Shown: piece after piece, positions 1-64,000 of the stretch
Numbering within the stretch: the first letter of the stretch is position 1
Layout: each line of letters opens with the position of its first letter
The notes under the pieces: generated by a model
The model's database searches: none
Seen by the model: the letters and a program-made list of their open reading frames with translations, nothing else
Told to the model about the DNA's origin: nothing
Translations under genes and position numbers: made by a program
NCBI GenBank assembly: GCA_009773055.1
Contig: WOUW01000001.1
Coordinates: 63,810-127,809 of the forward strand
Origin: Paracoccaceae bacterium
GTDB lineage: Bacteria; Pseudomonadota; Alphaproteobacteria; Rhodobacterales; Rhodobacteraceae
DNA length: 64,000 bases
Reading direction: 5' to 3'

Positions 1-126
1 GGGTTTCGGCTGCATCCGGTCGAGATAGAGTTCTGGGCCGACGGCGCATTCCGGTTGCACGACCGTTTCCGATGGAGCAAAACTGACGCTACGGAAGGCT
101 GGAAGATCGCCCGACTAAATCCGTAA
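1..126 (+). CDS. pdxH: Pyridoxamine 5'-phosphate oxidase, C-terminal end (partial)
   Basis: Last 41 codons of a gene entering from the left edge, ending in TAA. The tail reads as the family's C-terminus: an EIEFW segment, then RLHDRF, then a W-x-I-x-RLNP end. In E. coli PdxH the Arg and His of RLHDR contact pyridoxal phosphate. The enzyme is a cytosolic FMN oxidase making pyridoxal 5'-phosphate from the pyridoxine or pyridoxamine phosphates in vitamin B6 salvage. The FMN-binding N-terminal part lies outside the window, so only the family assignment can be supported. No clear terminator follows; the next gene starts 117 bp downstream. Confidence 0.85.
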
Positions 127-242
127 GTTGGCCAGACCGCAGACAGTTTTTGTTACTCGATTGTTGAATTGCCCTTGATCCCGGAGGGCTATTTCCGCCA
201 TCAGTGCGGTCTAGGGCTCATTCTGGGGAGAAGGCTCTGCAA

Positions 243-776
243 ATGACGGACGAAGAAGAGGTCATGCAGCTCGTGCATGGTCGCGTTAAGTGGTTTGATC
301 CAGCCAAGGGTTTCGGTTTCATCGTTTCTGACCAGACGGATGCCGACATTTTGTTGCACGCCAATGTTCTGCGGAACTTTGGCCAGGGATCTGTCGCCGA
401 TGGCGCCGGGATCGAAGTGCGCATCCAACGGACGCAGCGCGGGGTCCAGGCGGTCGAAGTGACGCGGATCGACCCGCCGGAAGGTATCGTGCTGCCGTTC
501 GGCGAGGACGCGGCCCAGATGGTCAGCGCCGATATTCTTGCACTGGAAATGGAACCTGCGCGGGTCAAATGGTTCGACAAAGGCAAGGGCTTCGGCTTTG
601 CCAACGTCTTCGGACGGTCCGAGGATGTGTTCATACATGCCGAGGTGCTGCGCGTGTCGGGCTTTGCCGATCTGACAGCGGGCGAGGCCGTGGCCCTGCG
701 CATCATCGACGGCAAGCGCGGTCGCATGGCCGTGCAGGTTGTTTCCTGGGAATCGGCCAGCCGGGACAAACCGTGA
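243..776 (+). CDS. Cold-shock protein with two cold-shock domains
   Basis: 177-residue protein with two OB-fold cold-shock domains, about residues 10-75 and 105-170. Each begins with G/ARVKWFD, carries the RNP1 core KGFGF and an RNP2-like segment (ILLHA and VFIHA). Single-domain Csp proteins are about 70 aa, so this is the double-domain type common in alphaproteobacteria. It is expected to bind single-stranded RNA or DNA and act as an RNA chaperone in the cytosol. The ATG at 243 was chosen because GGGGAGAAGG lies 8-9 bases upstream; a GTG at 204 in frame has no comparable site. Its stop overlaps the GTG start of the next gene, suggesting translational coupling. Confidence 0.9.
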   Translation: MTDEEEVMQLVHGRVKWFDPAKGFGFIVSDQTDADILLHANVLRNFGQGSVADGAGIEVRIQRTQRGVQAVEVTRIDPPEGIVLPFGEDAAQMVSADILALEMEPARVKWFDKGKGFGFANVFGRSEDVFIHAEVLRVSGFADLTAGEAVALRIIDGKRGRMAVQVVSWESASRDKP

Positions 777-1249
777 AGCGCTGCGTGACCACTCTTGCAG
801 TCCTGATGGCCGTTCCCGGCACCGCCTGGGCCGAGGCGGCGTGTGCGCCCGACCGACTGGATGTTCGCTGGGCGGACGGCCAGGAAAGTTTTGCGGTCGA
901 AGTGGCCGATGACGCGGCCGAACGCGCCAAGGGACTGATGTTCCGACAGGACATGCCACTGTCCGAAGGCATGCTTTTTGTCTATGACGCGCCGCGCCGC
1001 CCGAGCTTCTGGATGAAGAACACGCTGATCCCGCTGGATATGGTCTTTGCCGATGCAACCGGAACCGTGACCCGGGTCCATGCCAATGCCGTGCCGGGGG
1101 ACCTGAGCCCGGTCGACGGCGGCGAAGGCGTCATGTTCGTCCTGGAACTGAACGGCGGGCTTGCCGCCCGGCTGGGGATCGCGCCCGGAGCCACTTTGCG
1201 TCATCCCGCCATCCCGTCCTCCAGCGCCGCATGGCCCTGCGAAGGCTAA
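773..1249 (+). CDS. Exported DUF192 family protein
   Basis: 158 aa. An N-terminal signal peptide (hydrophobic stretch to about residue 21, ending AWA-EA) is followed by a DUF192 domain from about residue 28. Visible family signatures are the FAVEVADDAAERAKGLMFR opening, a GMLFVY strand and the SFWMKNTLIPLDMVF core. The family's biochemical role is not established; members are usually small periplasmic or membrane-attached proteins. The GTG at 773 overlaps the stop of the cold-shock gene by four bases (GTGA), so the two genes are probably co-translated, a linkage often seen in Rhodobacteraceae. The tRNA-Pro gene begins 41 bp after the stop. Confidence 0.85.
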   Translation: MKRCVTTLAVLMAVPGTAWAEAACAPDRLDVRWADGQESFAVEVADDAAERAKGLMFRQDMPLSEGMLFVYDAPRRPSFWMKNTLIPLDMVFADATGTVTRVHANAVPGDLSPVDGGEGVMFVLELNGGLAARLGIAPGATLRHPAIPSSSAAWPCEG

Positions 1250-1290
1250 GGCTTTTCATTCCGGTCCGATCCCGCTAAAGGGACGGCAGT

Positions 1291-1367
1291 CGGGGCGTAG
1301 CGCAGCCTGGTAGCGCGACGGTTTTGGGTACCGTAGGTCGAGAGTTCGAATCCCTCCGCCCCGACCA
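1291..1367 (+). tRNA. tRNA-Pro(UGG)
   Basis: 77-nt cloverleaf. The 7-bp acceptor stem (CGGGGCG with CGCCCCG), 4-bp D stem, 5-bp anticodon stem (ACGGT/ACCGT) with anticodon TGG at 1325-1327, and a TTCGAAT T-loop are all readable. CCA is encoded at 1365-1367. Confidence 0.97.
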
Positions 1368-1517
1368 TTCTTCTTCCTCTTCTTAGGCAGGCAACGAAGC
1401 CCAGATTTCCTAAGGAAGAAATTTGCCGGAATCCTTGGTCAGGGCTTACGTCCCCTGCGTCGTCGTCTTGCGACAGGACCAAAGCAGGCGCATATCCTTG
1501 GGCAAAGGGGCAGACAC

Positions 1518-2924
1518 ATGACCATCGCCTTCGACCACTCCTATGCCCGTGATCTTCCCGGCACCTTCCTGCGCGTCGCCCCGGACCCGGCCCCTGCCCC
1601 AAAACTTTTGTTCCTGAACGGCCCGCTTGCGGCGGATCTCGGGCTGACCCTGACCGAGGCCGAGGCGGAAAGCTGGTTTTCCGGCGCGACCCTTCCCGCC
1701 GGGGCCGACCCCATCGCGCAGGCCTATGCCGGCCACCAGTTCGGCGGTTTCTCCCCGCAACTGGGCGACGGGCGCGCGCATCTGCTGGGCGAAGTTGTTG
1801 CACCCGATGGCCGCCGTGTCGACATCCAGCTGAAAGGCTCTGGCAAGACCCCGTTTTCGCGCGGGGGCGACGGCAAGGCTGCGGTCGGCCCCATGCTGCG
1901 CGAAGTCCTGATCTCGGAATTCATGGCTGCTGCGGGCGTGCCCACGACCCGGGCGCTGGCCGTCGTGGCAACGGGTGAACAGGTCTGGCGCGAGACGAAA
2001 CTGCCCGGCGCGGTCCTGGCCCGCATTGCTGCCAGCCACATCCGCGTCGGCACCTTCCAGTTCTTCGCCGCCCGGGGCGATCAGGCCAACGTCAGGGCCA
2101 TGGCCGACTACGCCATCGCCCGCCACTACCCAGACCTTCTTTACGCAGAGAACCCCTACCTCGCTTTCCTTGACGCCGTGATCGCCACTCAGGCCAGGCT
2201 GATCGCCGGCTGGATGGGCCTCGGCTTTATCCATGGCGTGATGAACACCGACAACATGGCCATTTCCGGCGAGACCATCGACTACGGCCCCTGCGCCTTC
2301 ATGGAAGCCTACGCCCCCGGCACCGTCTTCTCCTCGATCGACCACCAGGGTCGTTATGCCTATGCCAACCAGCCCCTGATCCTGGGCTGGAACCTCGCCC
2401 GTCTGGCCGAGACGCTGATCCCCGTTCTTGACCCAAACCACGAGAAGTCCATCGAGATCGCCAACGACCGCCTCGCCGACATCGCCCCCCGCTACCGCGC
2501 CGAATGGCTGGCTGTGATGCGCCGCAAGCTGGGCCTAGTGGGCGAGGATGCGGGTGACGCGGCCCTGTCCGACGACCTGATGACCGCGATGGAAGGCGCC
2601 GACTGGACCCTCACATTCCGCCGCCTTGCGGACGAACCCGCCCTCCGCCCCCTCTTTCCCGACTTCGCGAAGATGGAAGCCTGGCTTCCCCGCTGGCGCA
2701 CCCGTGCCGGCGAGGGCATCGCCCAGCGCATCGCGGAAGCCAACCCCGCCGTGATCCCGAGAAACCACAGGGTCGAGGAAGCCCTCACCGCCGCCACGAC
2801 CGGCGACATGGCCCCGTTCAACGCCCTCCTGGCCGCGATCCAGTCTCCCTTCGCCGAAGCCGAGCCCTACATGCTGCCCGCCCCGACCGGCTTTGGCGAC
2901 TACGTGACCTTCTGCGGCACCTGA
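1518..2924 (+). CDS. selO: Protein adenylyltransferase SelO (YdiU/UPF0061 family)
   Basis: 468 aa, the usual length for bacterial SelO, a pseudokinase-fold enzyme that moves AMP from ATP onto Ser, Thr or Tyr of target proteins and is linked to redox stress. Visible signatures: [10 protein letters not shown] near residue 83, the nucleotide-site segment [16 protein letters not shown] (residues 104-119, Lys106), [10 protein letters not shown] (175-184), and the catalytic/metal segment HGVMNTDNM (Asp245) with IDYGPCAFM (Asp255). It ends FCGT: a plain Cys three residues from the end, where animal SelO carries selenocysteine. The gene stands alone between tRNA-Pro and kbl. The ATG at 1518 follows GGCAAAGGGG. 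Confidence 0.92.
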
Positions 2925-2989
2925 AGCGGGCGGATGACAAGTCGCGCTGTCTGTGGAACTGTCCCCCAACTCCAACGCGAGCGGATAGC

Positions 2990-4183
2990 ATGACCGATCG
3001 GACCGCCTTCCTCGACCACATCACAACCACCCTGCAAGGCATCGAGGCAGACGGCCTGATGAAGCGCGAACGCCTGATCACCGGGGCGCAGGGCGCACAT
3101 GTCCAGATGGCCGGGCGGCAGATGCTGAACCTTTGCGCCAACAACTACCTCGGCCTCGCCGACGACCCCCGCCTGATCGCTGCCGCAAAACAGGCGATGG
3201 ACGACCACGGCTTCGGCATGGCGTCGGTCCGCTTCATCTGCGGCACGCAGGACCTGCACCGCAAGCTGGAGACCCGCCTCGCCCAATACCTGAACCACGA
3301 CGACTCGATCCTCTTCGCCGCCTGCTTCGACGCGAACGGCGGTCTGTTCGAGCCCCTCCTCGGCCCCGAGGACGCGGTCATCTCAGACGCCCTCAACCAC
3401 GCGTCGATCATCGACGGCATTCGCCTGTGCAAGGCGAAACGCTACCGCTATGCCAACAGCGACATGGCCGACCTCGAAGCGCAATTGAAAGCCGCAAAGG
3501 CCGACGGCGCCCGCTTCATCCTGATCGCCACCGACGGCGTCTTCTCGATGGACGGCTTCTACGCCAAACTCCCCGAAATCCGCGCCTTGGCAGACACTTA
3601 CGGCGCGATGGTCATGGTCGATGACTGCCACGCAACCGGCTTCACTGGCCCCAAAGGCGCAGGCACCCCCGCCCGCTCGGGCGTCACCGTCGACATCCTC
3701 ACCGGCACCCTCGGCAAGGCCCTCGGCGGTGCCCTCGGCGGCTACATCGCCGGCCCCCAACCCGTCATCGACCTTCTCCGCCAGCGCGCCCGTCCCTATC
3801 TCTTTTCCAATGCCCTCCCCCCCGCTGTGGTTGGCGCAGCGCTTGCCGCCCTCGACATCGTGGCACAAGCTGACGACCTTCGAGAGCAACTTACCGAAAA
3901 CGCCGGCTACTGGCGCGCAGGGCTGACGCAAGCAGGCTTCACCCTCCTGCCCGGCACCCACCCGATCATCCCCGTCATGCTTGGCGATGCCAAACTCGCG
4001 CAGGCCATGGCCGCCGACCTCAACCAGCGCGGCGTCCACGTCGCCCCGTTCTTCTTCCCCGTCGTCCCGAAGGGTCAGGCCCGCATCCGCACCCAGATCA
4101 ACGCGGCCCTGACCCGCGCTGACCTCGACTTCGCCCTCGACGCCTTCACTCAAGCCGGAAAGGCCACCGGAGTCCTCAAATGA
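2990..4183 (+). CDS. kbl: Glycine C-acetyltransferase (2-amino-3-ketobutyrate CoA ligase)
   Basis: 397 aa, full length for the alpha-oxoamine synthase fold type I PLP enzymes. The PLP lysine is Lys243 in [15 protein letters not shown]; the cofactor-ring aspartate lies in VDDCHATG (residues 210-217), and NNYLGLA near residue 51 is the family's N-terminal signature. It cleaves 2-amino-3-ketobutyrate with CoA to glycine and acetyl-CoA, the second step of threonine catabolism. The substrate comes from threonine dehydrogenase, encoded two genes downstream, which supports Kbl over the related 5-aminolevulinate or 8-amino-7-oxononanoate synthases. The stop overlaps the next start as ATGA. Confidence 0.93.
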
Positions 4184-4785
4184 CCGAGGATTCCGCCCTC
4201 GCGATCTATGCCGCAAATGCGGGGACGATGGCCCGGCGCTACGACAGCGTGACCACCGACACGCTGCTCTCCGGCCTCCTTGACCTTATCCCGCCGGCAC
4301 CAGCACCCGTTCTCGACATCGGCGCGGGCAGTGGCCGCGACACGATGTGGTTTCTTGCCCGCGGCCATGCCGTCACAGCCGCCGAGCCGGTCGCCGCCTT
4401 CCGCGACATGATCGCCAGCCGTGCCCCGGCCGCCTCGGTGGTGAATACCGCGCTTCCCCTCCTTTCGGGCCTCACGGGCCGCTATGGATTGATCCTGGTG
4501 AATGCCGTCTGGCATCACCTCGACCCCACCGCCCGTGCGACGGCATTCAGGCGGATAAATCATCTTCTGGCCCCGGACGGACGCCTGTTTCTTGCCCTCC
4601 GCCGTGGCCCGGTCCCACCCGGCGCACCCCTGCACGGCCTTGACCCCGGGACCGAGTTCACCCGCGCCACCGCCTCGGGGTTTGCGCTCATCCGCAGCCA
4701 CGACGCCCCCGCCCATGACGCGGAAACTGCCGCCGCCGGGATCAACTGGACCTGGCTTGCCCTCGCAAAGGACAACGGAAAATGA
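4180..4785 (+). CDS. Class I SAM-dependent methyltransferase inside the threonine-degradation operon
   Basis: 201 aa. The Rossmann motif [16 protein letters not shown] starts near residue 45, an acidic motif II residue follows in TAAEPV near 65, and the motif IV-like NAVWHHLDP lies near 108. No transmembrane segment or signal peptide is visible, so a cytosolic small-molecule or protein methyltransferase is inferred; the substrate cannot be read from the sequence. It overlaps kbl and tdh by ATGA at both ends, so it is co-transcribed and probably translationally coupled with them. That position suggests a link with threonine/glycine catabolism, but the pathway has no known methylation step. DUF-type methyltransferases of this size are poorly characterised. 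Confidence 0.85.
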
Positions 4786-5849
4786 CCACCGAAACGCCCG
4801 CTCCGCTCCGCGGCGCAAACGAAATGAAAGTCCTTGCCAAAGCCAGGCCTGAACCCGGCCTCTGGATGGAAACCCGCCCGGTCCCCGAGATCGGGCCCGA
4901 CGACGTCCTCATCAAGATCAACAAGACCGGCATCTGCGGCACCGACATCCACATCTGGAACTGGGACGACTGGGCGCAAAAGACCGTGCCTGTCCCCCTC
5001 GTCACCGGCCATGAATTCGCCGGCACCATCGTCGAGATCGGCCGCAACGTCGAAGGTCTGACCATCGGCCAGCGCTGTTCCGGCGAGGGCCACCTGATCG
5101 GCAAGACCTCGCGCCAAAGCCGGTCGGGCAAGTTCCACCTCGACCCCGAAACCCGGGGCATCGGCGTCAACGAACCCGGCGCTTTCGCGCAATACCTGCG
5201 CCTTCCCGCCTTCAACGTCGTCCCCCTGCCCGACGCCATCGACGACGAGATCGGCGCAATCCTCGACCCCCTCGGCAACGCCGTCCACACCGCCCTCAGC
5301 TTCGACCTGATCGGCGAAGACGTCCTGATCACCGGCGCGGGCCCCATCGGCATCATGGCCGCCGCCGTCGCCCGCCACGTCGGCGCGCGCCACGTCGTCA
5401 TCACCGACATCAACCAGGCCCGCCTCGACCTTGCCGGACAAGTTGCCGACGTGGTCCCGGTGAACGTCGCCACCACCGACCTCAAATCTGTCTACCCCAG
5501 CCTCAAGATGGCCCAGGGCTTCGACGTCGGGATGGAGATGTCCGGCAGCCAGCAAGCCCTCGACCAGATGGTCGAGCACATGGTCATGGGCGGCCGCATC
5601 GCGATGCTGGGCATCCCGCCGGGCAAGTCGCCCGTGGACTGGAGCCGGATCGTCTTCAAGGCCATCACGATCAAGGGCGTCTACGGCCGCGAGATTTTCG
5701 AGACCTGGTACAAGATGATCGCCATGCTGGAAAACGGCCTCGACGTCCGCCGGGTGATTACCCACCGCTTCAAGGTTGATGCGTTCCAGGAGGGTTTCGC
5801 CGCCATGCGCTCCGGTCTTTCCGGCAAGGTCGTGCTGGACTGGACCTGA
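4782..5849 (+). CDS. tdh: L-threonine 3-dehydrogenase (zinc-dependent MDR family)
   Basis: 355 aa from the coupled ATG; the conserved region begins at an internal ATG (4824, MKVLAK), which would give the usual 341 aa. The upstream start has AAGGA nine bases before it and overlaps the methyltransferase stop, so I kept it. Catalytic zinc ligands are present: Cys52 in GICGTD, and His77-Glu78 in TGHEF. The NAD-binding turn is GAGPIG near residue 186. The product oxidises L-threonine to 2-amino-3-ketobutyrate for Kbl. The structural-zinc lobe (residues 101-130) lacks all four cysteines of E. coli Tdh; Gly107, Ser110, Ser113 and Asp121 occupy their places. Operon kbl-methyltransferase-tdh. Confidence 0.93.
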
Positions 5850-5880
5850 CCCCGCGCCCCACCGCAAGCCCTTTCACCTG

Positions 5881-5982
5881 TTGCCAAATATCCCCGCGCG
5901 GCGCGCACGTCCGAGCCGGTTGGCGCTTGCGCCAGAGGCGAGACAAAAGGCTTGCGCCTGCCAAGGCGCTCAATTTGAAAAC
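5881..5982 (+). repeat. Dispersed intergenic repeat, copy 1
   Basis: About 100 bp downstream of tdh that recurs in inverted orientation at 25161-25272. The shared core runs CCGAGCCGGTTGGCGC, then a short palindromic GGCGC/GCGCC hairpin, then AGAGGCGAGACAAA; the copies differ mainly by short insertions or deletions. Both copies lie just after the 3' end of a gene and in the same orientation relative to it. Function is unknown; a transcript 3'-end role or a REP-like element is possible. Confidence 0.75.
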
Positions 5983-6126
5983 CGCCGCAACGGGCACGCG
6001 GTCGGGGGTGTAGGCACCCGCCGGACCACATCCGCCCCCGAAATGCCCCGAAATGGCCCTGCGGCATTAACCCCCCGGTAACCCTTTTCCAGCGAGTCTG
6101 GATGTGTGGGACAAGGGGACAGCACC

Positions 6127-6492
6127 ATGGACGGATCACGCCGTACAGGCTTTGCCGAGGCAACGATGGCCTTCGCTGCCGCCGACCCCGTCCTTGCGGC
6201 TCCCATTCTTGCCGAAGGCACCCGCTTCCGCGTCCGCTCGCTCCGCCTCGAACCGGGTCAGACGACCTTGCTGCAGTCGCATCTCCACCGCTCGGAACAC
6301 TGGGTCGTGGTCGAAGGCACCGCCGAGATCACCGTGGGCGTCCGCTCCCGCCTCGCCGGAGAAGGCGAAGCCGTTCACATACCTCTCGGCCAGCCGCACC
6401 GGCTTGAAAACCCCGGCCGCCTGCCGGCCACCTTGATCGCAGTGGAAACGGGCTGCTACCTCGGCGCTGACGATGTGATCCGCCACGAATAG
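6127..6492 (+). CDS. Cupin-domain protein (mannose-6-phosphate isomerase type II-like)
   Basis: 121 aa single-domain cupin. Motif 1 spans about residues 44-64 with the metal-binding pattern His52-x-His54-x2-Glu57 and a closing Gly64 (HLHRSEHWVVVEG); motif 2 has the conserved IPLGQPHRLENPG with its His. The HRSEHWVVVEGTA segment is closest to the C-terminal cupin of mannose-1-phosphate guanylyltransferase/mannose-6-phosphate isomerase proteins, but the nucleotidyltransferase domain is absent. A sugar-phosphate role is possible but unproven. ATG 6127 was chosen over an upstream in-frame GTG at 6106 because AAGGGGAC sits 7 bases before it. It stands alone between tdh and trpG. Confidence 0.8.
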   Translation: MDGSRRTGFAEATMAFAAADPVLAAPILAEGTRFRVRSLRLEPGQTTLLQSHLHRSEHWVVVEGTAEITVGVRSRLAGEGEAVHIPLGQPHRLENPGRLPATLIAVETGCYLGADDVIRHE

Positions 6493-6503
6493 CACCACTC
6501 AAA

Positions 6504-6597
6504 GCGTTTCCCGGCAGCACGTCCTGGTTAAGCCCACGTAAACGCCCGCACACAACCCCTTGATTTCCCAAGACCCGGAACCCCGCCCACGCGCGGG
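6504..6597 (+). repeat. Possible dispersed intergenic repeat B, copy 1
   Basis: Segment downstream of the cupin gene with blocks also found at 42364-42478: GCGTTTCCCG, a GGTT...CCCAC block, CCGCA-CACAA, TTGATTTCCC and CCACGCG. Matching is patchy rather than continuous, so the relationship is tentative. Confidence 0.35.
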
Positions 6598-6672
6598 CAG
6601 CCCTCCCCCAACCCCGGTTTACACCGCCCCCCGCATCGGCGATAACCAGCCCAACAACCCGGGGTCCGCCGC

Positions 6673-7260
6673 ATGCTCCTCCTGATCGACAACTACGACA
6701 GCTTTACCTACAATCTCGTCCACTACCTGGGCGAGCTTGGCGCGGACGTGGTCGTGAAACGGAACGACGCGCTGGAAGTCCAGGACGTGATCGCGATGCG
6801 ACCCGAGGTGATCGTGCTCTCCCCCGGCCCCTGCGACCCCGCCGCCGCCGGGATCTGCCTGCCGCTCACGAAGGCCGCCGCCAGTGCGGGTATCCCGCTT
6901 CTCGGCGTCTGCCTTGGCCACCAGACCATCGGCGAGGCTTTCGGCGGCAAGGTCGTCCGCTGCCACGAGATCGTCCACGGCAAGATGGGCACCGTGCACC
7001 ACTCCGGCAAAGGGGTGTTCCGTGGCCTGCCTTCGCCATTTCAAGCGACCCGGTATCATTCCCTCGTCGTAGACCGCGACACGCTTCCGGCAGACCTAGA
7101 AGTCACCGCCTGGCTGGAAGACGGCACCATCATGGGCCTCCGCCACAAGCACCACCTGATCGAGGGCGTCCAGTTCCACCCGGAATCCATCGCCTCCGAA
7201 CACGGCCACCAGCTTTTGCGGAATTTCCTGGACGACGCCCGCGCCAGGGTCCCCGCATGA
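6673..7260 (+). CDS. trpG: Anthranilate synthase component II (glutamine amidotransferase)
   Basis: 195 aa class I glutamine amidotransferase. The catalytic triad is visible: Cys80 in GVCLGHQ, His169 and Glu171 in VQFHPES. The N-terminal [10 protein letters not shown] and the oxyanion segment SPGPCDP (residues 50-56) are diagnostic for TrpG/PabA. It supplies ammonia from glutamine to TrpE for anthranilate synthesis; trpE is not in the window. It could also serve PabB (p-aminobenzoate), as some TrpG proteins do. Its stop overlaps trpD by ATGA. The 180 bp upstream hold repeat B but no obvious trp attenuator peptide. Confidence 0.95.
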
Positions 7261-8270
7261 GCGAGGTCCTCAAACCCCTGATCGGCATAGCCGCGAACCG
7301 CCCCCTCACCCGGGGCGAGGCTGAAGCGGCGTTCAACGCACTCTTCGAGGGCGAAGGGACCCCCGCGCAGATGGGTGGCTTCCTGATGGCCTTGCGGACC
7401 CGGGGCGAGACGGTCGACGAATACGCCGCCGCTGCCTCCGTGATGCGGTCGAAATGCAATCCGGTGAAGGCCCCGCAGGGTGCCATGGACATCGTCGGCA
7501 CCGGCGGTGACGGCAAGGGGACGCTCAACATCTCCACCGCCACGGCCTTTGTCGTCGCAGGCGCGGGTGTCACCGTGGCAAAGCACGGCAACCGGAACCT
7601 GTCGTCCAAATCCGGTGCCGCAGACGCCCTGACAGAGATGGGCCTGAACGTGATGATCGGCCCCGAGGTCGTGGAACGCTGCCTGACCGAGGCCGGGATC
7701 GGCTTCATGATGGCGCCGATGCACCACCCCGCGATCCGCCATGTGATGCCGGTCCGCGCGGAACTTGGGACCCGCACGATCTTCAACATCCTCGGCCCGT
7801 TGACCAATCCCGCCGGGGTGAAACGCCAACTGACCGGCGCTTTCTCCGACGCCCTGATCCGGCCGATGGCCGAGACGCTTCTCACCCTCGGGTCCGAGAA
7901 GGCCTGGCTTGTCCACGGTTCGGACGGCACCGATGAGATCACCATCTGCGGCGCGACCTCGGTCTCTGCCGTCGAAGATGGCGCGGTCCGCGACTTTACC
8001 ATCCACCCCGAGGACGCAGGTCTGTCCCCCCACCCGTTCGAGGCAATCCTCGGCGGCACCCCGTCCGAGAACGCGGCAGCCTTTCGTGCCCTCCTACACA
8101 GCGCGCCGGGTGCCTACCGGGATGCGGTCCTTTTGAACGCAGCCGCCGCTCTAATGATTGCCGACAAGGCTGGAACCCTGCGCGACGGCGTTGCGTTGGC
8201 ACGGGAGTCTATCGATTCCGGCGCGGCCAGGTCAAAGGTCGACGCGCTCCGCCGCCTGACGCACGCCTGA
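7257..8270 (+). CDS. trpD: Anthranilate phosphoribosyltransferase
   Basis: 337 aa, full length. The phosphoribosyl-pyrophosphate loop [14 protein letters not shown] lies near residues 82-95, [12 protein letters not shown] follows near 110-120, and the anthranilate-site MHHPAIRHV and LGPLTNP segments are present. The enzyme joins anthranilate to PRPP, the second step of tryptophan synthesis, as a cytosolic dimer. Start overlaps trpG by four bases; trpC begins 8 bp after the stop. Operon trpG-trpD-trpC-moaC-moeA. Confidence 0.96.
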
Positions 8271-8278
8271 GAGGCCCC

Positions 8279-9091
8279 ATGTCCACCATCCTCGACCGCA
8301 TCAAGGCCTACAAGCTGGAGGAAGTGGCCAAAGCCAAAGCCGCGACGTCCCTTGCCGATCTGGAAGCTGCCGCAAGGACAGCCGCGCCGCCGCGTGGCTT
8401 TGCCCGTGCCCTGCGTGAGGCGACGCTGACAGGCTACGGTCTGATCGCCGAGATCAAGAAGGCCAGCCCCTCCAAAGGCCTGATCCGCGCCGACTTCGAC
8501 CCGCCTGCGCTGGCCAGGGCCTACGAAGCCGGGGGGGCCACCTGTCTTTCCGTGCTGACGGACGGACCAAGCTTTCAGGGTGCGGACGAATACCTTCTCG
8601 CGGCCCACGACGCGGTCGCGCTGCCATGCCTGCGCAAGGATTTCCTGTACGACCCCTGGCAGGTCACCCAGTCCCGCGCGCTGAACGCCGACTGCATCCT
8701 GATCATCATGGCCTCGCTGGACGACACCCAAGCCGCCGAACTGGAAGCCGCAGCGATGGCGTTTGGCATGGATGTGCTGATCGAGGTCCATGACGAGGCC
8801 GAGCTGGAGCGGGCCGCATTTCTGAAATCGCCCCTGATCGGCATCAACAACCGCAACCTTCACACCTTTGAAGTGACCCTCGAAACCACCCGCCGTCTGG
8901 CCCGGCGCGTGCCCGAGGACCGGATGATCGTTGCCGAAAGCGGGCTTTACACGCCCGGCGACCTTGCCGATCTGGCCCAGTATGGTGCGCGCTGCTTTTT
9001 GATCGGCGAAAGCCTGATGCGGCAGGCGGACGTCACCGCTGCAACCCGCGCGATCCTGTCCCACCCGCTGACAGCGCAAGGTGGCCTATGA
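8279..9091 (+). CDS. trpC: Indole-3-glycerol-phosphate synthase
   Basis: 270 aa TIM barrel, monofunctional (no fused TrpF domain). The opening [12 protein letters not shown] and the catalytic segments are visible: [10 protein letters not shown] near residue 58 (catalytic Lys), [12 protein letters not shown] near 118 (Lys and Asp), IGINNRNL near 185, and AESGLY near 220. It converts carboxyphenylamino-deoxyribulose phosphate to indoleglycerol phosphate. The start follows GAGAGGCCCC; the stop overlaps moaC as ATGA, linking tryptophan synthesis with molybdenum-cofactor genes as is usual in Rhodobacteraceae. Confidence 0.96.
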
Positions 9092-9579
9092 CTTCGGGCA
9101 AAAGTGGGCTCACGCATTTTGACGACCGGGGCCAGGCCCATATGGTTGACGTGTCCGGCAAGGCGGTCACGGACCGGATCGCTGTGGCCGAAGGCGCGGT
9201 GCGGATGACGGCCGAGACGCTGGCGCTGATCATCGAAGGCCGGGCAAAGAAGGGCGATGTCCTGTCGGTCGCGCGGTTGGCCGGGATCATGGCGGCCAAG
9301 AAAACCTCGGACCTGATCCCGCTGTGTCATCCGCTGCCGATCACCAAGATCGCGCTGGAGCTGACGCCTGACCCCGCGCTGCCTGGCGTGAGGATCGAGG
9401 CTACTGTCAAGACCTCGGGCCAGACCGGGGTCGAGATGGAGGCATTGACGGCGGTCTCGGTGGCGGCGCTGACGGTCTATGACATGGTCAAGGCAGTCGA
9501 GAAATCGATGGTCATCGACGGGGTGCGCCTGATCCTGAAAGATGGCGGTAAATCAGGTCTTTACGAGGCAGAGTTGTGA
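9088..9579 (+). CDS. moaC: Cyclic pyranopterin monophosphate synthase
   Basis: 163 aa. Family signatures: [18 protein letters not shown] at the N-terminus, [10 protein letters not shown] at residues 79-88, and the active-site helix [20 protein letters not shown] (Asp132 and Lys135 match E. coli Asp128 and Lys131). The enzyme forms cPMP from the 3',8-cyclo-GTP made by MoaA, the first stage of molybdopterin synthesis. It overlaps trpC at its start and moeA at its stop (four bases each), so it is translated as part of the trp-moa operon. Confidence 0.96.
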
Positions 9580-10745
9580 TCTCGGTCGAAGAGGCGCTTG
9601 CGCGCTGCCTGGCCCTTGCCGCGCCGCTGTCGCCCGAAACCGTCCCCCTGTCGCAAGCTGCGGGCCGCTGGATGTGCGCCACCGCCGAGGCCCGTCGCGA
9701 CCAGCCACCCTTCCCAGCCTCGGCGATGGACGGATATGCGGTGCAAGGTGATCCTGCCCCGGGCGACTGCTTTGCCGTCGTGGGCGAGGCCGGTGCTGGT
9801 CATGCCTTCGCCGATACGGTCGGTCCCGGGCAGGCCGTCCGCATCTTCACCGGCGCCCCGGTGCCCGCAGGCGCGACCCGGGTGGTGATCCAGGAAGACG
9901 TGACCCGCGACGGCGACCGGATCACCGTGAAACCCGGTGCAGATACGGCGACCCACATCCGCCCGCTTGGTCAGGATTTCCGCGCGGGGGACAGCCTGTC
10001 GCCCCGCCGTCTGCGACCAAATGATCTGGCGTTGCTGGCGGCGATGAACGTGGCAGAGGTCACCGTGACCCGTCGCCCCGTCGTCGCGCTGATTGCCACG
10101 GGCGACGAACTTGTCATGCCGGGGGAAGTGCCGGCACCTGACCAGATAATCGCCTCGAACAGTTTTGCGCTGAAGGCTTTGGTCGAGGCTGAGGGCGGGA
10201 TTGCCCGCCTGCTGCCCATCGCGCGCGACACCGAGGAAGAACTGGCCATGGTCCTGTCCTTGGCCAAAGGGGCGGACCTGATCGTCACCATCGGCGGCGC
10301 TTCGGTCGGGGATCATGACCTTGTGGGCCGAACCGCGGGCCTCACGCACAGTTTCTGGAAGATCGCGATGCGTCCGGGGAAGCCGCTGATGGCGGGACGG
10401 CTGAATGGCACCCCGATGCTTGGGCTGCCGGGCAATCCGGTGAGCGCCATCGTCTGCGGGCATCTTTTCCTGTTGCCGATGGTGCGGGCGATGCTTGGCC
10501 AACCCGACCCTGCCCCGCAGACACGGCGCGCGCGACTGAGGGTTGATCTTCCGGCAAATGGCCCGCGGACACACTACATGCGGGCGCGGCTTGCCTTGTC
10601 CGACGGGATGCCGGAGATCACCCCGTTCGACCGCCAGGATTCGGCGCTTCTGTCCATCCTGGGGCAGGCCGAAGCCTTGTTGATCCGCCCCGCGCTTGAC
10701 GGACCGCTCGGCCAGGGGACACCGGTGGACTACCTCCCGCTTTAG
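9576..10745 (+). CDS. moeA: Molybdopterin molybdenumtransferase MoeA
   Basis: 389 aa with the three-part MoeA layout: N-terminal domain with [11 protein letters not shown] (near residues 46-56), central MoCF fold with [17 protein letters not shown] and [10 protein letters not shown], followed by GLPGNPVSA near 284, and a C-terminal beta domain. It inserts molybdate into adenylylated molybdopterin to finish the cofactor. Its start GTG overlaps moaC. lexA follows 78 bp downstream with its own promoter, so the operon probably ends here. Confidence 0.95.
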
Positions 10746-10762
10746 GATTCCGAGGAAAATCC

Positions 10763-10793
10763 TTGACACAAACCGGGAACACGGGCAGAACAT
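10763..10793 (+). promoter_or_regulatory. lexA promoter with LexA box
   Basis: TTGACA (10763-10768) is a consensus -35. The alphaproteobacterial LexA box GAAC-N7-GAAC (GTTC-N7-GTTC on the other strand) is perfect at 10777-10791, in the spacer and overlapping the expected -10. This fits autorepression of lexA. The -10 itself is weak (around 10787-10793). Confidence 0.8.
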
Positions 10794-10823
10794 TGTGTTA
10801 ACACTTCCCGTGGGGACGCAACC

Positions 10824-11510
10824 ATGCTGACACGCAAGCAGTTGGAACTTCTGGACTTCATCAAGACGCGGATGGACCGCGACGGCGTGCCGCCGTCCTT
10901 TGACGAAATGAAGGATGCGCTGGACCTGCGGTCCAAGTCGGGCATCCACCGGCTGATCACCGCCCTGGAAGAACGCGGCTTCATCCGCCGCCTCGCCCAC
11001 CGAGCCCGCGCGCTGGAGATCGTGAAGCTGCCCGAGGCGATGGAAAGACCCGGCTTCAACCCCAAGGTGATCGCAGGCGACAAGGTCGATCCGCCGCGCG
11101 GTGCTATGCCGGTCTCGACCGTCCATGCGATGGAACTGCCGGTCATGGGCCGCATCGCGGCGGGTGTTCCGATCGAGGCGATTTCCGAGGTTTCGCACCA
11201 CATCGCCGTGCCCGGATCCATGCTTTCGGGCAACGGCCAGCACTATGCCCTTGAGGTCAAAGGTGATTCCATGATCGAGGCCGGGATCAACGATGGCGAC
11301 ATCGTGGTGATCCGCGAACAGGTCACTGCCGAGAATGGCGATATCGTCGTGGCTCTGGTCGAAGATCACGAGGCCACGCTGAAACGCTATCGCCGCCGGG
11401 GCAACATGATCGCGCTCGAGGCGGCAAATCCGGCCTATGAGACCCGCGTGTTCCCCGATCATCTGGTCAAGGTGCAGGGTCGCCTGGTGGGCCTGATCCG
11501 CAGCTACTGA
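10824..11510 (+). CDS. lexA: LexA repressor of the SOS response
   Basis: 228 aa. The winged-helix DNA-binding domain is at about residues 1-65 ([12 protein letters not shown]; recognition helix [18 protein letters not shown]). The cleavable bond is Ala113-Gly114 in GRIAAGVP, with catalytic Ser149 in [10 protein letters not shown] and Lys187 in ATLKRYRR, so autoproteolysis stimulated by RecA is expected. It represses DNA-repair genes and, by the box in its own promoter, itself. The start follows a GTGGGGACG Shine-Dalgarno. Its 3' end overlaps the convergent comEC gene by seven bases. Confidence 0.97.
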
Positions 11511-13639
11511 TCCTTAAGGTCCGCAAGGGTTGCATCTTTCGGGCGCAGGTCCGGCAAGGTGACCTTGCGTCTTGGTGGTGACCAAAGGCGCGCGGCTTGC
11601 TTGGTGCGCACGATCTGAAGGCCGTCGCCCTCCCGCAGGAACGCGAGGGGGCCAGTTGCCCACAGCATCCGGCTGTCGATCAGGGTGCAACCTTCAGGGC
11701 GCGTCTGGGCGTCCTCGGCCAGGATCACCAGATCGGCCCCGCTACAGGCCTCCGCCAGCTTTGCCGCAGCCCCCTTACCCGACAGCGCCACGACGCGAAC
11801 ACCCGCCATGTCGAACCAGCGTTCGCCCTTCGGCCCCGAGAACCCTGGCCGCGCGGCGGCCTCTGTCTGTTCGGTCAGGTCGCCATCGTTCTGCAACCAG
11901 TTTTCGGCGGCAAACCCGCCGCCACGCGCAGCCGACAGCGACCGCCCCTTCGGCCCGTCCAGCCCCAGCAGCTTGCCGTCGCCCGAGACGAGGAGGAGGG
12001 GCCGTTCTGCGGTCACCCAGAGCGCCAGCGCGATCAGGACGGGAACCACACCGGCCCACTGCACCCTGCCCCGCCACAGGATCAGCCAAAACGCGCCAAG
12101 GGTAAACAGGGGCAGCACCGAAGGACCGGGTGCCGGGATCGCTGTAACCGAGCCTTCAAGGCCGCCGATCCAGTGCGCCACGAACAGAATCCAGCGCGCA
12201 CCTTGTTCCATCGCCCAAAGCGGCAACCAGGCCAGGCCAAGCGGGGCGACGAGCGCTGCGACTGCACCGGCAGGCATGATGACCGCCCCCATCACCGGCA
12301 CGGTCAAGAGGTTCGCCAGAAGCCCGTAGTCGGTGAACCGGTTGAAATGCGCTGCCGCATACGGCGCAGTGGCAAAGCCACCGATCACCGAGCTGAGGAC
12401 AAGCGTGAACACCGGCATCGCCCAGCGGGGGATGCGTTGGCGGTAAATGCTGCCCTCCAACGCCGCAAAGCCCACAATCAGCGCGATGGTCGCGGCAAAA
12501 GACATCTGGAACCCGGGGTTGAGCATGCTTTCGGGCTTTGCCAGCAACAGGATCGCCGCCGCCACAGCCACCGACCGCAGGGTCAGCGCGCGGCGGTCGA
12601 GAAGCACCGCACCCAGGAAGACCGCGATCATGATGAAGGCACGTTCCGTCGCGACATTCGCCCCGGACAAGAGAAGATAGAACAACGCAACGCCCAGGCT
12701 GACCACTGCCGCCACCTTCTTGGTGTTCACCCGCAGCGCCACATAGGGGATCAACGCCAACCCATAGCGAAAGAGCGCAAAGACGAAGCCGGTGAGAAAA
12801 GCCATGTTCATGCCAGAAATCGCCAGCAGGTGCGCCAGCGACGAATCCCTGAGCGCGGCCACTGTGTCCTCGGAGATGGCCGAGCGGTCCCCGGTCATCG
12901 CCCCGGCCGCGAAAGCCCCGGCCTGCCCGTCCATGTGCGCCAGCATACCTTTGGTCAGGTGACTGCGCAGCCGGTCGATCGGCAGCGCGCCGCCCGCAGG
13001 CTCCTCCAGCAGAAGGACCGGCTTGCGGGTATAGCCCACCGCACCCAGCTGGTCGAAATAGGCCATGCGGCGGAAGTCGAAACCGCCGGGTTCCACCGGA
13101 CCTTCGGGGGCCGCCAGCGATGCGGTCAGGATCACCACTTGACCCGGCACCGGATCAAGCCAGGGCTGTTCGTTCTGTAGCGACACCCGGACCCGAATTG
13201 GCGTGCGGTCCGGTTCCACCTCGCGCAGGACGACCTGATCCAGTGTCAGACGCAGGGCATCAGACTGGGAGCGGTCGATATTGACAATCCGCCCCTGCAC
13301 CGGACCGTAGTAGCGGAAGTCGAGCATCGGGGCCTGCACTGCATGCGCCCGGATGCCGGCGGCCAGCCATCCGGCAGCCAGGGCGGCCAGGGCCAGCGCC
13401 AGCGGGCGGCCAAGGTCGGGTCCCCGCCAGGCAACAGCTGACCCTGCTGCAACCATAATCGCCGCCAGGGCATAGCTGCCCGGCCCGGGTTCAGTCAGGA
13501 CCGTGAACCAGCCGCCGATCCCGCAGCCGACCAGAATCGCGATCCAGGGAAACAGCGTGCCGCGCGCCGATTGCAGGGCAACCAGCGGCCAGAGGAACCC
13601 GCGCCAGATCAAGTGCAAGATCAAGCCCGAGGGCGCCAC
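11504..13639 (-). CDS. comEC: ComEC/Rec2 family competence membrane protein
   Basis: 711 aa. An N-terminal hydrophobic segment and OB-like DUF4131 region (to about 210) precede the competence core with [19 protein letters not shown] and about eight membrane segments to about 540. The C-terminal part is a short, weak remnant of the metallo-beta-lactamase domain: I cannot see an HxHxDH motif. ComEC forms the inner-membrane channel for DNA uptake in transformable bacteria; whether this organism is competent cannot be told. The GTG start is preceded by GGAAGGGAAA. Gene order with lexA and divergent gltX is conserved in Rhodobacteraceae. Confidence 0.88.
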
Positions 13640-13716
13640 CTTGTTTCCCTTCCCCCGATTGCCTAAACCCGCTGCAATCTTACGCCCGCCATGGTTTCCG
13701 AAAGGTTAACGCCGTC

Positions 13717-15117
13717 ATGACCTCGCCAGTTGTCACCCGCTTTGCGCCCTCGCCCACGGGCTATCTGCACATCGGCGGTGGTCGGACCGCACTCTTCAAC
13801 TGGCTTTACGCGCGGGGTCGGGGTGGCAAGTTCCTGCTTCGGATCGAAGATACCGACCGCGAACGGTCGACCCCCGAGGCGACGGCTGCTATCCTCCGCG
13901 GGCTGTCCTGGCTCGGGCTCGACTGGGACGGGGACGTGGTCAGCCAGTTCGAGCGCCGCGACCGTCATGCAGAGGTTGCGCACCAGATGCTTCGACGAGG
14001 AACGGCTTACAAGTGTTTCTCGACGCAGGAAGAAATCGCGGCCTTCCGGGCGGCGGAGGAAGCAGCGGGCCGCTATCCGGTATTCCTGTCGCCCTGGCGC
14101 GACGCTGATCCCTCGACCCATCCCGATACGCCCTTCGCCATCCGGATGAAAGCCCCCCGTACGGGCGAGACCTTCATCGAAGACCAGGTCCAGGGCCGCG
14201 TCGTGATCCAGAATGCGACGTTGGACGACATGATCGTCCTGCGCTCTGACGGCACCCCCGTCTACATGCTGGCGGTGGTGGTGGACGATCACGACATGGG
14301 GGTGACCCATGTGATCCGAGGCGATGACCACCTGAACAATGCTGCACGCCAGCAGATGGTCTATGACGCTATGGGATGGCAGGTGCCGACCTGGGCGCAT
14401 ATCCCGCTGATCCACGGACCGGACGGCAAGAAGCTGTCGAAACGACACGGCGCGACCGGGGTCGAGGAGTATCAGGCGATGGGCTACCCCGCCGCCGGGA
14501 TGCGCAACTACCTGACAAGGCTCGGTTGGGCACATGGCGACGCCGAGATCTTCACCAGCGACGAGGCCATGAAGATGTTTGACTTGTCGGGAATTGGTCG
14601 CGCTCCGGCCCGGCTTGACTTCAAGAAGCTGGAGAACACCTGCGGGCATCACATGGCGATGGCTGACGATGCCGCACTGCTGCATGAATTGGAGGCGTTC
14701 CTTGCTGCAGCAGGCCGCCCAGCGCTGACACAAGCGCAAGTCGAACGGATGCATCTGGCCCTGCCCTTCTTGAAGAAGTCTGCGAAGACATTCCCGGAAC
14801 TAATGGAAAAAGCAGCCTTTTTACTGATCGACCGCCCAGTGGTCACTGACGACAAGGCAGCCGAGTCGCTGGATTCGGTATCCCGTGGTATACTGAAATC
14901 ATTGACGCCGCGCCTGCAAAGTGCTAGCTGGACAAAGGAGGCGCTTGAGCCGATCCTGACCGAGATCGCCGCCGAAAACGGCATCGGGTTCGGAAAACTG
15001 GCTGCCCCCTTGCGGGCCGCGATTGCGGGTCGAACTGTTACACCTTCGGTTTACGACATGATGCTAGTCATCGGTCGGGAAGAAACCGTCGCACGGCTGT
15101 CGGACGCAAGCCAGTAA
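13717..15117 (+). CDS. gltX: Glutamyl-tRNA synthetase
   Basis: 466 aa class I aminoacyl-tRNA synthetase. The HIGH signature is in [20 protein letters not shown] (residues 8-27) and the KMSKS loop is KKLSKRHGA near residue 240. The C-terminal helical anticodon-binding region follows. It charges tRNA-Glu (and in many alphaproteobacteria tRNA-Gln, for later amidation). The 77 bp separating it from divergent comEC must hold both promoters; GAAAGGTTAACGCCGTC precedes the ATG. Confidence 0.95.
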
Positions 15118-15211
15118 CCTGCGCCCCCCGGCCTTGAAGCCACCCCGCACGGGGTGCAGGATTGCCAAGGGTGCCCCTGCCAGGGTCACCGCGCCATGAC
15201 CGGGGAGAGAT

Positions 15212-16501
15212 ATGTCTGACACAGTCGCCAAGCTTAGCCTGAACGGGAACACCTACGACCTTCCTGTCCACAAACCCACTCTCGGCCCCGATGTTCTGGA
15301 CATCCGCAAGCTTTATGGCGAAGCGGACGTGTTCACTTTCGACCCGGGCTTCACTTCGACGGCCGCCTGCGAAAGCTCGATCACCTATATCGACGGCGAC
15401 GCGGGCGAACTGCTGTATCGCGGCTACCCGATCGAGCAGCTGGCCGAAAAGTCGACCCATCTCGAAGTCTGCTATCTGCTTTTGTATGGCGAGCTGCCGT
15501 CTGCGTCCCAGCTTGCGGATTTCACCAATCGGGTGACCAAGCACACGATGGTGCACGAACAGATGCACTATTTCTTCCGGGGCTTCCGCCGCGATGCGCA
15601 TCCGATGGCCACCATGGTGGGCGTTGTCGGCGCGATGGCTGCTTTCTACCATGACAGCACCGACATCAACGATCCCTGGCAGCGCGAGGTTGCGGCGATC
15701 CGCATGATCGCCAAGCTGCCGACGATTGCGGCGATGGCCTACAAGTATTCGGTCGGACAACCCTTCGTCTATCCGAAGAACAGCCTGTCCTATGCCGGCA
15801 ACTTCCTGAACATGTGCTTCGCCGTCCCGGCCGAGGATTACGTCGTCTCGCCGATCCTGGAAAAGGCCATGGACCGGATCATGATGCTGCATGCGGACCA
15901 TGAGCAGAATGCCTCGACCTCGACGGTGCGGCTTGCAGGATCTTCGGGGGCGAACCCCTTTGCCTGCATCGCAGCCGGCATCGCCTGTCTTTGGGGACCG
16001 GCGCATGGCGGGGCGAACCAGGCGGCCCTGGAACAGCTGCGCGAAATCGGCACGGTCGACCGCATTCCGGAATTCATCGCCAAGGCGAAGGACAAGACAT
16101 CGGGCGTCAAGCTCATGGGCTTTGGGCATCGGGTCTACAAGAACTTCGACCCGCGCGCGAAGGTGATGAAGGAATCTGCCGACGAGGTGCTGGGCCTTCT
16201 TGGCGTAGAGAACAATCCGCTTCTGCAGGTCGCCAAGGAACTGGAACGCATCGCGCTGGAGGACGAGTACTTCATCTCGAAGAAGCTTTACCCGAACGTT
16301 GACTTCTATTCCGGCATCATCCTCGAAGCGATGGGCTTCCCCACCGCGATGTTCACGCCGATCTTCGCGATCAGCCGAACAGTCGGCTGGATCAGTCAGT
16401 GGAAAGAGATGATCGGCGAGAAGAACCAGAAAATCGGTCGCCCGCGCCAGCTGTATGTCGGTCCGCCCAAGCGCGACTACGTCGATTTGCGCCACCGCTG
16501 A
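15212..16501 (+). CDS. gltA: Citrate synthase (type II)
   Basis: 429 aa, the length of gram-negative type II enzymes. The active-site histidines are in [12 protein letters not shown] and [14 protein letters not shown], and the catalytic aspartate in [17 protein letters not shown]-terminal [27 protein letters not shown] is also typical. It condenses oxaloacetate with acetyl-CoA at the entry to the TCA cycle. Start ATG follows GGGGAGA. It is followed by a strong hairpin and stands as a single-gene unit. Confidence 0.97.
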
Positions 16502-16521
16502 CGGCCCTGTCCCCTGCTCCC

Positions 16522-16551
16522 GGAAGGCCGCCCCGTCCCAGGCGGCCTTCC
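16522..16551 (+). terminator. Terminator hairpin after gltA
   Basis: Perfect 11-bp stem GGAAGGCCGCC / GGCGGCCTTCC with a 8-9 base loop, starting 21 bp after the gltA stop. The following tail (GCATTTCTG) is only moderately T-rich. Confidence 0.7.
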
Positions 16552-16588
16552 GCATTTCTGCGCTGTCACGTCGCAGGCCATAGCTGAT

Positions 16589-16607
16589 GCTTTTTGTCGG
16601 AAAAAGC
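16589..16607. promoter_or_regulatory. Inverted repeat upstream of alternative oxidase
   Basis: Perfect 7+7 bp inverted repeat GCTTTTT-GTCGG-AAAAAGC, about 40 bp before the aox start codon and just upstream of a CATATT that could be part of a -10. Position and symmetry suggest an operator; no match to a known regulator box was recognised. Confidence 0.4.
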
Positions 16608-16645
16608 GCCATATTCGCCGGGTGCTTTTGACGCGGAGTATCACC

Positions 16646-17275
16646 ATGAAAGACACATCCCACGCCGCCGACCTGACGCTGCACCATGTCCCCGAAACAT
16701 TCGGTGACGGGGTTGCCCTGCGGACCGTCAAGTTCATGCGCATTTTTGCCGATGCCTTCTTCTCGCACCGCTACGGACACCGGGCTGTCGTGCTGGAAAC
16801 CGTCGCTGCCGTTCCAGGCATGGTCGGAGGGCTTTTGCAGCACCTCAAGGCGCTGCGGCATATCCGCGACGACCAGGGGTGGATCCGCGAACTCTTGGAA
16901 GAAGCCGATAACGAACGCATGCACCTGATGACGTTCATCCACGTCGCCCAGCCTTCGCGGCTGGAACGCTGGGTGATCATGCTGGGCCAGGCGATCTTCT
17001 ATAACGCCTACTTCTGGCTCTACCTTTTCGCCCCCCGCATCGCGCACCGGATCGTGGGCTACCTCGAGGAAGAAGCGGTGGTCAGCTACACCCAATACCT
17101 CGCCCAGATCGACGCGGGCCAGGTCGAGAACGTCCCCGCCCCGCAGATTGCGATCGACTATTGGCATCTGCCCAAGACCGCCCGTCTGCGCGAGGTGGTG
17201 ATCGCCGTCCGCGCCGACGAGGCCGGTCACCGCGACCGCAATCACGAAATGGCCGACCAACTGAAAGCGGCTTAG
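16646..17275 (+). CDS. aox: Alternative oxidase (cyanide-insensitive ubiquinol oxidase)
   Basis: 209 aa. All di-iron ligands are in recognisable motifs: Glu51 in [11 protein letters not shown], Glu90 and His93 in [11 protein letters not shown], Glu142 in [12 protein letters not shown], and Glu192 and His195 in [12 protein letters not shown]. It is an interfacial inner-membrane diiron protein that oxidises ubiquinol and reduces oxygen to water without proton pumping, by-passing the cytochrome pathway. No mitochondrial-type N-terminal extension. ATG 16646 was chosen because GCGGAG lies about 9 bases before it and the domain begins soon after. An inverted repeat upstream may be an operator. Single gene between gltA and a convergent DUF2235 gene. 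Confidence 0.95.
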
Positions 17276-17544
17276 TAGCGCCCGTCCAGCGTCCCGACGG
17301 CCTCATAGGGCACGGGCCGTCGGCCGCGGTATGGGCCACACCTGCCGCGCAACTCGGTCATGGCATCCAGGTCGACCTGGTCTGCCAGCATACCCCCGAT
17401 TTTCCGGTCGGCTTTGGCGACCGCCTGACCTGCGATGAAGCTGGACCCGCAGAACGCGACCTTCGGCCCTGCAGGTGCCGTCTCGCTCCCGATCCGGTTC
17501 GACGCAGCCAAGGTAGGGATTTGCATCGCTGTATGGCTGGCCAT
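17272..17544 (-). CDS. Possible small hypothetical protein
   Basis: A 90-codon open frame that occupies most of the 315-bp gap between aox and the DUF2235 gene, its stop overlapping the aox stop by four bases. The translation has a single [11 protein letters not shown]-like segment and a basic [10 protein letters not shown] stretch; I recognise no family and see no good ribosome-binding site. The frame continues upstream into the DUF2235 gene, so it may be chance. Confidence 0.25.
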
Positions 17545-17590
17545 TGACGGGATGCGCCGAAAGCGCAATCGGCCTTCGTCACTGTAAGAC
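17276..17590. other. Convergent intergenic gap aox/DUF2235 gene
   Basis: 315 bp between two convergent genes. Apart from the weak minus-strand open frame listed separately I see no terminator with a T-run, no tRNA and no repeat. Confidence 0.5.
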
Positions 17591-18712
17591 CTATTGCGCC
17601 GGAACGCCGCTCGGCCAGCGTTGACCGGCCGCAGCGACCGCAGTCGGGTGCAGACGTTCCGACCTGTCACGCCCGACCTTTCGTGGCCGCCGCGCCATGA
17701 ACGCTTTGCCCCAGCTGCGCCAAGTGCCAACCATTGGCGCATCCGGGTCACAGGGAAAGCGCCCGCGCCAGCCTTCGGGGAGGGTCAATCCCAACGCCTC
17801 CGCACGGTCCAGCATCCATACCAAGGGAATATTCGCCAAGGGCCGCGCCGCGACGAAATCGCCGATCTGCCCGCCGATGTCGCCATGCGCGCCGCGGAAC
17901 CAGACCTGTTCCACATTGCCCTCCCAGCCGGGCGGGCAGTCCCACATTACCGGCGCAAAGGCGAGCCGCGTTTCGTTCAGCGCCAGCGCGTGAAAGCCGT
18001 GCCGGATCGCGCCGCCAAGGTGATGGTTGTGAAAGGCATGGCGATCGGGCGTGAACATCCAGAAGAACGGCAGCCGCAGGCCCAGCGCCTTGACCGTGTC
18101 CCAGACCCCCACCATCTCGATCGGTGCTTCGGGGTGACAGAAACGGCGGACAAAGGCCTGTGAAGCCAGACTATCGGTTGCCCGCTCGTAATGCCTCCAG
18201 GCAAGCCGGACCGCGCGTTCGGTGGCATGCTCGCGTTTCAGAAGGCCGACCCGGTCGATCACCCCTGCCAAGGACCGCACCGCATAGGCGCCGCGCGAAT
18301 AGCCGAAAAGGAAGATCCGGTCGCCGTCGCGGTAACCACTTGCCAGCCAGCCATAGGCGCGCTGGATCTGCGGCGCGACGCCCCGTCCTTCCAGGATCGC
18401 TACCCCGCGCAGCCAGCCTTCCCACTGCATCCCGGGCTCGTAATACAACCGCCGGTTCGCATGGGTCCCCATTTCCTTCAAGAGCTGGAACAGAATCCCC
18501 GGATTGGCTTCGCGCCCCGGGTCCAGCGACGACATCGTGCCATCGAGGATCACCACATGGTCCACCCGTCCCCGCACGCGGCCCGGCGGTATCGCGGGTG
18601 CAGGTTCGACCGCTGGCTCGACAGTCCGGCGAAAGTAGCTGCGTATGCGGTCTAGCAGGCGCGTGGCAGGTCTCCCCCGGTCAGCGGCGCGAAAGGTGAT
18701 TGGCCCCATCAT
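17591..18712 (-). CDS. DUF2235 alpha/beta-hydrolase (Tle1-like phospholipase fold)
   Basis: 373 aa. A short basic N-terminus and a proline-rich linker (to about residue 48) precede the hydrolase core. HVVILDGTMSSL near residues 52-63 is the DUF2235 opening (usually FDGT), and the nucleophile elbow is FLFGYSRGAYAVRSL with Ser139. The domain is shared with type VI secretion phospholipase effectors of the Tle1 group, but no T6SS gene, VgrG or immunity gene lies near, so a housekeeping or unknown hydrolase role is equally likely. Start: ATG 18712 (tandem ATG ATG); a TTG 12 codons upstream is possible. A hairpin separates it from the upstream decarboxylase. Confidence 0.75.
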   Translation of the reverse strand: MMGPITFRAADRGRPATRLLDRIRSYFRRTVEPAVEPAPAIPPGRVRGRVDHVVILDGTMSSLDPGREANPGILFQLLKEMGTHANRRLYYEPGMQWEGWLRGVAILEGRGVAPQIQRAYGWLASGYRDGDRIFLFGYSRGAYAVRSLAGVIDRVGLLKREHATERAVRLAWRHYERATDSLASQAFVRRFCHPEAPIEMVGVWDTVKALGLRLPFFWMFTPDRHAFHNHHLGGAIRHGFHALALNETRLAFAPVMWDCPPGWEGNVEQVWFRGAHGDIGGQIGDFVAARPLANIPLVWMLDRAEALGLTLPEGWRGRFPCDPDAPMVGTWRSWGKAFMARRPRKVGRDRSERLHPTAVAAAGQRWPSGVPAQ

Positions 18713-18752
18713 CGCGCCGGAAGGGTTAAGGTTCCGCTTATCTCTCAACGCT

Positions 18753-18786
18753 AAGCGCCCGGCAGGATTTGTCCAGCCGGGCGCTT
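18753..18786 (-). terminator. Hairpin between decarboxylase and DUF2235 genes
   Basis: Perfect 11-bp stem AAGCGCCCGGC / GCCGGGCGCTT with a 12-base loop, located 24 bp beyond the decarboxylase stop on the minus strand. The T-run is short in both directions, so it may be an attenuating or 3'-stabilising hairpin as well as a terminator. Confidence 0.6.
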
Positions 18787-18810
18787 CGTTTTCACATAGT
18801 TGTCAAACAG

Positions 18811-19956
18811 TCAGAGCTTCAGGCTAAGGACCGTTGCCATCTGCAGTTCACCAAAGCCGTTGAAGCGGGTGTTGGTGACGGTCGAATACGACCCCATCCC
18901 CTGCCAGACAACGAAATCGCCCTCGGCGAGGTCCGACGCCAGCGGAATCTCCCCCGGCAGCCGGTCAACCGAGTCGCAGGTTGGCCCGAAGACGATGCGC
19001 GGGATCGGGTCGCCCTTGCGCTTCTCGCCCTCGGACGAAAGCACTTCGATCCGGTCGATGACGCCGATCATCGGCAGTTCAGTGAGCGAGCCATAGACCC
19101 CGTCGTTCAGGAAGACGTGGCTGCCGTCCCGCAGCGCCTTGACCCGGGCAGCCAGCGCGAAAGCGTCTCCACAAAGCGCCCGGCCCGGCTCGCAGACCAG
19201 CGCGGGACGGTCAGCGCCGAACGCCTCGGTCGCGACGCGGTCGATAAGCGTGAATGTGTCTTCGATCTGCGGCACGACCGCGTGCAGCCGGTGGTTCGGG
19301 AACCCCCCGCCGACGTTCAGCCGCGCGATCTTGACGCCCGCCGCCTTGGCAATCATCGCCGCCTCGCGGATATAGGCCTCCCACGCATGGGGATCGGTGC
19401 ACTGGGTGCCGGGGTGGAAGGTGATCGAGGGGATATAGCCCGCCTCGGCCACAGTCTTCAGTAGTTCCGTCGCCAGTTCCACCGTAGCACCGAACTTGGC
19501 GCCGAAGTTGTATGCCGCACCGGCCACCGGCAGCTTAAAGCGAACCGAGATCTCGGTGTCTTCGACCGGGACCATCTCGATCAATTTTGCAAGCTCCGAT
19601 TTCGAATCGACGCTGTACGATTTCACGCCGCGTTCGACCGCATAGGCGATCTCGTGCCGCGCGCGAACCGGGTTGTTGTAGTGGATCGCCGCATCGGGCG
19701 CCAAACGGCGGATCAGGTCGATCTCGAACGGGGAGGCGCAGTCGAAACCGCGCACGCCGGCTGCGGCAAGGTTCTCGACCATCGCCTCACCGGGGTTCGA
19801 CTTGACTGCATAGGTCACAAGGCCCGGAAAGCCGTCGATGAACCGCCGCGCAGCCGCCTGGGCCGCCGAGGGCGCAAAGAACAGCACGGGGTTTTCCGGC
19901 GACTGTTTCTTCAGAAAATCAGTGGGGTTAGACCAGATCGTCTTCGAGAGTCCCAT
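18811..19956 (-). CDS. Type III PLP-dependent decarboxylase (ornithine/lysine decarboxylase)
   Basis: 381 aa, alanine-racemase fold type III like eukaryotic ornithine decarboxylase and diaminopimelate decarboxylase. The PLP lysine is Lys52 in VTYAVKSNP; further signatures are FDCASPFEI, FHPGTQC, LNVGGGFP, CEPGRALCG and the ODC-type GPTCDSVD with its substrate-binding Asp. The missing diaminopimelate-specific features and GPTCDSVD favour ornithine and/or lysine as substrate, giving putrescine or cadaverine for polyamine synthesis. ATG 19956 has AAAGGGA nine bases upstream; an upstream TTG is less likely. An Lrp-family regulator is transcribed divergently and may control it. Confidence 0.88.
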   Translation of the reverse strand: MGLSKTIWSNPTDFLKKQSPENPVLFFAPSAAQAAARRFIDGFPGLVTYAVKSNPGEAMVENLAAAGVRGFDCASPFEIDLIRRLAPDAAIHYNNPVRARHEIAYAVERGVKSYSVDSKSELAKLIEMVPVEDTEISVRFKLPVAGAAYNFGAKFGATVELATELLKTVAEAGYIPSITFHPGTQCTDPHAWEAYIREAAMIAKAAGVKIARLNVGGGFPNHRLHAVVPQIEDTFTLIDRVATEAFGADRPALVCEPGRALCGDAFALAARVKALRDGSHVFLNDGVYGSLTELPMIGVIDRIEVLSSEGEKRKGDPIPRIVFGPTCDSVDRLPGEIPLASDLAEGDFVVWQGMGSYSTVTNTRFNGFGELQMATVLSLKL

Positions 19957-20137
19957 CGGCGTATTTCCCTTTGCCAACAAGACGCTTCGCCCTTCCCCGT
20001 GCAGCTATGGGATCGGGCACCAGCGTGGTTTCAAGTGAACCAGGCCAGGTGCGTATGAGCCGCCCTTTTCCTGCAGTGGAGGATGCCGCATATGAGTTAC
20101 AACTTCACCGAACAAAACTATATAAATGCGCCATTGT

Positions 20138-20151
20138 GTCGTTATAATGAC
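20138..20151. promoter_or_regulatory. -10 box within an imperfect palindrome upstream of the Lrp-type regulator
   Basis: A perfect TATAAT lies at 20143-20148, 22 bp before the regulator's start. It sits inside GTCGTTATAATGAC, which matches its reverse complement at 12 of 14 positions. Lrp-family proteins bind such AT-centred palindromes, so autoregulation (and control of the divergent decarboxylase) is plausible. No good -35 is spaced 17 bp upstream. Confidence 0.45.
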
Positions 20152-20170
20152 GAAAAGGATGGCATATTGC

Positions 20171-20602
20171 ATGGACGAGCTGGATCGCAACATCATTGGG
20201 CTTCTCTCCGCCGATGCGCGGGTCTCGGTAGCCACACTTTCGCGCCGTTTGAAAGTCGCGCGGTCGACGATTCAGGCCCGGCTCGAGCGGCTGGAGACCT
20301 CGGGCGTGATCGCCGGCTACACGCTGAAACTGGGTGAGGCAGCGCGGGAGGGACGGCTGCGCGCCTCGGTCCTGTTGACCATCGAACCCCGGTCCCAGGC
20401 CGCCGTCTTGGCTCGGCTTCGGTCGATTGCCGAGATCGAACGGGTGTTCACCACCTCCGGCCGATTCGACTTCCTGGTGCAGGTCGCCTGCCCGAATACC
20501 CAGGTCCTCGATTCGGTGCTGGACCAGATTGGTGCCATGACCGGGGTGCGGGCGTCGGAAAGCCTGATCCACCTGTCGACCAAGATCGACCGCGCCGTCT
20601 AA
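20171..20602 (+). CDS. Lrp/AsnC family transcriptional regulator
   Basis: 143 aa. N-terminal winged helix (residues 1-60; MDELDRNIIGLLSADARVS then the recognition helix SRRLKVARSTIQARLERLE) followed by a RAM ligand-binding domain (about 70-140) with the family's TTSGRFDFLVQVAC strand. These proteins assemble as dimers to octamers and respond to small amino-acid ligands. It is divergent from the ornithine/lysine decarboxylase across 214 bp, the classic arrangement of a local regulator, so that gene is its likely target. AGGATGG precedes the chosen ATG by about 7 bases. Confidence 0.9.
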   Translation: MDELDRNIIGLLSADARVSVATLSRRLKVARSTIQARLERLETSGVIAGYTLKLGEAAREGRLRASVLLTIEPRSQAAVLARLRSIAEIERVFTTSGRFDFLVQVACPNTQVLDSVLDQIGAMTGVRASESLIHLSTKIDRAV

Positions 20603-20626
20603 GGGGCGGCGGGCGAATCGCCAACC

Positions 20627-22240
20627 CTACAGGCCGAGCGCCCGGAACACCTTCGGCAGCTCTTCGGGCAAGTCCTCGGCAATCAGCCCGGGTCCGAAGC
20701 TGAGGGCACATTCCACATGCAACCAAGCCCCGGTGCAGGCGGCGTCAAAGGGGCTGAAACCTCGGGCCAGAAGGCCGGTGATGAACCCCGCCAGCACGTC
20801 GCCTGACCCTGCGGTGGCCAGCCAGGGTGCCGCCCGGTCGTAGTGGGCGGAGTTGATGGCACAGCGCCCCGTTGGGTCGGCGATCACTGTGTCGGGGCCT
20901 TTGTAGAGGACCACACAGCCTGCCCGCTTGGCGGCTTCGCGGGTGGCGTCGACCTTGGAATAGGCGGGGCCTTTGGTGGCGGGGGCCGCGAGCTTTTCGG
21001 CGATGTCGGGGAAGAGGCGGGCGAACTCCCCGGCATGGGGGAGGGCGGCGAAGAGGTCGGGGTTTTGGGAGAGGATGGTCAGGGCGTCTGCGTCTAGGAC
21101 GACGGTGCAGAGAGAATGCCGGTCTGAAGCCCGGCCTACGGGCGCTGATGTAGGCCGGGCTTCAGACCGGCACTTCAACGCCACCGCCACAACTTCCCGA
21201 CCCCGCGCAGCGAGACCCAACCCCGGCCCCACACACAGCGCGTTGATCCGCGGGTCCGCCAGCGCCTCCTCCAGCGCCAGCCCATCCACAACCCCCCGCA
21301 GCATCACCGCATCCAACCGCGCGGCGTTTTCGGGGATGGCATCGGTAGGACACCCCACCGTCACCACCCCCGCCCCGATCCGCAACGCCCCCCGCGCCGC
21401 CAACCGCGCCGCCCCGCCGCGACCGGAAGGGCCGGAAAGGATGAGGGCGTGACCGTGGGAGTATTTGTGTTCGAACCGCTTGCCCAAGTCTCGGACCCAC
21501 GGCTCATACAGCTTCACGGCATCCATGGCAGCGGAAAGTCCGATGTCACAGACTTTCACCTTGCCACAGAGATCGGGGCCGTCGGCCAAGACATGTCCTA
21601 GCTTCATCGAGTGAAAGGTGACCGTCAGGTCAGCGGCACCGGTCGACGCTGCTGCTACCCCTTCACCGATTCCCCTGAATTGCTCTGACTTTAGTGGACG
21701 CCCACTGTCGCTGCAAAGTCCGCTCGGCAGATCAATTGCAACATGTGCGACGCCCCATTTGCCTTTGGTCCATAGCGATTGGCGCTCTTCGTGCATTTCC
21801 AGGAGCGTCAGGCCAATCCCTGTCACCGGCCGCGAAAGCCCAGTGCCGAAAAGTGCATCCACAACCAGGTTGGGTTCGATGCTATGAATGGATAAGTTAA
21901 GGCCAAGTTCCCCCACCTCCCCCATCCCCAGCCACCGCTCATAATTCACCCGCGCGTCCGGCGGCATCCGGTCCGGGTCGCCGTAGAGGAAGACCTCCAC
22001 CTCCCAGCCCCACTCCTTCAACAGCCGAGCGACCACGAACCCGTCGCCGCCGTTGTTGCCCGGCCCGCAGAGGACCACCGCCCGGTGCGAGGTCGCGTTC
22101 AGCGCTGGCCATTCCTCGAAGATCGCCTCGACCACGCCCCGCCCGGCGCGCTCCATCAGCTCCAGGCCCGTGACCTCACCCGAGGCAATCGCCGCCTGTT
22201 CAATGGCCCGCATCTGCGCTGCGGTCAGGAGTTCGGTCAT
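20627..22240 (-). CDS. nnr: Bifunctional NAD(P)H-hydrate repair enzyme (epimerase plus dehydratase)
   Basis: 537 aa, somewhat longer than usual (about 500). The N-terminal YjeF/NnrE epimerase domain (to about 225) has GPGNNGGDGFVVARLL; the C-terminal NnrD ribokinase-like dehydratase has GHALILSGPSGRGG, VLDADALT and the catalytic GSGDVLAGFITGLLARG. It repairs the damaged hydrates NADHX and NADPHX, using ADP or ATP for the dehydration. The dehydratase domain contains a foreign-looking peptide at about residues 352-374 encoded by a perfect 22-bp palindrome, inserted before VVLDADAL without breaking the frame. A second stretch of about 25 extra residues lies in the epimerase domain near 133-160. 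Convergent with the Lrp-type gene. Confidence 0.92.
   Translation of the reverse strand: MTELLTAAQMRAIEQAAIASGEVTGLELMERAGRGVVEAIFEEWPALNATSHRAVVLCGPGNNGGDGFVVARLLKEWGWEVEVFLYGDPDRMPPDARVNYERWLGMGEVGELGLNLSIHSIEPNLVVDALFGTGLSRPVTGIGLTLLEMHEERQSLWTKGKWGVAHVAIDLPSGLCSDSGRPLKSEQFRGIGEGVAAASTGAADLTVTFHSMKLGHVLADGPDLCGKVKVCDIGLSAAMDAVKLYEPWVRDLGKRFEHKYSHGHALILSGPSGRGGAARLAARGALRIGAGVVTVGCPTDAIPENAARLDAVMLRGVVDGLALEEALADPRINALCVGPGLGLAARGREVVAVALKCRSEARPTSAPVGRASDRHSLCTVVLDADALTILSQNPDLFAALPHAGEFARLFPDIAEKLAAPATKGPAYSKVDATREAAKRAGCVVLYKGPDTVIADPTGRCAINSAHYDRAAPWLATAGSGDVLAGFITGLLARGFSPFDAACTGAWLHVECALSFGPGLIAEDLPEELPKVFRALGL
21117..21172. repeat. Palindromic element inserted in frame within nnr
   Basis: Two perfect 22-bp arms (TGCCGGTCTGAAGCCCGGCC-TA and its reverse complement, 21117-21138 and 21151-21172) around a 12-base loop. 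It is translated as part of Nnr. It resembles REP/Rickettsia-palindromic-type elements that spread into coding regions. Confidence 0.85.
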
Positions 22241-22378
22241 TCTTCAACCACCATAGTTTTCAAACTGCCCACCAACCAGGCGCATTGCACAAAATTTAGT
22301 CATCACCCAAGGAATCCCCCCGGCGAAACCCACAACAAAACCCTGTCACATTGTCCCCCCCGCGGGGAAGTGGTGTGA

Positions 22379-22750
<372 letters not shown>

Positions 22751-22821
22751 TCGACCGCAAGAGAACAACCATGGCCAAAGACAAAACCAAAGCGAAACCT
22801 GAAAAACCGAAAGGCAGCATG

Positions 22822-24231
22822 ATGAGCGCCGTTGCAAAGGCTCTGAAACTGATGAAGGACGAGGAGGTCGAATACGTCGACATCCGCTTCACCGACCCGA
22901 AGGGCAAGCTCCAGCACGTGACGCTGGTGGCAGACCTGGTGGACGAGGATTTCTTCGAGGAAGGCTTCATGTTCGACGGTTCGTCGATCGCGGGCTGGAA
23001 GTCGATTGATCAGTCCGACATGAAGCTGATCCCCGATCCGGCATCGGTCTACATCGACCCGTTCTATGCCGAAAAGACCATGTGCGTGCATTGCAACGTG
23101 GTCGAGCCGGACACCAACGAGGCCTATGCCCGTTGCCCGCGCCAGATTGCGCTGAAAGCCGAAGCTTACCTAAAGTCGAGCGGCATCGGTGATCAGGCCT
23201 ATTTCGGGCCGGAAGCCGAATTCTTCATCTTCGACGACGTCCGCTATTCCGTGACCCCCCGCAAGGTGGCCTACGAGATCGACGCCGAGGCAGCAGCCTG
23301 GAACACCGACACCGTGACCGAGGGCGGCAACTACGGCCACCGCGCGGGCCACAAGGGTGGCTACTTCCCGGTGAACCCGATCGACGAGGCCCAGGACATC
23401 CGGGGCGAGATGCTGTCCACGATGAAGCGGATGGGCATCAAGGTCGACAAGCACCACCACGAGGTCGCGACCTGCCAGCACGAGCTTGGGATGATCTTCG
23501 GCGGGCTGGTCGAACAGGCCGACAACATCCAGAAGTACAAGTATGTGATCCACAACGTGGCCCACGCCTACGGCAAGACCGTGACCTTCATGCCGAAGCC
23601 GATGAAGGGCGACAACGGGTCGGGGATGCACGTCAACATGTCGATCTGGAAGGGCGGCAAGCCGCTCTTTGCGGGCGACAAGTATGCCGACCTGTCGCAG
23701 GAAGCGTTGTATTTCATTGGCGGCATCCTGAAGCATGCCAAAGCTCTAAATGCGCTGACCAACCCCGGCACCAACAGCTACAAGCGCCTGATCCCGGGCT
23801 TTGAGGCACCGGTCCTGCGCGCGTATTCGGCCCGCAACCGGTCGGGCTGCGTCCGTATTCCGTGGACGGAATCGCCGAAGGCCAAGCGTGTGGAAGCGCG
23901 TTTCCCCGATCCGTCGGCGAACCCCTACCTCGCCTTCGCGGCGCTTCTGATGGCTGGTCTGGACGGCATCAAGAACAAGATCGACCCGGGTCCGGCTTCG
24001 GACAAGGACCTGTACGACCTGCCGCCGGAAGAACTGGCCGAAATCCCGACTGTCTGCGGTTCGCTGCGGGAAGCCCTGGAAGAGCTGGAGAAGGACATGG
24101 ACTTCCTGCTGGCGGGCGACGTGTTCGACCGCGACCAGCTGGAGGCTTACATGGCCCTCAAGTGGGAAGAAGTGTACGCCTACGAGCACACTCCGCACCC
24201 GGTCGAGTACCAGATGTACTATTCCTGCTGA
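22822..24231 (+). CDS. glnA: Glutamine synthetase type I (GlnA)
   Basis: 469 aa dodecameric GSI-beta. Signatures: [15 protein letters not shown] (near residues 50-64), [11 protein letters not shown], the ATP-site [24 protein letters not shown], and the adenylylation-site tyrosine in DLYDLPPEE, so activity is controlled by GlnE/PII. It makes glutamine from glutamate, ammonia and ATP. Start uncertain: conserved sequence begins at MSAVAKALK (22822, AAAGG seven bases before); in-frame ATG 22771 or GTG 22747 (overlapping the glnB stop) would add a lysine-rich tail of 17-25 residues unusual for GlnA. glnB-glnA is one operon, ended by a strong terminator. Confidence 0.95.
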
Positions 24232-24248
24232 TCAATCCGGCAGGTTGG

Positions 24249-24274
24249 AAAGGGCGCCTTCGGGCGCCCTTTTT
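24249..24274 (+). terminator. Rho-independent terminator of glnB-glnA
   Basis: 10-bp stem AAAGGGCGCC / GGCGCCCTTT with a TTCG tetraloop followed by further T residues, 18 bp after the glnA stop. Confidence 0.92.
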
Positions 24275-24427
24275 CATGCGGCTGCCCGCGCGGGCAGACT
24301 TCCAAGGGCTTATGATATCAATGGCTTGCCTTTGGGTGTTAACCGTCTGGAAAGCTTTTCCCACAGCCGGTTGCGAGGTGAAGTGCGCCGGAGTAGTGTC
24401 GCGCCGAGCACCTTGAGGAGCCGTCCG

Positions 24428-25141
24428 ATGCGGTCAGACGATCCCTTGCGAAAGCGGCCCGCGAAGTCCAAGCCCGAGATTTGGGTCTCGGGCGGGCAAC
24501 GGCCGCCATTCGACTTGCGGGCACTGGGGACGGGAACGCTTCACCTTGCGCGCGAGGGCGTTGCACCGCTGCATGCCTGGGCGGCACGAACGGCGCGCCG
24601 CGTTGCGGTGAAGGTGAAGGACGGCGCAGGCCGACTTCCAGTGGAAAAGCTGGGTCGGGCCGAACGCTTTGTCCCGTCGCATCTGCGCGTCGCGGGCTGG
24701 ATCAAGAATGTCGGGGCCACGCTAGCCCATGCAAGTGCCAACGCGGATCCGGACATTTCGCGCGGCAACGCGCTGGTGACCGAGATCGAGCCGCATCTCT
24801 GGGCCGAAACCGCGCCCCAGCCAGAGGCGGAACCACCCGTTGCGGCACCGCAGGAACCGGTCGCCCCGGTCGACCTGAGCGAACCGAAGGCAGAGGCGGA
24901 CCCGCTGGCCTCGATCCGGGGCGAGCTTGCGGACAAGACCAGCCGGACACTCCCTACGCATCCCGCAGGTCCGGACAGCCCGCCCGGGCCGCCCGGCGCG
25001 GTCGGGACTGCCGTGATCCAGGTCACGGGCTATCTGATCGGCTGGGCGAGCGTGATCATCGCCCTGCCCTACGGATTGGCCCGCGCCCTGTGGCAATGGG
25101 CAAACGGCCGCGATCTGAAAGCCATCGGCCGCGAGGATTGA
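24428..25141 (+). CDS. Hypothetical proline/alanine-rich protein with a C-terminal membrane segment
   Basis: 237 aa, family not recognised. A basic N-terminus is followed by a low-complexity Pro/Ala/Glu-rich region (about 115-190, many PEAEPP and APVDL runs) and one probable transmembrane helix at about 205-225 (GYLIGWASVIIALPYGLARALW), ending in a short polar tail. This suggests a membrane-anchored protein with a long flexible, mostly N-terminal part. ATG 24428 is favoured by TTGAGGAG eight bases upstream. It stands alone between the glnA terminator and a convergent esterase. The codon composition looks like that of its neighbours. Confidence 0.7.
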   Translation: MRSDDPLRKRPAKSKPEIWVSGGQRPPFDLRALGTGTLHLAREGVAPLHAWAARTARRVAVKVKDGAGRLPVEKLGRAERFVPSHLRVAGWIKNVGATLAHASANADPDISRGNALVTEIEPHLWAETAPQPEAEPPVAAPQEPVAPVDLSEPKAEADPLASIRGELADKTSRTLPTHPAGPDSPPGPPGAVGTAVIQVTGYLIGWASVIIALPYGLARALWQWANGRDLKAIGRED

Positions 25142-25160
25142 CCCGGCATTGCGGCTCGGG

Positions 25161-25272
25161 ACGGTTTTCGGATTGAGCGCTTGCGCGCAAGTCCTTTGTC
25201 TCGCCTCTGGCGCAGAGCGCCAACCGGCTCGGTCATGCGCTCCGCGCGGGAGTATTTGTGGAAATGAGCAAG
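25161..25272 (-). repeat. Dispersed intergenic repeat, copy 2 (inverted)
   Basis: Reverse complement matches 5881-5982 over the CCGAGCCGGTTGGCGC core, its small GGCGC/GCGCC palindrome, the AGAGGCGAGACAAAGG block and flanking GCGCTCAAT...GAAAACCG. It lies in the convergent gap beyond the esterase, oriented as if following that gene, as copy 1 follows tdh. Confidence 0.75.
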
Positions 25273-25312
25273 CCAGACAGCGAGACAAGGTCTGAATGCG
25301 AGGGTCGCGGCC

Positions 25313-26188
25313 CTAGGCAAGTGCCTTCTGCACGAAAGCCAGCACTTCGGCCTTGACCGCGCCGGTCGCGAAGGCGTCGCCACCATGACCGGCACCCGGC
25401 ACCAGCTTGTAGTCGACAGCGGCCGTGGGGTCGGCGGCGAGCCAGGCCTCGCGCAGGCGTCTGGCTTGCAGGTCGGCGATCAGCGGATCGGCGTCGCCAT
25501 GCCGGATCAGGATCGGCGGCAGCGGTTCGCGCAACTGGGACAACCGCCCGATCGGCCCCACTGCCCGCGCTGCGGCGCGGTTTTCGCCGACGGCATAGCC
25601 CAGAAGCTGGCTTTCCGCGCTGGCCGCCGCATCCGTCGGCCCCATCTGGGGCGTACGGCCAAGCGTTGCCATGTCCTGATCCATCGTCGAGAAATCCATC
25701 GGACCAAAGAGGCTGACAACGCCACGCGGCCTGAGGCCGACCTCCACCAGGCTGAGGGACGTGGAGACCGCAAGGAACGCTCCGGCCGACTGGCCCAGAA
25801 GCACCATCCGCGACGGATCAAGGCCAAGCTCTGCCCCTTGGCGCTGGAGATGGACGACGGCAGAGAGACAGTCCTCGCCTTGCGCAGGCCAGCGGTCGGT
25901 GACGGACAGGCGGTAGTTCACCCGGACCACGGCGATGCCTGCCTCCAGAAGTTCGGGCCAGATCGCGAGGTCGGACTTGTCGCCAACCCTGAACGCACCG
26001 CCATGCACCATCACGAGGATGGGGGCAGGCCCGGTTCCGCGCGAATAGGTCAGGTCCATGACCTGACGCGGACCCGCGCCATAGGTGATCTCGTTGGCCC
26101 CAGGCGTCCGCCAGCGCCAGAGTGCCACGCCGCCTGCGGCTGCCGCCGCGCCGCCGATCAGAAGGGTTCTGCGGATCAGTCCGGGCAT
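25313..26188 (-). CDS. Alpha/beta hydrolase (HSL/BD-FAE-like esterase), exported or membrane-anchored
   Basis: 291 aa. A hydrophobic N-terminus (RRTLLIGGAAAAAGGVALW, Tat-like twin Arg or signal anchor) precedes a hydrolase fold. Oxyanion motif VHGGAF at 61-66, nucleophile elbow GQSAGA with Ser134, an acid in RHGDADPL (Asp232 or Asp234) and His268 in PGAGHGG. The pattern fits carboxylesterases of the hormone-sensitive-lipase group and kynurenine-formamidase-like proteins; substrate unknown. Its start overlaps the end of the truncated flavodoxin-fold gene by 13 bases, so the two were probably an operon. Convergent with the proline-rich protein gene. Confidence 0.85.
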   Translation of the reverse strand: MPGLIRRTLLIGGAAAAAGGVALWRWRTPGANEITYGAGPRQVMDLTYSRGTGPAPILVMVHGGAFRVGDKSDLAIWPELLEAGIAVVRVNYRLSVTDRWPAQGEDCLSAVVHLQRQGAELGLDPSRMVLLGQSAGAFLAVSTSLSLVEVGLRPRGVVSLFGPMDFSTMDQDMATLGRTPQMGPTDAAASAESQLLGYAVGENRAAARAVGPIGRLSQLREPLPPILIRHGDADPLIADLQARRLREAWLAADPTAAVDYKLVPGAGHGGDAFATGAVKAEVLAFVQKALA

Positions 26189-26710
26189 GTCAGTCTCCGT
26201 GCGATGCGGGTGATGTCAGTGGCAAGCCGGGATTCGAGGCTTGCAAGGTGGGGCTTGGCCACCGCTTCGGCGCGGTAAAGCGCGCGCCACGTCAGGCGGG
26301 CCCGCGGCGCGCAGGGTTTCAGGATGGCAAGGCGCAGGATGCGCCGGACGGGGCGGCGCAGGACCAGCCAGTCGATCCAGCCGGGCGCGCCCATGGTGGT
26401 GACGGCCAGGACCTCTTGCAGACCGTTCAGGCGCGGCAGCATCGGACCGAAGCCGGGCGAGTGGTCGAAGGCCGTGCCCGGAGCCCAGACCCGGTCGAAC
26501 CAGCCCTTCAGGATGGCCGGGAAGCCGAACCACCAGGTCGGGAACACGAGGATCAGGACCTGGGCTGCCGCAAGCTCTGCCTTCTCGGCGTCAAGCGTTG
26601 CGGGGGCAGTGGCGTAGTAGCCTTGCCTTTCCTCGGGCGTGAGGCGGGGGTCGAAATGTTCGGCATAAAGGTTGCGGCGGGTGACCTGCCAGCCTTGCAC
26701 GCGGGCACAG
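26176..26710 (-). pseudogene. 5'-truncated flavodoxin-fold NAD(P)H quinone reductase-like gene
   Basis: About 178 codons of a KefF/MdaB/NQO1-like flavodoxin. The preserved part has LYAEHFDPRLTPEER, LILVFPTWWFGFPAILKGWFDRV (the FMN-phosphate/ring segment) and the VTTMGAP turn. The family's first 25-30 residues, with the initial beta strand and FMN-phosphate loop, are missing: at 26711 the sequence switches abruptly into an inverted copy of a piece of the neighbouring demethylase gene. An open frame continues through that copy to about 26805 but the encoded residues do not resemble a flavodoxin start. A functional protein is therefore unlikely unless the junction is an assembly error. Confidence 0.75.
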
Positions 26711-26810
26711 GCCTCGACTGGCTGCGCGCCGCCCCGGGCTTTGCCTTCGGCGATGGCACGATCACCCGCCCGGACGGTGTTACCGTCCCGCTGGACCCCG
26801 CCCAACCGCT
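26711..26810. repeat. 100-bp perfect inverted repeat, left arm
   Basis: Exact reverse complement of 27130-27229 over all 100 bases, with 319 bp between the arms. Identity stops sharply at both ends. This arm is the misplaced copy: it interrupts both neighbouring genes, whereas the right arm fits the demethylase reading frame. Confidence 0.95.
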
Positions 26811-27443
26811 ATAGACGTGATCCGTGGGCTGCGGGCGCCTTTCCCCCTCGCGCCGGGGCTGGTGCAGGGAAAAATCGTCGTAAGTCAGGTAGTTCATCCG
26901 CCAAAGCGGCTGTTCGGGCCGGATTGCGTCGAACAGGCGGGCGACTCGCTTGGCGACATCGGCGTCGTAGACCGGGACAGGCTGATGGATGCCGGTCAGC
27001 GGGCGGCCGATCTTTTGCGTCAGGGTCCAGCTTGCGGGAAAGCAAAGCATGCCAGCGGTCAGCACATATTCCTCGTCCTGTCGCTGCATCAGGCACAGGT
27101 CTTCCTGCACCAGGCGGCCCAGGGTGAGGAGCGGTTGGGCGGGGTCCAGCGGGACGGTAACACCGTCCGGGCGGGTGATCGTGCCATCGCCGAAGGCAAA
27201 GCCCGGGGCGGCGCGCAGCCAGTCGAGGCGGGCCTCCGGCAGAAAGGCGTGCACCACGTCCGGCTGGTGTGCGATCAGGCGGTCGCGCAGGTCCATCTGG
27301 GGGCCATAGGCATTGTCCACGCGAAGCCAGTCGCGGCCTTCGACGGGCAGGATGCCCGGCAGACGCCGGGTGCGCGGATCGACCCAGGCGAGATGCGGCA
27401 GGCGGTCCTGCAGAATGGGCGTGTCTTGCATCGAATGTGCCAT
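26811..27443 (-). pseudogene. 3'-truncated haem-dependent oxidative N-demethylase (DUF3445) gene
   Basis: About 211 codons of a DUF3445/HODM protein. Family segments are clear: PHLAWVDPRTRRLPGILP, then VQEDLCLMQRQ, LTAGMLCFPASW, KIGRPLTGIHQPVPVYD and ALWRMNYL-like PLWRMNYL, HQPRREGERRP. The family normally continues with a YVRSERQ segment and about 60 more residues; here the native frame ends at the tyrosine codon at 26811-26813 and runs into the inverted copy, stopping only at 26553 with unrelated sequence. HODM enzymes use haem, an iron-sulfur cluster and a flavin to demethylate amines such as dimethylamine. Start uncertain (27443 or 27431). Divergent from dddP. Confidence 0.8.
27130..27229. 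repeat. 100-bp perfect inverted repeat, right (native) arm
   Basis: Lies within the demethylase frame and encodes a peptide including FGDGTITRPDGVTVPLD that fits the DUF3445 family at that point, so this is the original copy from which 26711-26810 was derived. Confidence 0.95.
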
Positions 27444-27564
27444 GCGCCGCTTGAACCATGGGTGCCGGGCCGCTGCAACCAACACGTTTGCGACCAAAGG
27501 CGTCGCGGATGGGGAAGCGGCGGTTCGCCGCCGGGGCAGTCTGGTCGGGCAAGGGGAGGGTTCC

Positions 27565-28899
27565 ATGACCTATCAACGCGACCGGCGGAAGATCGACCCG
27601 ACGCGGGGGCCACTGCTTGGCGACGGCAGCCCGAATGACAATGACCGGGTGGAGATCGGGCCCACGCAGCTGGCGTTCGCGGAATGGGCGGCGGCGGGGC
27701 TGGCCCTGCCGAACTTGCCCAGAATGCGCGAGGATCGGTGGCGGAAGCTGACAGCGGGGCTGGTCGCGCGGGACTATGGCGGCCTTCTGATGTTCGATCC
27801 CCTGAACATCCGCTATGCGACCGACACCACGAACATGCAGCTTTGGAACACGCACAACCCGTTCCGAGCATGTCTCCTGTGTGCCGACGGGCACATGGTG
27901 ATGTGGGAATACAAGAACTCGCCGTTCCTCGTGACCTTCAACCCGCTGGTGAAGGAGCTGCGGTCGGGGGCGACGTTCTTTTACAACTCGACCGGCGACC
28001 GGGGGCCGCAGGCGGCACAAGGCTTTGCGGCCCAGGTCGACGAGGTGATGCGGGAACATGCAGTTGGCAACCGGCGACTGGCGGTGGACAAGATCATGGT
28101 CCACGGGCTGCGGGCGCTGGAGGCGGCAGGATTTACGGTCGAGGAAGGCGAGGAGGTGACCGAGCGGGTCCGCGCGGTGAAGACACCGGACGAGATTCTG
28201 GCAATGCGCTGTGCGCATCACGCCTGCGAGGCGGGTATCGCGGAGATGGAGGCCTTCACGCGTGAATGTGTGCCGAAGGGTGGCGTTTCTGAGGATGCGA
28301 TCTGGGCAGAGTTGCACGCCGCCAACATCCGGCGCGGCGGCGAGTGGATCGAGACACGGCTTCTGGCCAGTGGCCCCCGGACGAACCCGTGGTTCCAGGA
28401 GTGCGGCCCGCGGCTGGTGCAGCCGGACGAAATCGTTGCCTTTGATACTGACCTGATTGGCGCTTACGGCTTCTGCATCGATATCAGCCGGACCTGGTGG
28501 GTCGGCGACACGCGGCCCTCGAACGCGATGGTTTCGGCCTTTCACCACGCGCTCGACCACATCGCTGACCACAAGGCGCGGCTTCACCCAGGGGTGACCA
28601 TCGAGGAACTGGTGATGCAGGGCCATCAGCTTGCGCCGGAATACTGGGCGCAGAAATACTCCTGCAAGATGCATGGCGTCGGGCTTTGCGACGAATGGCC
28701 CTATGTCCACTACCCCGACGGCTGGATGCCGGGGGCCTTCGACGCCGCCCTTGAGCCGGGGATGGTTCTTTGCGTCGAGGCGCTGGTTTCGCCCGAGGGT
28801 GGCAGCTTCTCGATCAAGCTGGAAGATCAGGTGCTGATCACCGATACCGGCTGCGAGACGCTGACGCGCTATCCGTTTGATGAGCGGTTGATGGGCTAG
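27565..28899 (+). CDS. dddP: DMSP lyase DddP (M24 metallopeptidase-fold)
   Basis: 444 aa, the same length as characterised roseobacter DddP. Close match in signatures: RKIDPTRGPLLGD near the N-terminus, GLLMFDPLNIRYATDTTNMQ (73-92), NTHNPFRA, GGEWIETRLLASGPRTNPWF (258-277). The metal ligands fall one residue before those of Ruegeria lacuscaerulensis DddP: Asp294, Asp296, Asp306, His370, Glu405 and Glu420. It cleaves dimethylsulfoniopropionate to dimethyl sulfide and acrylate. M24 creatinase or Xaa-Pro peptidase is the alternative, but the segments above are DddP-specific. GGGGAGGG precedes the ATG. No acrylate-handling genes lie next to it; the divergent neighbour is the truncated demethylase gene. 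Confidence 0.88.
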   Translation: MTYQRDRRKIDPTRGPLLGDGSPNDNDRVEIGPTQLAFAEWAAAGLALPNLPRMREDRWRKLTAGLVARDYGGLLMFDPLNIRYATDTTNMQLWNTHNPFRACLLCADGHMVMWEYKNSPFLVTFNPLVKELRSGATFFYNSTGDRGPQAAQGFAAQVDEVMREHAVGNRRLAVDKIMVHGLRALEAAGFTVEEGEEVTERVRAVKTPDEILAMRCAHHACEAGIAEMEAFTRECVPKGGVSEDAIWAELHAANIRRGGEWIETRLLASGPRTNPWFQECGPRLVQPDEIVAFDTDLIGAYGFCIDISRTWWVGDTRPSNAMVSAFHHALDHIADHKARLHPGVTIEELVMQGHQLAPEYWAQKYSCKMHGVGLCDEWPYVHYPDGWMPGAFDAALEPGMVLCVEALVSPEGGSFSIKLEDQVLITDTGCETLTRYPFDERLMG

Positions 28900-29231
28900 A
28901 GGTCCACATACCGCCCTACAGACACATCCCCGGCCTTGCCGATGAAACGCACGTTCAGTCCTTGCGCCTCGACCCGGTAGCAGGCGGCGACGTCCGACGG
29001 CGGCCATGTGGAGCAGTATTGGCCCCCAGCAACCCACCATTTCCCCCAAGACGCCCCGGCCCCGGCCTCAGACAGGGTCCGCCCGTCCTGAAAGAAGTTC
29101 TGGGTCGATCCGTCCGGATATTGCAGCACCCGCGCGGACAACGCGGCCGTGATCCCGGCGTCATCGAGCGTGCGCCAATTCTCGGCCAAGGCCGGAGTGG
29201 TCAGCAGCAGGCAAAGCGTCAGGGTGCGCAT
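28896..29231 (-). CDS. Small exported hypothetical protein
   Basis: 111 aa with a clear signal peptide (MRTLTLCLLLTTPALA, cleavage about residue 16). The mature part has a repeated-strand look: LQYPDGSTQNFFQDGRTL, GKWWVAGGQYCSTWPPSDVAACY with two cysteines that could pair, and FIGKAGDVSVG. This resembles small periplasmic proteins of Rhodobacteraceae with a (Y)xDGSxQxFxxDG and QYCSxWPPS pattern; I know no function. Its stop overlaps the convergent dddP stop by four bases. The start was placed at the signal-peptide Met; an upstream in-frame start would bury the signal peptide. Confidence 0.7.
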   Translation of the reverse strand: MRTLTLCLLLTTPALAENWRTLDDAGITAALSARVLQYPDGSTQNFFQDGRTLSEAGAGASWGKWWVAGGQYCSTWPPSDVAACYRVEAQGLNVRFIGKAGDVSVGRYVDL

Positions 29232-29308
29232 GGCGGCAGCCTTCCGGGACCATGGGCGAAAGCCTAGCGCCCTTCCCTGCACCCGCGCCAGTCACCGCTG
29301 CGTGAGGG

Positions 29309-30211
29309 TCAGATCCCGACCTCGGCCAGAAGTCCCAGATGGTCCGATCCGAAGGCCCCGCGCGGCGCCACCTTGCCGCCTCGGGGGGCGAAGATATGGT
29401 CGATGGGGAGCGCGAACTGGTTCGACAGCCCGATGTAGCTGCCAAAGGTCGGTCCCGCCGGGCGGATGCCCAGAATGTCGGACAGCTGCTTTACCGAATT
29501 TGCCCAGCGCACCATGTTGAAGTCCCCCGCAAAGACCGCCGGGCCCTGCAGCCGGTCCAGGATCGGCAGAAGACGTTCGACATGCTCGGACTGGGCATAG
29601 GGCCACGGCCAGTGCAGATGAACCGATATCAGCCAGAAACGATCCTGACTTTCGTTCCCCGCGACAACCTGCATCGCGGCAAGGCCTGGACCACAGAAGG
29701 CGGTGTCGGGCACCGGGGACAGCCGGGTCAGGACTGCGGTTCCGCCCACTTGTCCGCCGGGACAGAACTGCTGGTAGGGGTAGACATCCCGCAGCGCCGA
29801 CAGAAGGGCGAGGTTCGGCTCGGACACCTCTTGCAGCGTCACGATCTGGGCGTCGGCAGCGCGGATATCGGCCTGAAGTGCGGTCAGATCGGCGTTCCGG
29901 AACGACATGTTCTTCTGGTAGATCGAATAGCTTCCGGGCAAGCCGGGCCAGGAATAGGCCAGAAGAACTTGCCCCCCGGTCAGCAGCGCCAGAAGCGTGG
30001 CGACAAAGGCTGCCATCCGCAGACCGGAAAAGCTTGCAAAAACTGCAAGCACCAGAATGACCGCAGACGCGATCCCACGTCCGACGGACAGCGAGTCCCC
30101 CAGGGGGTGCAGAAAGCCCAGGTAGCCGCCGGCCAGCGCAAGAATCGTGAGCCCGAGAGCCGCCCCGATTGCCAGCTGCCAGGTCCTGTTTTCCCCGTCC
30201 ATCGTCCCCAT
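29309..30211 (-). CDS. Endonuclease/exonuclease/phosphatase family membrane protein
   Basis: 300 aa. Three N-terminal membrane helices (about residues 12-33, 45-62 and 66-85) anchor an EEP domain. EEP motifs: KNMSFRNAD (N of motif I), TLQEVSEP (catalytic Glu), SVHLHWPWP, AGDFNMVRWA (Asp/Asn) and the closing GSDHLGLL (Asp-His). The fold covers exonuclease III, sphingomyelinase and inositol-phosphate phosphatases; with three helices first, a periplasmic or membrane-lipid-related hydrolase is inferred, and the substrate is unknown. GGCAGGG lies just before the chosen ATG; an alternative ATG is three codons in. Divergent from purB. Confidence 0.82.
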   Translation of the reverse strand: MGTMDGENRTWQLAIGAALGLTILALAGGYLGFLHPLGDSLSVGRGIASAVILVLAVFASFSGLRMAAFVATLLALLTGGQVLLAYSWPGLPGSYSIYQKNMSFRNADLTALQADIRAADAQIVTLQEVSEPNLALLSALRDVYPYQQFCPGGQVGGTAVLTRLSPVPDTAFCGPGLAAMQVVAGNESQDRFWLISVHLHWPWPYAQSEHVERLLPILDRLQGPAVFAGDFNMVRWANSVKQLSDILGIRPAGPTFGSYIGLSNQFALPIDHIFAPRGGKVAPRGAFGSDHLGLLAEVGI

Positions 30212-30554
30212 GCCCTGCCGGTAACCCCCGGCCCGCTATGCACACTGTCACACCTTGCCCGACGCCACATATCCCCGCGCGGGCAAACTGGTTGACGTCG
30301 TGTTTTCCTGATCAGTGCGGCATAAATGAGGAGCCGCTTTGGCAGGCTGCTGGTTTTGGCCGCAGCTTCCGCCCGGAAAAACCCAGATTTCCCGCAGGTT
30401 GCACCCCTGTCGACCGGGTTGCGCCGGAATGCCGCGCAGGTTTTGGCGCACTGGGTCGGGCCAACCCAGGCAAGTGGCTACGAGGCCCGCACCTTGCACG
30501 CCCACAGCGCACGGCGTAAGGGGGTGCACCCATTTTTGCCGCAAAGGTCGTCGC
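30212..30554. other. Intergenic region between EEP gene and purB
   Basis: 343 bp between divergent genes. It contains a TTGACG (30292-30297) that could be a -35 for purB without a well-spaced -10, and a short CATATCCCCGCGCGGGC piece (about 30267-30284) resembling the edge of the dispersed repeat at 5881. In-frame extensions of purB into it have no ribosome-binding site. I see no riboswitch I can name. Confidence 0.5.
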
Positions 30555-31859
30555 ATGATCCCGCGCTATTCCCGCCCCGACATGGTGGCAATCTGGTCCC
30601 CGGAAACCCGCTTCAACATCTGGTTCGAGATCGAGGCCCATGCCTGCGACGCACAAGCCGCGCTTGGGGTGATCCCGAAGGCCAATGCCGACGCCGTCTG
30701 GCGGGCAAAGGACGTCACCTTCGACGTCGCGCGCATCGACGAGATCGAGGCGGTCACGAAGCACGATGTGATCGCTTTCCTGACCCATCTGGCCGAACAT
30801 ATCGGGGCCGATGACGCGCGCTTTGTCCATCAGGGGATGACCAGTTCAGACGTGCTGGATACCACGCTGAACATCCAGCTGGTGCGCGCCTCGGACCTAT
30901 TGCTGAAGGGCCTGGACCGGGTGCTGGCCGCGCTGAAAGCCCGCGCGTTCGAACACAAGGACACCGTCCGCATCGGGCGGTCGCACGGCATTCATGCCGA
31001 ACCGATAACGATGGGCCTGACCTTCGCCCGCTTCTACGCCGAAATGTCGCGGAACCGTGCCCGGCTTGAGAATGCCCGAAAGGAAGTGGCCACGGGTGCC
31101 ATTTCCGGCGCGGTCGGGACCTTCGCCAACATCGACCCCCGCGTGGAAGAGCATGTCTGCAAGATGCTGGGCCTGACGCCCGAGCCGATCTCGACCCAGG
31201 TGATCCCGCGCGACCGGCATGCGATGTTCTTCGCAACGCTGGGCGTGATCGCCTCGGGCATCGAGAACATCGCGACCGAGATCCGCCACATGCAGCGGAC
31301 CGAGGTGCTGGAGGCCGAAGAGTTCTTTTCGCCCGGCCAGAAGGGCTCGTCGGCGATGCCGCACAAACGCAACCCGGTTCTTAGCGAGAACCTGACCGGC
31401 CTTGCGCGGCTGGTGCGGATGGCGGTGGTCCCGGCGCTGGAGAACGTGGCCCTGTGGCACGAACGTGACATCAGCCATTCCTCGGTCGAACGGATGATCG
31501 GCCCGGACGCCACGATCACGCTGGATTTCGCGCTGCATCGGCTGGCCGGTCTGATCGAAAAGCTGGTGATCTACCCGGATAACATGTTGAAGAACCTGAA
31601 CAAGTTCCAAGGACTGGTGATGTCACAGCGCGTGCTTCTGGCGCTGACCCAGGCAGGTGTCAGCCGCGAAGACAGCTACCGGCTGGTGCAGCGCAACGCG
31701 ATGAAGGTCTGGGAAAAGGGCGCAGATTTCAAGACCGAGCTGCTGGCCGACCCCGAGGTGACCGCGGCCCTGTCGCCCGCCGAGATCGAAGAGAAATTCG
31801 ACCTTGGCTACCACACCCGCCATGTCGACACGATTTTCGCCCGGGTGTTCGGCGGCTGA
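30555..31859 (+). CDS. purB: Adenylosuccinate lyase
   Basis: 434 aa of the fumarase/aspartase superfamily. The superfamily signature is SSAMPHKRNPVLSENL (near residue 263); the catalytic His/Lys context also appears in QGMTSSDVLDTTLN (near 92) and RSHGIHAEPITMG (near 140). N-terminal MIPRYSRPDM is typical. It acts twice in purine synthesis: SAICAR to AICAR and adenylosuccinate to AMP. ATG 30555 has AAAGG seven bases upstream. A 343-bp leader separates it from the divergent EEP gene. Confidence 0.96.
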   Translation: MIPRYSRPDMVAIWSPETRFNIWFEIEAHACDAQAALGVIPKANADAVWRAKDVTFDVARIDEIEAVTKHDVIAFLTHLAEHIGADDARFVHQGMTSSDVLDTTLNIQLVRASDLLLKGLDRVLAALKARAFEHKDTVRIGRSHGIHAEPITMGLTFARFYAEMSRNRARLENARKEVATGAISGAVGTFANIDPRVEEHVCKMLGLTPEPISTQVIPRDRHAMFFATLGVIASGIENIATEIRHMQRTEVLEAEEFFSPGQKGSSAMPHKRNPVLSENLTGLARLVRMAVVPALENVALWHERDISHSSVERMIGPDATITLDFALHRLAGLIEKLVIYPDNMLKNLNKFQGLVMSQRVLLALTQAGVSREDSYRLVQRNAMKVWEKGADFKTELLADPEVTAALSPAEIEEKFDLGYHTRHVDTIFARVFGG

Positions 31860-31980
31860 CGCGGCCCGCCCCAAAGCGCCTGTCGCCAATTCGCAACTCA
31901 ACTGCCATGGATGCGTCACGCGCGTGTCGCGCGATACGGCTTTGATGTCTGGACTGTCCCCGCAGCCACAGGAGAGCCCC

Positions 31981-32271
31981 ATGAGCGAAGACCTCGACAT
32001 CGAAGTCAGCCACGACGTTTCCAGCTTCGTCGCCGAATTGCGCCGTCTTGCCGATGCGCTGGAAAGCGGCGCCGACTATTCCATCCAGGTCGACGGCGAA
32101 GACGTCACGATCCCCGCCGATGCCGACTTCGCGGTCGCACTGGAGCGCGAGGATGGTGACAGCGAGCTTGAGTTCCAGATCACCTGGAGCAGCGCCGAAG
32201 ACGAGGGCGACGCTTCGGAAGACGAGGGCGAGCCGTCCGAGGACGAGGACAAGGAAGCCCTGTCCGCCTGA
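31981..32271 (+). CDS. Amphi-Trp domain protein
   Basis: 96 aa. Residues 1-65 form an amphi-Trp domain: EVSHDVSSFVAELRRLADALESGA, then a VDGEDVTIPADADFAVALEREDGDSELEFQITW hairpin ending in the conserved Trp. The C-terminal 28 residues are almost all Asp, Glu and Ser, giving a strongly acidic tail. Function of the family is unknown. AGGAGA lies 5-10 bases before the ATG, which strongly supports this start. Alone, 121 bp after purB. Confidence 0.8.
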   Translation: MSEDLDIEVSHDVSSFVAELRRLADALESGADYSIQVDGEDVTIPADADFAVALEREDGDSELEFQITWSSAEDEGDASEDEGEPSEDEDKEALSA

Positions 32272-32501
32272 CCCTGTGCCGCCGGTTTCCCCGGGAACCA
32301 GCGCGACCGCCCCGGCGCAACACCGGCCCGATGCCTGAAGCGGCCTTGGGCCGGCACGACTGCGAGCGCCCTTCTACAGACGCAGGGTGCGGACTGCATA
32401 ACAGAAGCGTGAACGCAGTCGTCCGCCCGGTCCGGATTTTCCAGACTTGCCAGATCGCCAGGCGTGCTACCTTTTCGGTCAGACCCGCGAAAGGAAACCT
32501 G

Positions 32502-33050
32502 ATGCGCACGACCCTTGCCGCCGCCGCGACCGCCGCCATTCTGGTCTTCCTTCCTCTTGGCGCCTTTGCCGTTGGCAGCGATGACAGCGAACCGCCGAAG
32601 CCGACCGAGACCATCACCGAGTGCGAAGAGGGACTGGTCTGGGACGAAAAGACCAAGGCCTGCGTCAAACCCGAGGACACCAGCCTGAACGATGACCAAC
32701 GCTTTCGCGCGGTGCGCGAACTGGCCTATGCCGGACGGCACGACGAAGCGATGCAGGTCCTCGCCGCGATGACGGAGGGCGAGACCAGCCGCGTGATGAC
32801 CTACCGCGGCTTCCTTCTGCGGCAGACCGGCCAGATCGAGGCCGGGATCGCAGCCTATGAACGCGCCCTTGCCCTCGACCCCGCGAATATCCTCGCGCGC
32901 AGCTATTACGGCCAGCTGCTTGTCCAGATGGACGAGATCGCCATGGCCACCGACCAGCTGGCGCAGATCCGCGTCCATGGCGGTGCGGGCACCTGGGCCG
33001 AACGTGCGCTGCAGACCGCGATCAAAACCGGAGTGACCTATACGTTCTGA
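32502..33050 (+). CDS. Exported TPR protein with a Cys motif
   Basis: 182 aa. Signal peptide of 23 residues (ends AFA-VG). A short motif Cys41-x12-Cys54 with GLVWDEKTKACV follows, then two or three tetratricopeptide-like helical pairs (about 65-165; RFRAVRELAYAGRHDEAMQVL, GQIEAGIAAYERALALDPANILARSYYGQLL). TPRs mediate protein-protein contact, here in the periplasm. The start has AAGGAAACCTG upstream. The downstream tiny gene repeats the same Cys-x12-Cys motif (33 bp after the stop), so the two probably form a pair. Partner and process unknown. Confidence 0.8.
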   Translation: MRTTLAAAATAAILVFLPLGAFAVGSDDSEPPKPTETITECEEGLVWDEKTKACVKPEDTSLNDDQRFRAVRELAYAGRHDEAMQVLAAMTEGETSRVMTYRGFLLRQTGQIEAGIAAYERALALDPANILARSYYGQLLVQMDEIAMATDQLAQIRVHGGAGTWAERALQTAIKTGVTYTF

Positions 33051-33083
33051 CACCTGAAATACCGATAACCCAAGGAGGACTAG

Positions 33084-33251
33084 ATGAAGCCAGCCACGAT
33101 CTTCGCCGTTCTCGCCTTCACCCTTCTGCCGACGCTTGCCGCCGCCGCAGGCTGTATGGGCGGTCACAGCGACCAGTCTGCAGCAAGCTGCATGGCGGGC
33201 ATGGTCTGGGACACGACCAAGGGCACTTGTGTCGAAAAACCGACCAGCTGA
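33084..33251 (+). CDS. 55-aa exported peptide with Cys-x12-Cys VWD motif
   Basis: Signal peptide to about residue 22, then a 33-residue mature peptide with Cys24, Cys36 and Cys49. The MAGMVWDTTKGT stretch between Cys36 and Cys49 parallels the same-spaced motif (Cys41 to Cys54) of the TPR protein just upstream, resembling half of a chitin-binding-type-2 loop (CxxGxVWDxxTxxCV). Translation is well supported: CAAGGAGG stands 8 bases before the ATG. Likely co-transcribed with the TPR gene. No known family recognised. Confidence 0.7.
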   Translation: MKPATIFAVLAFTLLPTLAAAAGCMGGHSDQSAASCMAGMVWDTTKGTCVEKPTS

Positions 33252-33321
33252 CCCGCAGCGGTCAAGGTCCCGTTAACCCGAGGCTGCGAGGGTTCTCTCG
33301 ACAGGAATCGATGAGGACCCG

Positions 33322-34398
33322 ATGCCGCAGGACATGGTACCGCTCGCCCGTATCATCCCGGAACGCCGGATTGTGCAGGTTGCACCGCTGCCGCGCCGTG
33401 TGCTGACGCCACGGCAGAAGGCGGCAGTGATTGTGCGCTACCTCCTCAGCGACGGCACGGCCTTGCCCCTCTCCTCACTTCCCGAACACATGCAGGCAGC
33501 ACTTGCCGAACAGATGGGGCAGATGCGGCTGGTCGACCGGACGACGCTGGATGACGTGGTGTCGGAATTTCTGGCCGAACTTGAATCCGTCGGCCTCGCC
33601 TTCCCCGGCGGGATCGAGGGGGCTTTGACAATGATGGATGGTCACATCTCGCAGTCGGCCGCGCAACGGCTGCGGCGGATGTCGTCGACCTCGTCCAAGA
33701 TCGACCCCTGGGAACGCATCATGGCGCTGCCCACCGACCGACTGTTGCCTATCCTGGTGAACGAGGCGGTCGAGGTTGGCGCTGTCATGCTGTCAAAGCT
33801 GCCGGTCGCGAAGGCGGCAGAGCTTCTGGGAAAGCTTCCCGGCGATCGCGCTCGCCGCGTGGCCTTTGCCGTGTCGCTGACCGGCAATGTCGATCCCGAA
33901 ACCGTGCGCCGGATCGGGGCGGCCCTGCTGGCCGAACTGGACAACCAGCCCCCCAAAGCCTTCGACATCGGCCCGGTCGAACGGGTGGGGGCAATCCTGA
34001 ACGTCTCGCCCTCGCTGACCCGCGACGACGTGCTGCAGGGGCTTGAGGCCGAGGATGCCGCCTTTGCCGCCGAAGTCCGGAAGGCGATTTTCACCTTCGT
34101 CCACATCCCCACGCGGCTCAATCCGCGCGACACGCCGAAGCTCACCCGCCTGGTCGAACAGCCGCAGCTGGTCACCGCACTTGCTGCCGCGATGGGTAAA
34201 CCGGGGCTGGAAGAAGCGGCCGAGTTCATCTTGGCCAACATCTCGCAACGGCTCGCCCAGGGCCTGCGCGAGGAGATGGGCACCCGGGGCCGGGTCAAGG
34301 ACAAGGACGCCGAAGAGGCGATGACCGCCATCATCGGCGCGATCCGCACGCTGGAGACGTCCGGCGAAATCACCCTGATCCAGCCGGAGGATGCCTAG
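33322..34398 (+). CDS. fliG: FliG-like flagellar motor switch protein, isolated gene
   Basis: 358 aa with FliG layout: N-terminal domain (RQKAAVIVRYLL...DRTTLDDVVSEFL), middle domain with KLPVAKAAELLGKLP, and C-terminal domain with RVGAILN, RKAIFTFVHIPTRL, ISQRLAQGLREEMGTRGRVKDKDAEEAM. FliG couples the MS ring to the C ring and contacts the stator. The canonical middle-domain EHPQ motif is not conserved (NEAVEVGAVML at that place), which is typical of a divergent rhodobacterial FliG. No other flagellar gene is in the window. GAGGACCCG precedes the start. Confidence 0.75.
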   Translation: MPQDMVPLARIIPERRIVQVAPLPRRVLTPRQKAAVIVRYLLSDGTALPLSSLPEHMQAALAEQMGQMRLVDRTTLDDVVSEFLAELESVGLAFPGGIEGALTMMDGHISQSAAQRLRRMSSTSSKIDPWERIMALPTDRLLPILVNEAVEVGAVMLSKLPVAKAAELLGKLPGDRARRVAFAVSLTGNVDPETVRRIGAALLAELDNQPPKAFDIGPVERVGAILNVSPSLTRDDVLQGLEAEDAAFAAEVRKAIFTFVHIPTRLNPRDTPKLTRLVEQPQLVTALAAAMGKPGLEEAAEFILANISQRLAQGLREEMGTRGRVKDKDAEEAMTAIIGAIRTLETSGEITLIQPEDA

Positions 34399-34701
34399 AC
34401 CGGGATGACGTGTGTCGGAAAGAAGCCTGTCGACAGAGTGCGACAGAGTGACCCAAGAGTTCCCTGGAAGGACATTGAGCCTTATCCATGGTCGGTTGCC
34501 GGTGCCGACGTGCGGTAAGTTTCCGCGACTGCCCGTCTCGCCTTTGCCGGACGCTGTCTGACGCAGATATCAGCGATCCGCTGTCCCCCGGGTCCAAGGG
34601 CTAGTCGGCCACATGGCACGACACATCCGCTTTCGTCGTACAGGCCTCAATCGAAAAACAGGTGTGGCGGAGCGCAGGCCCCGCCATCTTGGTTCGGTGG
34701 C
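34399..34701. other. Intergenic region between fliG and outer-membrane protein gene
   Basis: 303 bp between convergent genes. It contains a perfect 10-bp tandem duplication CGACAGAGTG at 34431-34450 and a weak GGCGG/CCGCC stem near 34664-34685 that may help end transcription from the minus strand. Nothing else recognised. Confidence 0.5.
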
Positions 34702-35277
34702 TCAGAAGCGATAGTCGAGCCGGAGTGCAACTTCGCTGTTTTCCATGTCGAACCCGGTGCTGTCGAAGTTGGTCTTGTTCTCGACCAGGTATTCCAGACC
34801 GACAGCAACGCGCTGCGAAACCGCGACCTTCGCGCCGAGACCGTAGATCGTCACGGTGTCCGAGAACTGGCTTACCCCGCCGATGTCATAGCTCGACAGG
34901 CCGACAAAGCCGTAGGGCATCACGCGCCCTGCGCCATAGCCGCCGATCAGCTTCAGCCGGGTCGCGGTCCAGTCATTCGACGGGAACGCATCGTAGTCGC
35001 CCTTGGCATAGGCAACTTCGCCCCCCACGACCAACGTGCCGAAGTCGCGCAGATAGCCCGCCTGCAGGCCATATCCAGTGGTGCCGTCGCTGGTCGCGCC
35101 GCCATTGTCGCTGAACGTGCCCGAGATCGCCGACAGACCGATATAGAACCCGGTCCAGTCGTATCCGGCGGGGGCTGCAGGGGCGACGACAGCCGGATCA
35201 TCGGCTACAACCACCGGCCCGCCCGCCTGTGCCGCACCGGCAGCAACCATCAACGCCACGGCGAGAACTTGTCTCAT
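34702..35277 (-). CDS. Outer-membrane beta-barrel protein (OmpA/Opa-like)
   Basis: 191 aa. Signal peptide ending AAQA-GG near residue 19, a short Pro/Ala linker, then alternating amphipathic strands beginning YDWTGFYIGLSAI and containing GYGLQAGYLRDFGTLVVGGEVAYAKGD and YGLGAKVAVSQRVAVGLEYLVENKT, ending with the C-terminal Phe (RLDYRF) recognised by the BAM complex. The length fits an eight-stranded barrel. Function may be structural or surface protection; not further assignable. TAGGAGA precedes the ATG and the upstream region is unusually A+T-rich. Confidence 0.85.
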   Translation of the reverse strand: MRQVLAVALMVAAGAAQAGGPVVVADDPAVVAPAAPAGYDWTGFYIGLSAISGTFSDNGGATSDGTTGYGLQAGYLRDFGTLVVGGEVAYAKGDYDAFPSNDWTATRLKLIGGYGAGRVMPYGFVGLSSYDIGGVSQFSDTVTIYGLGAKVAVSQRVAVGLEYLVENKTNFDSTGFDMENSEVALRLDYRF

Positions 35278-35500
35278 GATGAATCTCCTATCAAAATCAT
35301 GAATATAAACATTTCATAAACCAAATCTCTTCCTTTGGAAGGCCAGAAATCCTGACCTTCGTTGCAAAATGCGGCACAATCGGCACCCATCGTTGCAGCC
35401 TGCCAAGTCCGTTTGCTGCAATCCCGATCCGCGGCGCCTCTGCGCTTTCCCAGATGACCGGCCCCTTGCGCAGACCCGGACCGGTGCCTAGAACGGGCAA

Positions 35501-36382
35501 ATGTCGGTCGCACCACACTCTCAGGTCACGCGCGGCGTGGCGTTGATGATCCTGGCGATCTTCTTCTTCACCGCGATGGATGCGACGGCCAAGGGGCTGA
35601 TCGCGCGCTATCCCGCCCCGCAGGTGATCTGGGTCCGCTTTGCCGGGCAACTGGCGCTGGTGCTGATCATCCTTGGGCCCCGGCTTGGTCCCGCCTTGCG
35701 CACGCGATTTCCGGGGCTGCACTTCTGGCGGTCGCTGTCGCAGTTCGGCGCGACCGCCTTCTTCTTCATGTCCCTGCCGCATGTCGGGCTGGCCGAAGCG
35801 ACGGCCATTGCTGACATCAACCCGGTGCTGATCACGCTGGGAGCGGCCTTGTTTCTGGGCGAAAGACTGGGGCCGCGTCGCATCGCGGGGGTCGCCGTCG
35901 CGCTGGCGGGCGCGCTGATCGTGATTCGCCCAGGTGCGGGGGTCTTCTCGTGGTGGGCGATCCTGCCACTGTTCTGTGCCGTGTCCTATGCCGCAAGCGC
36001 ACTTTTGACCCGGAAGATCGGCGCGCAGGAAAGCGTCTGGGGCTCGATGGTGTATGCCTCGCTTTTTGGAACACTGGCGTCGGGCGCGGCCCTGCCCTTC
36101 GTCTGGGAGCCGGTGGCGGCGGGGGACCTTTGGCAATTCGGGCTGATCGCCTGCCTTGGGACTTTGGCGCAATTGTGCATCATCCGGAGCTTTTCGATCA
36201 CCGAGGCCTCGGTGGTCGCGCCCTTTGCCTATCTGGGCATTGTCTTCGCGACAATCTGGGGGGCGGTGCTTTACGACCATTGGCCGGATCGGTGGACAGT
36301 GATCGGTGCGCTTGTGATCGTGGGCGCGGGACTTTATGTCTGGAACCGCGAAAACCGGGCGTCGCGCGCGCCAAAGCCCTGA
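35501..36382 (+). CDS. EamA/DMT family transporter
   Basis: 293 aa with about ten transmembrane helices arranged as two EamA repeats (residues 12-140 and 148-285). GYxxxxxxA-like features such as AIADINPVLITLGAALFLGERL and the second-repeat SFSITEASVVAPFAYLGIVFATIWG are characteristic of RhaT/EamA drug-metabolite transporters. Such carriers usually export metabolites or amino acids; substrate unknown. The start follows AACGGGCAA. The acyltransferase gene begins 8 bp after its stop, so the two are likely an operon. Confidence 0.88.
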   Translation: MSVAPHSQVTRGVALMILAIFFFTAMDATAKGLIARYPAPQVIWVRFAGQLALVLIILGPRLGPALRTRFPGLHFWRSLSQFGATAFFFMSLPHVGLAEATAIADINPVLITLGAALFLGERLGPRRIAGVAVALAGALIVIRPGAGVFSWWAILPLFCAVSYAASALLTRKIGAQESVWGSMVYASLFGTLASGAALPFVWEPVAAGDLWQFGLIACLGTLAQLCIIRSFSITEASVVAPFAYLGIVFATIWGAVLYDHWPDRWTVIGALVIVGAGLYVWNRENRASRAPKP

Positions 36383-36390
36383 AGGCCCCG

Positions 36391-37299
36391 ATGTCAACCG
36401 ACGGCCCAGAACCACTGCCTGCCCGCCCTCCGTTCCGGCCCGATCATTTCCTGGTCAACTTTGCCGCGCGCGGGCTGATCGGGCTGGCTCTTGTGTTGCC
36501 ATATTCTTGGCGAGTGGGATTTGTCGGCTGGCTGATGCGGTGGGTGATCGGACCCGTGGCGGGCTATGGTGCCCGGGCCCGCGAAAACCTGGCGCTGGTC
36601 TGGCCTGACCGGCCGGAAGCAGAGCGTCTGGCAATCGCCGAGGCCTCGCTGGACAATGCCGGGCGAACCCTGATCGAGAATTACTCCACCCGTGCCTTCC
36701 TGGCCCGGGCGCAAAAAATCGAGCCCGAGGGTCCGGGCTATGCAGCCCTTGTCGCCGCGCAGGCGGCAAAGCGACCGGTGATCCTGATTTCGGGCCATTT
36801 CGGCAATTACGAGGCGGCACGGGCTGCTCTTGTGGCGCGGGGGTTCGACATCGGCGGGCTCTATCGCAACCTGTCGAACCGCTATTTCAACGCGCATTAC
36901 GTCGAGACGATGCAGGCCTTCGGGGGGCCGGTCTTTCCGCAGGGCCGGGCCGGAACGGCGGGCTTTGTCCGGCATCTGAAGGCGGGCGGGCAGCTGGTGC
37001 TGCTGTTCGATCAGGATGTGGCGGGGGCGCCGGCGCTGCCCTTTCTTGGGCATCCTGCGCGCACCGCCCTGTCGGCTGCCGAACTTGCACTGCGGTTTGG
37101 GGCGGATCTGATCCCGTTCTTCGCAACCCGACTTCCGGACGGCCTGAGTTTCCGCGTCACGCTTGACGCACCCGTGCCACCCGGCGACCCCGAGACGATG
37201 ATGCGCCAGGTGACCGCAGCGCTGGAGACACGCGTGCTGGCCGAGCCCGGACAGTGGTTCTGGATTCACCGGCGCTGGAAGGGTGGCGGACAGGCCTGA
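36391..37299 (+). CDS. LpxL/HtrB-type lysophospholipid or lipid A acyltransferase
   Basis: 302 aa. An N-terminal hydrophobic region (about 25-60) anchors it to the inner membrane. The acyltransferase HX4E motif is HFGNYE (His136-Glu141), followed by GLYRNLSNRYFN, FDQDVAGAP and the ending PGQWFWIHRRWK that typifies the LpxL/LpxM family. It probably adds a secondary acyl chain to lipid A precursor, though the family also includes ornithine-lipid-type acyltransferases. The in-frame stretch upstream overlaps the transporter gene and was excluded; the start follows CTGAAGGCCCCG. Co-transcribed with the EamA gene. Confidence 0.88.
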   Translation: MSTDGPEPLPARPPFRPDHFLVNFAARGLIGLALVLPYSWRVGFVGWLMRWVIGPVAGYGARARENLALVWPDRPEAERLAIAEASLDNAGRTLIENYSTRAFLARAQKIEPEGPGYAALVAAQAAKRPVILISGHFGNYEAARAALVARGFDIGGLYRNLSNRYFNAHYVETMQAFGGPVFPQGRAGTAGFVRHLKAGGQLVLLFDQDVAGAPALPFLGHPARTALSAAELALRFGADLIPFFATRLPDGLSFRVTLDAPVPPGDPETMMRQVTAALETRVLAEPGQWFWIHRRWKGGGQA

Positions 37300-37324
37300 G
37301 GCAGGCTGCGCGCCCCGCCCTGGT

Positions 37325-38020
37325 TCAGTCGATCCGGGCCGCCGCCAAGATCGCAGCCGGGCCGTCCTGCTGCACGATCACCGCGCCGGGCTCGTTGCCG
37401 GCATATGGCGCGAACACTTCGAGGGGTTCGCGACCGGACCAGTCTTCCAGCCGTTCCCAAGAAGTCACGATATTGGTGTAGGTGATCGTCTTACCGGCAT
37501 TCTCGCCGCGCTCGATTGTCACCGTTTCCGCAGGCCGGTAGCGCACCAGTTGCACCCGGACGGGTTCGGTCAGCGGCGGGTCGGCTTCGGCGCGGATCAC
37601 CAGCTTGTCGCCTTCCCGTGTCACGGTCAGCCGGACGGGCGAAACAGCCTTAAGATGCTTGCGCAGCCGGTCGGCCGTTTCATCGGGGGAAAAGCCCTCG
37701 ATCCGGTCGGTGCCGCCGATGATAAGCTGCGGCGTGTAGATCGTCCGCGACCCGATGGCCTTTGCGTAGGCGCGCTGACGGTCGGTGAACTTCCCTTGGG
37801 CGAATTTGTCTGCCCAGCCGATGTAATCCCAGTAATCGTCGTGCAGCGCCAGCGGCAGGACCTGAGGGTTGGCGGCAAGCATCGCGACAAACTCGTCGGC
37901 TGGCGGGCAAGAGACACAGCCCTGCGATGTGTAAAGTTCTACCACCACCACCGGCTCCGCCTGAACCTGGGCCGCTGCTGCGAGCCAAAAGCCGCAAGCG
38001 GCGCTGACGAAATGTCGCAT
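37325..38020 (-). CDS. Exported DUF1223 protein
   Basis: 231 aa with a signal peptide (cleavage about AQVQA-EP, residue 21). A thioredoxin-like fold is suggested by VVELYTSQGCVSCPPAD with Cys35-x2-Cys38, then LALHDDYWDYIGWADKFA and YTPQLIIGG; this is the DUF1223 family. The function is unknown; the Cys pair suggests a redox role in the periplasm. It is divergent from acnA across 183 bp. A longer frame upstream was rejected because it would bury the signal peptide. Confidence 0.85.
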   Translation of the reverse strand: MRHFVSAACGFWLAAAAQVQAEPVVVVELYTSQGCVSCPPADEFVAMLAANPQVLPLALHDDYWDYIGWADKFAQGKFTDRQRAYAKAIGSRTIYTPQLIIGGTDRIEGFSPDETADRLRKHLKAVSPVRLTVTREGDKLVIRAEADPPLTEPVRVQLVRYRPAETVTIERGENAGKTITYTNIVTSWERLEDWSGREPLEVFAPYAGNEPGAVIVQQDGPAAILAAARID

Positions 38021-38203
38021 ATCGCGTATCCCGATCCCGTGGTCCCCGAGTTCCTTATAGGGAGGCCCACAGACACGAGCCAATCAAGGTTTTGCGAGAG
38101 ACCTGTCATATGCTGTAGGAAAGCCACAACGCGGGGCTGGATATTCGGCATACAATGGTATACAGCGCCCGCAGCAGCCGCCTTTCATCAGGGAGCCACT
38201 TCG

Positions 38204-40876
<2,673 letters not shown>

Positions 40877-40901
40877 TTTCGGAAACCGATTGTTTCCAGG
40901 A

Positions 40902-40934
40902 AAGGCCCGGATGATCTCCGGGCCTTCACCTTTT
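40902..40934 (+). terminator. Rho-independent terminator of acnA
   Basis: 10-bp perfect stem AAGGCCCGGA / TCCGGGCCTT with a 5-base loop, followed by CACCTTTTGTT, 25 bp after the stop. Confidence 0.85.
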
Positions 40935-40987
40935 GTTCTTTCCTTGCGGGGCAATCTGCCAGCGACAGCAGCCAGAAGGCCAACCCC

Positions 40988-41134
40988 ATGTCGCACCGTT
41001 TCCCGCCGCTCCGCCCCCCGGTCAAGACCGACCGCAAGACCGCGACCCGTGCTGGGACCGCTCCGGGTTTCACCCTCGCCGATGTTTGTCTCACAGCGAC
41101 CCTTGTGCTCAGCGTGGCGCTTGCCCTGATCTGA
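40988..41134 (+). CDS. Small membrane protein (48 aa)
   Basis: Open frame from ATG with AGAAGG nine bases upstream. The N-terminal half is basic and Pro-rich; residues about 29-48 form one hydrophobic helix containing LADVCLTATLVLSVALALI. No family recognised. It lies between the acnA terminator and a convergent small gene. Such short single-span proteins are easily missed, but proof of translation is lacking. Confidence 0.4.
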   Translation: MSHRFPPLRPPVKTDRKTATRAGTAPGFTLADVCLTATLVLSVALALI

Positions 41135-41144
41135 CCGGGCACGA

Positions 41145-41414
41145 CTAGCGCTGAAAGCCGCCGCGCGTCAGGATCTCCAATCGCGTGGCCGCTTCGGTGG
41201 CGCTGCTGCGGCCTGCGTGGGGCAAAGGGCGGGTCCACCAGGCCCACAGCCGCTGCAGACGTCCCGCCAGGCGAAGCGCGCGCGCCTCCTTCGGGTGAAG
41301 GCTGACGGGGCTGGGTACGGGCTGGAAGCTTTCGGCCAGCTTTGTGCCGAAAACCAGCCATCCGCCATTGATCGGATCGGTATCACGGGAACGAAAGTTG
41401 GATGCGGGGGTCAT
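41145..41414 (-). CDS. Small hypothetical protein (89 aa)
   Basis: Starts MTPASNFRSRDTDPINGGW, with Trp- and Arg-rich C-terminal half (LRLAGRLQRLWAWWTRPLP). GGAG lies about 7 bases before ATG 41414; an in-frame ATG four codons upstream is alternative. No signal peptide or membrane segment. It looks like a small conserved rhodobacterial protein but I cannot name it. Divergent from the HxlR regulator. Confidence 0.5.
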   Translation of the reverse strand: MTPASNFRSRDTDPINGGWLVFGTKLAESFQPVPSPVSLHPKEARALRLAGRLQRLWAWWTRPLPHAGRSSATEAATRLEILTRGGFQR

Positions 41415-41566
41415 GGCGATCTCCATCTCAAGGATTCTGTGCCCTCAGCATCGCCCGTGTTCCCGCCGAAGGTTGAGTGCCGAACCTGAAGCGAAACCGC
41501 TACAGAACTTGAACTGGCCCGCACACCGCAGTCAGGCATAGTCTCGGTCCAAAGGGAGGCCACACC

Positions 41567-42322
41567 ATGCCCCAGAAACCTTACGGAATGATCTGCCCGA
41601 TCACCCGGGCCTGCGACATTCTCGAACCGCGCTGGACTATCCCGATCCTCGTCGGTCTTTGGGCGGGGGCGACCCGGTTCAACGACCTTCGGCGCGAGGT
41701 TGGCAGCATCTCGCCCGCACTATTGTCGCGGCGGCTGAAGGAACTGGAGGAGTTGGGCCTCGTGGAGCGCATCACCGATCCTGCGACCGGGTCGGTCGAC
41801 TATCTGCGGACCGAAGCGGCCATCGCGCTGGAAGCCGCGCTGAACGCGCTGGCGCAATGGGCGCAATGCTTCATCGAGGCCGAGGTGGCGCTTTGCACCG
41901 CGACAGTGTCGAACCTGATGTGGAGCATGCGCAAGCAGTTCGTCATGGACGCGCTGCCCCGGCGCCGGGTGGTGATGCAGTTCCGCTTTGCCGATCCGGA
42001 CGTCGAGTATTCGATCTACTGGGCAATCCTGCAACCCGGCGCCGAGGCCGAGATCTGTTCGTCGATCCCCGGCTTCGACATCGACCTTTATGTCGAGACC
42101 AACCGGGTCTCTCTGCATGGCATCCTTCTGGGCCGGGCGACGATCGCGGGCGAGCTTGCCAACGGTCAGCTCTATCTTAGCGGCGATCCAGTGCTGGCGC
42201 GGACAATGTCGCAGTGGATCAAGCGCGGGGACTATGCGCTGTTCGAGGGCATCGCGATGCTTCCCGTGATGCGGCGCAGGCCGGAAGAGGTCGTGCCGCA
42301 GCGCAGGGTGGTTGCGGGCTGA
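41567..42322 (+). CDS. HxlR-family transcriptional regulator with C-terminal ligand-like domain
   Basis: 251 aa. The HxlR winged helix (residues 8-100) shows CPITRACDILEPRWTIPILVGLW, RFNDLRREVGSISPALLSRRLKELEELGLVER. HxlR regulators are normally 100-150 aa; the extra 130 residues, with FRFADPDVEYSIYWAIL and GRATIAGELANGQLYLSGDP, resemble an SCP2-type sterol-carrier fold as seen in other fused regulators. It could sense a lipid-like ligand or alkylating or carbonyl stress. GGGAGG lies 9 bases before the ATG. Target genes unknown; it faces the convergent ccm operon. Confidence 0.85.
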   Translation: MPQKPYGMICPITRACDILEPRWTIPILVGLWAGATRFNDLRREVGSISPALLSRRLKELEELGLVERITDPATGSVDYLRTEAAIALEAALNALAQWAQCFIEAEVALCTATVSNLMWSMRKQFVMDALPRRRVVMQFRFADPDVEYSIYWAILQPGAEAEICSSIPGFDIDLYVETNRVSLHGILLGRATIAGELANGQLYLSGDPVLARTMSQWIKRGDYALFEGIAMLPVMRRRPEEVVPQRRVVAG

Positions 42323-42363
42323 CGCGTCCCGGTCCGGGCGTCCAAACTCTCCCGCAGATTAGG

Positions 42364-42478
42364 GCGTTTCCCGCGCCCCTCGCACGTGGTTGGCCCACCA
42401 CGTCCGGGTAAAGCAACCCCAAACCGCCGCAGACAAGGCATTGATTTCCCTGCCTACAGATTTTTCGCCACGCGTGGC
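42364..42478 (+). repeat. Possible dispersed intergenic repeat B, copy 2
   Basis: Gap between the convergent hxlR-type and ccmG genes. Blocks GCGTTTCCCG, GGTTGGCCCACCACGT, CCGCAGACAA, TTGATTTCCC and CCACGCG resemble 6504-6597. It ends in a perfect palindrome CGCCACGCGTGGCG (42466-42479). Confidence 0.35.
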
Positions 42479-42480
42479 GC

Positions 42481-43020
42481 TCAACCTCCCGCCTGCAGCG
42501 CCTTTTCCAGTTCCGGCACGAAGCGGGTCTCGTAGTCGGTCCCCACGAGGGGACCCACGAAACGGAAGAGGACGGTCCCGTCACCGCCGACGATGAAGGT
42601 CTCGGGCGGGGCCGACACGCCCCAGTTGATCGCCCCCCGCATCGCCGGATCCGTTGCCACGCCGATGAAAGGATTGCCCCCTTCGTCCAGATAGTCGACC
42701 GCTTTGGCATCGTCGTCCCGGATGTTGACCCCCCCGATGCGCACCCCCTTGGCCGCCATCTCCATCAGGACAGGATGCTCGGCCCGGCAGGGCGGGCACC
42801 AGGTTGCCCAGAAGTTGACCAGCGTCACTTCGCCGGTCCGCAGGTCGGCATCGGTCAAACCGGGCAGGCCCGGCAATGCAGTCGTCGGCAGAGCCGGAGC
42901 GGTCCGCCCGACAAAAACCGACTGCAGTTGGCCCTGGTTCGGCCGGAACATCCCCGTATAGAACAGCCCCGCCAGCCCCACGAACAGCACGGGCGGCAAC
43001 AGCATCAGCCATCTAGCCAT
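42481..43020 (-). CDS. ccmG: Cytochrome c maturation thiol:disulfide protein CcmG (HelX)
   Basis: 179 aa thioredoxin-fold protein tethered by an N-terminal helix (residues 4-24). Active site WCPPC at 74-78 (Cys75, Cys78), cis-Pro in GVSAPPETFIV, and the acidic GVNIRDDDAKAVDYL helix typical of CcmG/DsbE. It keeps apocytochrome c haem-binding cysteines reduced in the periplasm. Start overlaps ccmD by eight bases. Last gene of the ccmABCDG operon; Rhodobacter capsulatus calls this order helABC-orf52-helX. Confidence 0.93.
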   Translation of the reverse strand: MARWLMLLPPVLFVGLAGLFYTGMFRPNQGQLQSVFVGRTAPALPTTALPGLPGLTDADLRTGEVTLVNFWATWCPPCRAEHPVLMEMAAKGVRIGGVNIRDDDAKAVDYLDEGGNPFIGVATDPAMRGAINWGVSAPPETFIVGGDGTVLFRFVGPLVGTDYETRFVPELEKALQAGG

Positions 43021-43171
43021 CGAACTTCTCCTGCCGCGCCTCGACCTCGGCCAGCGTGCGTTTCATCCGGGCCGACTGCCACAGCGTCAGCCCAACCAGT
43101 GCAGCGATCAGCACAGCCGTCGCCGCGTAGGACCCCAGCACGGCACCAGCATATTTCCCCAGTTCCGGCAT
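43013..43171 (-). CDS. ccmD: Haem exporter accessory protein CcmD
   Basis: 52 aa. One N-terminal transmembrane helix starting MPELGKYAGAVLGSYAAT and a basic, Glu/Arg-rich C-terminal cytoplasmic tail (WQSARMKRTLAEVEARQEKF), the CcmD pattern. CcmD helps release holo-CcmE from the CcmABC complex. It begins within the stop of ccmC (TGATG) and overlaps ccmG, so it is translationally coupled on both sides. Length equals R. capsulatus orf52. Confidence 0.9.
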   Translation of the reverse strand: MPELGKYAGAVLGSYAATAVLIAALVGLTLWQSARMKRTLAEVEARQEKFDG

Positions 43172-43899
43172 CACGCCACCCTCTCCCGCGCCAGAAGCGC
43201 CTTCAACCGCCGCGCGCGGATCTCGGTCCGGGTGCGGAGGAGGACCATGGTGATGAACAGCAGGATGAAGCCCGCGATGCAGATCACCAAGGGCTGCCAG
43301 AAGACGTCAGACACGTTCTCTTCCTTGTCCAGCGACAGCGAGGCCCCTTGGTGCAAGCCCTGGTTCCAGAAGTTCACCGCGTAGCGGGACAGAAGTGCAA
43401 AGACCGATCCGACGAGGCAAAGGATCGAGGTGAGGTCAGCAGCGGTGTCCGGGTCCTCGATCGCGGCCCAAAGCGCCATGTAGCCGAAGTAGAACAGGGT
43501 CAGGATCAGGAACGAGGTCAACCGCGGATCCCAGGCCCACCAGGTCCCCCACATCGGCTGGCCCCAAAGCGCCCCGGTCACCAGTGCGATCAACGTGAAG
43601 GTCAACCCGACGGGCGCAGCGGCCTTGGCGGCCAGCGCCGAGACGTGGTGGCGGCGGATGATCCAGATCAGCGAGGTCACCAGCATCATCACCCAGGCAT
43701 TGATCGCCATCATCGCGGACGGCACATGCAGGTAGATGATCTTGACCGTGGACCCCTGCTTATAGTCGTCGGGCGTGAAGAAGAAGCCCCAGACCAGGCC
43801 CGTGACCAGCAAAGCGACGGTCAACCCCACCGCCCAGGGCAAGGCCCAGGCCGAGGTCTGCATGAACCGCTTCGGGTTGGCATATTCCCAGATCGACAT
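43171..43899 (-). CDS. ccmC: Haem handling membrane protein CcmC
   Basis: 242 aa, six transmembrane helices. The tryptophan-rich periplasmic haem-binding segment WGTWWAWDPRLTSF is present, with conserved histidines before and after it (LHVPSAMM and NQGLHQGASL). It loads haem onto the chaperone CcmE. ATG 43899 follows AGGCGAAGCACC. Upstream in-frame sequence belongs to the ccmB region in another frame. ccmA-B-C-D-G order. Confidence 0.95.
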   Translation of the reverse strand: MSIWEYANPKRFMQTSAWALPWAVGLTVALLVTGLVWGFFFTPDDYKQGSTVKIIYLHVPSAMMAINAWVMMLVTSLIWIIRRHHVSALAAKAAAPVGLTFTLIALVTGALWGQPMWGTWWAWDPRLTSFLILTLFYFGYMALWAAIEDPDTAADLTSILCLVGSVFALLSRYAVNFWNQGLHQGASLSLDKEENVSDVFWQPLVICIAGFILLFITMVLLRTRTEIRARRLKALLARERVA

Positions 43900-43955
43900 G
43901 GTGCTTCGCCTATCCTGTTCCCGTTTTCCGCTCAACACACCATCGCGCGAGAGCT

Positions 43956-44612
43956 TCAGCGCAAATTGACGCGGATCGCACTTGCGGCCGCAAATGGGAG
44001 CAGCGCCGCCGCTCCGAGGCTGATCGCCGCCAGAAGCGCCAGTGGGGTCGCAAGCGCCATGTTCTCGGCCCCGCGACGCACGACCTCGCCCCCGAAGATA
44101 AGAGTGGGGACGTAGAGGGGCAGCACCAGAAGGCTGAGGAGAAGCCCTCCCCGGCGGAGGCCAACGGTGACCGCGGCTCCGAAGGCGCCGATGACGGAGA
44201 GCGCGGGGGTGCCGAGAAGCAGGCTGAGGACCAGCCATTGATAGCCGCCCGGCGGCAGGTTCAGAAAAACACCGAGGCCGGGCGCGATCACGGTCAGCGG
44301 CAGGCCGGTCACCAGCCAGTGCGCGAAGGCCTTTACGGCCACTACGGCCTCCAAGGGGATCGGCGCGGTCGCAAGAAGGTCGAGCGAGCCGTCCTCGTGA
44401 TCCAGCGCGAAAATACGGTCGAGCGAGAGAAGGCAAGCAAGCAACGCGCCGACCCAGAGTATGCCCGGGGCGATGCGGCCCAACGTTCCGCCTTCGGGTC
44501 CGACGCCGAGGGGGACTAGGACCGACAGGAGGAAGAAAAAGGCCAGTCCCAGCCCGAACCCGCCACCCGAGCGGAACGCCAGCCGCAGGTCGCGCAGCAG
44601 AAGCGCCTTCAT
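43956..44612 (-). CDS. ccmB: Haem exporter permease CcmB
   Basis: 218 aa, six hydrophobic segments. Signatures: FFLLSVLVPLGVGPE, the cytosolic LSLDRIFALDHEDGSLDLL that contacts CcmA, LPLTVIAPGLGVFLNLP and the terminal LAAISLGAAALLPFA. Forms an ABC complex with CcmA and CcmC for haem delivery to CcmE. Starts 73 bp after ccmA; that gap carries a fragment like the dispersed repeat. Confidence 0.93.
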   Translation of the reverse strand: MKALLLRDLRLAFRSGGGFGLGLAFFFLLSVLVPLGVGPEGGTLGRIAPGILWVGALLACLLSLDRIFALDHEDGSLDLLATAPIPLEAVVAVKAFAHWLVTGLPLTVIAPGLGVFLNLPPGGYQWLVLSLLLGTPALSVIGAFGAAVTVGLRRGGLLLSLLVLPLYVPTLIFGGEVVRRGAENMALATPLALLAAISLGAAALLPFAAASAIRVNLR

Positions 44613-44630
44613 GCCCGGCCCCGCATTTGC

Positions 44631-44662
44631 TCATTTCCCAAATACTCCCGCCGGAGGCATCG
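44631..44662 (+). repeat. Fragment of dispersed intergenic sequence
   Basis: The 73-bp ccmA-ccmB gap contains TGCTCATTTCCCAAATACTC and CCGCCGGAGGC, close to the outer edge of the repeat copy at 25245-25272 (reverse strand). Only the edge is shared. Confidence 0.4.
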
Positions 44663-44685
44663 ACGCGGGCGGCCAGCGCAAGGTG

Positions 44686-45300
44686 TCATGCAAAGGCCTC
44701 GTCAAAGCCAGTGCTCTGGATCACTCGGGCACGGTGTGGGTCGAGGTCAAGGACCGTCGCCTCGGGCAGGCCGAGGTCGACATGGGTGGCGATGACGGCA
44801 AGTCCGCCCTTGCCAAGGTGATCGCGGACGACCCCGGCAAAGAGGGCGACAGAGGCCACGTCAAGGCTGACGGTCGGCTCGTCCAGTAGCCAGGCCGGGC
44901 GGCCGGTCACCAGAAGGCGCGCAAGGCCGAGACGGCGCTTCTGCCCGGCAGAAAGCTCTCCTGCCCGGCGGCGGACAAGCTGGGTCAGATCCAATGCGCG
45001 GATGGCGTTTTCGACGGCGGGTCCGCCATAGATGCGGGACCAGAAGGCGAGGTTTTCGGTCACCGTCAGGGTCGATTTCAGACCATCGGCATGGGCGGCA
45101 TAGGCGATGCTGTCTGGGGGCAGATCAAAGCTGCCCTCGGCGGGGGGTTGCAGGCCCGCCAGCGTGCGCAGAAGCGTGGTCTTGCCCGACCCGTTCGGGC
45201 CGCGCAGGATCAGGGCTTGGCCGGGCCGGACAGTCAGCGTCAGGCCCTGCAGGACCGTGACGCCGCCCCGGGCCACTGCGAGGTTCGACAGGCTGAGCAT
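44686..45300 (-). CDS. ccmA: Haem exporter ATP-binding protein CcmA
   Basis: 204 aa ABC ATPase. Walker [12 protein letters not shown] (34-44), signature [15 protein letters not shown], Walker [12 protein letters not shown], and an H-loop His in IATHVDLGL. Its hydrolysis releases holo-CcmE from CcmC in the Ccm system. First gene of ccmABCDG on the minus strand; ccmE, ccmF and ccmH are not in this window, as in R. capsulatus where they lie elsewhere. Confidence 0.93.
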
Positions 45301-45345
45301 GGCGTTAGGCCTAGCCGAAGCAGGGCGGCGCGAAAAGGGGATTGG

Positions 45346-46929
45346 TCAAGTGGCGTCCCATTCTCCGAGCAGGATGTTCTTCGTCACCACCTCCACCGGG
45401 CGCTCCCGCGCGATCAGGCCCGCGACCCATTCGCAGGACCCGGCGTTGAACACCGCTCCCCTACCCCGCCGGTATTCCGCCATGCTGCCGTTGCCCCTGC
45501 TGGCAAGGCCCAGGGTTTCCGAGGTCACTTCGCCGTAGATCGTCTTCGCGACTTCTTCGGCATCGAGGGTGCCGATGAAATAGTCCATGTCGTGCCGCCC
45601 GGTATGATGCGCCAGCGTCGTAGCTGGCGAGAGGCCGACGATGGTGAGATCGCCCTCAAGGCCAGTGTCCGGGGCGGCGTAAGGCAGGCCATTGCGGATT
45701 TCGTAGTCGATCCCGTCGACCTCGTAGCCGAAGATGTTGGAGGCCGCGCCGAGGACGTCGCCATAGCCAAGGCCGGTGCCCTGCAGCGCCCAATGGTCTG
45801 GTCGGTAAAGCGTGAACCCGCCGGAGCCGTGCGCGGCGCAGCGGCTCCACCCGGCATAGACGCCCATGCTGCCGGTCAGGCCCATGCTGGCCACGGCGGG
45901 GCGGCGGGCCTGCGGGTGGTCCCAGTAGCTGGTCAGGCGGTCGGTGGTGGCGAGGGGGTCTTCCGCCTCGGCCCGGGTCTTGTAGCAGGTCTGGGTAATG
46001 AGGTCGGGCGAGAGGCGCGTCTGCCAGAAGAAGTTACCGCCGAAACGGGCAAGCTCGCCTCCGCGGTCAAGCCAGGCGTCGAGGTGGTCACGCATCTCCC
46101 AGGTCCAGTATTCGTCGTGGCCGACGATCACGGCGCGGGGGTAGGCGTCCAGGAGGTGCGGGTTCCCGTGAAGGTCGTGCTGGGTGACGTAGTCGAGCGT
46201 GATGGCCTGTTCTTCGGCCCACAGCACGAAGGGCCTTTCGAAGGCGGCCCAGCCGGAGGAGGCGTATTTCTTCGAGATGCCGTTGGCACGGGCAAATTCC
46301 ATGTGGGGATAGCGGGGCCGGGTCAAAAGCGGCGAGGCGTGCGGGATGCGGGGCGCGTCGTCGGGCCAGCGGACAAAGCCCTTGGCCCAGGGTCGGTGCA
46401 GGCTGACATTCGCTGCAAACTCGGCCCCGCTTGGACCGGTGAGGCCCTGATAGTGGTTCGATCCGCCCCAGTCGTTGTAGGCACACCAGGTTCCGGTGGT
46501 CAGGATCAGGGCCAATTGTGCCGTGGGCCTGGCCGGTTTCAGGACGAAGATCGCCATGCTTTCGTGGCCGTCGATGGCAAGCGTCGCGACATAGACGCCG
46601 GTCGGCCAGTCGGGCGGGATCGTGATCTGGAATGCGATGGGCCAGCCGCAACCCTTGACCGAGCAATCGGCGGGCGTGGGGGCGAAGGTCGTAGGGATCA
46701 TGGTGACATGCACCGTCTGGGGGGTAAGCCCGTCGCGGGTGATGGTCAGCCGGGCCGTGGGGGCAGAGGACATGGCGTGAAGCCGCAAAGTTTCGCCGGA
46801 AGCGTAGGACAGTGCGGATGTATAACCCCAGACCTGCGGGCGCGACGGGTCGTCCGAGGCCGTCTCGTAGTAATGGCCAGTCACGGGGTCGCCGTCGTCA
46901 TGGGGGCCTGGAATGAAGAAGCCGTGCAT
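45346..46929 (-). CDS. N,N-dimethylformamidase large (beta) subunit-like protein
   Basis: 527 aa. An N-terminal beta-sandwich (about 1-125) precedes the DMFase-beta C-terminal-like domain with WCAYNDWGGSNHYQGL, VIVGHDEYWTWEMRDHLD and LARFGGNFFWQTRLSPD. This matches the domain family named after Alicycliphilus/Paracoccus DMFase large subunit, which hydrolyses dimethylformamide using an iron site; whether this orphan (no small subunit gene beside it) does so is unknown. A much longer in-frame stretch upstream antisense to the oxidoreductase was rejected. Divergent from the FAD oxidoreductase; its 3' end is 45 bp from the ccmA start on the same strand, so it may continue into the ccm operon. Confidence 0.75.
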   Translation of the reverse strand: MHGFFIPGPHDDGDPVTGHYYETASDDPSRPQVWGYTSALSYASGETLRLHAMSSAPTARLTITRDGLTPQTVHVTMIPTTFAPTPADCSVKGCGWPIAFQITIPPDWPTGVYVATLAIDGHESMAIFVLKPARPTAQLALILTTGTWCAYNDWGGSNHYQGLTGPSGAEFAANVSLHRPWAKGFVRWPDDAPRIPHASPLLTRPRYPHMEFARANGISKKYASSGWAAFERPFVLWAEEQAITLDYVTQHDLHGNPHLLDAYPRAVIVGHDEYWTWEMRDHLDAWLDRGGELARFGGNFFWQTRLSPDLITQTCYKTRAEAEDPLATTDRLTSYWDHPQARRPAVASMGLTGSMGVYAGWSRCAAHGSGGFTLYRPDHWALQGTGLGYGDVLGAASNIFGYEVDGIDYEIRNGLPYAAPDTGLEGDLTIVGLSPATTLAHHTGRHDMDYFIGTLDAEEVAKTIYGEVTSETLGLASRGNGSMAEYRRGRGAVFNAGSCEWVAGLIARERPVEVVTKNILLGEWDAT

Positions 46930-47058
46930 CGGTGATCTCGCCTTTTTCGGGCAGCATCCTTTCGCAAGGGTCCGAAGGCAATCGCCAAGCGGCGCTTGGG
47001 CCTTGAAAAGCTGCGGGGGCTGTGCCTCCCTTGGGCTGCGCACCATGACGGGGGAAGC

Positions 47059-48435
47059 ATGCGGGTTGGGGATGTGTCGTTCTGGTATGCCGATATCGGC
47101 CTCCCCTATCCCCGTGCGGCGCTGGCGGGTGACACGACAGCGGACGTGGCGATCATCGGGGCTGGGTATACCGGGCTTTGGACCGCCTATTACCTGAAGC
47201 AGACGAACCCGGGACTTGATGTTCTGGTGATCGAGAAAGATTTCGCGGGCTTCGGCGCCTCGGGTCGCAATGGCGGCTGGCTGACCGGCGGCTTTGCCTG
47301 GACCCACCGGCGATACCTGGAAACCTCGTCCGAGCAGGCGGTCCGCGCGATGGTCGCGGCGATGAACGGCACGGTGGACGAGGTGATCCGGGTGGCCGAG
47401 GCCGAGGGGATCGAGGCGGACATTCACCGGACGGATGAGCTGGTTGTGGCGACGAAGCCAGCCCAGCTGGGCCGGATGCGGGCCGAGGTAGCGCACCGGC
47501 AGCATTGGGGCGAGGATGGACGGGTCTTCGAGATGGCAGAGGATGATCTGGCCACTCGGGTGCGGATACCGGGGGCCTTGGGGGCCATGGTCGTGACAAA
47601 CGTGGCGCGGGTGCAACCTGCCAAGCTGGTGCGGGGCCTTGCCAAGGCGGTGGAACGTCTGGGCGTCCGAATCGTCGAGGGGACCACGGTTACGGGCTAT
47701 GAACCCGGAGCAGTGGCGACCGACCGCGGAACCGTTCTGGCACCTGTCATCCTGCGCTGCACCGAGGGGTTCACTGCCGGTCTGCCAGGCCGCAAGCGGG
47801 AATGGCTGCCGCTGAACTCGGCCCAGATCGCGACCGAGCCGCTGCCGCCCGAGGTCTGGGAGAAGATCGGCTGGGACGGGCGCGAGATCATCGGCGATTT
47901 CGCCAGTGCTTCCTATTGCTACTGCCAGCGGACGCGCGAGGGGCGGATCACCGTGGGCTCGCGCGGGGTGCCGTATCGGTTCGGCTCATCGCTGGACGTG
48001 AACGGCGCGCCGGACCCTGAGACGATCCGAAGGCTGACAGCGATCCTGCACCGGCACTTCCCGGCGGCACGGGGCGCGAAGATCGACCATGCCTGGTGCG
48101 GTGTCCTTGGGGTGCCGCGCGACTGGTGCGCGACCGTAGGGCTGGACCCGGTGACGGGCCTTGGCTGGGCGGGGGGCTATGTTGGGGTGGGGGTCTCGAC
48201 CTCGAACCTGGCGGGGCGGACGCTGGCGGATCTGGCGCTGGGGCGCGAGACCGAACTTGCGCATCTGCCATGGGTCAATCGGAAGGTGCGGGCTTGGGAG
48301 CCCGAGCCGTTCCGCTGGCTTGGCGTGCATGGGTCGTATGCGCTTCTGAACGCCGCCGACCGGCGCGAGGACCGGCCGGGCGCAGGCCCTTCGAAGCTGG
48401 CGAAACTGGGGAACTGGGTGACCGGGCGGGGCTGA
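47059..48435 (+). CDS. FAD-dependent oxidoreductase (DadA/PuuB-type)
   Basis: 458 aa. Rossmann dinucleotide motif ADVAIIGAGYTGLWTAYYL (residues 27-45), then VIEKDFAGFGASGRNGGWLTGG, the signature of gamma-glutamylputrescine oxidase and related amine oxidoreductases of the DAO family; the C-terminal FAD-contact segment GWAGGYVGVGVSTSNLAGR follows. It should oxidise an amine or amino acid, reducing FAD. The adjacent divergent DMFase-like gene would fit a nitrogen/methylated-amine scavenging role, but that is inference. GGGGA precedes the ATG. Confidence 0.85.
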   Translation: MRVGDVSFWYADIGLPYPRAALAGDTTADVAIIGAGYTGLWTAYYLKQTNPGLDVLVIEKDFAGFGASGRNGGWLTGGFAWTHRRYLETSSEQAVRAMVAAMNGTVDEVIRVAEAEGIEADIHRTDELVVATKPAQLGRMRAEVAHRQHWGEDGRVFEMAEDDLATRVRIPGALGAMVVTNVARVQPAKLVRGLAKAVERLGVRIVEGTTVTGYEPGAVATDRGTVLAPVILRCTEGFTAGLPGRKREWLPLNSAQIATEPLPPEVWEKIGWDGREIIGDFASASYCYCQRTREGRITVGSRGVPYRFGSSLDVNGAPDPETIRRLTAILHRHFPAARGAKIDHAWCGVLGVPRDWCATVGLDPVTGLGWAGGYVGVGVSTSNLAGRTLADLALGRETELAHLPWVNRKVRAWEPEPFRWLGVHGSYALLNAADRREDRPGAGPSKLAKLGNWVTGRG

Positions 48436-48503
48436 ATGGCCCACGGAAATGGTTGCGCAGTGTACTGGCGCATGACACAAACCGCCCAATAGGGGAGGAC
48501 AGA

Positions 48504-49823
48504 ATGACATTTCGCCGACGCGAGTTGCTGGGGCTTTCGCTTGTTGCGCCCATTGCGTTGTCCCTCAAGCCAGCGCTGGCCGCTGACCGGGCCGATGTCT
48601 CACGCGAGGTGCTTCTGACCTGGCACAAGCTTATCCTGGAACTGGTCCGCCACACGGCAACTTATGTGCCCCCGGTGGCCGCCCGCGCCTTCGCCTATAT
48701 CGGCGTGACCGGGCACGAGGCCCTTGCCACGGGCAACCCCGCGCTGCGCAGTCTGGCGGGGCAACTGACCGATCTTGCGCCCACTCCTGCGCGGGGCGAA
48801 GGGGACTTTGACGAGCCCTGCGTCCTGCACGGCGCCCTGACCGCTGCCGCGCAGGGTTTGTTCGCGAATACCGGCCCTACGGGCCAGCGCTCGATGGAGA
48901 AGATGACCGCGATCATGGGACGTACCGCAGGCGAGGGCGTTGCGGGCGATGTCGTGGATCGGTCGATGGCGCATGGGCAGGCGATTGCCGCACATATCCT
49001 GGCTTGGTCGGCACTCGATGGCGGTGCGGTGATCGAGAACATGGGCTTCCCCCGCGATTACACTCCGGGCACGCGCCCGCAGGACTGGGTGCCGACGAAC
49101 CTGATCCGGCTGCAACAGGCCCCGCTTCTACCCGGATGGGGCGGAACCCGCGCCTTCGCGATCCCTTCGGCTGCCGCGTTGGATGCCCCGCCACACCCGG
49201 AATACGACGAAACGCCAGGATCGGACTTCCACGGTTTCGCGCAGGAAGTCTATGACACCGGTCGCGGCCTGACGGACGAGCAGAAGCTGATCGCTCGTTT
49301 CTGGTCGGATGACCCGATGCTGACGCCAACGCCCGCCGGGCACTGGATTTCCATCGTGATGCAGATCGCCGACCGCGACGCGCTGCCGGTCGAGGTCATC
49401 TCGGCGACACTGGCGAAACTGGGCGTGGCGCAGGCGGATGCGTTCATTTCCTGCTGGTCGACCAAGTTCAAATACAACCTTCTGCGCCCGGTGACCTATA
49501 TCAAGCGGCACATCGACCCGAAATGGGAGCCCCTGCTGATCACCCCGCCCTTCCCGGAATACACCTCGGGCCATTCGACGCAATCGGGGGCGGCCTCGAC
49601 CGTGCTGACGGCCGCCTTTGGCGAAAACTTCTCGTTCGAGGACGCCACGCACAAAGACGAGGGATTGCCTGTCCGCAGCTTTCCTTCCTTCGCGGCGGCA
49701 GCGGACGAAGCCGCGGTTTCAAGGCTTTACGGCGGCATCCACTTTCGCTTTGGCAACGAGGCGGGGCTTGCGCAGGGCCGCGCGGTCGGGGCCTTTGCCG
49801 CAAGCCTGCGGACCGAATCCTGA
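48504..49823 (+). CDS. Exported vanadium-dependent haloperoxidase/PAP2-type protein
   Basis: 439 aa with a twin-arginine-type leader (FRRRELLGLSLVAPIALS). All three vanadate/phosphate-site motifs are visible: K-x6-RP as KFKYNLLRP (Lys321, Arg328), SGH as YTSGHSTQ (His357), and SR-x5-H as SRLYGGIH (Arg407, His413). The usual aspartate three residues after the last His is glycine here. Proteins of this kind oxidise halides with peroxide, or are acid-phosphatase relatives; activity cannot be read. GGGGAGGA lies 8 bases before the ATG. The stop overlaps the next start (TGATG), linking it to a CRTAC1-type exported protein. Confidence 0.85.
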   Translation: MTFRRRELLGLSLVAPIALSLKPALAADRADVSREVLLTWHKLILELVRHTATYVPPVAARAFAYIGVTGHEALATGNPALRSLAGQLTDLAPTPARGEGDFDEPCVLHGALTAAAQGLFANTGPTGQRSMEKMTAIMGRTAGEGVAGDVVDRSMAHGQAIAAHILAWSALDGGAVIENMGFPRDYTPGTRPQDWVPTNLIRLQQAPLLPGWGGTRAFAIPSAAALDAPPHPEYDETPGSDFHGFAQEVYDTGRGLTDEQKLIARFWSDDPMLTPTPAGHWISIVMQIADRDALPVEVISATLAKLGVAQADAFISCWSTKFKYNLLRPVTYIKRHIDPKWEPLLITPPFPEYTSGHSTQSGAASTVLTAAFGENFSFEDATHKDEGLPVRSFPSFAAAADEAAVSRLYGGIHFRFGNEAGLAQGRAVGAFAASLRTES

Positions 49824-51379
49824 TGCGCGCGCTTGGGTTCTGCCTTGCTCTTGCGGCCCCGGCCTGCGCCGAGCCGGTGATCCCGACATTTATCGACGAG
49901 ACCGCGACGGCGGGGCTTTCGACGGTCTATGCCGGCGAGTGGGAATATATGGTCGGCGGCGGGGTGGCCACCTTCGACTGCTCGGGTGACGGTCTGCCCG
50001 AGGTCTTCCTGTCAGGCGGAGCCGGTCCATCGGCGCTGTATCTGAACCGCAGTCCGGTGGGCGGAGCGCTGGCCTTCGAGAAGACCGACGCGGTGACGAT
50101 TGATGCAGTCCTCGGGGCCTATCCCGTGGACATCGACAGCGACGGCGTGATGGACCTGGTCGTCCTGCGACAGGGCGAGAACCAGCTGTTGCGAGGCCTT
50201 GGCGATTGCCAGTTTGATCTGGCGAACGCTGCCTGGGGATTTGACGGGGGCGATGCCTGGTCCTCAGCCTTCGCCGCAATCTGGGAAAAGGGGCAGACCT
50301 GGCCCACACTTGCCATCGGCAACTACATCGACCGAAAAGAAGAGGCCTTCCCTTGGGGATCCTGCACCGACAACTGGCTGCATCGTCCGGAAGGTGAGCG
50401 GTTCGGCGCGCCGATCCCGCTGACGCCATCCTTCTGCGCCCTGTCGATGCTGTTCACCGACTGGGACCGATCGGGCAAGCCGTCGCTGCGGGTGTCGAAC
50501 GACCGGGAATACTACAAAGGCGGGCAAGAGCAGCTTTGGCGTCTTGATCCGGGCCAGCCCCCTGCCCGTCTGGGCGAAAAGGAAGGCTGGAAGCGGTTGC
50601 GCATCTGGGGGATGGGGATTGCCAGCGCGGACGTGACCCTTGACGGCTATCCGGATTATTTCCTGACCTCGATGGCCGACAACAAGCTGCAGGTGCTGAA
50701 GGACCCGTCTACGGGCCTGCCCGACTATGCGGACATCGCGTTCAAATCGGGGGTGACGGCGCACCGGCCCTATACCGGGGGCGACCTGAATCCTTCGACC
50801 GCCTGGCACGCACAATTTGCTGATGTGAACAACGACGGTCTTGCCGATCTGTTCGTCGCCAAGGGCAATGTCGCACAGATGCCGGACTTTGCGCAGAACG
50901 ACCCGAACAACCTGTTGCTGGGCGCGGGCGATGGCAGCTTTGTCGAGGCGGGCGACAAGGCCGGGATCGCCAGCATGGGCATCGCGCGCGGGGCGCAGGT
51001 GGTGGACCTGAACCTCGACGGCGCGCTGGACCTCGTGGTGCAGAACCGCTGGTCCGGCCCGGAGGTTTGGCGGCAGGCGACGGTCCTTGGCGGCTGGGTT
51101 CAGGTGCGGCTGGCGCAAAGCGGGGCGAACCGCGATGCCGTAGGCGCGGTAGTAGAGCTTCGGCGCGGCGAGAAGATCGAGCGGCACGAGATCCTGTCGG
51201 GCGGCGGCCATCTTTCGGGCTCGATCGGCTGGCTGCATTTCGGGCTGGGTCAGGCCGAGACCGTCGATCTGCGGGTGATCTGGCCGGACGGGTCCGAAGG
51301 GGACTGGATGACGCTGCCAGCCCGCAGTTTCCACATCCTGCGGCCCGGACAGGTGGCCGAGGTCTGGCAGCCCAGATAA
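49823..51379 (+). CDS. Exported CRTAC1-type FG-GAP/VCBS and ASPIC/UnbV protein
   Basis: 518 aa with a signal peptide (AAPACA-EP, about residue 16). Several Asp-rich Ca-binding loops of FG-GAP/VCBS repeats occur: DCSGDGLPEVFL (52-63), DIDSDGVMDLVVL (103-115), DVNNDGLADLFVA and DLNLDGALDLVVQ, consistent with a seven-bladed propeller. An ASPIC/UnbV domain ends it (VGAVVELRRGEKIERHEI to VIWPDGSEGDW). Human CRTAC1 is the eponym; the bacterial role is unknown. It begins inside the stop of the haloperoxidase gene, so both are exported partners, perhaps with the propeller binding or shielding the enzyme. Confidence 0.85.
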   Translation: MRALGFCLALAAPACAEPVIPTFIDETATAGLSTVYAGEWEYMVGGGVATFDCSGDGLPEVFLSGGAGPSALYLNRSPVGGALAFEKTDAVTIDAVLGAYPVDIDSDGVMDLVVLRQGENQLLRGLGDCQFDLANAAWGFDGGDAWSSAFAAIWEKGQTWPTLAIGNYIDRKEEAFPWGSCTDNWLHRPEGERFGAPIPLTPSFCALSMLFTDWDRSGKPSLRVSNDREYYKGGQEQLWRLDPGQPPARLGEKEGWKRLRIWGMGIASADVTLDGYPDYFLTSMADNKLQVLKDPSTGLPDYADIAFKSGVTAHRPYTGGDLNPSTAWHAQFADVNNDGLADLFVAKGNVAQMPDFAQNDPNNLLLGAGDGSFVEAGDKAGIASMGIARGAQVVDLNLDGALDLVVQNRWSGPEVWRQATVLGGWVQVRLAQSGANRDAVGAVVELRRGEKIERHEILSGGGHLSGSIGWLHFGLGQAETVDLRVIWPDGSEGDWMTLPARSFHILRPGQVAEVWQPR

Positions 51380-51864
51380 GTGCCAAACGAATCGACTGCT
51401 TCCGGTGAACGGCCGAAAGAGGCTGCAACTTTAGATTGTTTCCAGAAGGCTTGTTAATCGCCGAGGTCGCAGGCACTGGCGGAATAAGGCAAGAAAATGG
51501 CGCATCCCACTGGGATCGTTGATGAAATTGTCACAGTGCAGAGAATGCTGTCGAGGGTGTGACGTATCGACCCTTTACGGAAAACAACAGTAACTTCAAT
51601 GCCTTGATCTGATTTTCTCCGTGTCGGTCACCCTGTGCGGTCACCAACTTCTCTGGATGCCCACGTCTGCACATTTTTCCCGCAGTGAGTGAGGTTTGCG
51701 TCTCTCGCCGATCGAGGACTAGAATGTGTTAACGGAAGTTTACCGTGACGGTGTTGAGGCCGAAGCGGATTTACCCGGATGAAAGTGTTGTCGTTCAGTA
51801 TTGCGCGCAGCGACTGGTCGCAGGCGCGTTTGGTGTTGTGAGTAGCCTGACAGGCAGGTGTGAA
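51380..51864. other. Long leader upstream of the kinase gene
   Basis: About 365-485 bp depending on the kinase start, A+T-richer than the coding DNA. It contains a direct repeat CGGTCACC-N5-CGGTCACC (51625-51632 and 51638-51645), spaced 13 bp centre to centre, that could be a regulator site. An in-frame GTG at 51745 may extend the kinase into it. No terminator seen after the CRTAC1 gene. Confidence 0.45.
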
Positions 51865-52998
51865 GTGACGCAGGGTCCGACGCAGATCAGCAATCAGCTC
51901 GAATCCGAGCTGGGCCGGGTTGACCCGGATGCTTTTGCCGATGACCTGAAGCCGGGGACCGAGCTTTTGGGCGGGCACTACACGATCATCGGCTTTCTCA
52001 ACAGCGGTGGCTTCGGGATCACCTATCTGGCCAAGGATAGCCTCAACCGGACCGTGGTGATCAAGGAATGCTTCCCCAATTCGCTGTGCCGTCGGTCGAC
52101 CAGTCTGGTCCGCGCGCGGTCGCGCAAGCATCAGGATGATTTCCGGGGCTTTGTCGAAAACTTTGTGGCCGAAGCGAAAAGCCTGGCGCGGCTGGTGCAT
52201 CCCAACATCGTGGGCGTGCATCAGGTGTTCGAAGACAACGACACGGCCTATATGGCGATCGATTTCATCGACGGGCGTGACCTGCACGATATCCTGGATT
52301 CAACCGATCAGGCCTTCACGCCCGATCAGGTTGTGGGGATGCTGAAAAGGATGCTCAGCGCGGTGGAGTTCATCCACCAGGCCGGAATCCTGCATCGCGA
52401 CATCTCGCCCGACAACATTCTGGTCGACAAGACTGGTAACCCGATCCTGATCGACTTTGGTGCCGCCAGCGAACAGGTAGTGCGCGCAACCCGCGTCCTG
52501 ACCGGGCGTCGGGTCATCAAGGAAGGCTACTCGCCGCAGGAATTCTATCTGACCGGCGCTGAACAAGGCCCATCGAGCGACCTATATTCGCTGGGCGCAA
52601 CGTTCTACCACGTGATCACGGGCAAGGCCCCGCCGGAAAGTCAGCGCCGCCTGGCGCGGGTGGCAGAGGGCGAGATGGATCCCTACCAGCCGCTTGCGGG
52701 CCGCTATGCCGGTTACCCGCCGGGGTTCCTCGAATCGATCGACAAGGCAGTCCGGGTTATGCCGCGCGACCGTATCCAGTCGGCAGGCGACTGGCTGGAT
52801 TGGATCCGGATCAGCGAAGAGGGCGGGCCCCTGCCGAACAGGTTGACCGCAGCCCCGGCAACCGTGAAGTCTCGCAAGGTCTCGTCGCAACCCATCGTCG
52901 GGCCGAAAGCCTCGGGGGCAAAGCGGGGGGCCGCGATCGTCGCCGGGGTGTTGCTGATCACAGCCGGTCTGGCTGCGATCTGGTGGGCTTTGCGGTAA
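51865..52998 (+). CDS. Membrane serine/threonine protein kinase
   Basis: 377 aa from GTG 51865; a GTG at 51745 would add 40 residues. Kinase motifs: glycine loop NSGGFGITYL (46-55), VVIKECFP with Lys67, alpha-C Glu103, catalytic HRDISPDN (177-184), DFGAAS (198-203). The usual Lys two after HRD is Ser. After the domain (to about 320) comes a polar linker and one C-terminal transmembrane helix (353-374) with almost no periplasmic tail, so the kinase faces the cytosol. GGFGITYLAKD matches the bacterial Ser/Thr kinases often found with FHA or type VI secretion genes, none of which are here. Single gene; substrates unknown. Confidence 0.83.
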   Translation: MTQGPTQISNQLESELGRVDPDAFADDLKPGTELLGGHYTIIGFLNSGGFGITYLAKDSLNRTVVIKECFPNSLCRRSTSLVRARSRKHQDDFRGFVENFVAEAKSLARLVHPNIVGVHQVFEDNDTAYMAIDFIDGRDLHDILDSTDQAFTPDQVVGMLKRMLSAVEFIHQAGILHRDISPDNILVDKTGNPILIDFGAASEQVVRATRVLTGRRVIKEGYSPQEFYLTGAEQGPSSDLYSLGATFYHVITGKAPPESQRRLARVAEGEMDPYQPLAGRYAGYPPGFLESIDKAVRVMPRDRIQSAGDWLDWIRISEEGGPLPNRLTAAPATVKSRKVSSQPIVGPKASGAKRGAAIVAGVLLITAGLAAIWWALR

Positions 52999-53012
52999 GG
53001 ACTGAATTCCGT

Positions 53013-54203
53013 TTACGTCGCGTCAGCAATGGACACCACGCGGACGCCGGAAACTACCTGATCCGAAGGATGCAGGATCACCCGGTCGTCGGCCTGCAGC
53101 CCATCCAGCACTTGCGCGAGATCGTCGTTCCGTTCGCCCAGCGTGATCTTCTGAAGGATCGCCCTCCCGTCCCGGACAAGATAGGTCGCCCAGTCCGATC
53201 CGTCGCGGAAGAGCGCCCCCACCGGGATCGTCAGCACATCATCCTGCCGCCAAAGCGCAATCCGGGCGAAGACGCGAAAGCCGTGACCAAGCGCGCGCCA
53301 GTCCTCTGATGGCCCCGAAAGCCGCAGGATGATGGTCACACGCTGTTCATCGATCCCAAGCGCCGAAACCCGGGTCACTGCAGACGGCTCCACCCGTTCG
53401 ACTGCGGCCGGCAAAGCCGCACCACCCCAGCCAGAAACGGTGGCGAGGGAGCCTTCGGTGACACGCACGGCGTCGCGGGACAGAAGATCGACCACGATCT
53501 CGAGATTGCCGGGATCGCCGATTTCAAGGATCGGCGTGCCGGGCTGCACGACCTGTTCACTTTCGGTCAGAACCCGCAAGACCCGGCCAGACACGGGGGC
53601 GAGCATTTCAACGCAGCAGCGATTGGTGAGGCCCGAGCGATCGGGCCGAAGAACGGCAAGCGCGCTTTCAAGCTCCTTTTCCCGCACGGCCAGGTTGGCA
53701 AGCGCGCTGGCAACTGCTGCCTGTGCGGTCTTCTGGTCGCGGATCGCATTGTCATGCGCGCGCTGCGAGATTGCGCCTTTCTGATAGAGCGCCGTGGAGC
53801 GGTTCGCCTCGCTGGCGGTGAAGTCGCGGGTTGCTTCGGCCTGCGCAAGTTGCGCGCGGGCAAGCTCGGTTGCTGCCTGCGCTGCCGCCGCAGTGGCCTC
53901 GGCCACCGCGCGCGCGCGGCTGTCGAGGAGGACGGGCGCGGTCGGGCCGATGGCCGCAACGACAGTTTCGCCCTCGGTCACCTCATCGCCAGCGTGCAGG
54001 TTGATCCGCTGCAGCCGACCCGCAATGCTGGCCGAGACTGTGAATACCTCGCGGATCCGCGCCTCGCCCTCCTCCTCGACGGTCACTTCCAGAGTGCGAA
54101 GGGCGACATCGGCCAGTTCGACCTCGACCGGTCGGGGCAGGAAGGCCCAGACCAGGAACGCGATGACGGCCAGAGCGGCGGCAATTGGCAGAAGGCGGCG
54201 CAT
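53013..54203 (-). CDS. HlyD-type efflux adaptor (periplasmic), module 2
   Basis: 396 aa membrane-fusion protein with N-terminal anchor helix (residues 4-25), lipoyl halves (about 60-75 and 205-240), an alpha-helical hairpin between them (about 90-190, coiled coil with ALYQKGAISQRAHDNA), beta-barrel and membrane-proximal domains. It bridges the inner-membrane ABC permease to an outer-membrane TolC channel. It starts three bases after the permease stop on the minus strand and is the last gene of the second ABC module. No TolC gene is in the window. Best relatives are MacA and DevB. Confidence 0.88.
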   Translation of the reverse strand: MRRLLPIAAALAVIAFLVWAFLPRPVEVELADVALRTLEVTVEEEGEARIREVFTVSASIAGRLQRINLHAGDEVTEGETVVAAIGPTAPVLLDSRARAVAEATAAAAQAATELARAQLAQAEATRDFTASEANRSTALYQKGAISQRAHDNAIRDQKTAQAAVASALANLAVREKELESALAVLRPDRSGLTNRCCVEMLAPVSGRVLRVLTESEQVVQPGTPILEIGDPGNLEIVVDLLSRDAVRVTEGSLATVSGWGGAALPAAVERVEPSAVTRVSALGIDEQRVTIILRLSGPSEDWRALGHGFRVFARIALWRQDDVLTIPVGALFRDGSDWATYLVRDGRAILQKITLGERNDDLAQVLDGLQADDRVILHPSDQVVSGVRVVSIADAT

Positions 54204-54206
54204 GGG

Positions 54207-56573
54207 CTACTCCCGTGTCTTCAGGACTTCGATCATGTCCAGATTGTTGATGCGACCCCGGATCGCGATGGCCGAGATGAGGGCAGCGGTGCAGACCACG
54301 AGACTTGCCGTGGCATAGACGTCGCGCTGGACGACGAAGGGCACTCGGTAGAGATCCGAGGAGAAGGCCGCCGCCATGGCCGAAGCGATGCCATAGCCGA
54401 TCAGCCAGCCCAGGGGCTGCGCCATCAGGACCACGGCGCCAAGCTCGCGGAAAAGCACGCCCGAGACTTCGGGATTGGTGAAACCCAAGACGCGGAGGCT
54501 GGCCAACTCGCGGCCCTGTTCAGACAAAGCGATACGCGAGAAGTTGTAGACGACACCCATGGCGATAATCCCGGCAAGGACCACATAGACCGTGATCATG
54601 ATTGTGATGTTCTCGGCCAGGGTCTGACGAAAGCGGTCTAGCATCAGGGTCGCTACGCTGATCAGTTCGGTTTTGGGCGCGATCTTCGCGGCGGCGTAGA
54701 AGGCAGCAGTCGCGGACTGGTCTATTTGAAGGCTGACGCCCGATACCATCGTCCCTTCCCGCATCAGCCGGTTCAACTCTCCGATCTCCATCGCAGCACC
54801 TAGGCCGACATAGCCGATCGACAGGCCGCTGACTGGCAGGGTGACGGTCGGACGCCGGCCTTCCAGCACCTCGACGGTGACAAGATCGCCGGGACGGACG
54901 CGGAGGGCGTCGGCAAGGGCTTCGGACAGCAGAAGCCCGGACTCGGGCATCTGCATCGGCACAAGATCGGGGGCGAGAACGCGCGAAAGTCGAGGGTTCT
55001 CCGGTCGCCCGGTGATTGCCAGCTTTTTCGACCAGGCGCGGTGACTGATCCGGACGGAAACTTGCCGGAAGGGTTCGACCATCATCACGCCGGGCAGATG
55101 GGCCGCAGCGAAGGCAGCTGTCTGGGGTTCCGGTGCGCCAAAGTAGATCTGGGCGTCATGGCGTTCGGAGCGGAAGAACGTGATGTCGATCATCCGGTTG
55201 ATGGACCCGAAGGACCAGAGCGAGGCGACAAGGATTGCTACCGACATAGCGACGCCAAGGGTGGACGAAGCGGTGCGGAACGGCCAGCGCATCAGGTGAC
55301 GGGCGACCATCACGCCGGTCTGACGCAGGCGCATGAAGCGACGGAGCGTGCCCATCCTCTCACGGTAGGTGGCGGGTGCGGGCGGTGCCATCGCGATGGC
55401 GGGGGGCAGGCGGAGGACGGAACGGACGGAGTAAAGTGCGCCGCCGATGGCAGCAGCCAGGGTGATCAAGGCGGCCAGGCCGTAAAGCTGCGGGTCGCGG
55501 GTGAATACGAGAAAGGGGAACGAAAAGAACCGGGCATACATCTGCGCCAGTCCCGCCCCAAGCCAGGCCCCGGCCGCAAAGCCGATCAAGATGCCCGCCA
55601 AAGCAATCAGGAGGACGAATTCGACATAGTGCTGGGCCACGGCGCGGGCCGAATACCCGATGGCTTTCAAAAGCCCGATCTGTTCGCGTTCCAGCGCGAT
55701 CAGCCGCGACAGCGTCATGTTGACCAGCATCGCTGCCACAGCCAGGAAGATTGGAGGCAGGACTTTCACCATGGCCGAAAGCTGTCTGAGCTCGGCATCC
55801 AGAAAGGCATGCGAAATCTGATCCTTGCGGGCCGAAGCTCCGGTCCCGCCGTAGGGCGCTGTCAGCCTATCCAGCACGGCGATCACCCGGTCGGGACTAG
55901 TGCCGGGGGCCAGTTTCAGCACCACGTTCGAGAATGCGCCTTCGAGGTCATAGGCGGCTTCCAGGCTGGCTCGCGGTGCCCAGACCACGCCAAAGCGGCG
56001 CGGATCGGGCATCATCTGACCGGGGCCAAGGGCGTAGATGAACTCGGGCGAGAGGGCGACACCGGTGATCTTCAGCTCTCGCCGCTGGCCGTGCATCAGG
56101 ACTGGAAGCCGGTCGCCGGGGCCAAGGCGATGCGCTGTCGCGAAGCCTTCGGACACCACAATTTCCTGCGCGGATTGCGGGTCGGGCAGTCGGCCCAGTC
56201 GCAGGTAAAGCCGGTTGAGGCCCGCGCCGTTGCCACTGGGCAGTGAAACGAAAAGAACCGAGCCAGGCTCCACCATTCCCGGCAGGTCAAGTAGCCCAAG
56301 TTTGACGATCCGCGCCTCGGCAGTGAGGACGCCGTCAATTGCTTCGATCTCGGCCATAAGCGCGCGGGGCGCTCGGGTCACGTCGGCGAAGATGTCGGCA
56401 AAGCGGTTCTCTTCGTAATACCTGGCGCGCGTCTCGTGCAGGGAGGCATAGGCCCCGTTGCCAAGGATCAGCGTCGCCACCCCGGCGGCCAGAACCAGCG
56501 CAATGGCCAGCACCTGCGCCCAGAGGCGCCTGAGGTCGCGCAGGACTTTTCGGCGGAGGGGCGGAATTACCAT
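54207..56573 (-). CDS. FtsX-type ABC transporter permease (large, two-domain), module 2
   Basis: 788 aa with two FtsX repeats: an N-terminal helix then a large periplasmic domain (about 60-260), three membrane helices with [30 protein letters not shown] (about 280-390), a fourth helix near 425, a second periplasmic domain to about 640, and three more helices with [15 protein letters not shown]. Such large permeases pair with a separate ATPase and a HlyD-like adaptor. They export lipids, peptides or antimicrobials or act mechanically. Starts inside the ATPase stop (overlap of seven bases). Confidence 0.9.
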
Positions 56574-57283
56574 GTGACCTCGGCAGGGGTCTTCTTCGTA
56601 GCGTTGGCGGTTTCCTCGACGATCCGGCCGTCCGCAAAGCGGATGACGCGGTCGGCAATGTCACGGATCGCAGCGTTGTGAGTGATGACCAGGGTGGTTG
56701 CCCCCATGGCGCGATTGACCTCGGTCAGGGCCTCCAGCACCTTTATGCCGGTCGCGCTGTCCAGCGCCCCGGTCGGCTCGTCGCACAAAAGGACCTCGGG
56801 GTTCTTGGCGATGGCGCGAGCAATGGCAACGCGCTGCTGTTCGCCACCCGAAAGCTGTGCAGGGAAATGCGTCGCGCGATCCGACAGACCAACCAAAGCC
56901 AGCGCATGATCGGCCTGCATCGGGTGGCGTGCGATTTCGGTGACCAGTTGGACGTTCTCGCGCGCGGTAAGGCTGGGCACAAGGTTGTAGAACTGGAAAA
57001 CAAAGCCCACATGGTCGCGTCGGTACTGGGTGAGTTGCGCCTCGTTCAGGCTGGTCAGCTGGTGTTCCTCGAACCAGACTTCGCCGCCGCTGGCCCTGTC
57101 GAGGCCGCCGACGATGTTGAGAAACGTCGACTTGCCCGATCCAGACGGGCCGAGAATGACGATGAACTCGCCCTTTCGCGCCTGAAAGTCGATACCGCGC
57201 AGGGCCTGCACCTCAAGCACACCGTTTCGATAGACCTTGGTCAGGCCGGTCGCACGAAAGACGATGTCGCTTGCGTCGGGCAT
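56567..57283 (-). CDS. ABC transporter ATP-binding protein (LolD/MacB-like), module 2
   Basis: 238 aa. Walker [10 protein letters not shown] (45-53), Q-loop [15 protein letters not shown], signature [15 protein letters not shown], Walker [13 protein letters not shown]-loop VITHNAAI. The LTxxRRDHxGFVFQ pattern is of the LolD/MacB ATPases that energise FtsX permeases. Start ATG 57283 is followed by permease and adaptor genes with overlaps, so ATPase-permease-adaptor form one unit. The upstream module ends 90 bp before. Confidence 0.92.
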
Positions 57284-57373
57284 GGGCGGTTCCCTTCGCC
57301 CAACCTGTAGCAGAATGGCGCGCGCTTTGGGTTGATCCGGATCAAGACCATACCAGGCAGGCTGGGGCCGCGA

Positions 57374-58579
57374 TCACTCGTGGCGCAAAGCGTCAATGGG
57401 GTCCAGCCGGGCGGCCTTGCGGGCGGGGAAGTAACCGAAGATCACCCCGATCAGCGCGGAAAAGCCGAAGGCCAGGATCACGACGTAGACCTGCGGGGCA
57501 AAAGGGATGGCCATGAAGACCGATGCACCAAAGGCCAGCGCCAGCCCGACGATCACGCCGATGATCCCTCCGACCAACGACAAGACCACGGCTTCGACCA
57601 GAAACTGCGTCAGCACCTGGCGGCCCTCGGCCCCGATGGCCAGACGGATGCCGATCTCGCGGGTGCGTTCGGTGACCGAAACCAGCATGATGTTCATGAT
57701 GCCGATCCCGCCGACCAGAAGGCTGACGGCCGCGACCGACGACAACATGCCGGTCAGGACCGAGTTGATCCCGGTCAGGACCTGGGCGATCTGGGCGCGG
57801 TCCATGATGTTGAAATCATTCTCCTCGCCCGCCGTAATCCGCCGCCTGTCACGCATCAGAGCCTCGATCTCGCGCGCGCCGCGGGTGGCCGAAACCTCGG
57901 TGACCAGTGCAAGCGAGATCGAATTGACGTCATCGCTTCCGACAAGCCGTCGCTGCACGGTGCGGATCGGCATTAGGACCACATCATCCTGATCCTGACC
58001 AAAGGTCCCTGCCCCCTTGGCCTGCAGCAGGCCGATGACCTCGCAAGTGATGTTGCCGACGCGCATCTGCTGTCCGACCGGATCAGTGTTGCGGAACAGG
58101 GTCTGCCGGATGGAGTCGCCAATGATGCAGACCGAGGCGCCCGAGCGATCTTCGACCGAGTTGAAACCGCGCCCGCTGACGACGGTCCAGCCGCCGACCT
58201 CGAGGTAGCCCGACGTGGCGCCGGTGATACTGGTGGCGAGATTTTCGCCACCCGCAACCACGGTTTGCCCCGAAGAGATGGTGGGAGAGACGCGGGCGAT
58301 GACGGACAGGTCGGCCAGTGCCTCGGCATCGCGCAGGGTGAAGGGGCGGGCGGATTGCGATCCGGTCGGGCCAAATCCACGCGTGCCCGGTCGCAGGGAC
58401 AATACATTGGTGCCGAGGCTTTCGATGCTGGCGGTGACCGACCGCGACGACCCCTGCCCTACCGTGACCATGGCGATGACGGCGGCCACGCCGATGACGA
58501 TGCCCAGCATGGTCAGCGCCGACCGCAGCTTGTTGCGACGCAGAGCCAGAAGCGCGAGGCGGACGGTTTCCCAGATCAT
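57374..58579 (-). CDS. MacB-type ABC transporter permease, module 1
   Basis: 401 aa of FtsX type with one N-terminal helix (ALTMLGIVIGVAAVIAMV), a MacB periplasmic domain (about 45-270) and three C-terminal helices with SVAAVSLLVGGIGIMNIMLVSVTERTREIGIRLAIGA, the hallmark of the MacB permease. It lacks the fused N-terminal ATPase of E. coli MacB; the ATPase is the separate overlapping gene upstream. It transmits ATP-driven conformational changes to the adaptor. Overlaps the ATPase stop by four bases. Confidence 0.93.
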   Translation of the reverse strand: MIWETVRLALLALRRNKLRSALTMLGIVIGVAAVIAMVTVGQGSSRSVTASIESLGTNVLSLRPGTRGFGPTGSQSARPFTLRDAEALADLSVIARVSPTISSGQTVVAGGENLATSITGATSGYLEVGGWTVVSGRGFNSVEDRSGASVCIIGDSIRQTLFRNTDPVGQQMRVGNITCEVIGLLQAKGAGTFGQDQDDVVLMPIRTVQRRLVGSDDVNSISLALVTEVSATRGAREIEALMRDRRRITAGEENDFNIMDRAQIAQVLTGINSVLTGMLSSVAAVSLLVGGIGIMNIMLVSVTERTREIGIRLAIGAEGRQVLTQFLVEAVVLSLVGGIIGVIVGLALAFGASVFMAIPFAPQVYVVILAFGFSALIGVIFGYFPARKAARLDPIDALRHE

Positions 58580-59313
58580 GCGGGGGTCCGCTCCGGAACG
58601 GCTTCATCGCGGGTGATCCGTCCATCGGCAAAGATCACCAGACGGCTGGCATAGGCGGCGATGTCATCTTCGTGGGTGACCATGACTATGGTGATGCCGT
58701 CATCGCGGTTCAGCTGCTGCAGAAGCTTCATGATCTCGTGGCTGCGGTGGCTGTCGAGATTGCCGGTCGGTTCGTCTGCAAGGATCACCATCGGCTCGCC
58801 CACAAGTGCGCGGGCAATGGCGACGCGCTGCTGCTGGCCACCAGACAACTGCGAGGAATCGTGATCCTCGCGCCCATCGAGGCCTACCTTTTGCAGGGCC
58901 GCGCGGGCCCGCGCGATCCGCTCGGCGCGCGGCACGCCCTTGTAGATCAGCGGCAGTTCGACGTTTTCCAGCGCCGAGGTCCGGGGAAGCAGGTTGAAAC
59001 CCTGAAAGACAAAGCCCAGGAAATGCCGCCGGAGCAAAGCGCGGCTGTCGCGGTCCAGGTCCTGCACCTCCACCCCGTTGAAGAGGTAGCGCCCCGACGA
59101 TGGCCGGTCCAGAAGTCCGATCGTGTTCATTGCCGTCGACTTGCCCGATCCGGACGGCCCCATGATCGAGACGAACTCGCCCCGGCGAATGATCAGGCTG
59201 GTATGTTCCAGTGCGCGGACTTCTGTCTCGCCCATGCCATAGACGCGGGACACGTCAGAAAGCTCGATCAGCGGCGGAGCGGTCATGTCGTCATCCGCCC
59301 GCGGTCTGATCAA
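58576..59313 (-). CDS. MacB-type ABC ATP-binding protein, module 1
   Basis: 245 aa ATPase. Walker [11 protein letters not shown]-loop FLGFVFQGFNLLPRTSALENVELP, signature [16 protein letters not shown], Walker B ILADEPTGNLD, H-loop VTHEDDIAAYA. This is the MacB ATPase half as a separate polypeptide, needed with the following permease and MacA-like adaptor. Overlaps the adaptor end by 23 bases (start 59313 against the adaptor stop at 59291). The module order is adaptor-ATPase-permease. Confidence 0.93.
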   Translation of the reverse strand: MIRPRADDDMTAPPLIELSDVSRVYGMGETEVRALEHTSLIIRRGEFVSIMGPSGSGKSTAMNTIGLLDRPSSGRYLFNGVEVQDLDRDSRALLRRHFLGFVFQGFNLLPRTSALENVELPLIYKGVPRAERIARARAALQKVGLDGREDHDSSQLSGGQQQRVAIARALVGEPMVILADEPTGNLDSHRSHEIMKLLQQLNRDDGITIVMVTHEDDIAAYASRLVIFADGRITRDEAVPERTPA

Positions 59314-60574
59314 TGATCACAAGGTCGCCTTCGGCCAGACCCTCGGCAGTGATGGCAGTCAGTTTGCCGTCGGTGTCGCCGGGTTGAACGGCAACGGCTG
59401 TGGGGACGCCGCTGCGCAACACCCAGACTGATTCATTGTCCGAGGGGCCCCGCGTCAGTGGCGGCGACGAGGACGACCGCGGCATGATCATGCCGACGAG
59501 GCCACGACCGCCCGATCCGCGGTCACTTTCGGCGGCTTGCGGGGGCGCATAGCGCAAGGCGGCATTCGGCACGCGCAACGTGTCTGACTGGACGGTCACG
59601 GCAATCGTCGCGGTGGCCGTCATGCCGGGGCGGAGCAGCCCCTCGCTGTTGTCGACCGACAGGATCGCCTTGTAGGTGACGACGCCGTCCGTCGTCTCGG
59701 GCGCATAGCGGACAGTGGTGATCGTCGCGGGAAAGCTGCGGCCAGGGAAGGCGTCGACGGTGAACTCTGCCTCGTTGCCAACTGCGACACGACCGATATC
59801 GGCCTCATCGACATCGACGCGAAGCTCCATGCGGGCAAGGTCTTCGGCGAGGGTGAATAGGATGGGCGCGTTCAGTGAGGCGGCGACGATCTGGCCAGGC
59901 TCGGCTGCTCGGTTCAGAACGACGCCCGAGATTGGCGAGCGGATCACGGCCTTCTTCAGTTCGTTTTCGGCTTCCGACAGCCGTGCCTTGGCAAGCGCCA
60001 CTTCGGCTATCGCGCCATCGACCACGGCCGCCGCCCTGTCCCGCGCCACTTCCGAGGCGATCATCTTCAGCCGCGTGCTTTGGCCGCGCTTGTCAAGCTC
60101 GGCCTGCGACTCGAGGATCGCGGCAGCCTCGCGTGCGGCGGCTTCGGCCTGTTTCAGGCTGGCTTCGGAGGCTTGCAGCTGTGCGCGGGCGGTCAGAACA
60201 AGGTCGGAGAGATTGGTGTCATCCAGGCGCGCAAGCACCTGGCCGACCTCTACTTTTTCGTTGAAATCGACCGCGACCTCGGCAAGTGCGCCGGAAAGCT
60301 CGGAGGAGACATCGACCTGCGTCGTTGGCTGCACCGATCCGGTCGCAGTGACGGTCACGATCACCTCGCCACGGGTTACAGCGGTCGTCTCATAGCGTAT
60401 GTCGCCCGATGTCCGGCCAAACGCGAGCCAGGCAAAGGCTCCCAAGCCCGCCAACAGAAGAAGCCCAAGCGTAACCCAAAGCCAACTGCGGCGCGGTCGG
60501 CGCGCCCGGGCAAGGATGCGTGCCATCTCATCGGCCGGGTTTGCCACCTGGTTCGCACCCGATCCAACAGACAT
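59291..60574 (-). CDS. MacA-type efflux adaptor (periplasmic), module 1
   Basis: 427 aa. A cytosolic leader of about 30 residues precedes a transmembrane helix (SWLWVTLGLLLLAGLGAFAWLAF), then lipoyl halves (TATGSVQPTTQVDVSSELSG; VIRSPISGVVLNRAAEPGQIV), the helical hairpin (about 115-185), beta-barrel and membrane-proximal domains (LRPGMTATATIAV). Near the C-terminus is a Ser/Arg/Pro-rich loop (about 350-380), longer than in E. coli MacA. AAAGGAGAAGTCG precedes the ATG. First gene of the MacAB-like operon; the tRNA-Val genes lie just upstream on the same strand. Confidence 0.92.
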   Translation of the reverse strand: MSVGSGANQVANPADEMARILARARRPRRSWLWVTLGLLLLAGLGAFAWLAFGRTSGDIRYETTAVTRGEVIVTVTATGSVQPTTQVDVSSELSGALAEVAVDFNEKVEVGQVLARLDDTNLSDLVLTARAQLQASEASLKQAEAAAREAAAILESQAELDKRGQSTRLKMIASEVARDRAAAVVDGAIAEVALAKARLSEAENELKKAVIRSPISGVVLNRAAEPGQIVAASLNAPILFTLAEDLARMELRVDVDEADIGRVAVGNEAEFTVDAFPGRSFPATITTVRYAPETTDGVVTYKAILSVDNSEGLLRPGMTATATIAVTVQSDTLRVPNAALRYAPPQAAESDRGSGGRGLVGMIMPRSSSSPPLTRGPSDNESVWVLRSGVPTAVAVQPGDTDGKLTAITAEGLAEGDLVIIDQTAGG

Positions 60575-60696
60575 CGACTTCTCCTTTGTGGCAAACCCGA
60601 AAGCAGCGGCACGACTGATGCAAGATCCGGGCACATATCCATCTATGTAACGTTGCGGCCAAGAAAGTCCGTCGCGGTCACGGCATTTTGCGGGGA

Positions 60697-60772
60697 TGGT
60701 GGGCGGTGAGGGACTCGAACCCCCGACATTCTCGGTGTAAACGAGACGCTCTACCAACTGAGCTAACCGCCC
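60697..60772 (-). tRNA. tRNA-Val(UAC)
   Basis: 76-nt cloverleaf on the minus strand: acceptor GGGCGGT/ACCGCCC, D arm GCTC/GAGC, anticodon stem TCTCG/CGAGA with loop TTTACAC (anticodon TAC), T-loop TTCGAGT, encoded CCA. Confidence 0.97.
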
Positions 60773-60825
60773 CTGCCCTGTGCCTACCCCGCAGGGTGCC
60801 GCGTGGCAAGCCCCGGGGTGACGCA

Positions 60826-60853
60826 AAAGGCGCGCCAACTGGGGCGCGCCTTT
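60826..60853 (-). terminator. Terminator hairpin between the two tRNA-Val genes
   Basis: 11-bp stem AAAGGCGCGCC / GGCGCGCCTTT with a 6-base loop. On the minus strand it follows tRNA-Val(CAC) and ends in TTTT. It is symmetrical enough to work in both directions. The same stem recurs after lon. Confidence 0.75.
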
Positions 60854-60860
60854 GGGATCA

Positions 60861-60935
60861 TGGTGGGCGATAACGGATTTGAACCGCTGACATCTTCGAT
60901 GTGAACGAAGCGCTCTACCGCTGAGCTAATCGCCC
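60861..60935 (-). tRNA. tRNA-Val(CAC)
   Basis: 75-nt cloverleaf on the minus strand: acceptor GGGCGAT/ATCGCCC, D arm GCTC/GAGC, anticodon stem CTTCG/CGAAG with loop TTCACAT (anticodon CAC), T arm AGCGG-TTCAAAT-CCGTT, encoded CCA. Decodes GUG; partner of the UAC isoacceptor 88 bp away. Confidence 0.97.
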
Positions 60936-60958
60936 GAAACCAGTTCGTTGCGGGCGTT

Positions 60959-61360
60959 CTAGCTATCCTCGCCGTCATCCGCAAGAGCCAATCCGGCGGC
61001 CTTCGCCCCGTCTGCAAGCCGCAGCTTCAAGGTCAACGCCGGACCCTTGTTCTTGACCACGCGCAGTTTGCCCAGCGGTGGCACGGCCAGCGACCTCCCG
61101 GTAGCCAGCGCCTCTCCTATGGCGTGAAGCGTCGCCTCGACAGTCTTTTTGACGTCGGGCTTCTTGCCGCCAGTCGCTGCGGCAACGCTTTCGATCAGGT
61201 CCTTGAGCTTCATCGCGGCGCTCGGCTCGGTCGCCACAGCCGGCTGGACCACCTTGAGCGCAGGCTTGGCAATGGCGGGTTTCGCCTTGGCTGTCGGCGC
61301 TTCGGCCTTTACGGGTTTGGCGGGCTTCGTTGCGGGGTCTTTGGGCGTGCGCGGTGCCAT
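60959..61360 (-). CDS. HU/IHF-family DNA-binding protein with a basic N-terminal tail
   Basis: 133 aa. Residues about 50-133 form an HU fold: MKLKDLIESVAAATGGKKPDVKKTVEATLHAIGEAL, then SLAVPPLGKLRVVKNKG. The first 48 residues are a low-complexity Lys/Ala/Pro/Thr tail (KPAKPVKAEAPTAKAKPAIAKPA), like histone H1 tails. It would bend or compact DNA, with the tail adding non-specific contact. The G-rich beta-arm is short. Start ATG 61360 follows ACAGGCACC. Lies between the tRNA-Val genes and lon, all on the minus strand. Confidence 0.87.
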   Translation of the reverse strand: MAPRTPKDPATKPAKPVKAEAPTAKAKPAIAKPALKVVQPAVATEPSAAMKLKDLIESVAAATGGKKPDVKKTVEATLHAIGEALATGRSLAVPPLGKLRVVKNKGPALTLKLRLADGAKAAGLALADDGEDS

Positions 61361-61447
61361 GGTGCCTGTCGGTCCTTCTCGTTCGACTGGCCGCAGACGA
61401 TAAAGCGGCCTTGGCAGCAGGACCAGCCAATTCCCCACTTTTCAGCG

Positions 61448-61478
61448 AAAAGGCGCGCCCGGTTGGGGCGCGCCTTTT
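61448..61478 (-). terminator. Terminator of lon
   Basis: 12-bp stem AAAAGGCGCGCC / GGCGCGCCTTTT with a 7-base loop, 18 bp beyond the lon stop on the minus strand, ending in TTTT. Its stem is identical to that at 60826-60853. Confidence 0.9.
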
Positions 61479-61495
61479 GGTGTCATGAAGAAAGA

Positions 61496-63892
61496 TCAGT
61501 GCGCGGTCTGACTGGGCGGCACGGCTCCGGCCGCTCTTGCCGCCGCTGCGGCTTCTTCCGCCGCCTCGTCCCACTCCACCGGCTCGGGCTGTCGCACAAG
61601 CGCCTGGGCGAGGACTTCCCTGACGTGGGTCACCGGGATGATCGTCAAGCCGGTCTTCACGTTTTCCGGGATCTCCGCCAGGTCCTTGGCGTTTTCTTCC
61701 GGGATAAAGACGGTCTTGATCCCCCCGCGCAACGCGGCGAGCAGCTTTTCCTTAAGCCCGCCAATCGGCATCGCGTTACCGCGCAAGGAAACCTCGCCAG
61801 TCATGGCGATGTCCTTGCGGACCGGAATGCCGGTCAGGACCGAGACGATGGAGGTGACCATCGCAAGGCCCGCCGAAGGGCCGTCCTTGGGCGTCGCGCC
61901 GTCGGGGACGTGGACGTGGATGTCCATCGTCTCGAACTTCGGCGGTTTCACCCCGATCTGCGGGCTGATCGACCGAACATAGCTGGCGGCGGCGTCGATG
62001 GATTCCTTCATCACGTCGCCAAGCTTGCCCGTCGTTTTCATCCGGCCCTTGCCCGGCAGGCGCAGGGCTTCGATTTGCAAAAGATCACCCCCCACGCTGG
62101 TCCAGGCCAGCCCGGTGACGACACCGACCTGGTCATCCTTCTCGGCGAGACCAAAGCGATGACGCTGCACACCGAGATATTCTTCGACTTTCGCGGGATC
62201 GACATCGACCTTCTTGGTCTTGCCTTTCAGGATGTCAGTCACGGCCTTGCGGGCCAGCTTGGCAATCTCCCGCTCCAGGTTCCGAACGCCGGCTTCACGG
62301 GTGTAGTAGCGGATGATGTGGTTCAGCGCGTCGTCGCTGACGCTGAATTCGCCCTTCTTAAGCCCGTTCGCGGTGATCTGCTTTTGCAGAAGGTGCTGCT
62401 TGGCAATCTCGCGCTTTTCATCCTCGGTGTAGCCGGCCAGCGGAATGATCTCCATCCGGTCCATCAGCGGCCCCGGCATGTTGTAGGAGTTTGCCGTGGT
62501 GATGAACATCACGTTGGACAGATCGTACTCCACCTCCAGGTAGTGGTCGATGAAGGTGTTGTTCTGTTCGGGGTCCAGAACCTCCAACAGCGCCGAGGCC
62601 GGGTCGCCCCGGAAGTCCTGGCCCATCTTGTCGATTTCATCAAGAAGGATCAGCGGGTTGGTGGTCTTGGCCTTCTTTAGGGACTGGATGATCTTGCCGG
62701 GCATCGACCCGATATAGGTCCTCCGGTGGCCCCGGATCTCGGATTCGTCGCGCACGCCGCCAAGGCTGATGCGGATGAACTCGCGTCCAGTGGCCTTCGC
62801 CACCGAACGGCCAAGCGAGGTCTTACCCACACCCGGAGGGCCGACGAGGCACAGTATCGGGCCTTTCAACTTGGTCGAACGTGCCTGCACCGCCAGGTAT
62901 TCGACGATCCGCTCCTTGACCTTGTCGAGGCCGAAGTGGTCGGTATCCAGCACCTTCTGCGCGGCGCCCAGGTCCTTCTTGACGCGGGATTTCACGCCCC
63001 ACGGCACGCCAAGAAGCCAGTCGAGATAGTTGCGCACGACCGTCGCTTCCGCTGACATCGGCGACATCGACTTCAGCTTCTTCAGCTCGGCATCCGCCTT
63101 TTCGCGCGCTTCTTTCGACAGCGCGGTCTTGGCGATGCGGGCCTCAAGCTCGGCGACCTCGTTCTGGCCGTCCTCGCCGTCGCCAAGTTCCTTCTGAATG
63201 GCCTTCATCTGCTCGTTCAGATAGTACTCGCGCTGGGTCTTCTCCATCTGCGTCTTGACGCGGGACTTGATCTTCTTTTCGACCTGCAGGACGGACAGTT
63301 CCCCCTGCATGTGGCCGTAGACCTTTTCCAGCCGTTCGGCGACGTCCAGGGTTTCCAGGATCGCCTGCTTTTGCGCCACGTCCACGCCCAGGTGGCCCGC
63401 CACAAGGTCGGCCAGCCGCGCGGGTTCGCGGGTGTCGGAGACAGCGGCCAGCGCCTCTTCGGGGATGTTCTTCTTGACCTTGGTGTAACGCTCGAACTCT
63501 TCGCCGACCGCGCGAACCAGCGCCTCGACCGATGTGGCGTCGCCGTCGGTTTCCGGCAGCAGCTCTGCGACCGCTTCGAAATAGGCCGGATTCTCGATGA
63601 AGCCGGTGATTTTCACCCGCGACTTGCCTTCAACCAGCACTTTAACGGTGCCATCGGGCAGCTTGAGGAGCTGCAGGACGTTCGCCAACACGCCGACGCG
63701 AAAGATGCCATCGGCCTGCGGATCATCCGCCGTCGGGTCTTTCTGCGAGGACAGCAGGATCTGCTTGTCGTCCTGCATCACCTCTTCAAGCGCGCGCACG
63801 GACTTTTCGCGCCCGACAAAGAGCGGCACGATCATGTGGGGGAACACCACGATGTCGCGCAGGGGCAGGACGGGATAGCTTTGAGTGCTCAT
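61496..63892 (-). CDS. lon: ATP-dependent protease Lon (LonA type)
   Basis: 798 aa in the usual order: N-terminal LON substrate-binding domain ([23 protein letters not shown] to about 200), helical linker, AAA+ module with Walker [12 protein letters not shown] (near residue 354) and Walker B, and the Ser-Lys protease domain with [11 protein letters not shown] (catalytic Ser near 672) and [14 protein letters not shown] (catalytic Lys). It degrades misfolded and regulatory proteins. GCGAAGGTAGAC precedes the ATG. Downstream hairpin ends it before the HU gene. The last 107 bp of the window upstream hold its promoter; I cannot place -35 and -10 boxes with confidence. Confidence 0.97.
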
Positions 63893-64000
63893 ATGTCTAC
63901 CTTCGTTTGCGGCAACTCGGCGGGGCCCCGACCATCGGCAGCCCTGCCAGTTCCGCCTGTCAGATGTGTTAACTTGTGGTCCCGGCACGGGGGATTCAAG

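Follow-up and report, generated by a model that had tools for sequence, protein, structure and literature searches.

Within the 64-kb window, by which we mean the whole stretch of DNA that was analysed, the upstream part of a HODM (DUF3445) gene and a flavodoxin-fold gene follow one another on the reverse strand, with an inverted copy of part of the former lying between them. The HODM frame (26811–27566; profile match to PF11927, 118.5 bits; start codon provisional) lacks 44 C-terminal codons, and the gene to the left of the repeat (26176–26718; profile match to Flavodoxin_2, PF02525, 91.4 bits) is written without its first 23 codons. The window was placed in contig 30 (138,792 bp) of a draft genome of 2,261,068 bases in 87 contigs, with a completeness of 59.14% and a contamination of 0.3%.

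The repeat consists of a left arm at 26711–26810, which is the exact reverse complement of a right arm at 27130–27229 (100 of 100 bases), and the next base outside the repeat is a mismatch on either side. The right arm is native HODM coding sequence on the reverse strand (LDWLRAAPGF...DPAQPL), in frame and aligning to relatives, and it is followed by a spacer of 319 bp (26811–27129, same strand) of equally native HODM sequence up to ...PTDHVY. The left arm, an inverted copy of the right arm and hence on the forward strand, occupies the place of approximately 200 bp comprising the end of HODM and the beginning of the flavodoxin gene; it is made up of 92 non-native nucleotides and a further 8 nt (GTCGAGGC) compatible with the right-arm end as well as with the V-E-A codons of the flavodoxin gene. 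These facts bear out the core of a preliminary description of this DNA, namely that there is a perfect 100-bp inverted repeat here, that its right copy fits the HODM reading frame, and that both genes are broken as given because a folded-back copy replaces the tail of one and the start of the other. The short match of 6–8 nt at the junction of the left arm with the flavodoxin gene (26711–26718, reverse strand; GTCGAG(GC)) is newly found.

This is the sole exact inverted repeat of at least 24 nt within the window. The wider sample of the same assembly comprised 36 sequences, contig 30 as a whole and 35 others taken either whole or to a length of 20 kb from their start; three of these 36 consist of N throughout, and in the readable total of 646,866 non-N bases the second-longest exact inverted repeat within one sequence measures 23 nt. 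Likewise, none longer than 20 nt was found in three 60-kb stretches of relatives. The repeat folds as single-stranded DNA with a z-score of -19, as expected of a perfect 100-bp stem. The draft yielded no other exact repeats near 100 bp in length, such as would serve as a k-mer or read-length signature; the direct repeats listed reach 83 nt at most. By default IDBA-UD stops at k = 100, a value from which we draw no inference. Two identical 83-nt direct copies lie outside the window on contig 30 (7202–7284 and 7563–7645) and represent a putative repeated tRNA gene.

The locus in related genomes

We searched 31 other genomes of the genus for the same genes; Tabrizicola, Rhodobacter and Rhodobacterales are among the closest related records. 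An HODM match with an E-value of at most 4.2e-84 is present in 24 of the 31 genomes and a flavodoxin match of at least 65% identity in 12, with HODM preceding it in 11 of these 12. Of 19 genus loci compared, nine have the order HODM-flavodoxin-esterase, the arrangement that the preliminary description had proposed looking for in its first two members, and in the other ten the esterase gene comes after HODM and a flavodoxin gene is lacking. The repeat was not seen in the relatives examined, whose genes are intact, as would be the case for a local assembly error. No exact inverted repeat longer than 16 nt occurs in the 19 genus loci, so that the finding named in the preliminary description as counting against it, relatives carrying the same repeat, did not materialise; the maximum over 80 named related loci is one of 37 nt, distant from HODM and located where a contig ends.

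The extent of the loss can be measured between two conserved landmarks, the H of HVFIRC/HVYIRC in HODM and the GW of the flavodoxin. These are 233 bp apart in all six relatives measured, vs 125 bp in the window, and after subtraction of the retained parts (9 and 24 nt) the sequence missing at the site of the left arm amounts to 200 bp. This corresponds to 44 HODM codons and 23 flavodoxin codons; in relatives the end of one gene and the start of the other share a few bases. The preliminary description was thus right that the demethylase had lost its C-terminus and the flavodoxin its N-terminus, but by this spacing count its estimates of about 60 and 25–30 residues, respectively, were too high.

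The comparison also brought to light a feature beside the repeat that is absent from that description. Ten residues (PAADELYAAV in the nearest relative) are absent from the window's HODM just before LDWL, a 30-bp loss at 27227–27228 on the reverse strand that lies no more than 2 bp from the outer end of the right arm. Exactly ten extra residues are found at this site in 46 of the 80 related loci, 2–17 in 30 and a negative count in four; in the 34 best-ranked loci (L039–L072) the number is ten in every case. Since the 30-bp loss and the end of the repeat coincide within 2 bp, we regard them as one disturbance; by codon alignment, two of the 100 matching bases lie past the 30-bp junction, where they could match by chance. 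Relative to its relatives, the locus is therefore composed of three native pieces: the 5' part of HODM, the segment 26811–27227, and the flavodoxin gene from its VEA codons onward. The middle piece is bounded on one side by the 30-bp loss and on the other by the loss of approximately 200 bp, and its far end reappears in inverted form at its near end.

Deletions elsewhere in the same draft

Four core genes of the same draft, encoding aconitase, RuvB, FlgK and cytochrome b, carry deletions that the relatives compared do not share, none of them marked by N. The aconitase gene acnA (38204–40873, forward strand) lacks 75 bp in frame at approximately 38345 of the window, corresponding to 25 residues that are present in each of the 27 hits within the genus that cover the query from end to end, the genome from which the query was taken included. 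The two AcnA matches of the window's own genome are two pieces of one gene. The remaining four of the 31 other genomes comprise one with no match, one cut by contig ends and two with broken matches (G014 and G025: loss of a stretch together with a stop, and a shift of frame), which are at residues other than those affected in the window. The latter two fit common draft errors, yet they also mean that a broken aconitase call is not unique to the window's genome. The 75-bp deletion is likely an assembly fault. The gene additionally carries insertions of its own, of 15 and 5 residues.

The other three lesions are frameshifts: 35 bp lost from RuvB (approximately 18621 of L155 of the assembly; a stretch aligned at the DNA level to, and its loss seen against, G022 alone), 59 bp from FlgK (approximately 759 of L149), and 121 bp from cytochrome b (approximately 16825 of L124), the last of these appearing identically against all three relatives compared (G022, G020 and G008). 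The assembly contains no second PF00033 match besides the broken cytochrome b. Second copies of the broken core genes could lie in the 41% of the genome that the draft lacks. By visual comparison with relatives, the junctions of these other lesions show matches of approximately 0–2 nt. In the sampled contigs there are eight runs of N with lengths of 5–101, some of which perhaps represent masking; by comparison with relatives, one run stands against about 25 bp more in G008, while another does not fit underestimated gaps.

Parts of the draft were then compared with G022 and G020, both isolates by inference. In a DNA screen spanning at most approximately 105–112 kb per genome, four deletions relative to both others were found in the window's genome (21, 30, 59 and 75 bp) and none in either G022 or G020, so unmarked faults occur elsewhere in this assembly but not in the screened DNA of the two isolates, again as for a local assembly error. 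The 21-bp loss, at approximately 21042 of the window, is in a fast-changing gene and was not counted as an error. A protein screen that covered contig 30 plus 20 kb from the start of each of three other contigs (90 genes, 30,818 residues) gave a weaker contrast, with six gaps of at least 5 residues confined to the window's genome vs three in G020 (5 residues each) and none in G022; insertions in one genome only numbered five, four and one, respectively. In a smaller protein screen (52 genes, up to five genomes) there were four deletions confined to the window's genome vs none in the others, and four such insertions vs five in the others together. Split or stop-bearing matches made up 14 rows for the window's genome and seven for G020, figures that include antisense frames and paralogues; of the 14, two (RuvB and FlgK) were traced to the DNA level and only those two are counted here.

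Origin of the repeat

These observations argue that the 100-bp repeat is very probably an error of the draft sequence and not a property of the organism, which most likely has HODM, flavodoxin and esterase genes that are whole and consecutive. The repeat is best read as a local error, of assembly or of amplification, that belongs to a pattern running through the draft. Because unmarked deletions in core genes occur in the same draft, an error is clearly favoured over an event in the genome. It is implausible that aconitase, RuvB and cytochrome b should all be broken in one free-living bacterium, whereas a draft containing errors is easily believed. The preliminary description had left the choice between a genome event and a chimera or assembly product undecided; its second alternative is the one that gains here and its first is much less likely, while its view that perfect identity implies a very recent event follows only if that event happened in a cell. 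Local assembly errors lacking read support are known in metagenome assemblies, and passages of one account suspect them of being 'particularly prominent in IDBA-UD' (PMC7111523). The present case resembles those described there in its short, gene-breaking consensus, its unmarked joins, its gapped draft and its intact relatives; it differs in having an inverted copy, which does not feature in those passages, and that class is defined by zero read support, whereas the locus here is known from consensus sequence (PMC7111523).

The error may have arisen either by joins made during local assembly without read support or by a polymerase-made chimera that became the consensus, and the junctions point in different directions. 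The match of 6–8 nt at the left junction, which would be expected of a blind join only about once in 4,000 for 6 nt and is typical of template switching, would favour a polymerase as the maker of that junction, while the near absence of matches at the other lesions would favour the assembler. The left match speaks against blind, zero-gap joining of contigs as the sole cause as far as that join is concerned. Other points also sit uneasily with a draft error: there is only one inverted copy in 646,866 bases, so that recurrence is shown for the deletions but not for the inversion, and the size changes of 30, 75 and net 108 bp are all multiples of three, a coincidence expected once in 27. A chimera that arose in vitro, for example during whole-genome amplification, and passed into the assembled consensus is the specific form of draft error (and part of its overall likelihood) that this match would suit, and we consider it possible but doubtful. 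Amplification yields palindromic chimeras in many reads, in which nearby sequence is copied back on itself as here, according to the part of the account drawn on (PMC6218980), and a completeness of 59% with 0.3% contamination would also suit a single-cell genome. However, such an origin would need two switches merely 100 nt apart, an odd circumstance that sets the locus apart from the chimeras in that part of the account (PMC6218980); the other lesions have little or no match at their junctions; and one fold-back per 646,866 bases is few, although this feature is defined on reads and our count comes from the assembly.

A true template-switch mutation in the cell is the principal rival to a draft error, and we judge it unlikely. 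A polymerase on the HODM-sense strand would stop at DHVY (26811), copy 100 nt back from the opposite strand or its own, and resume on its first template in the flavodoxin gene, where GTCGAG(GC) would pair, with approximately 200 bp skipped. The geometry of the locus fits a four-point switch with one inverted 100-nt copy, the return point falls at the 6–8 nt match, and the arms are still identical, as they would be after a recent event. As far as the relevant passages on short-range switches go, a nearby inverted templated copy, the loss of the bypassed stretch and a short return match are shared features, and inverted templated copies in hominids reach 128 nt with a median of 12 (PMC7954356), which places a 100-nt copy near the upper limit of reported lengths. 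The additional 30-bp loss at the same point, also unlike the switches described there (PMC7954356), is not accounted for, and the locus thus goes beyond a single event; nor does a switch account for the lesions in aconitase, RuvB, FlgK and the draft's only cytochrome b, which point to artefact in a way that those cases do not (PMC7954356), and the arrangement is absent from the relatives examined. Slightly less probable still is the fuller version, in which a recent switch in a Tabrizicola population removed two gene ends in a lineage that was also losing short pieces of other genes; if true, this would be a clean and long example of a template switch hitting two genes of a bacterium. As for a functional inverted repeat between the genes (an invertible switch, an attenuator hairpin or the end of a mobile element), the very strong stem is what one would look for, but the two arms carry coding sequence from a single gene, conserved parts of two genes are lost to one of them, and no like repeat occurs in the 19 genus loci, making such a role scarcely credible. 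Given that a draft error is the preferred reading, the truncated-looking HODM, flavodoxin, aconitase, RuvB, FlgK and cytochrome b genes of this draft should not be taken as biology until they have been checked against reads.

Genes flanking the repeat

The position between HODM and the esterase is a spot of gain and loss of the flavodoxin-fold gene within the genus (loci L005–L023), with conserved flanks. On the other side, a DMSP lyase gene, dddP (27565–28899, forward strand; NF043017, 838 bits vs a cut-off of 600), stands head to head with the HODM gene. A DddP match is found on the same side of HODM in all 19 genus loci, at a distance of approximately 1 kb in two of them (L008 and L020).
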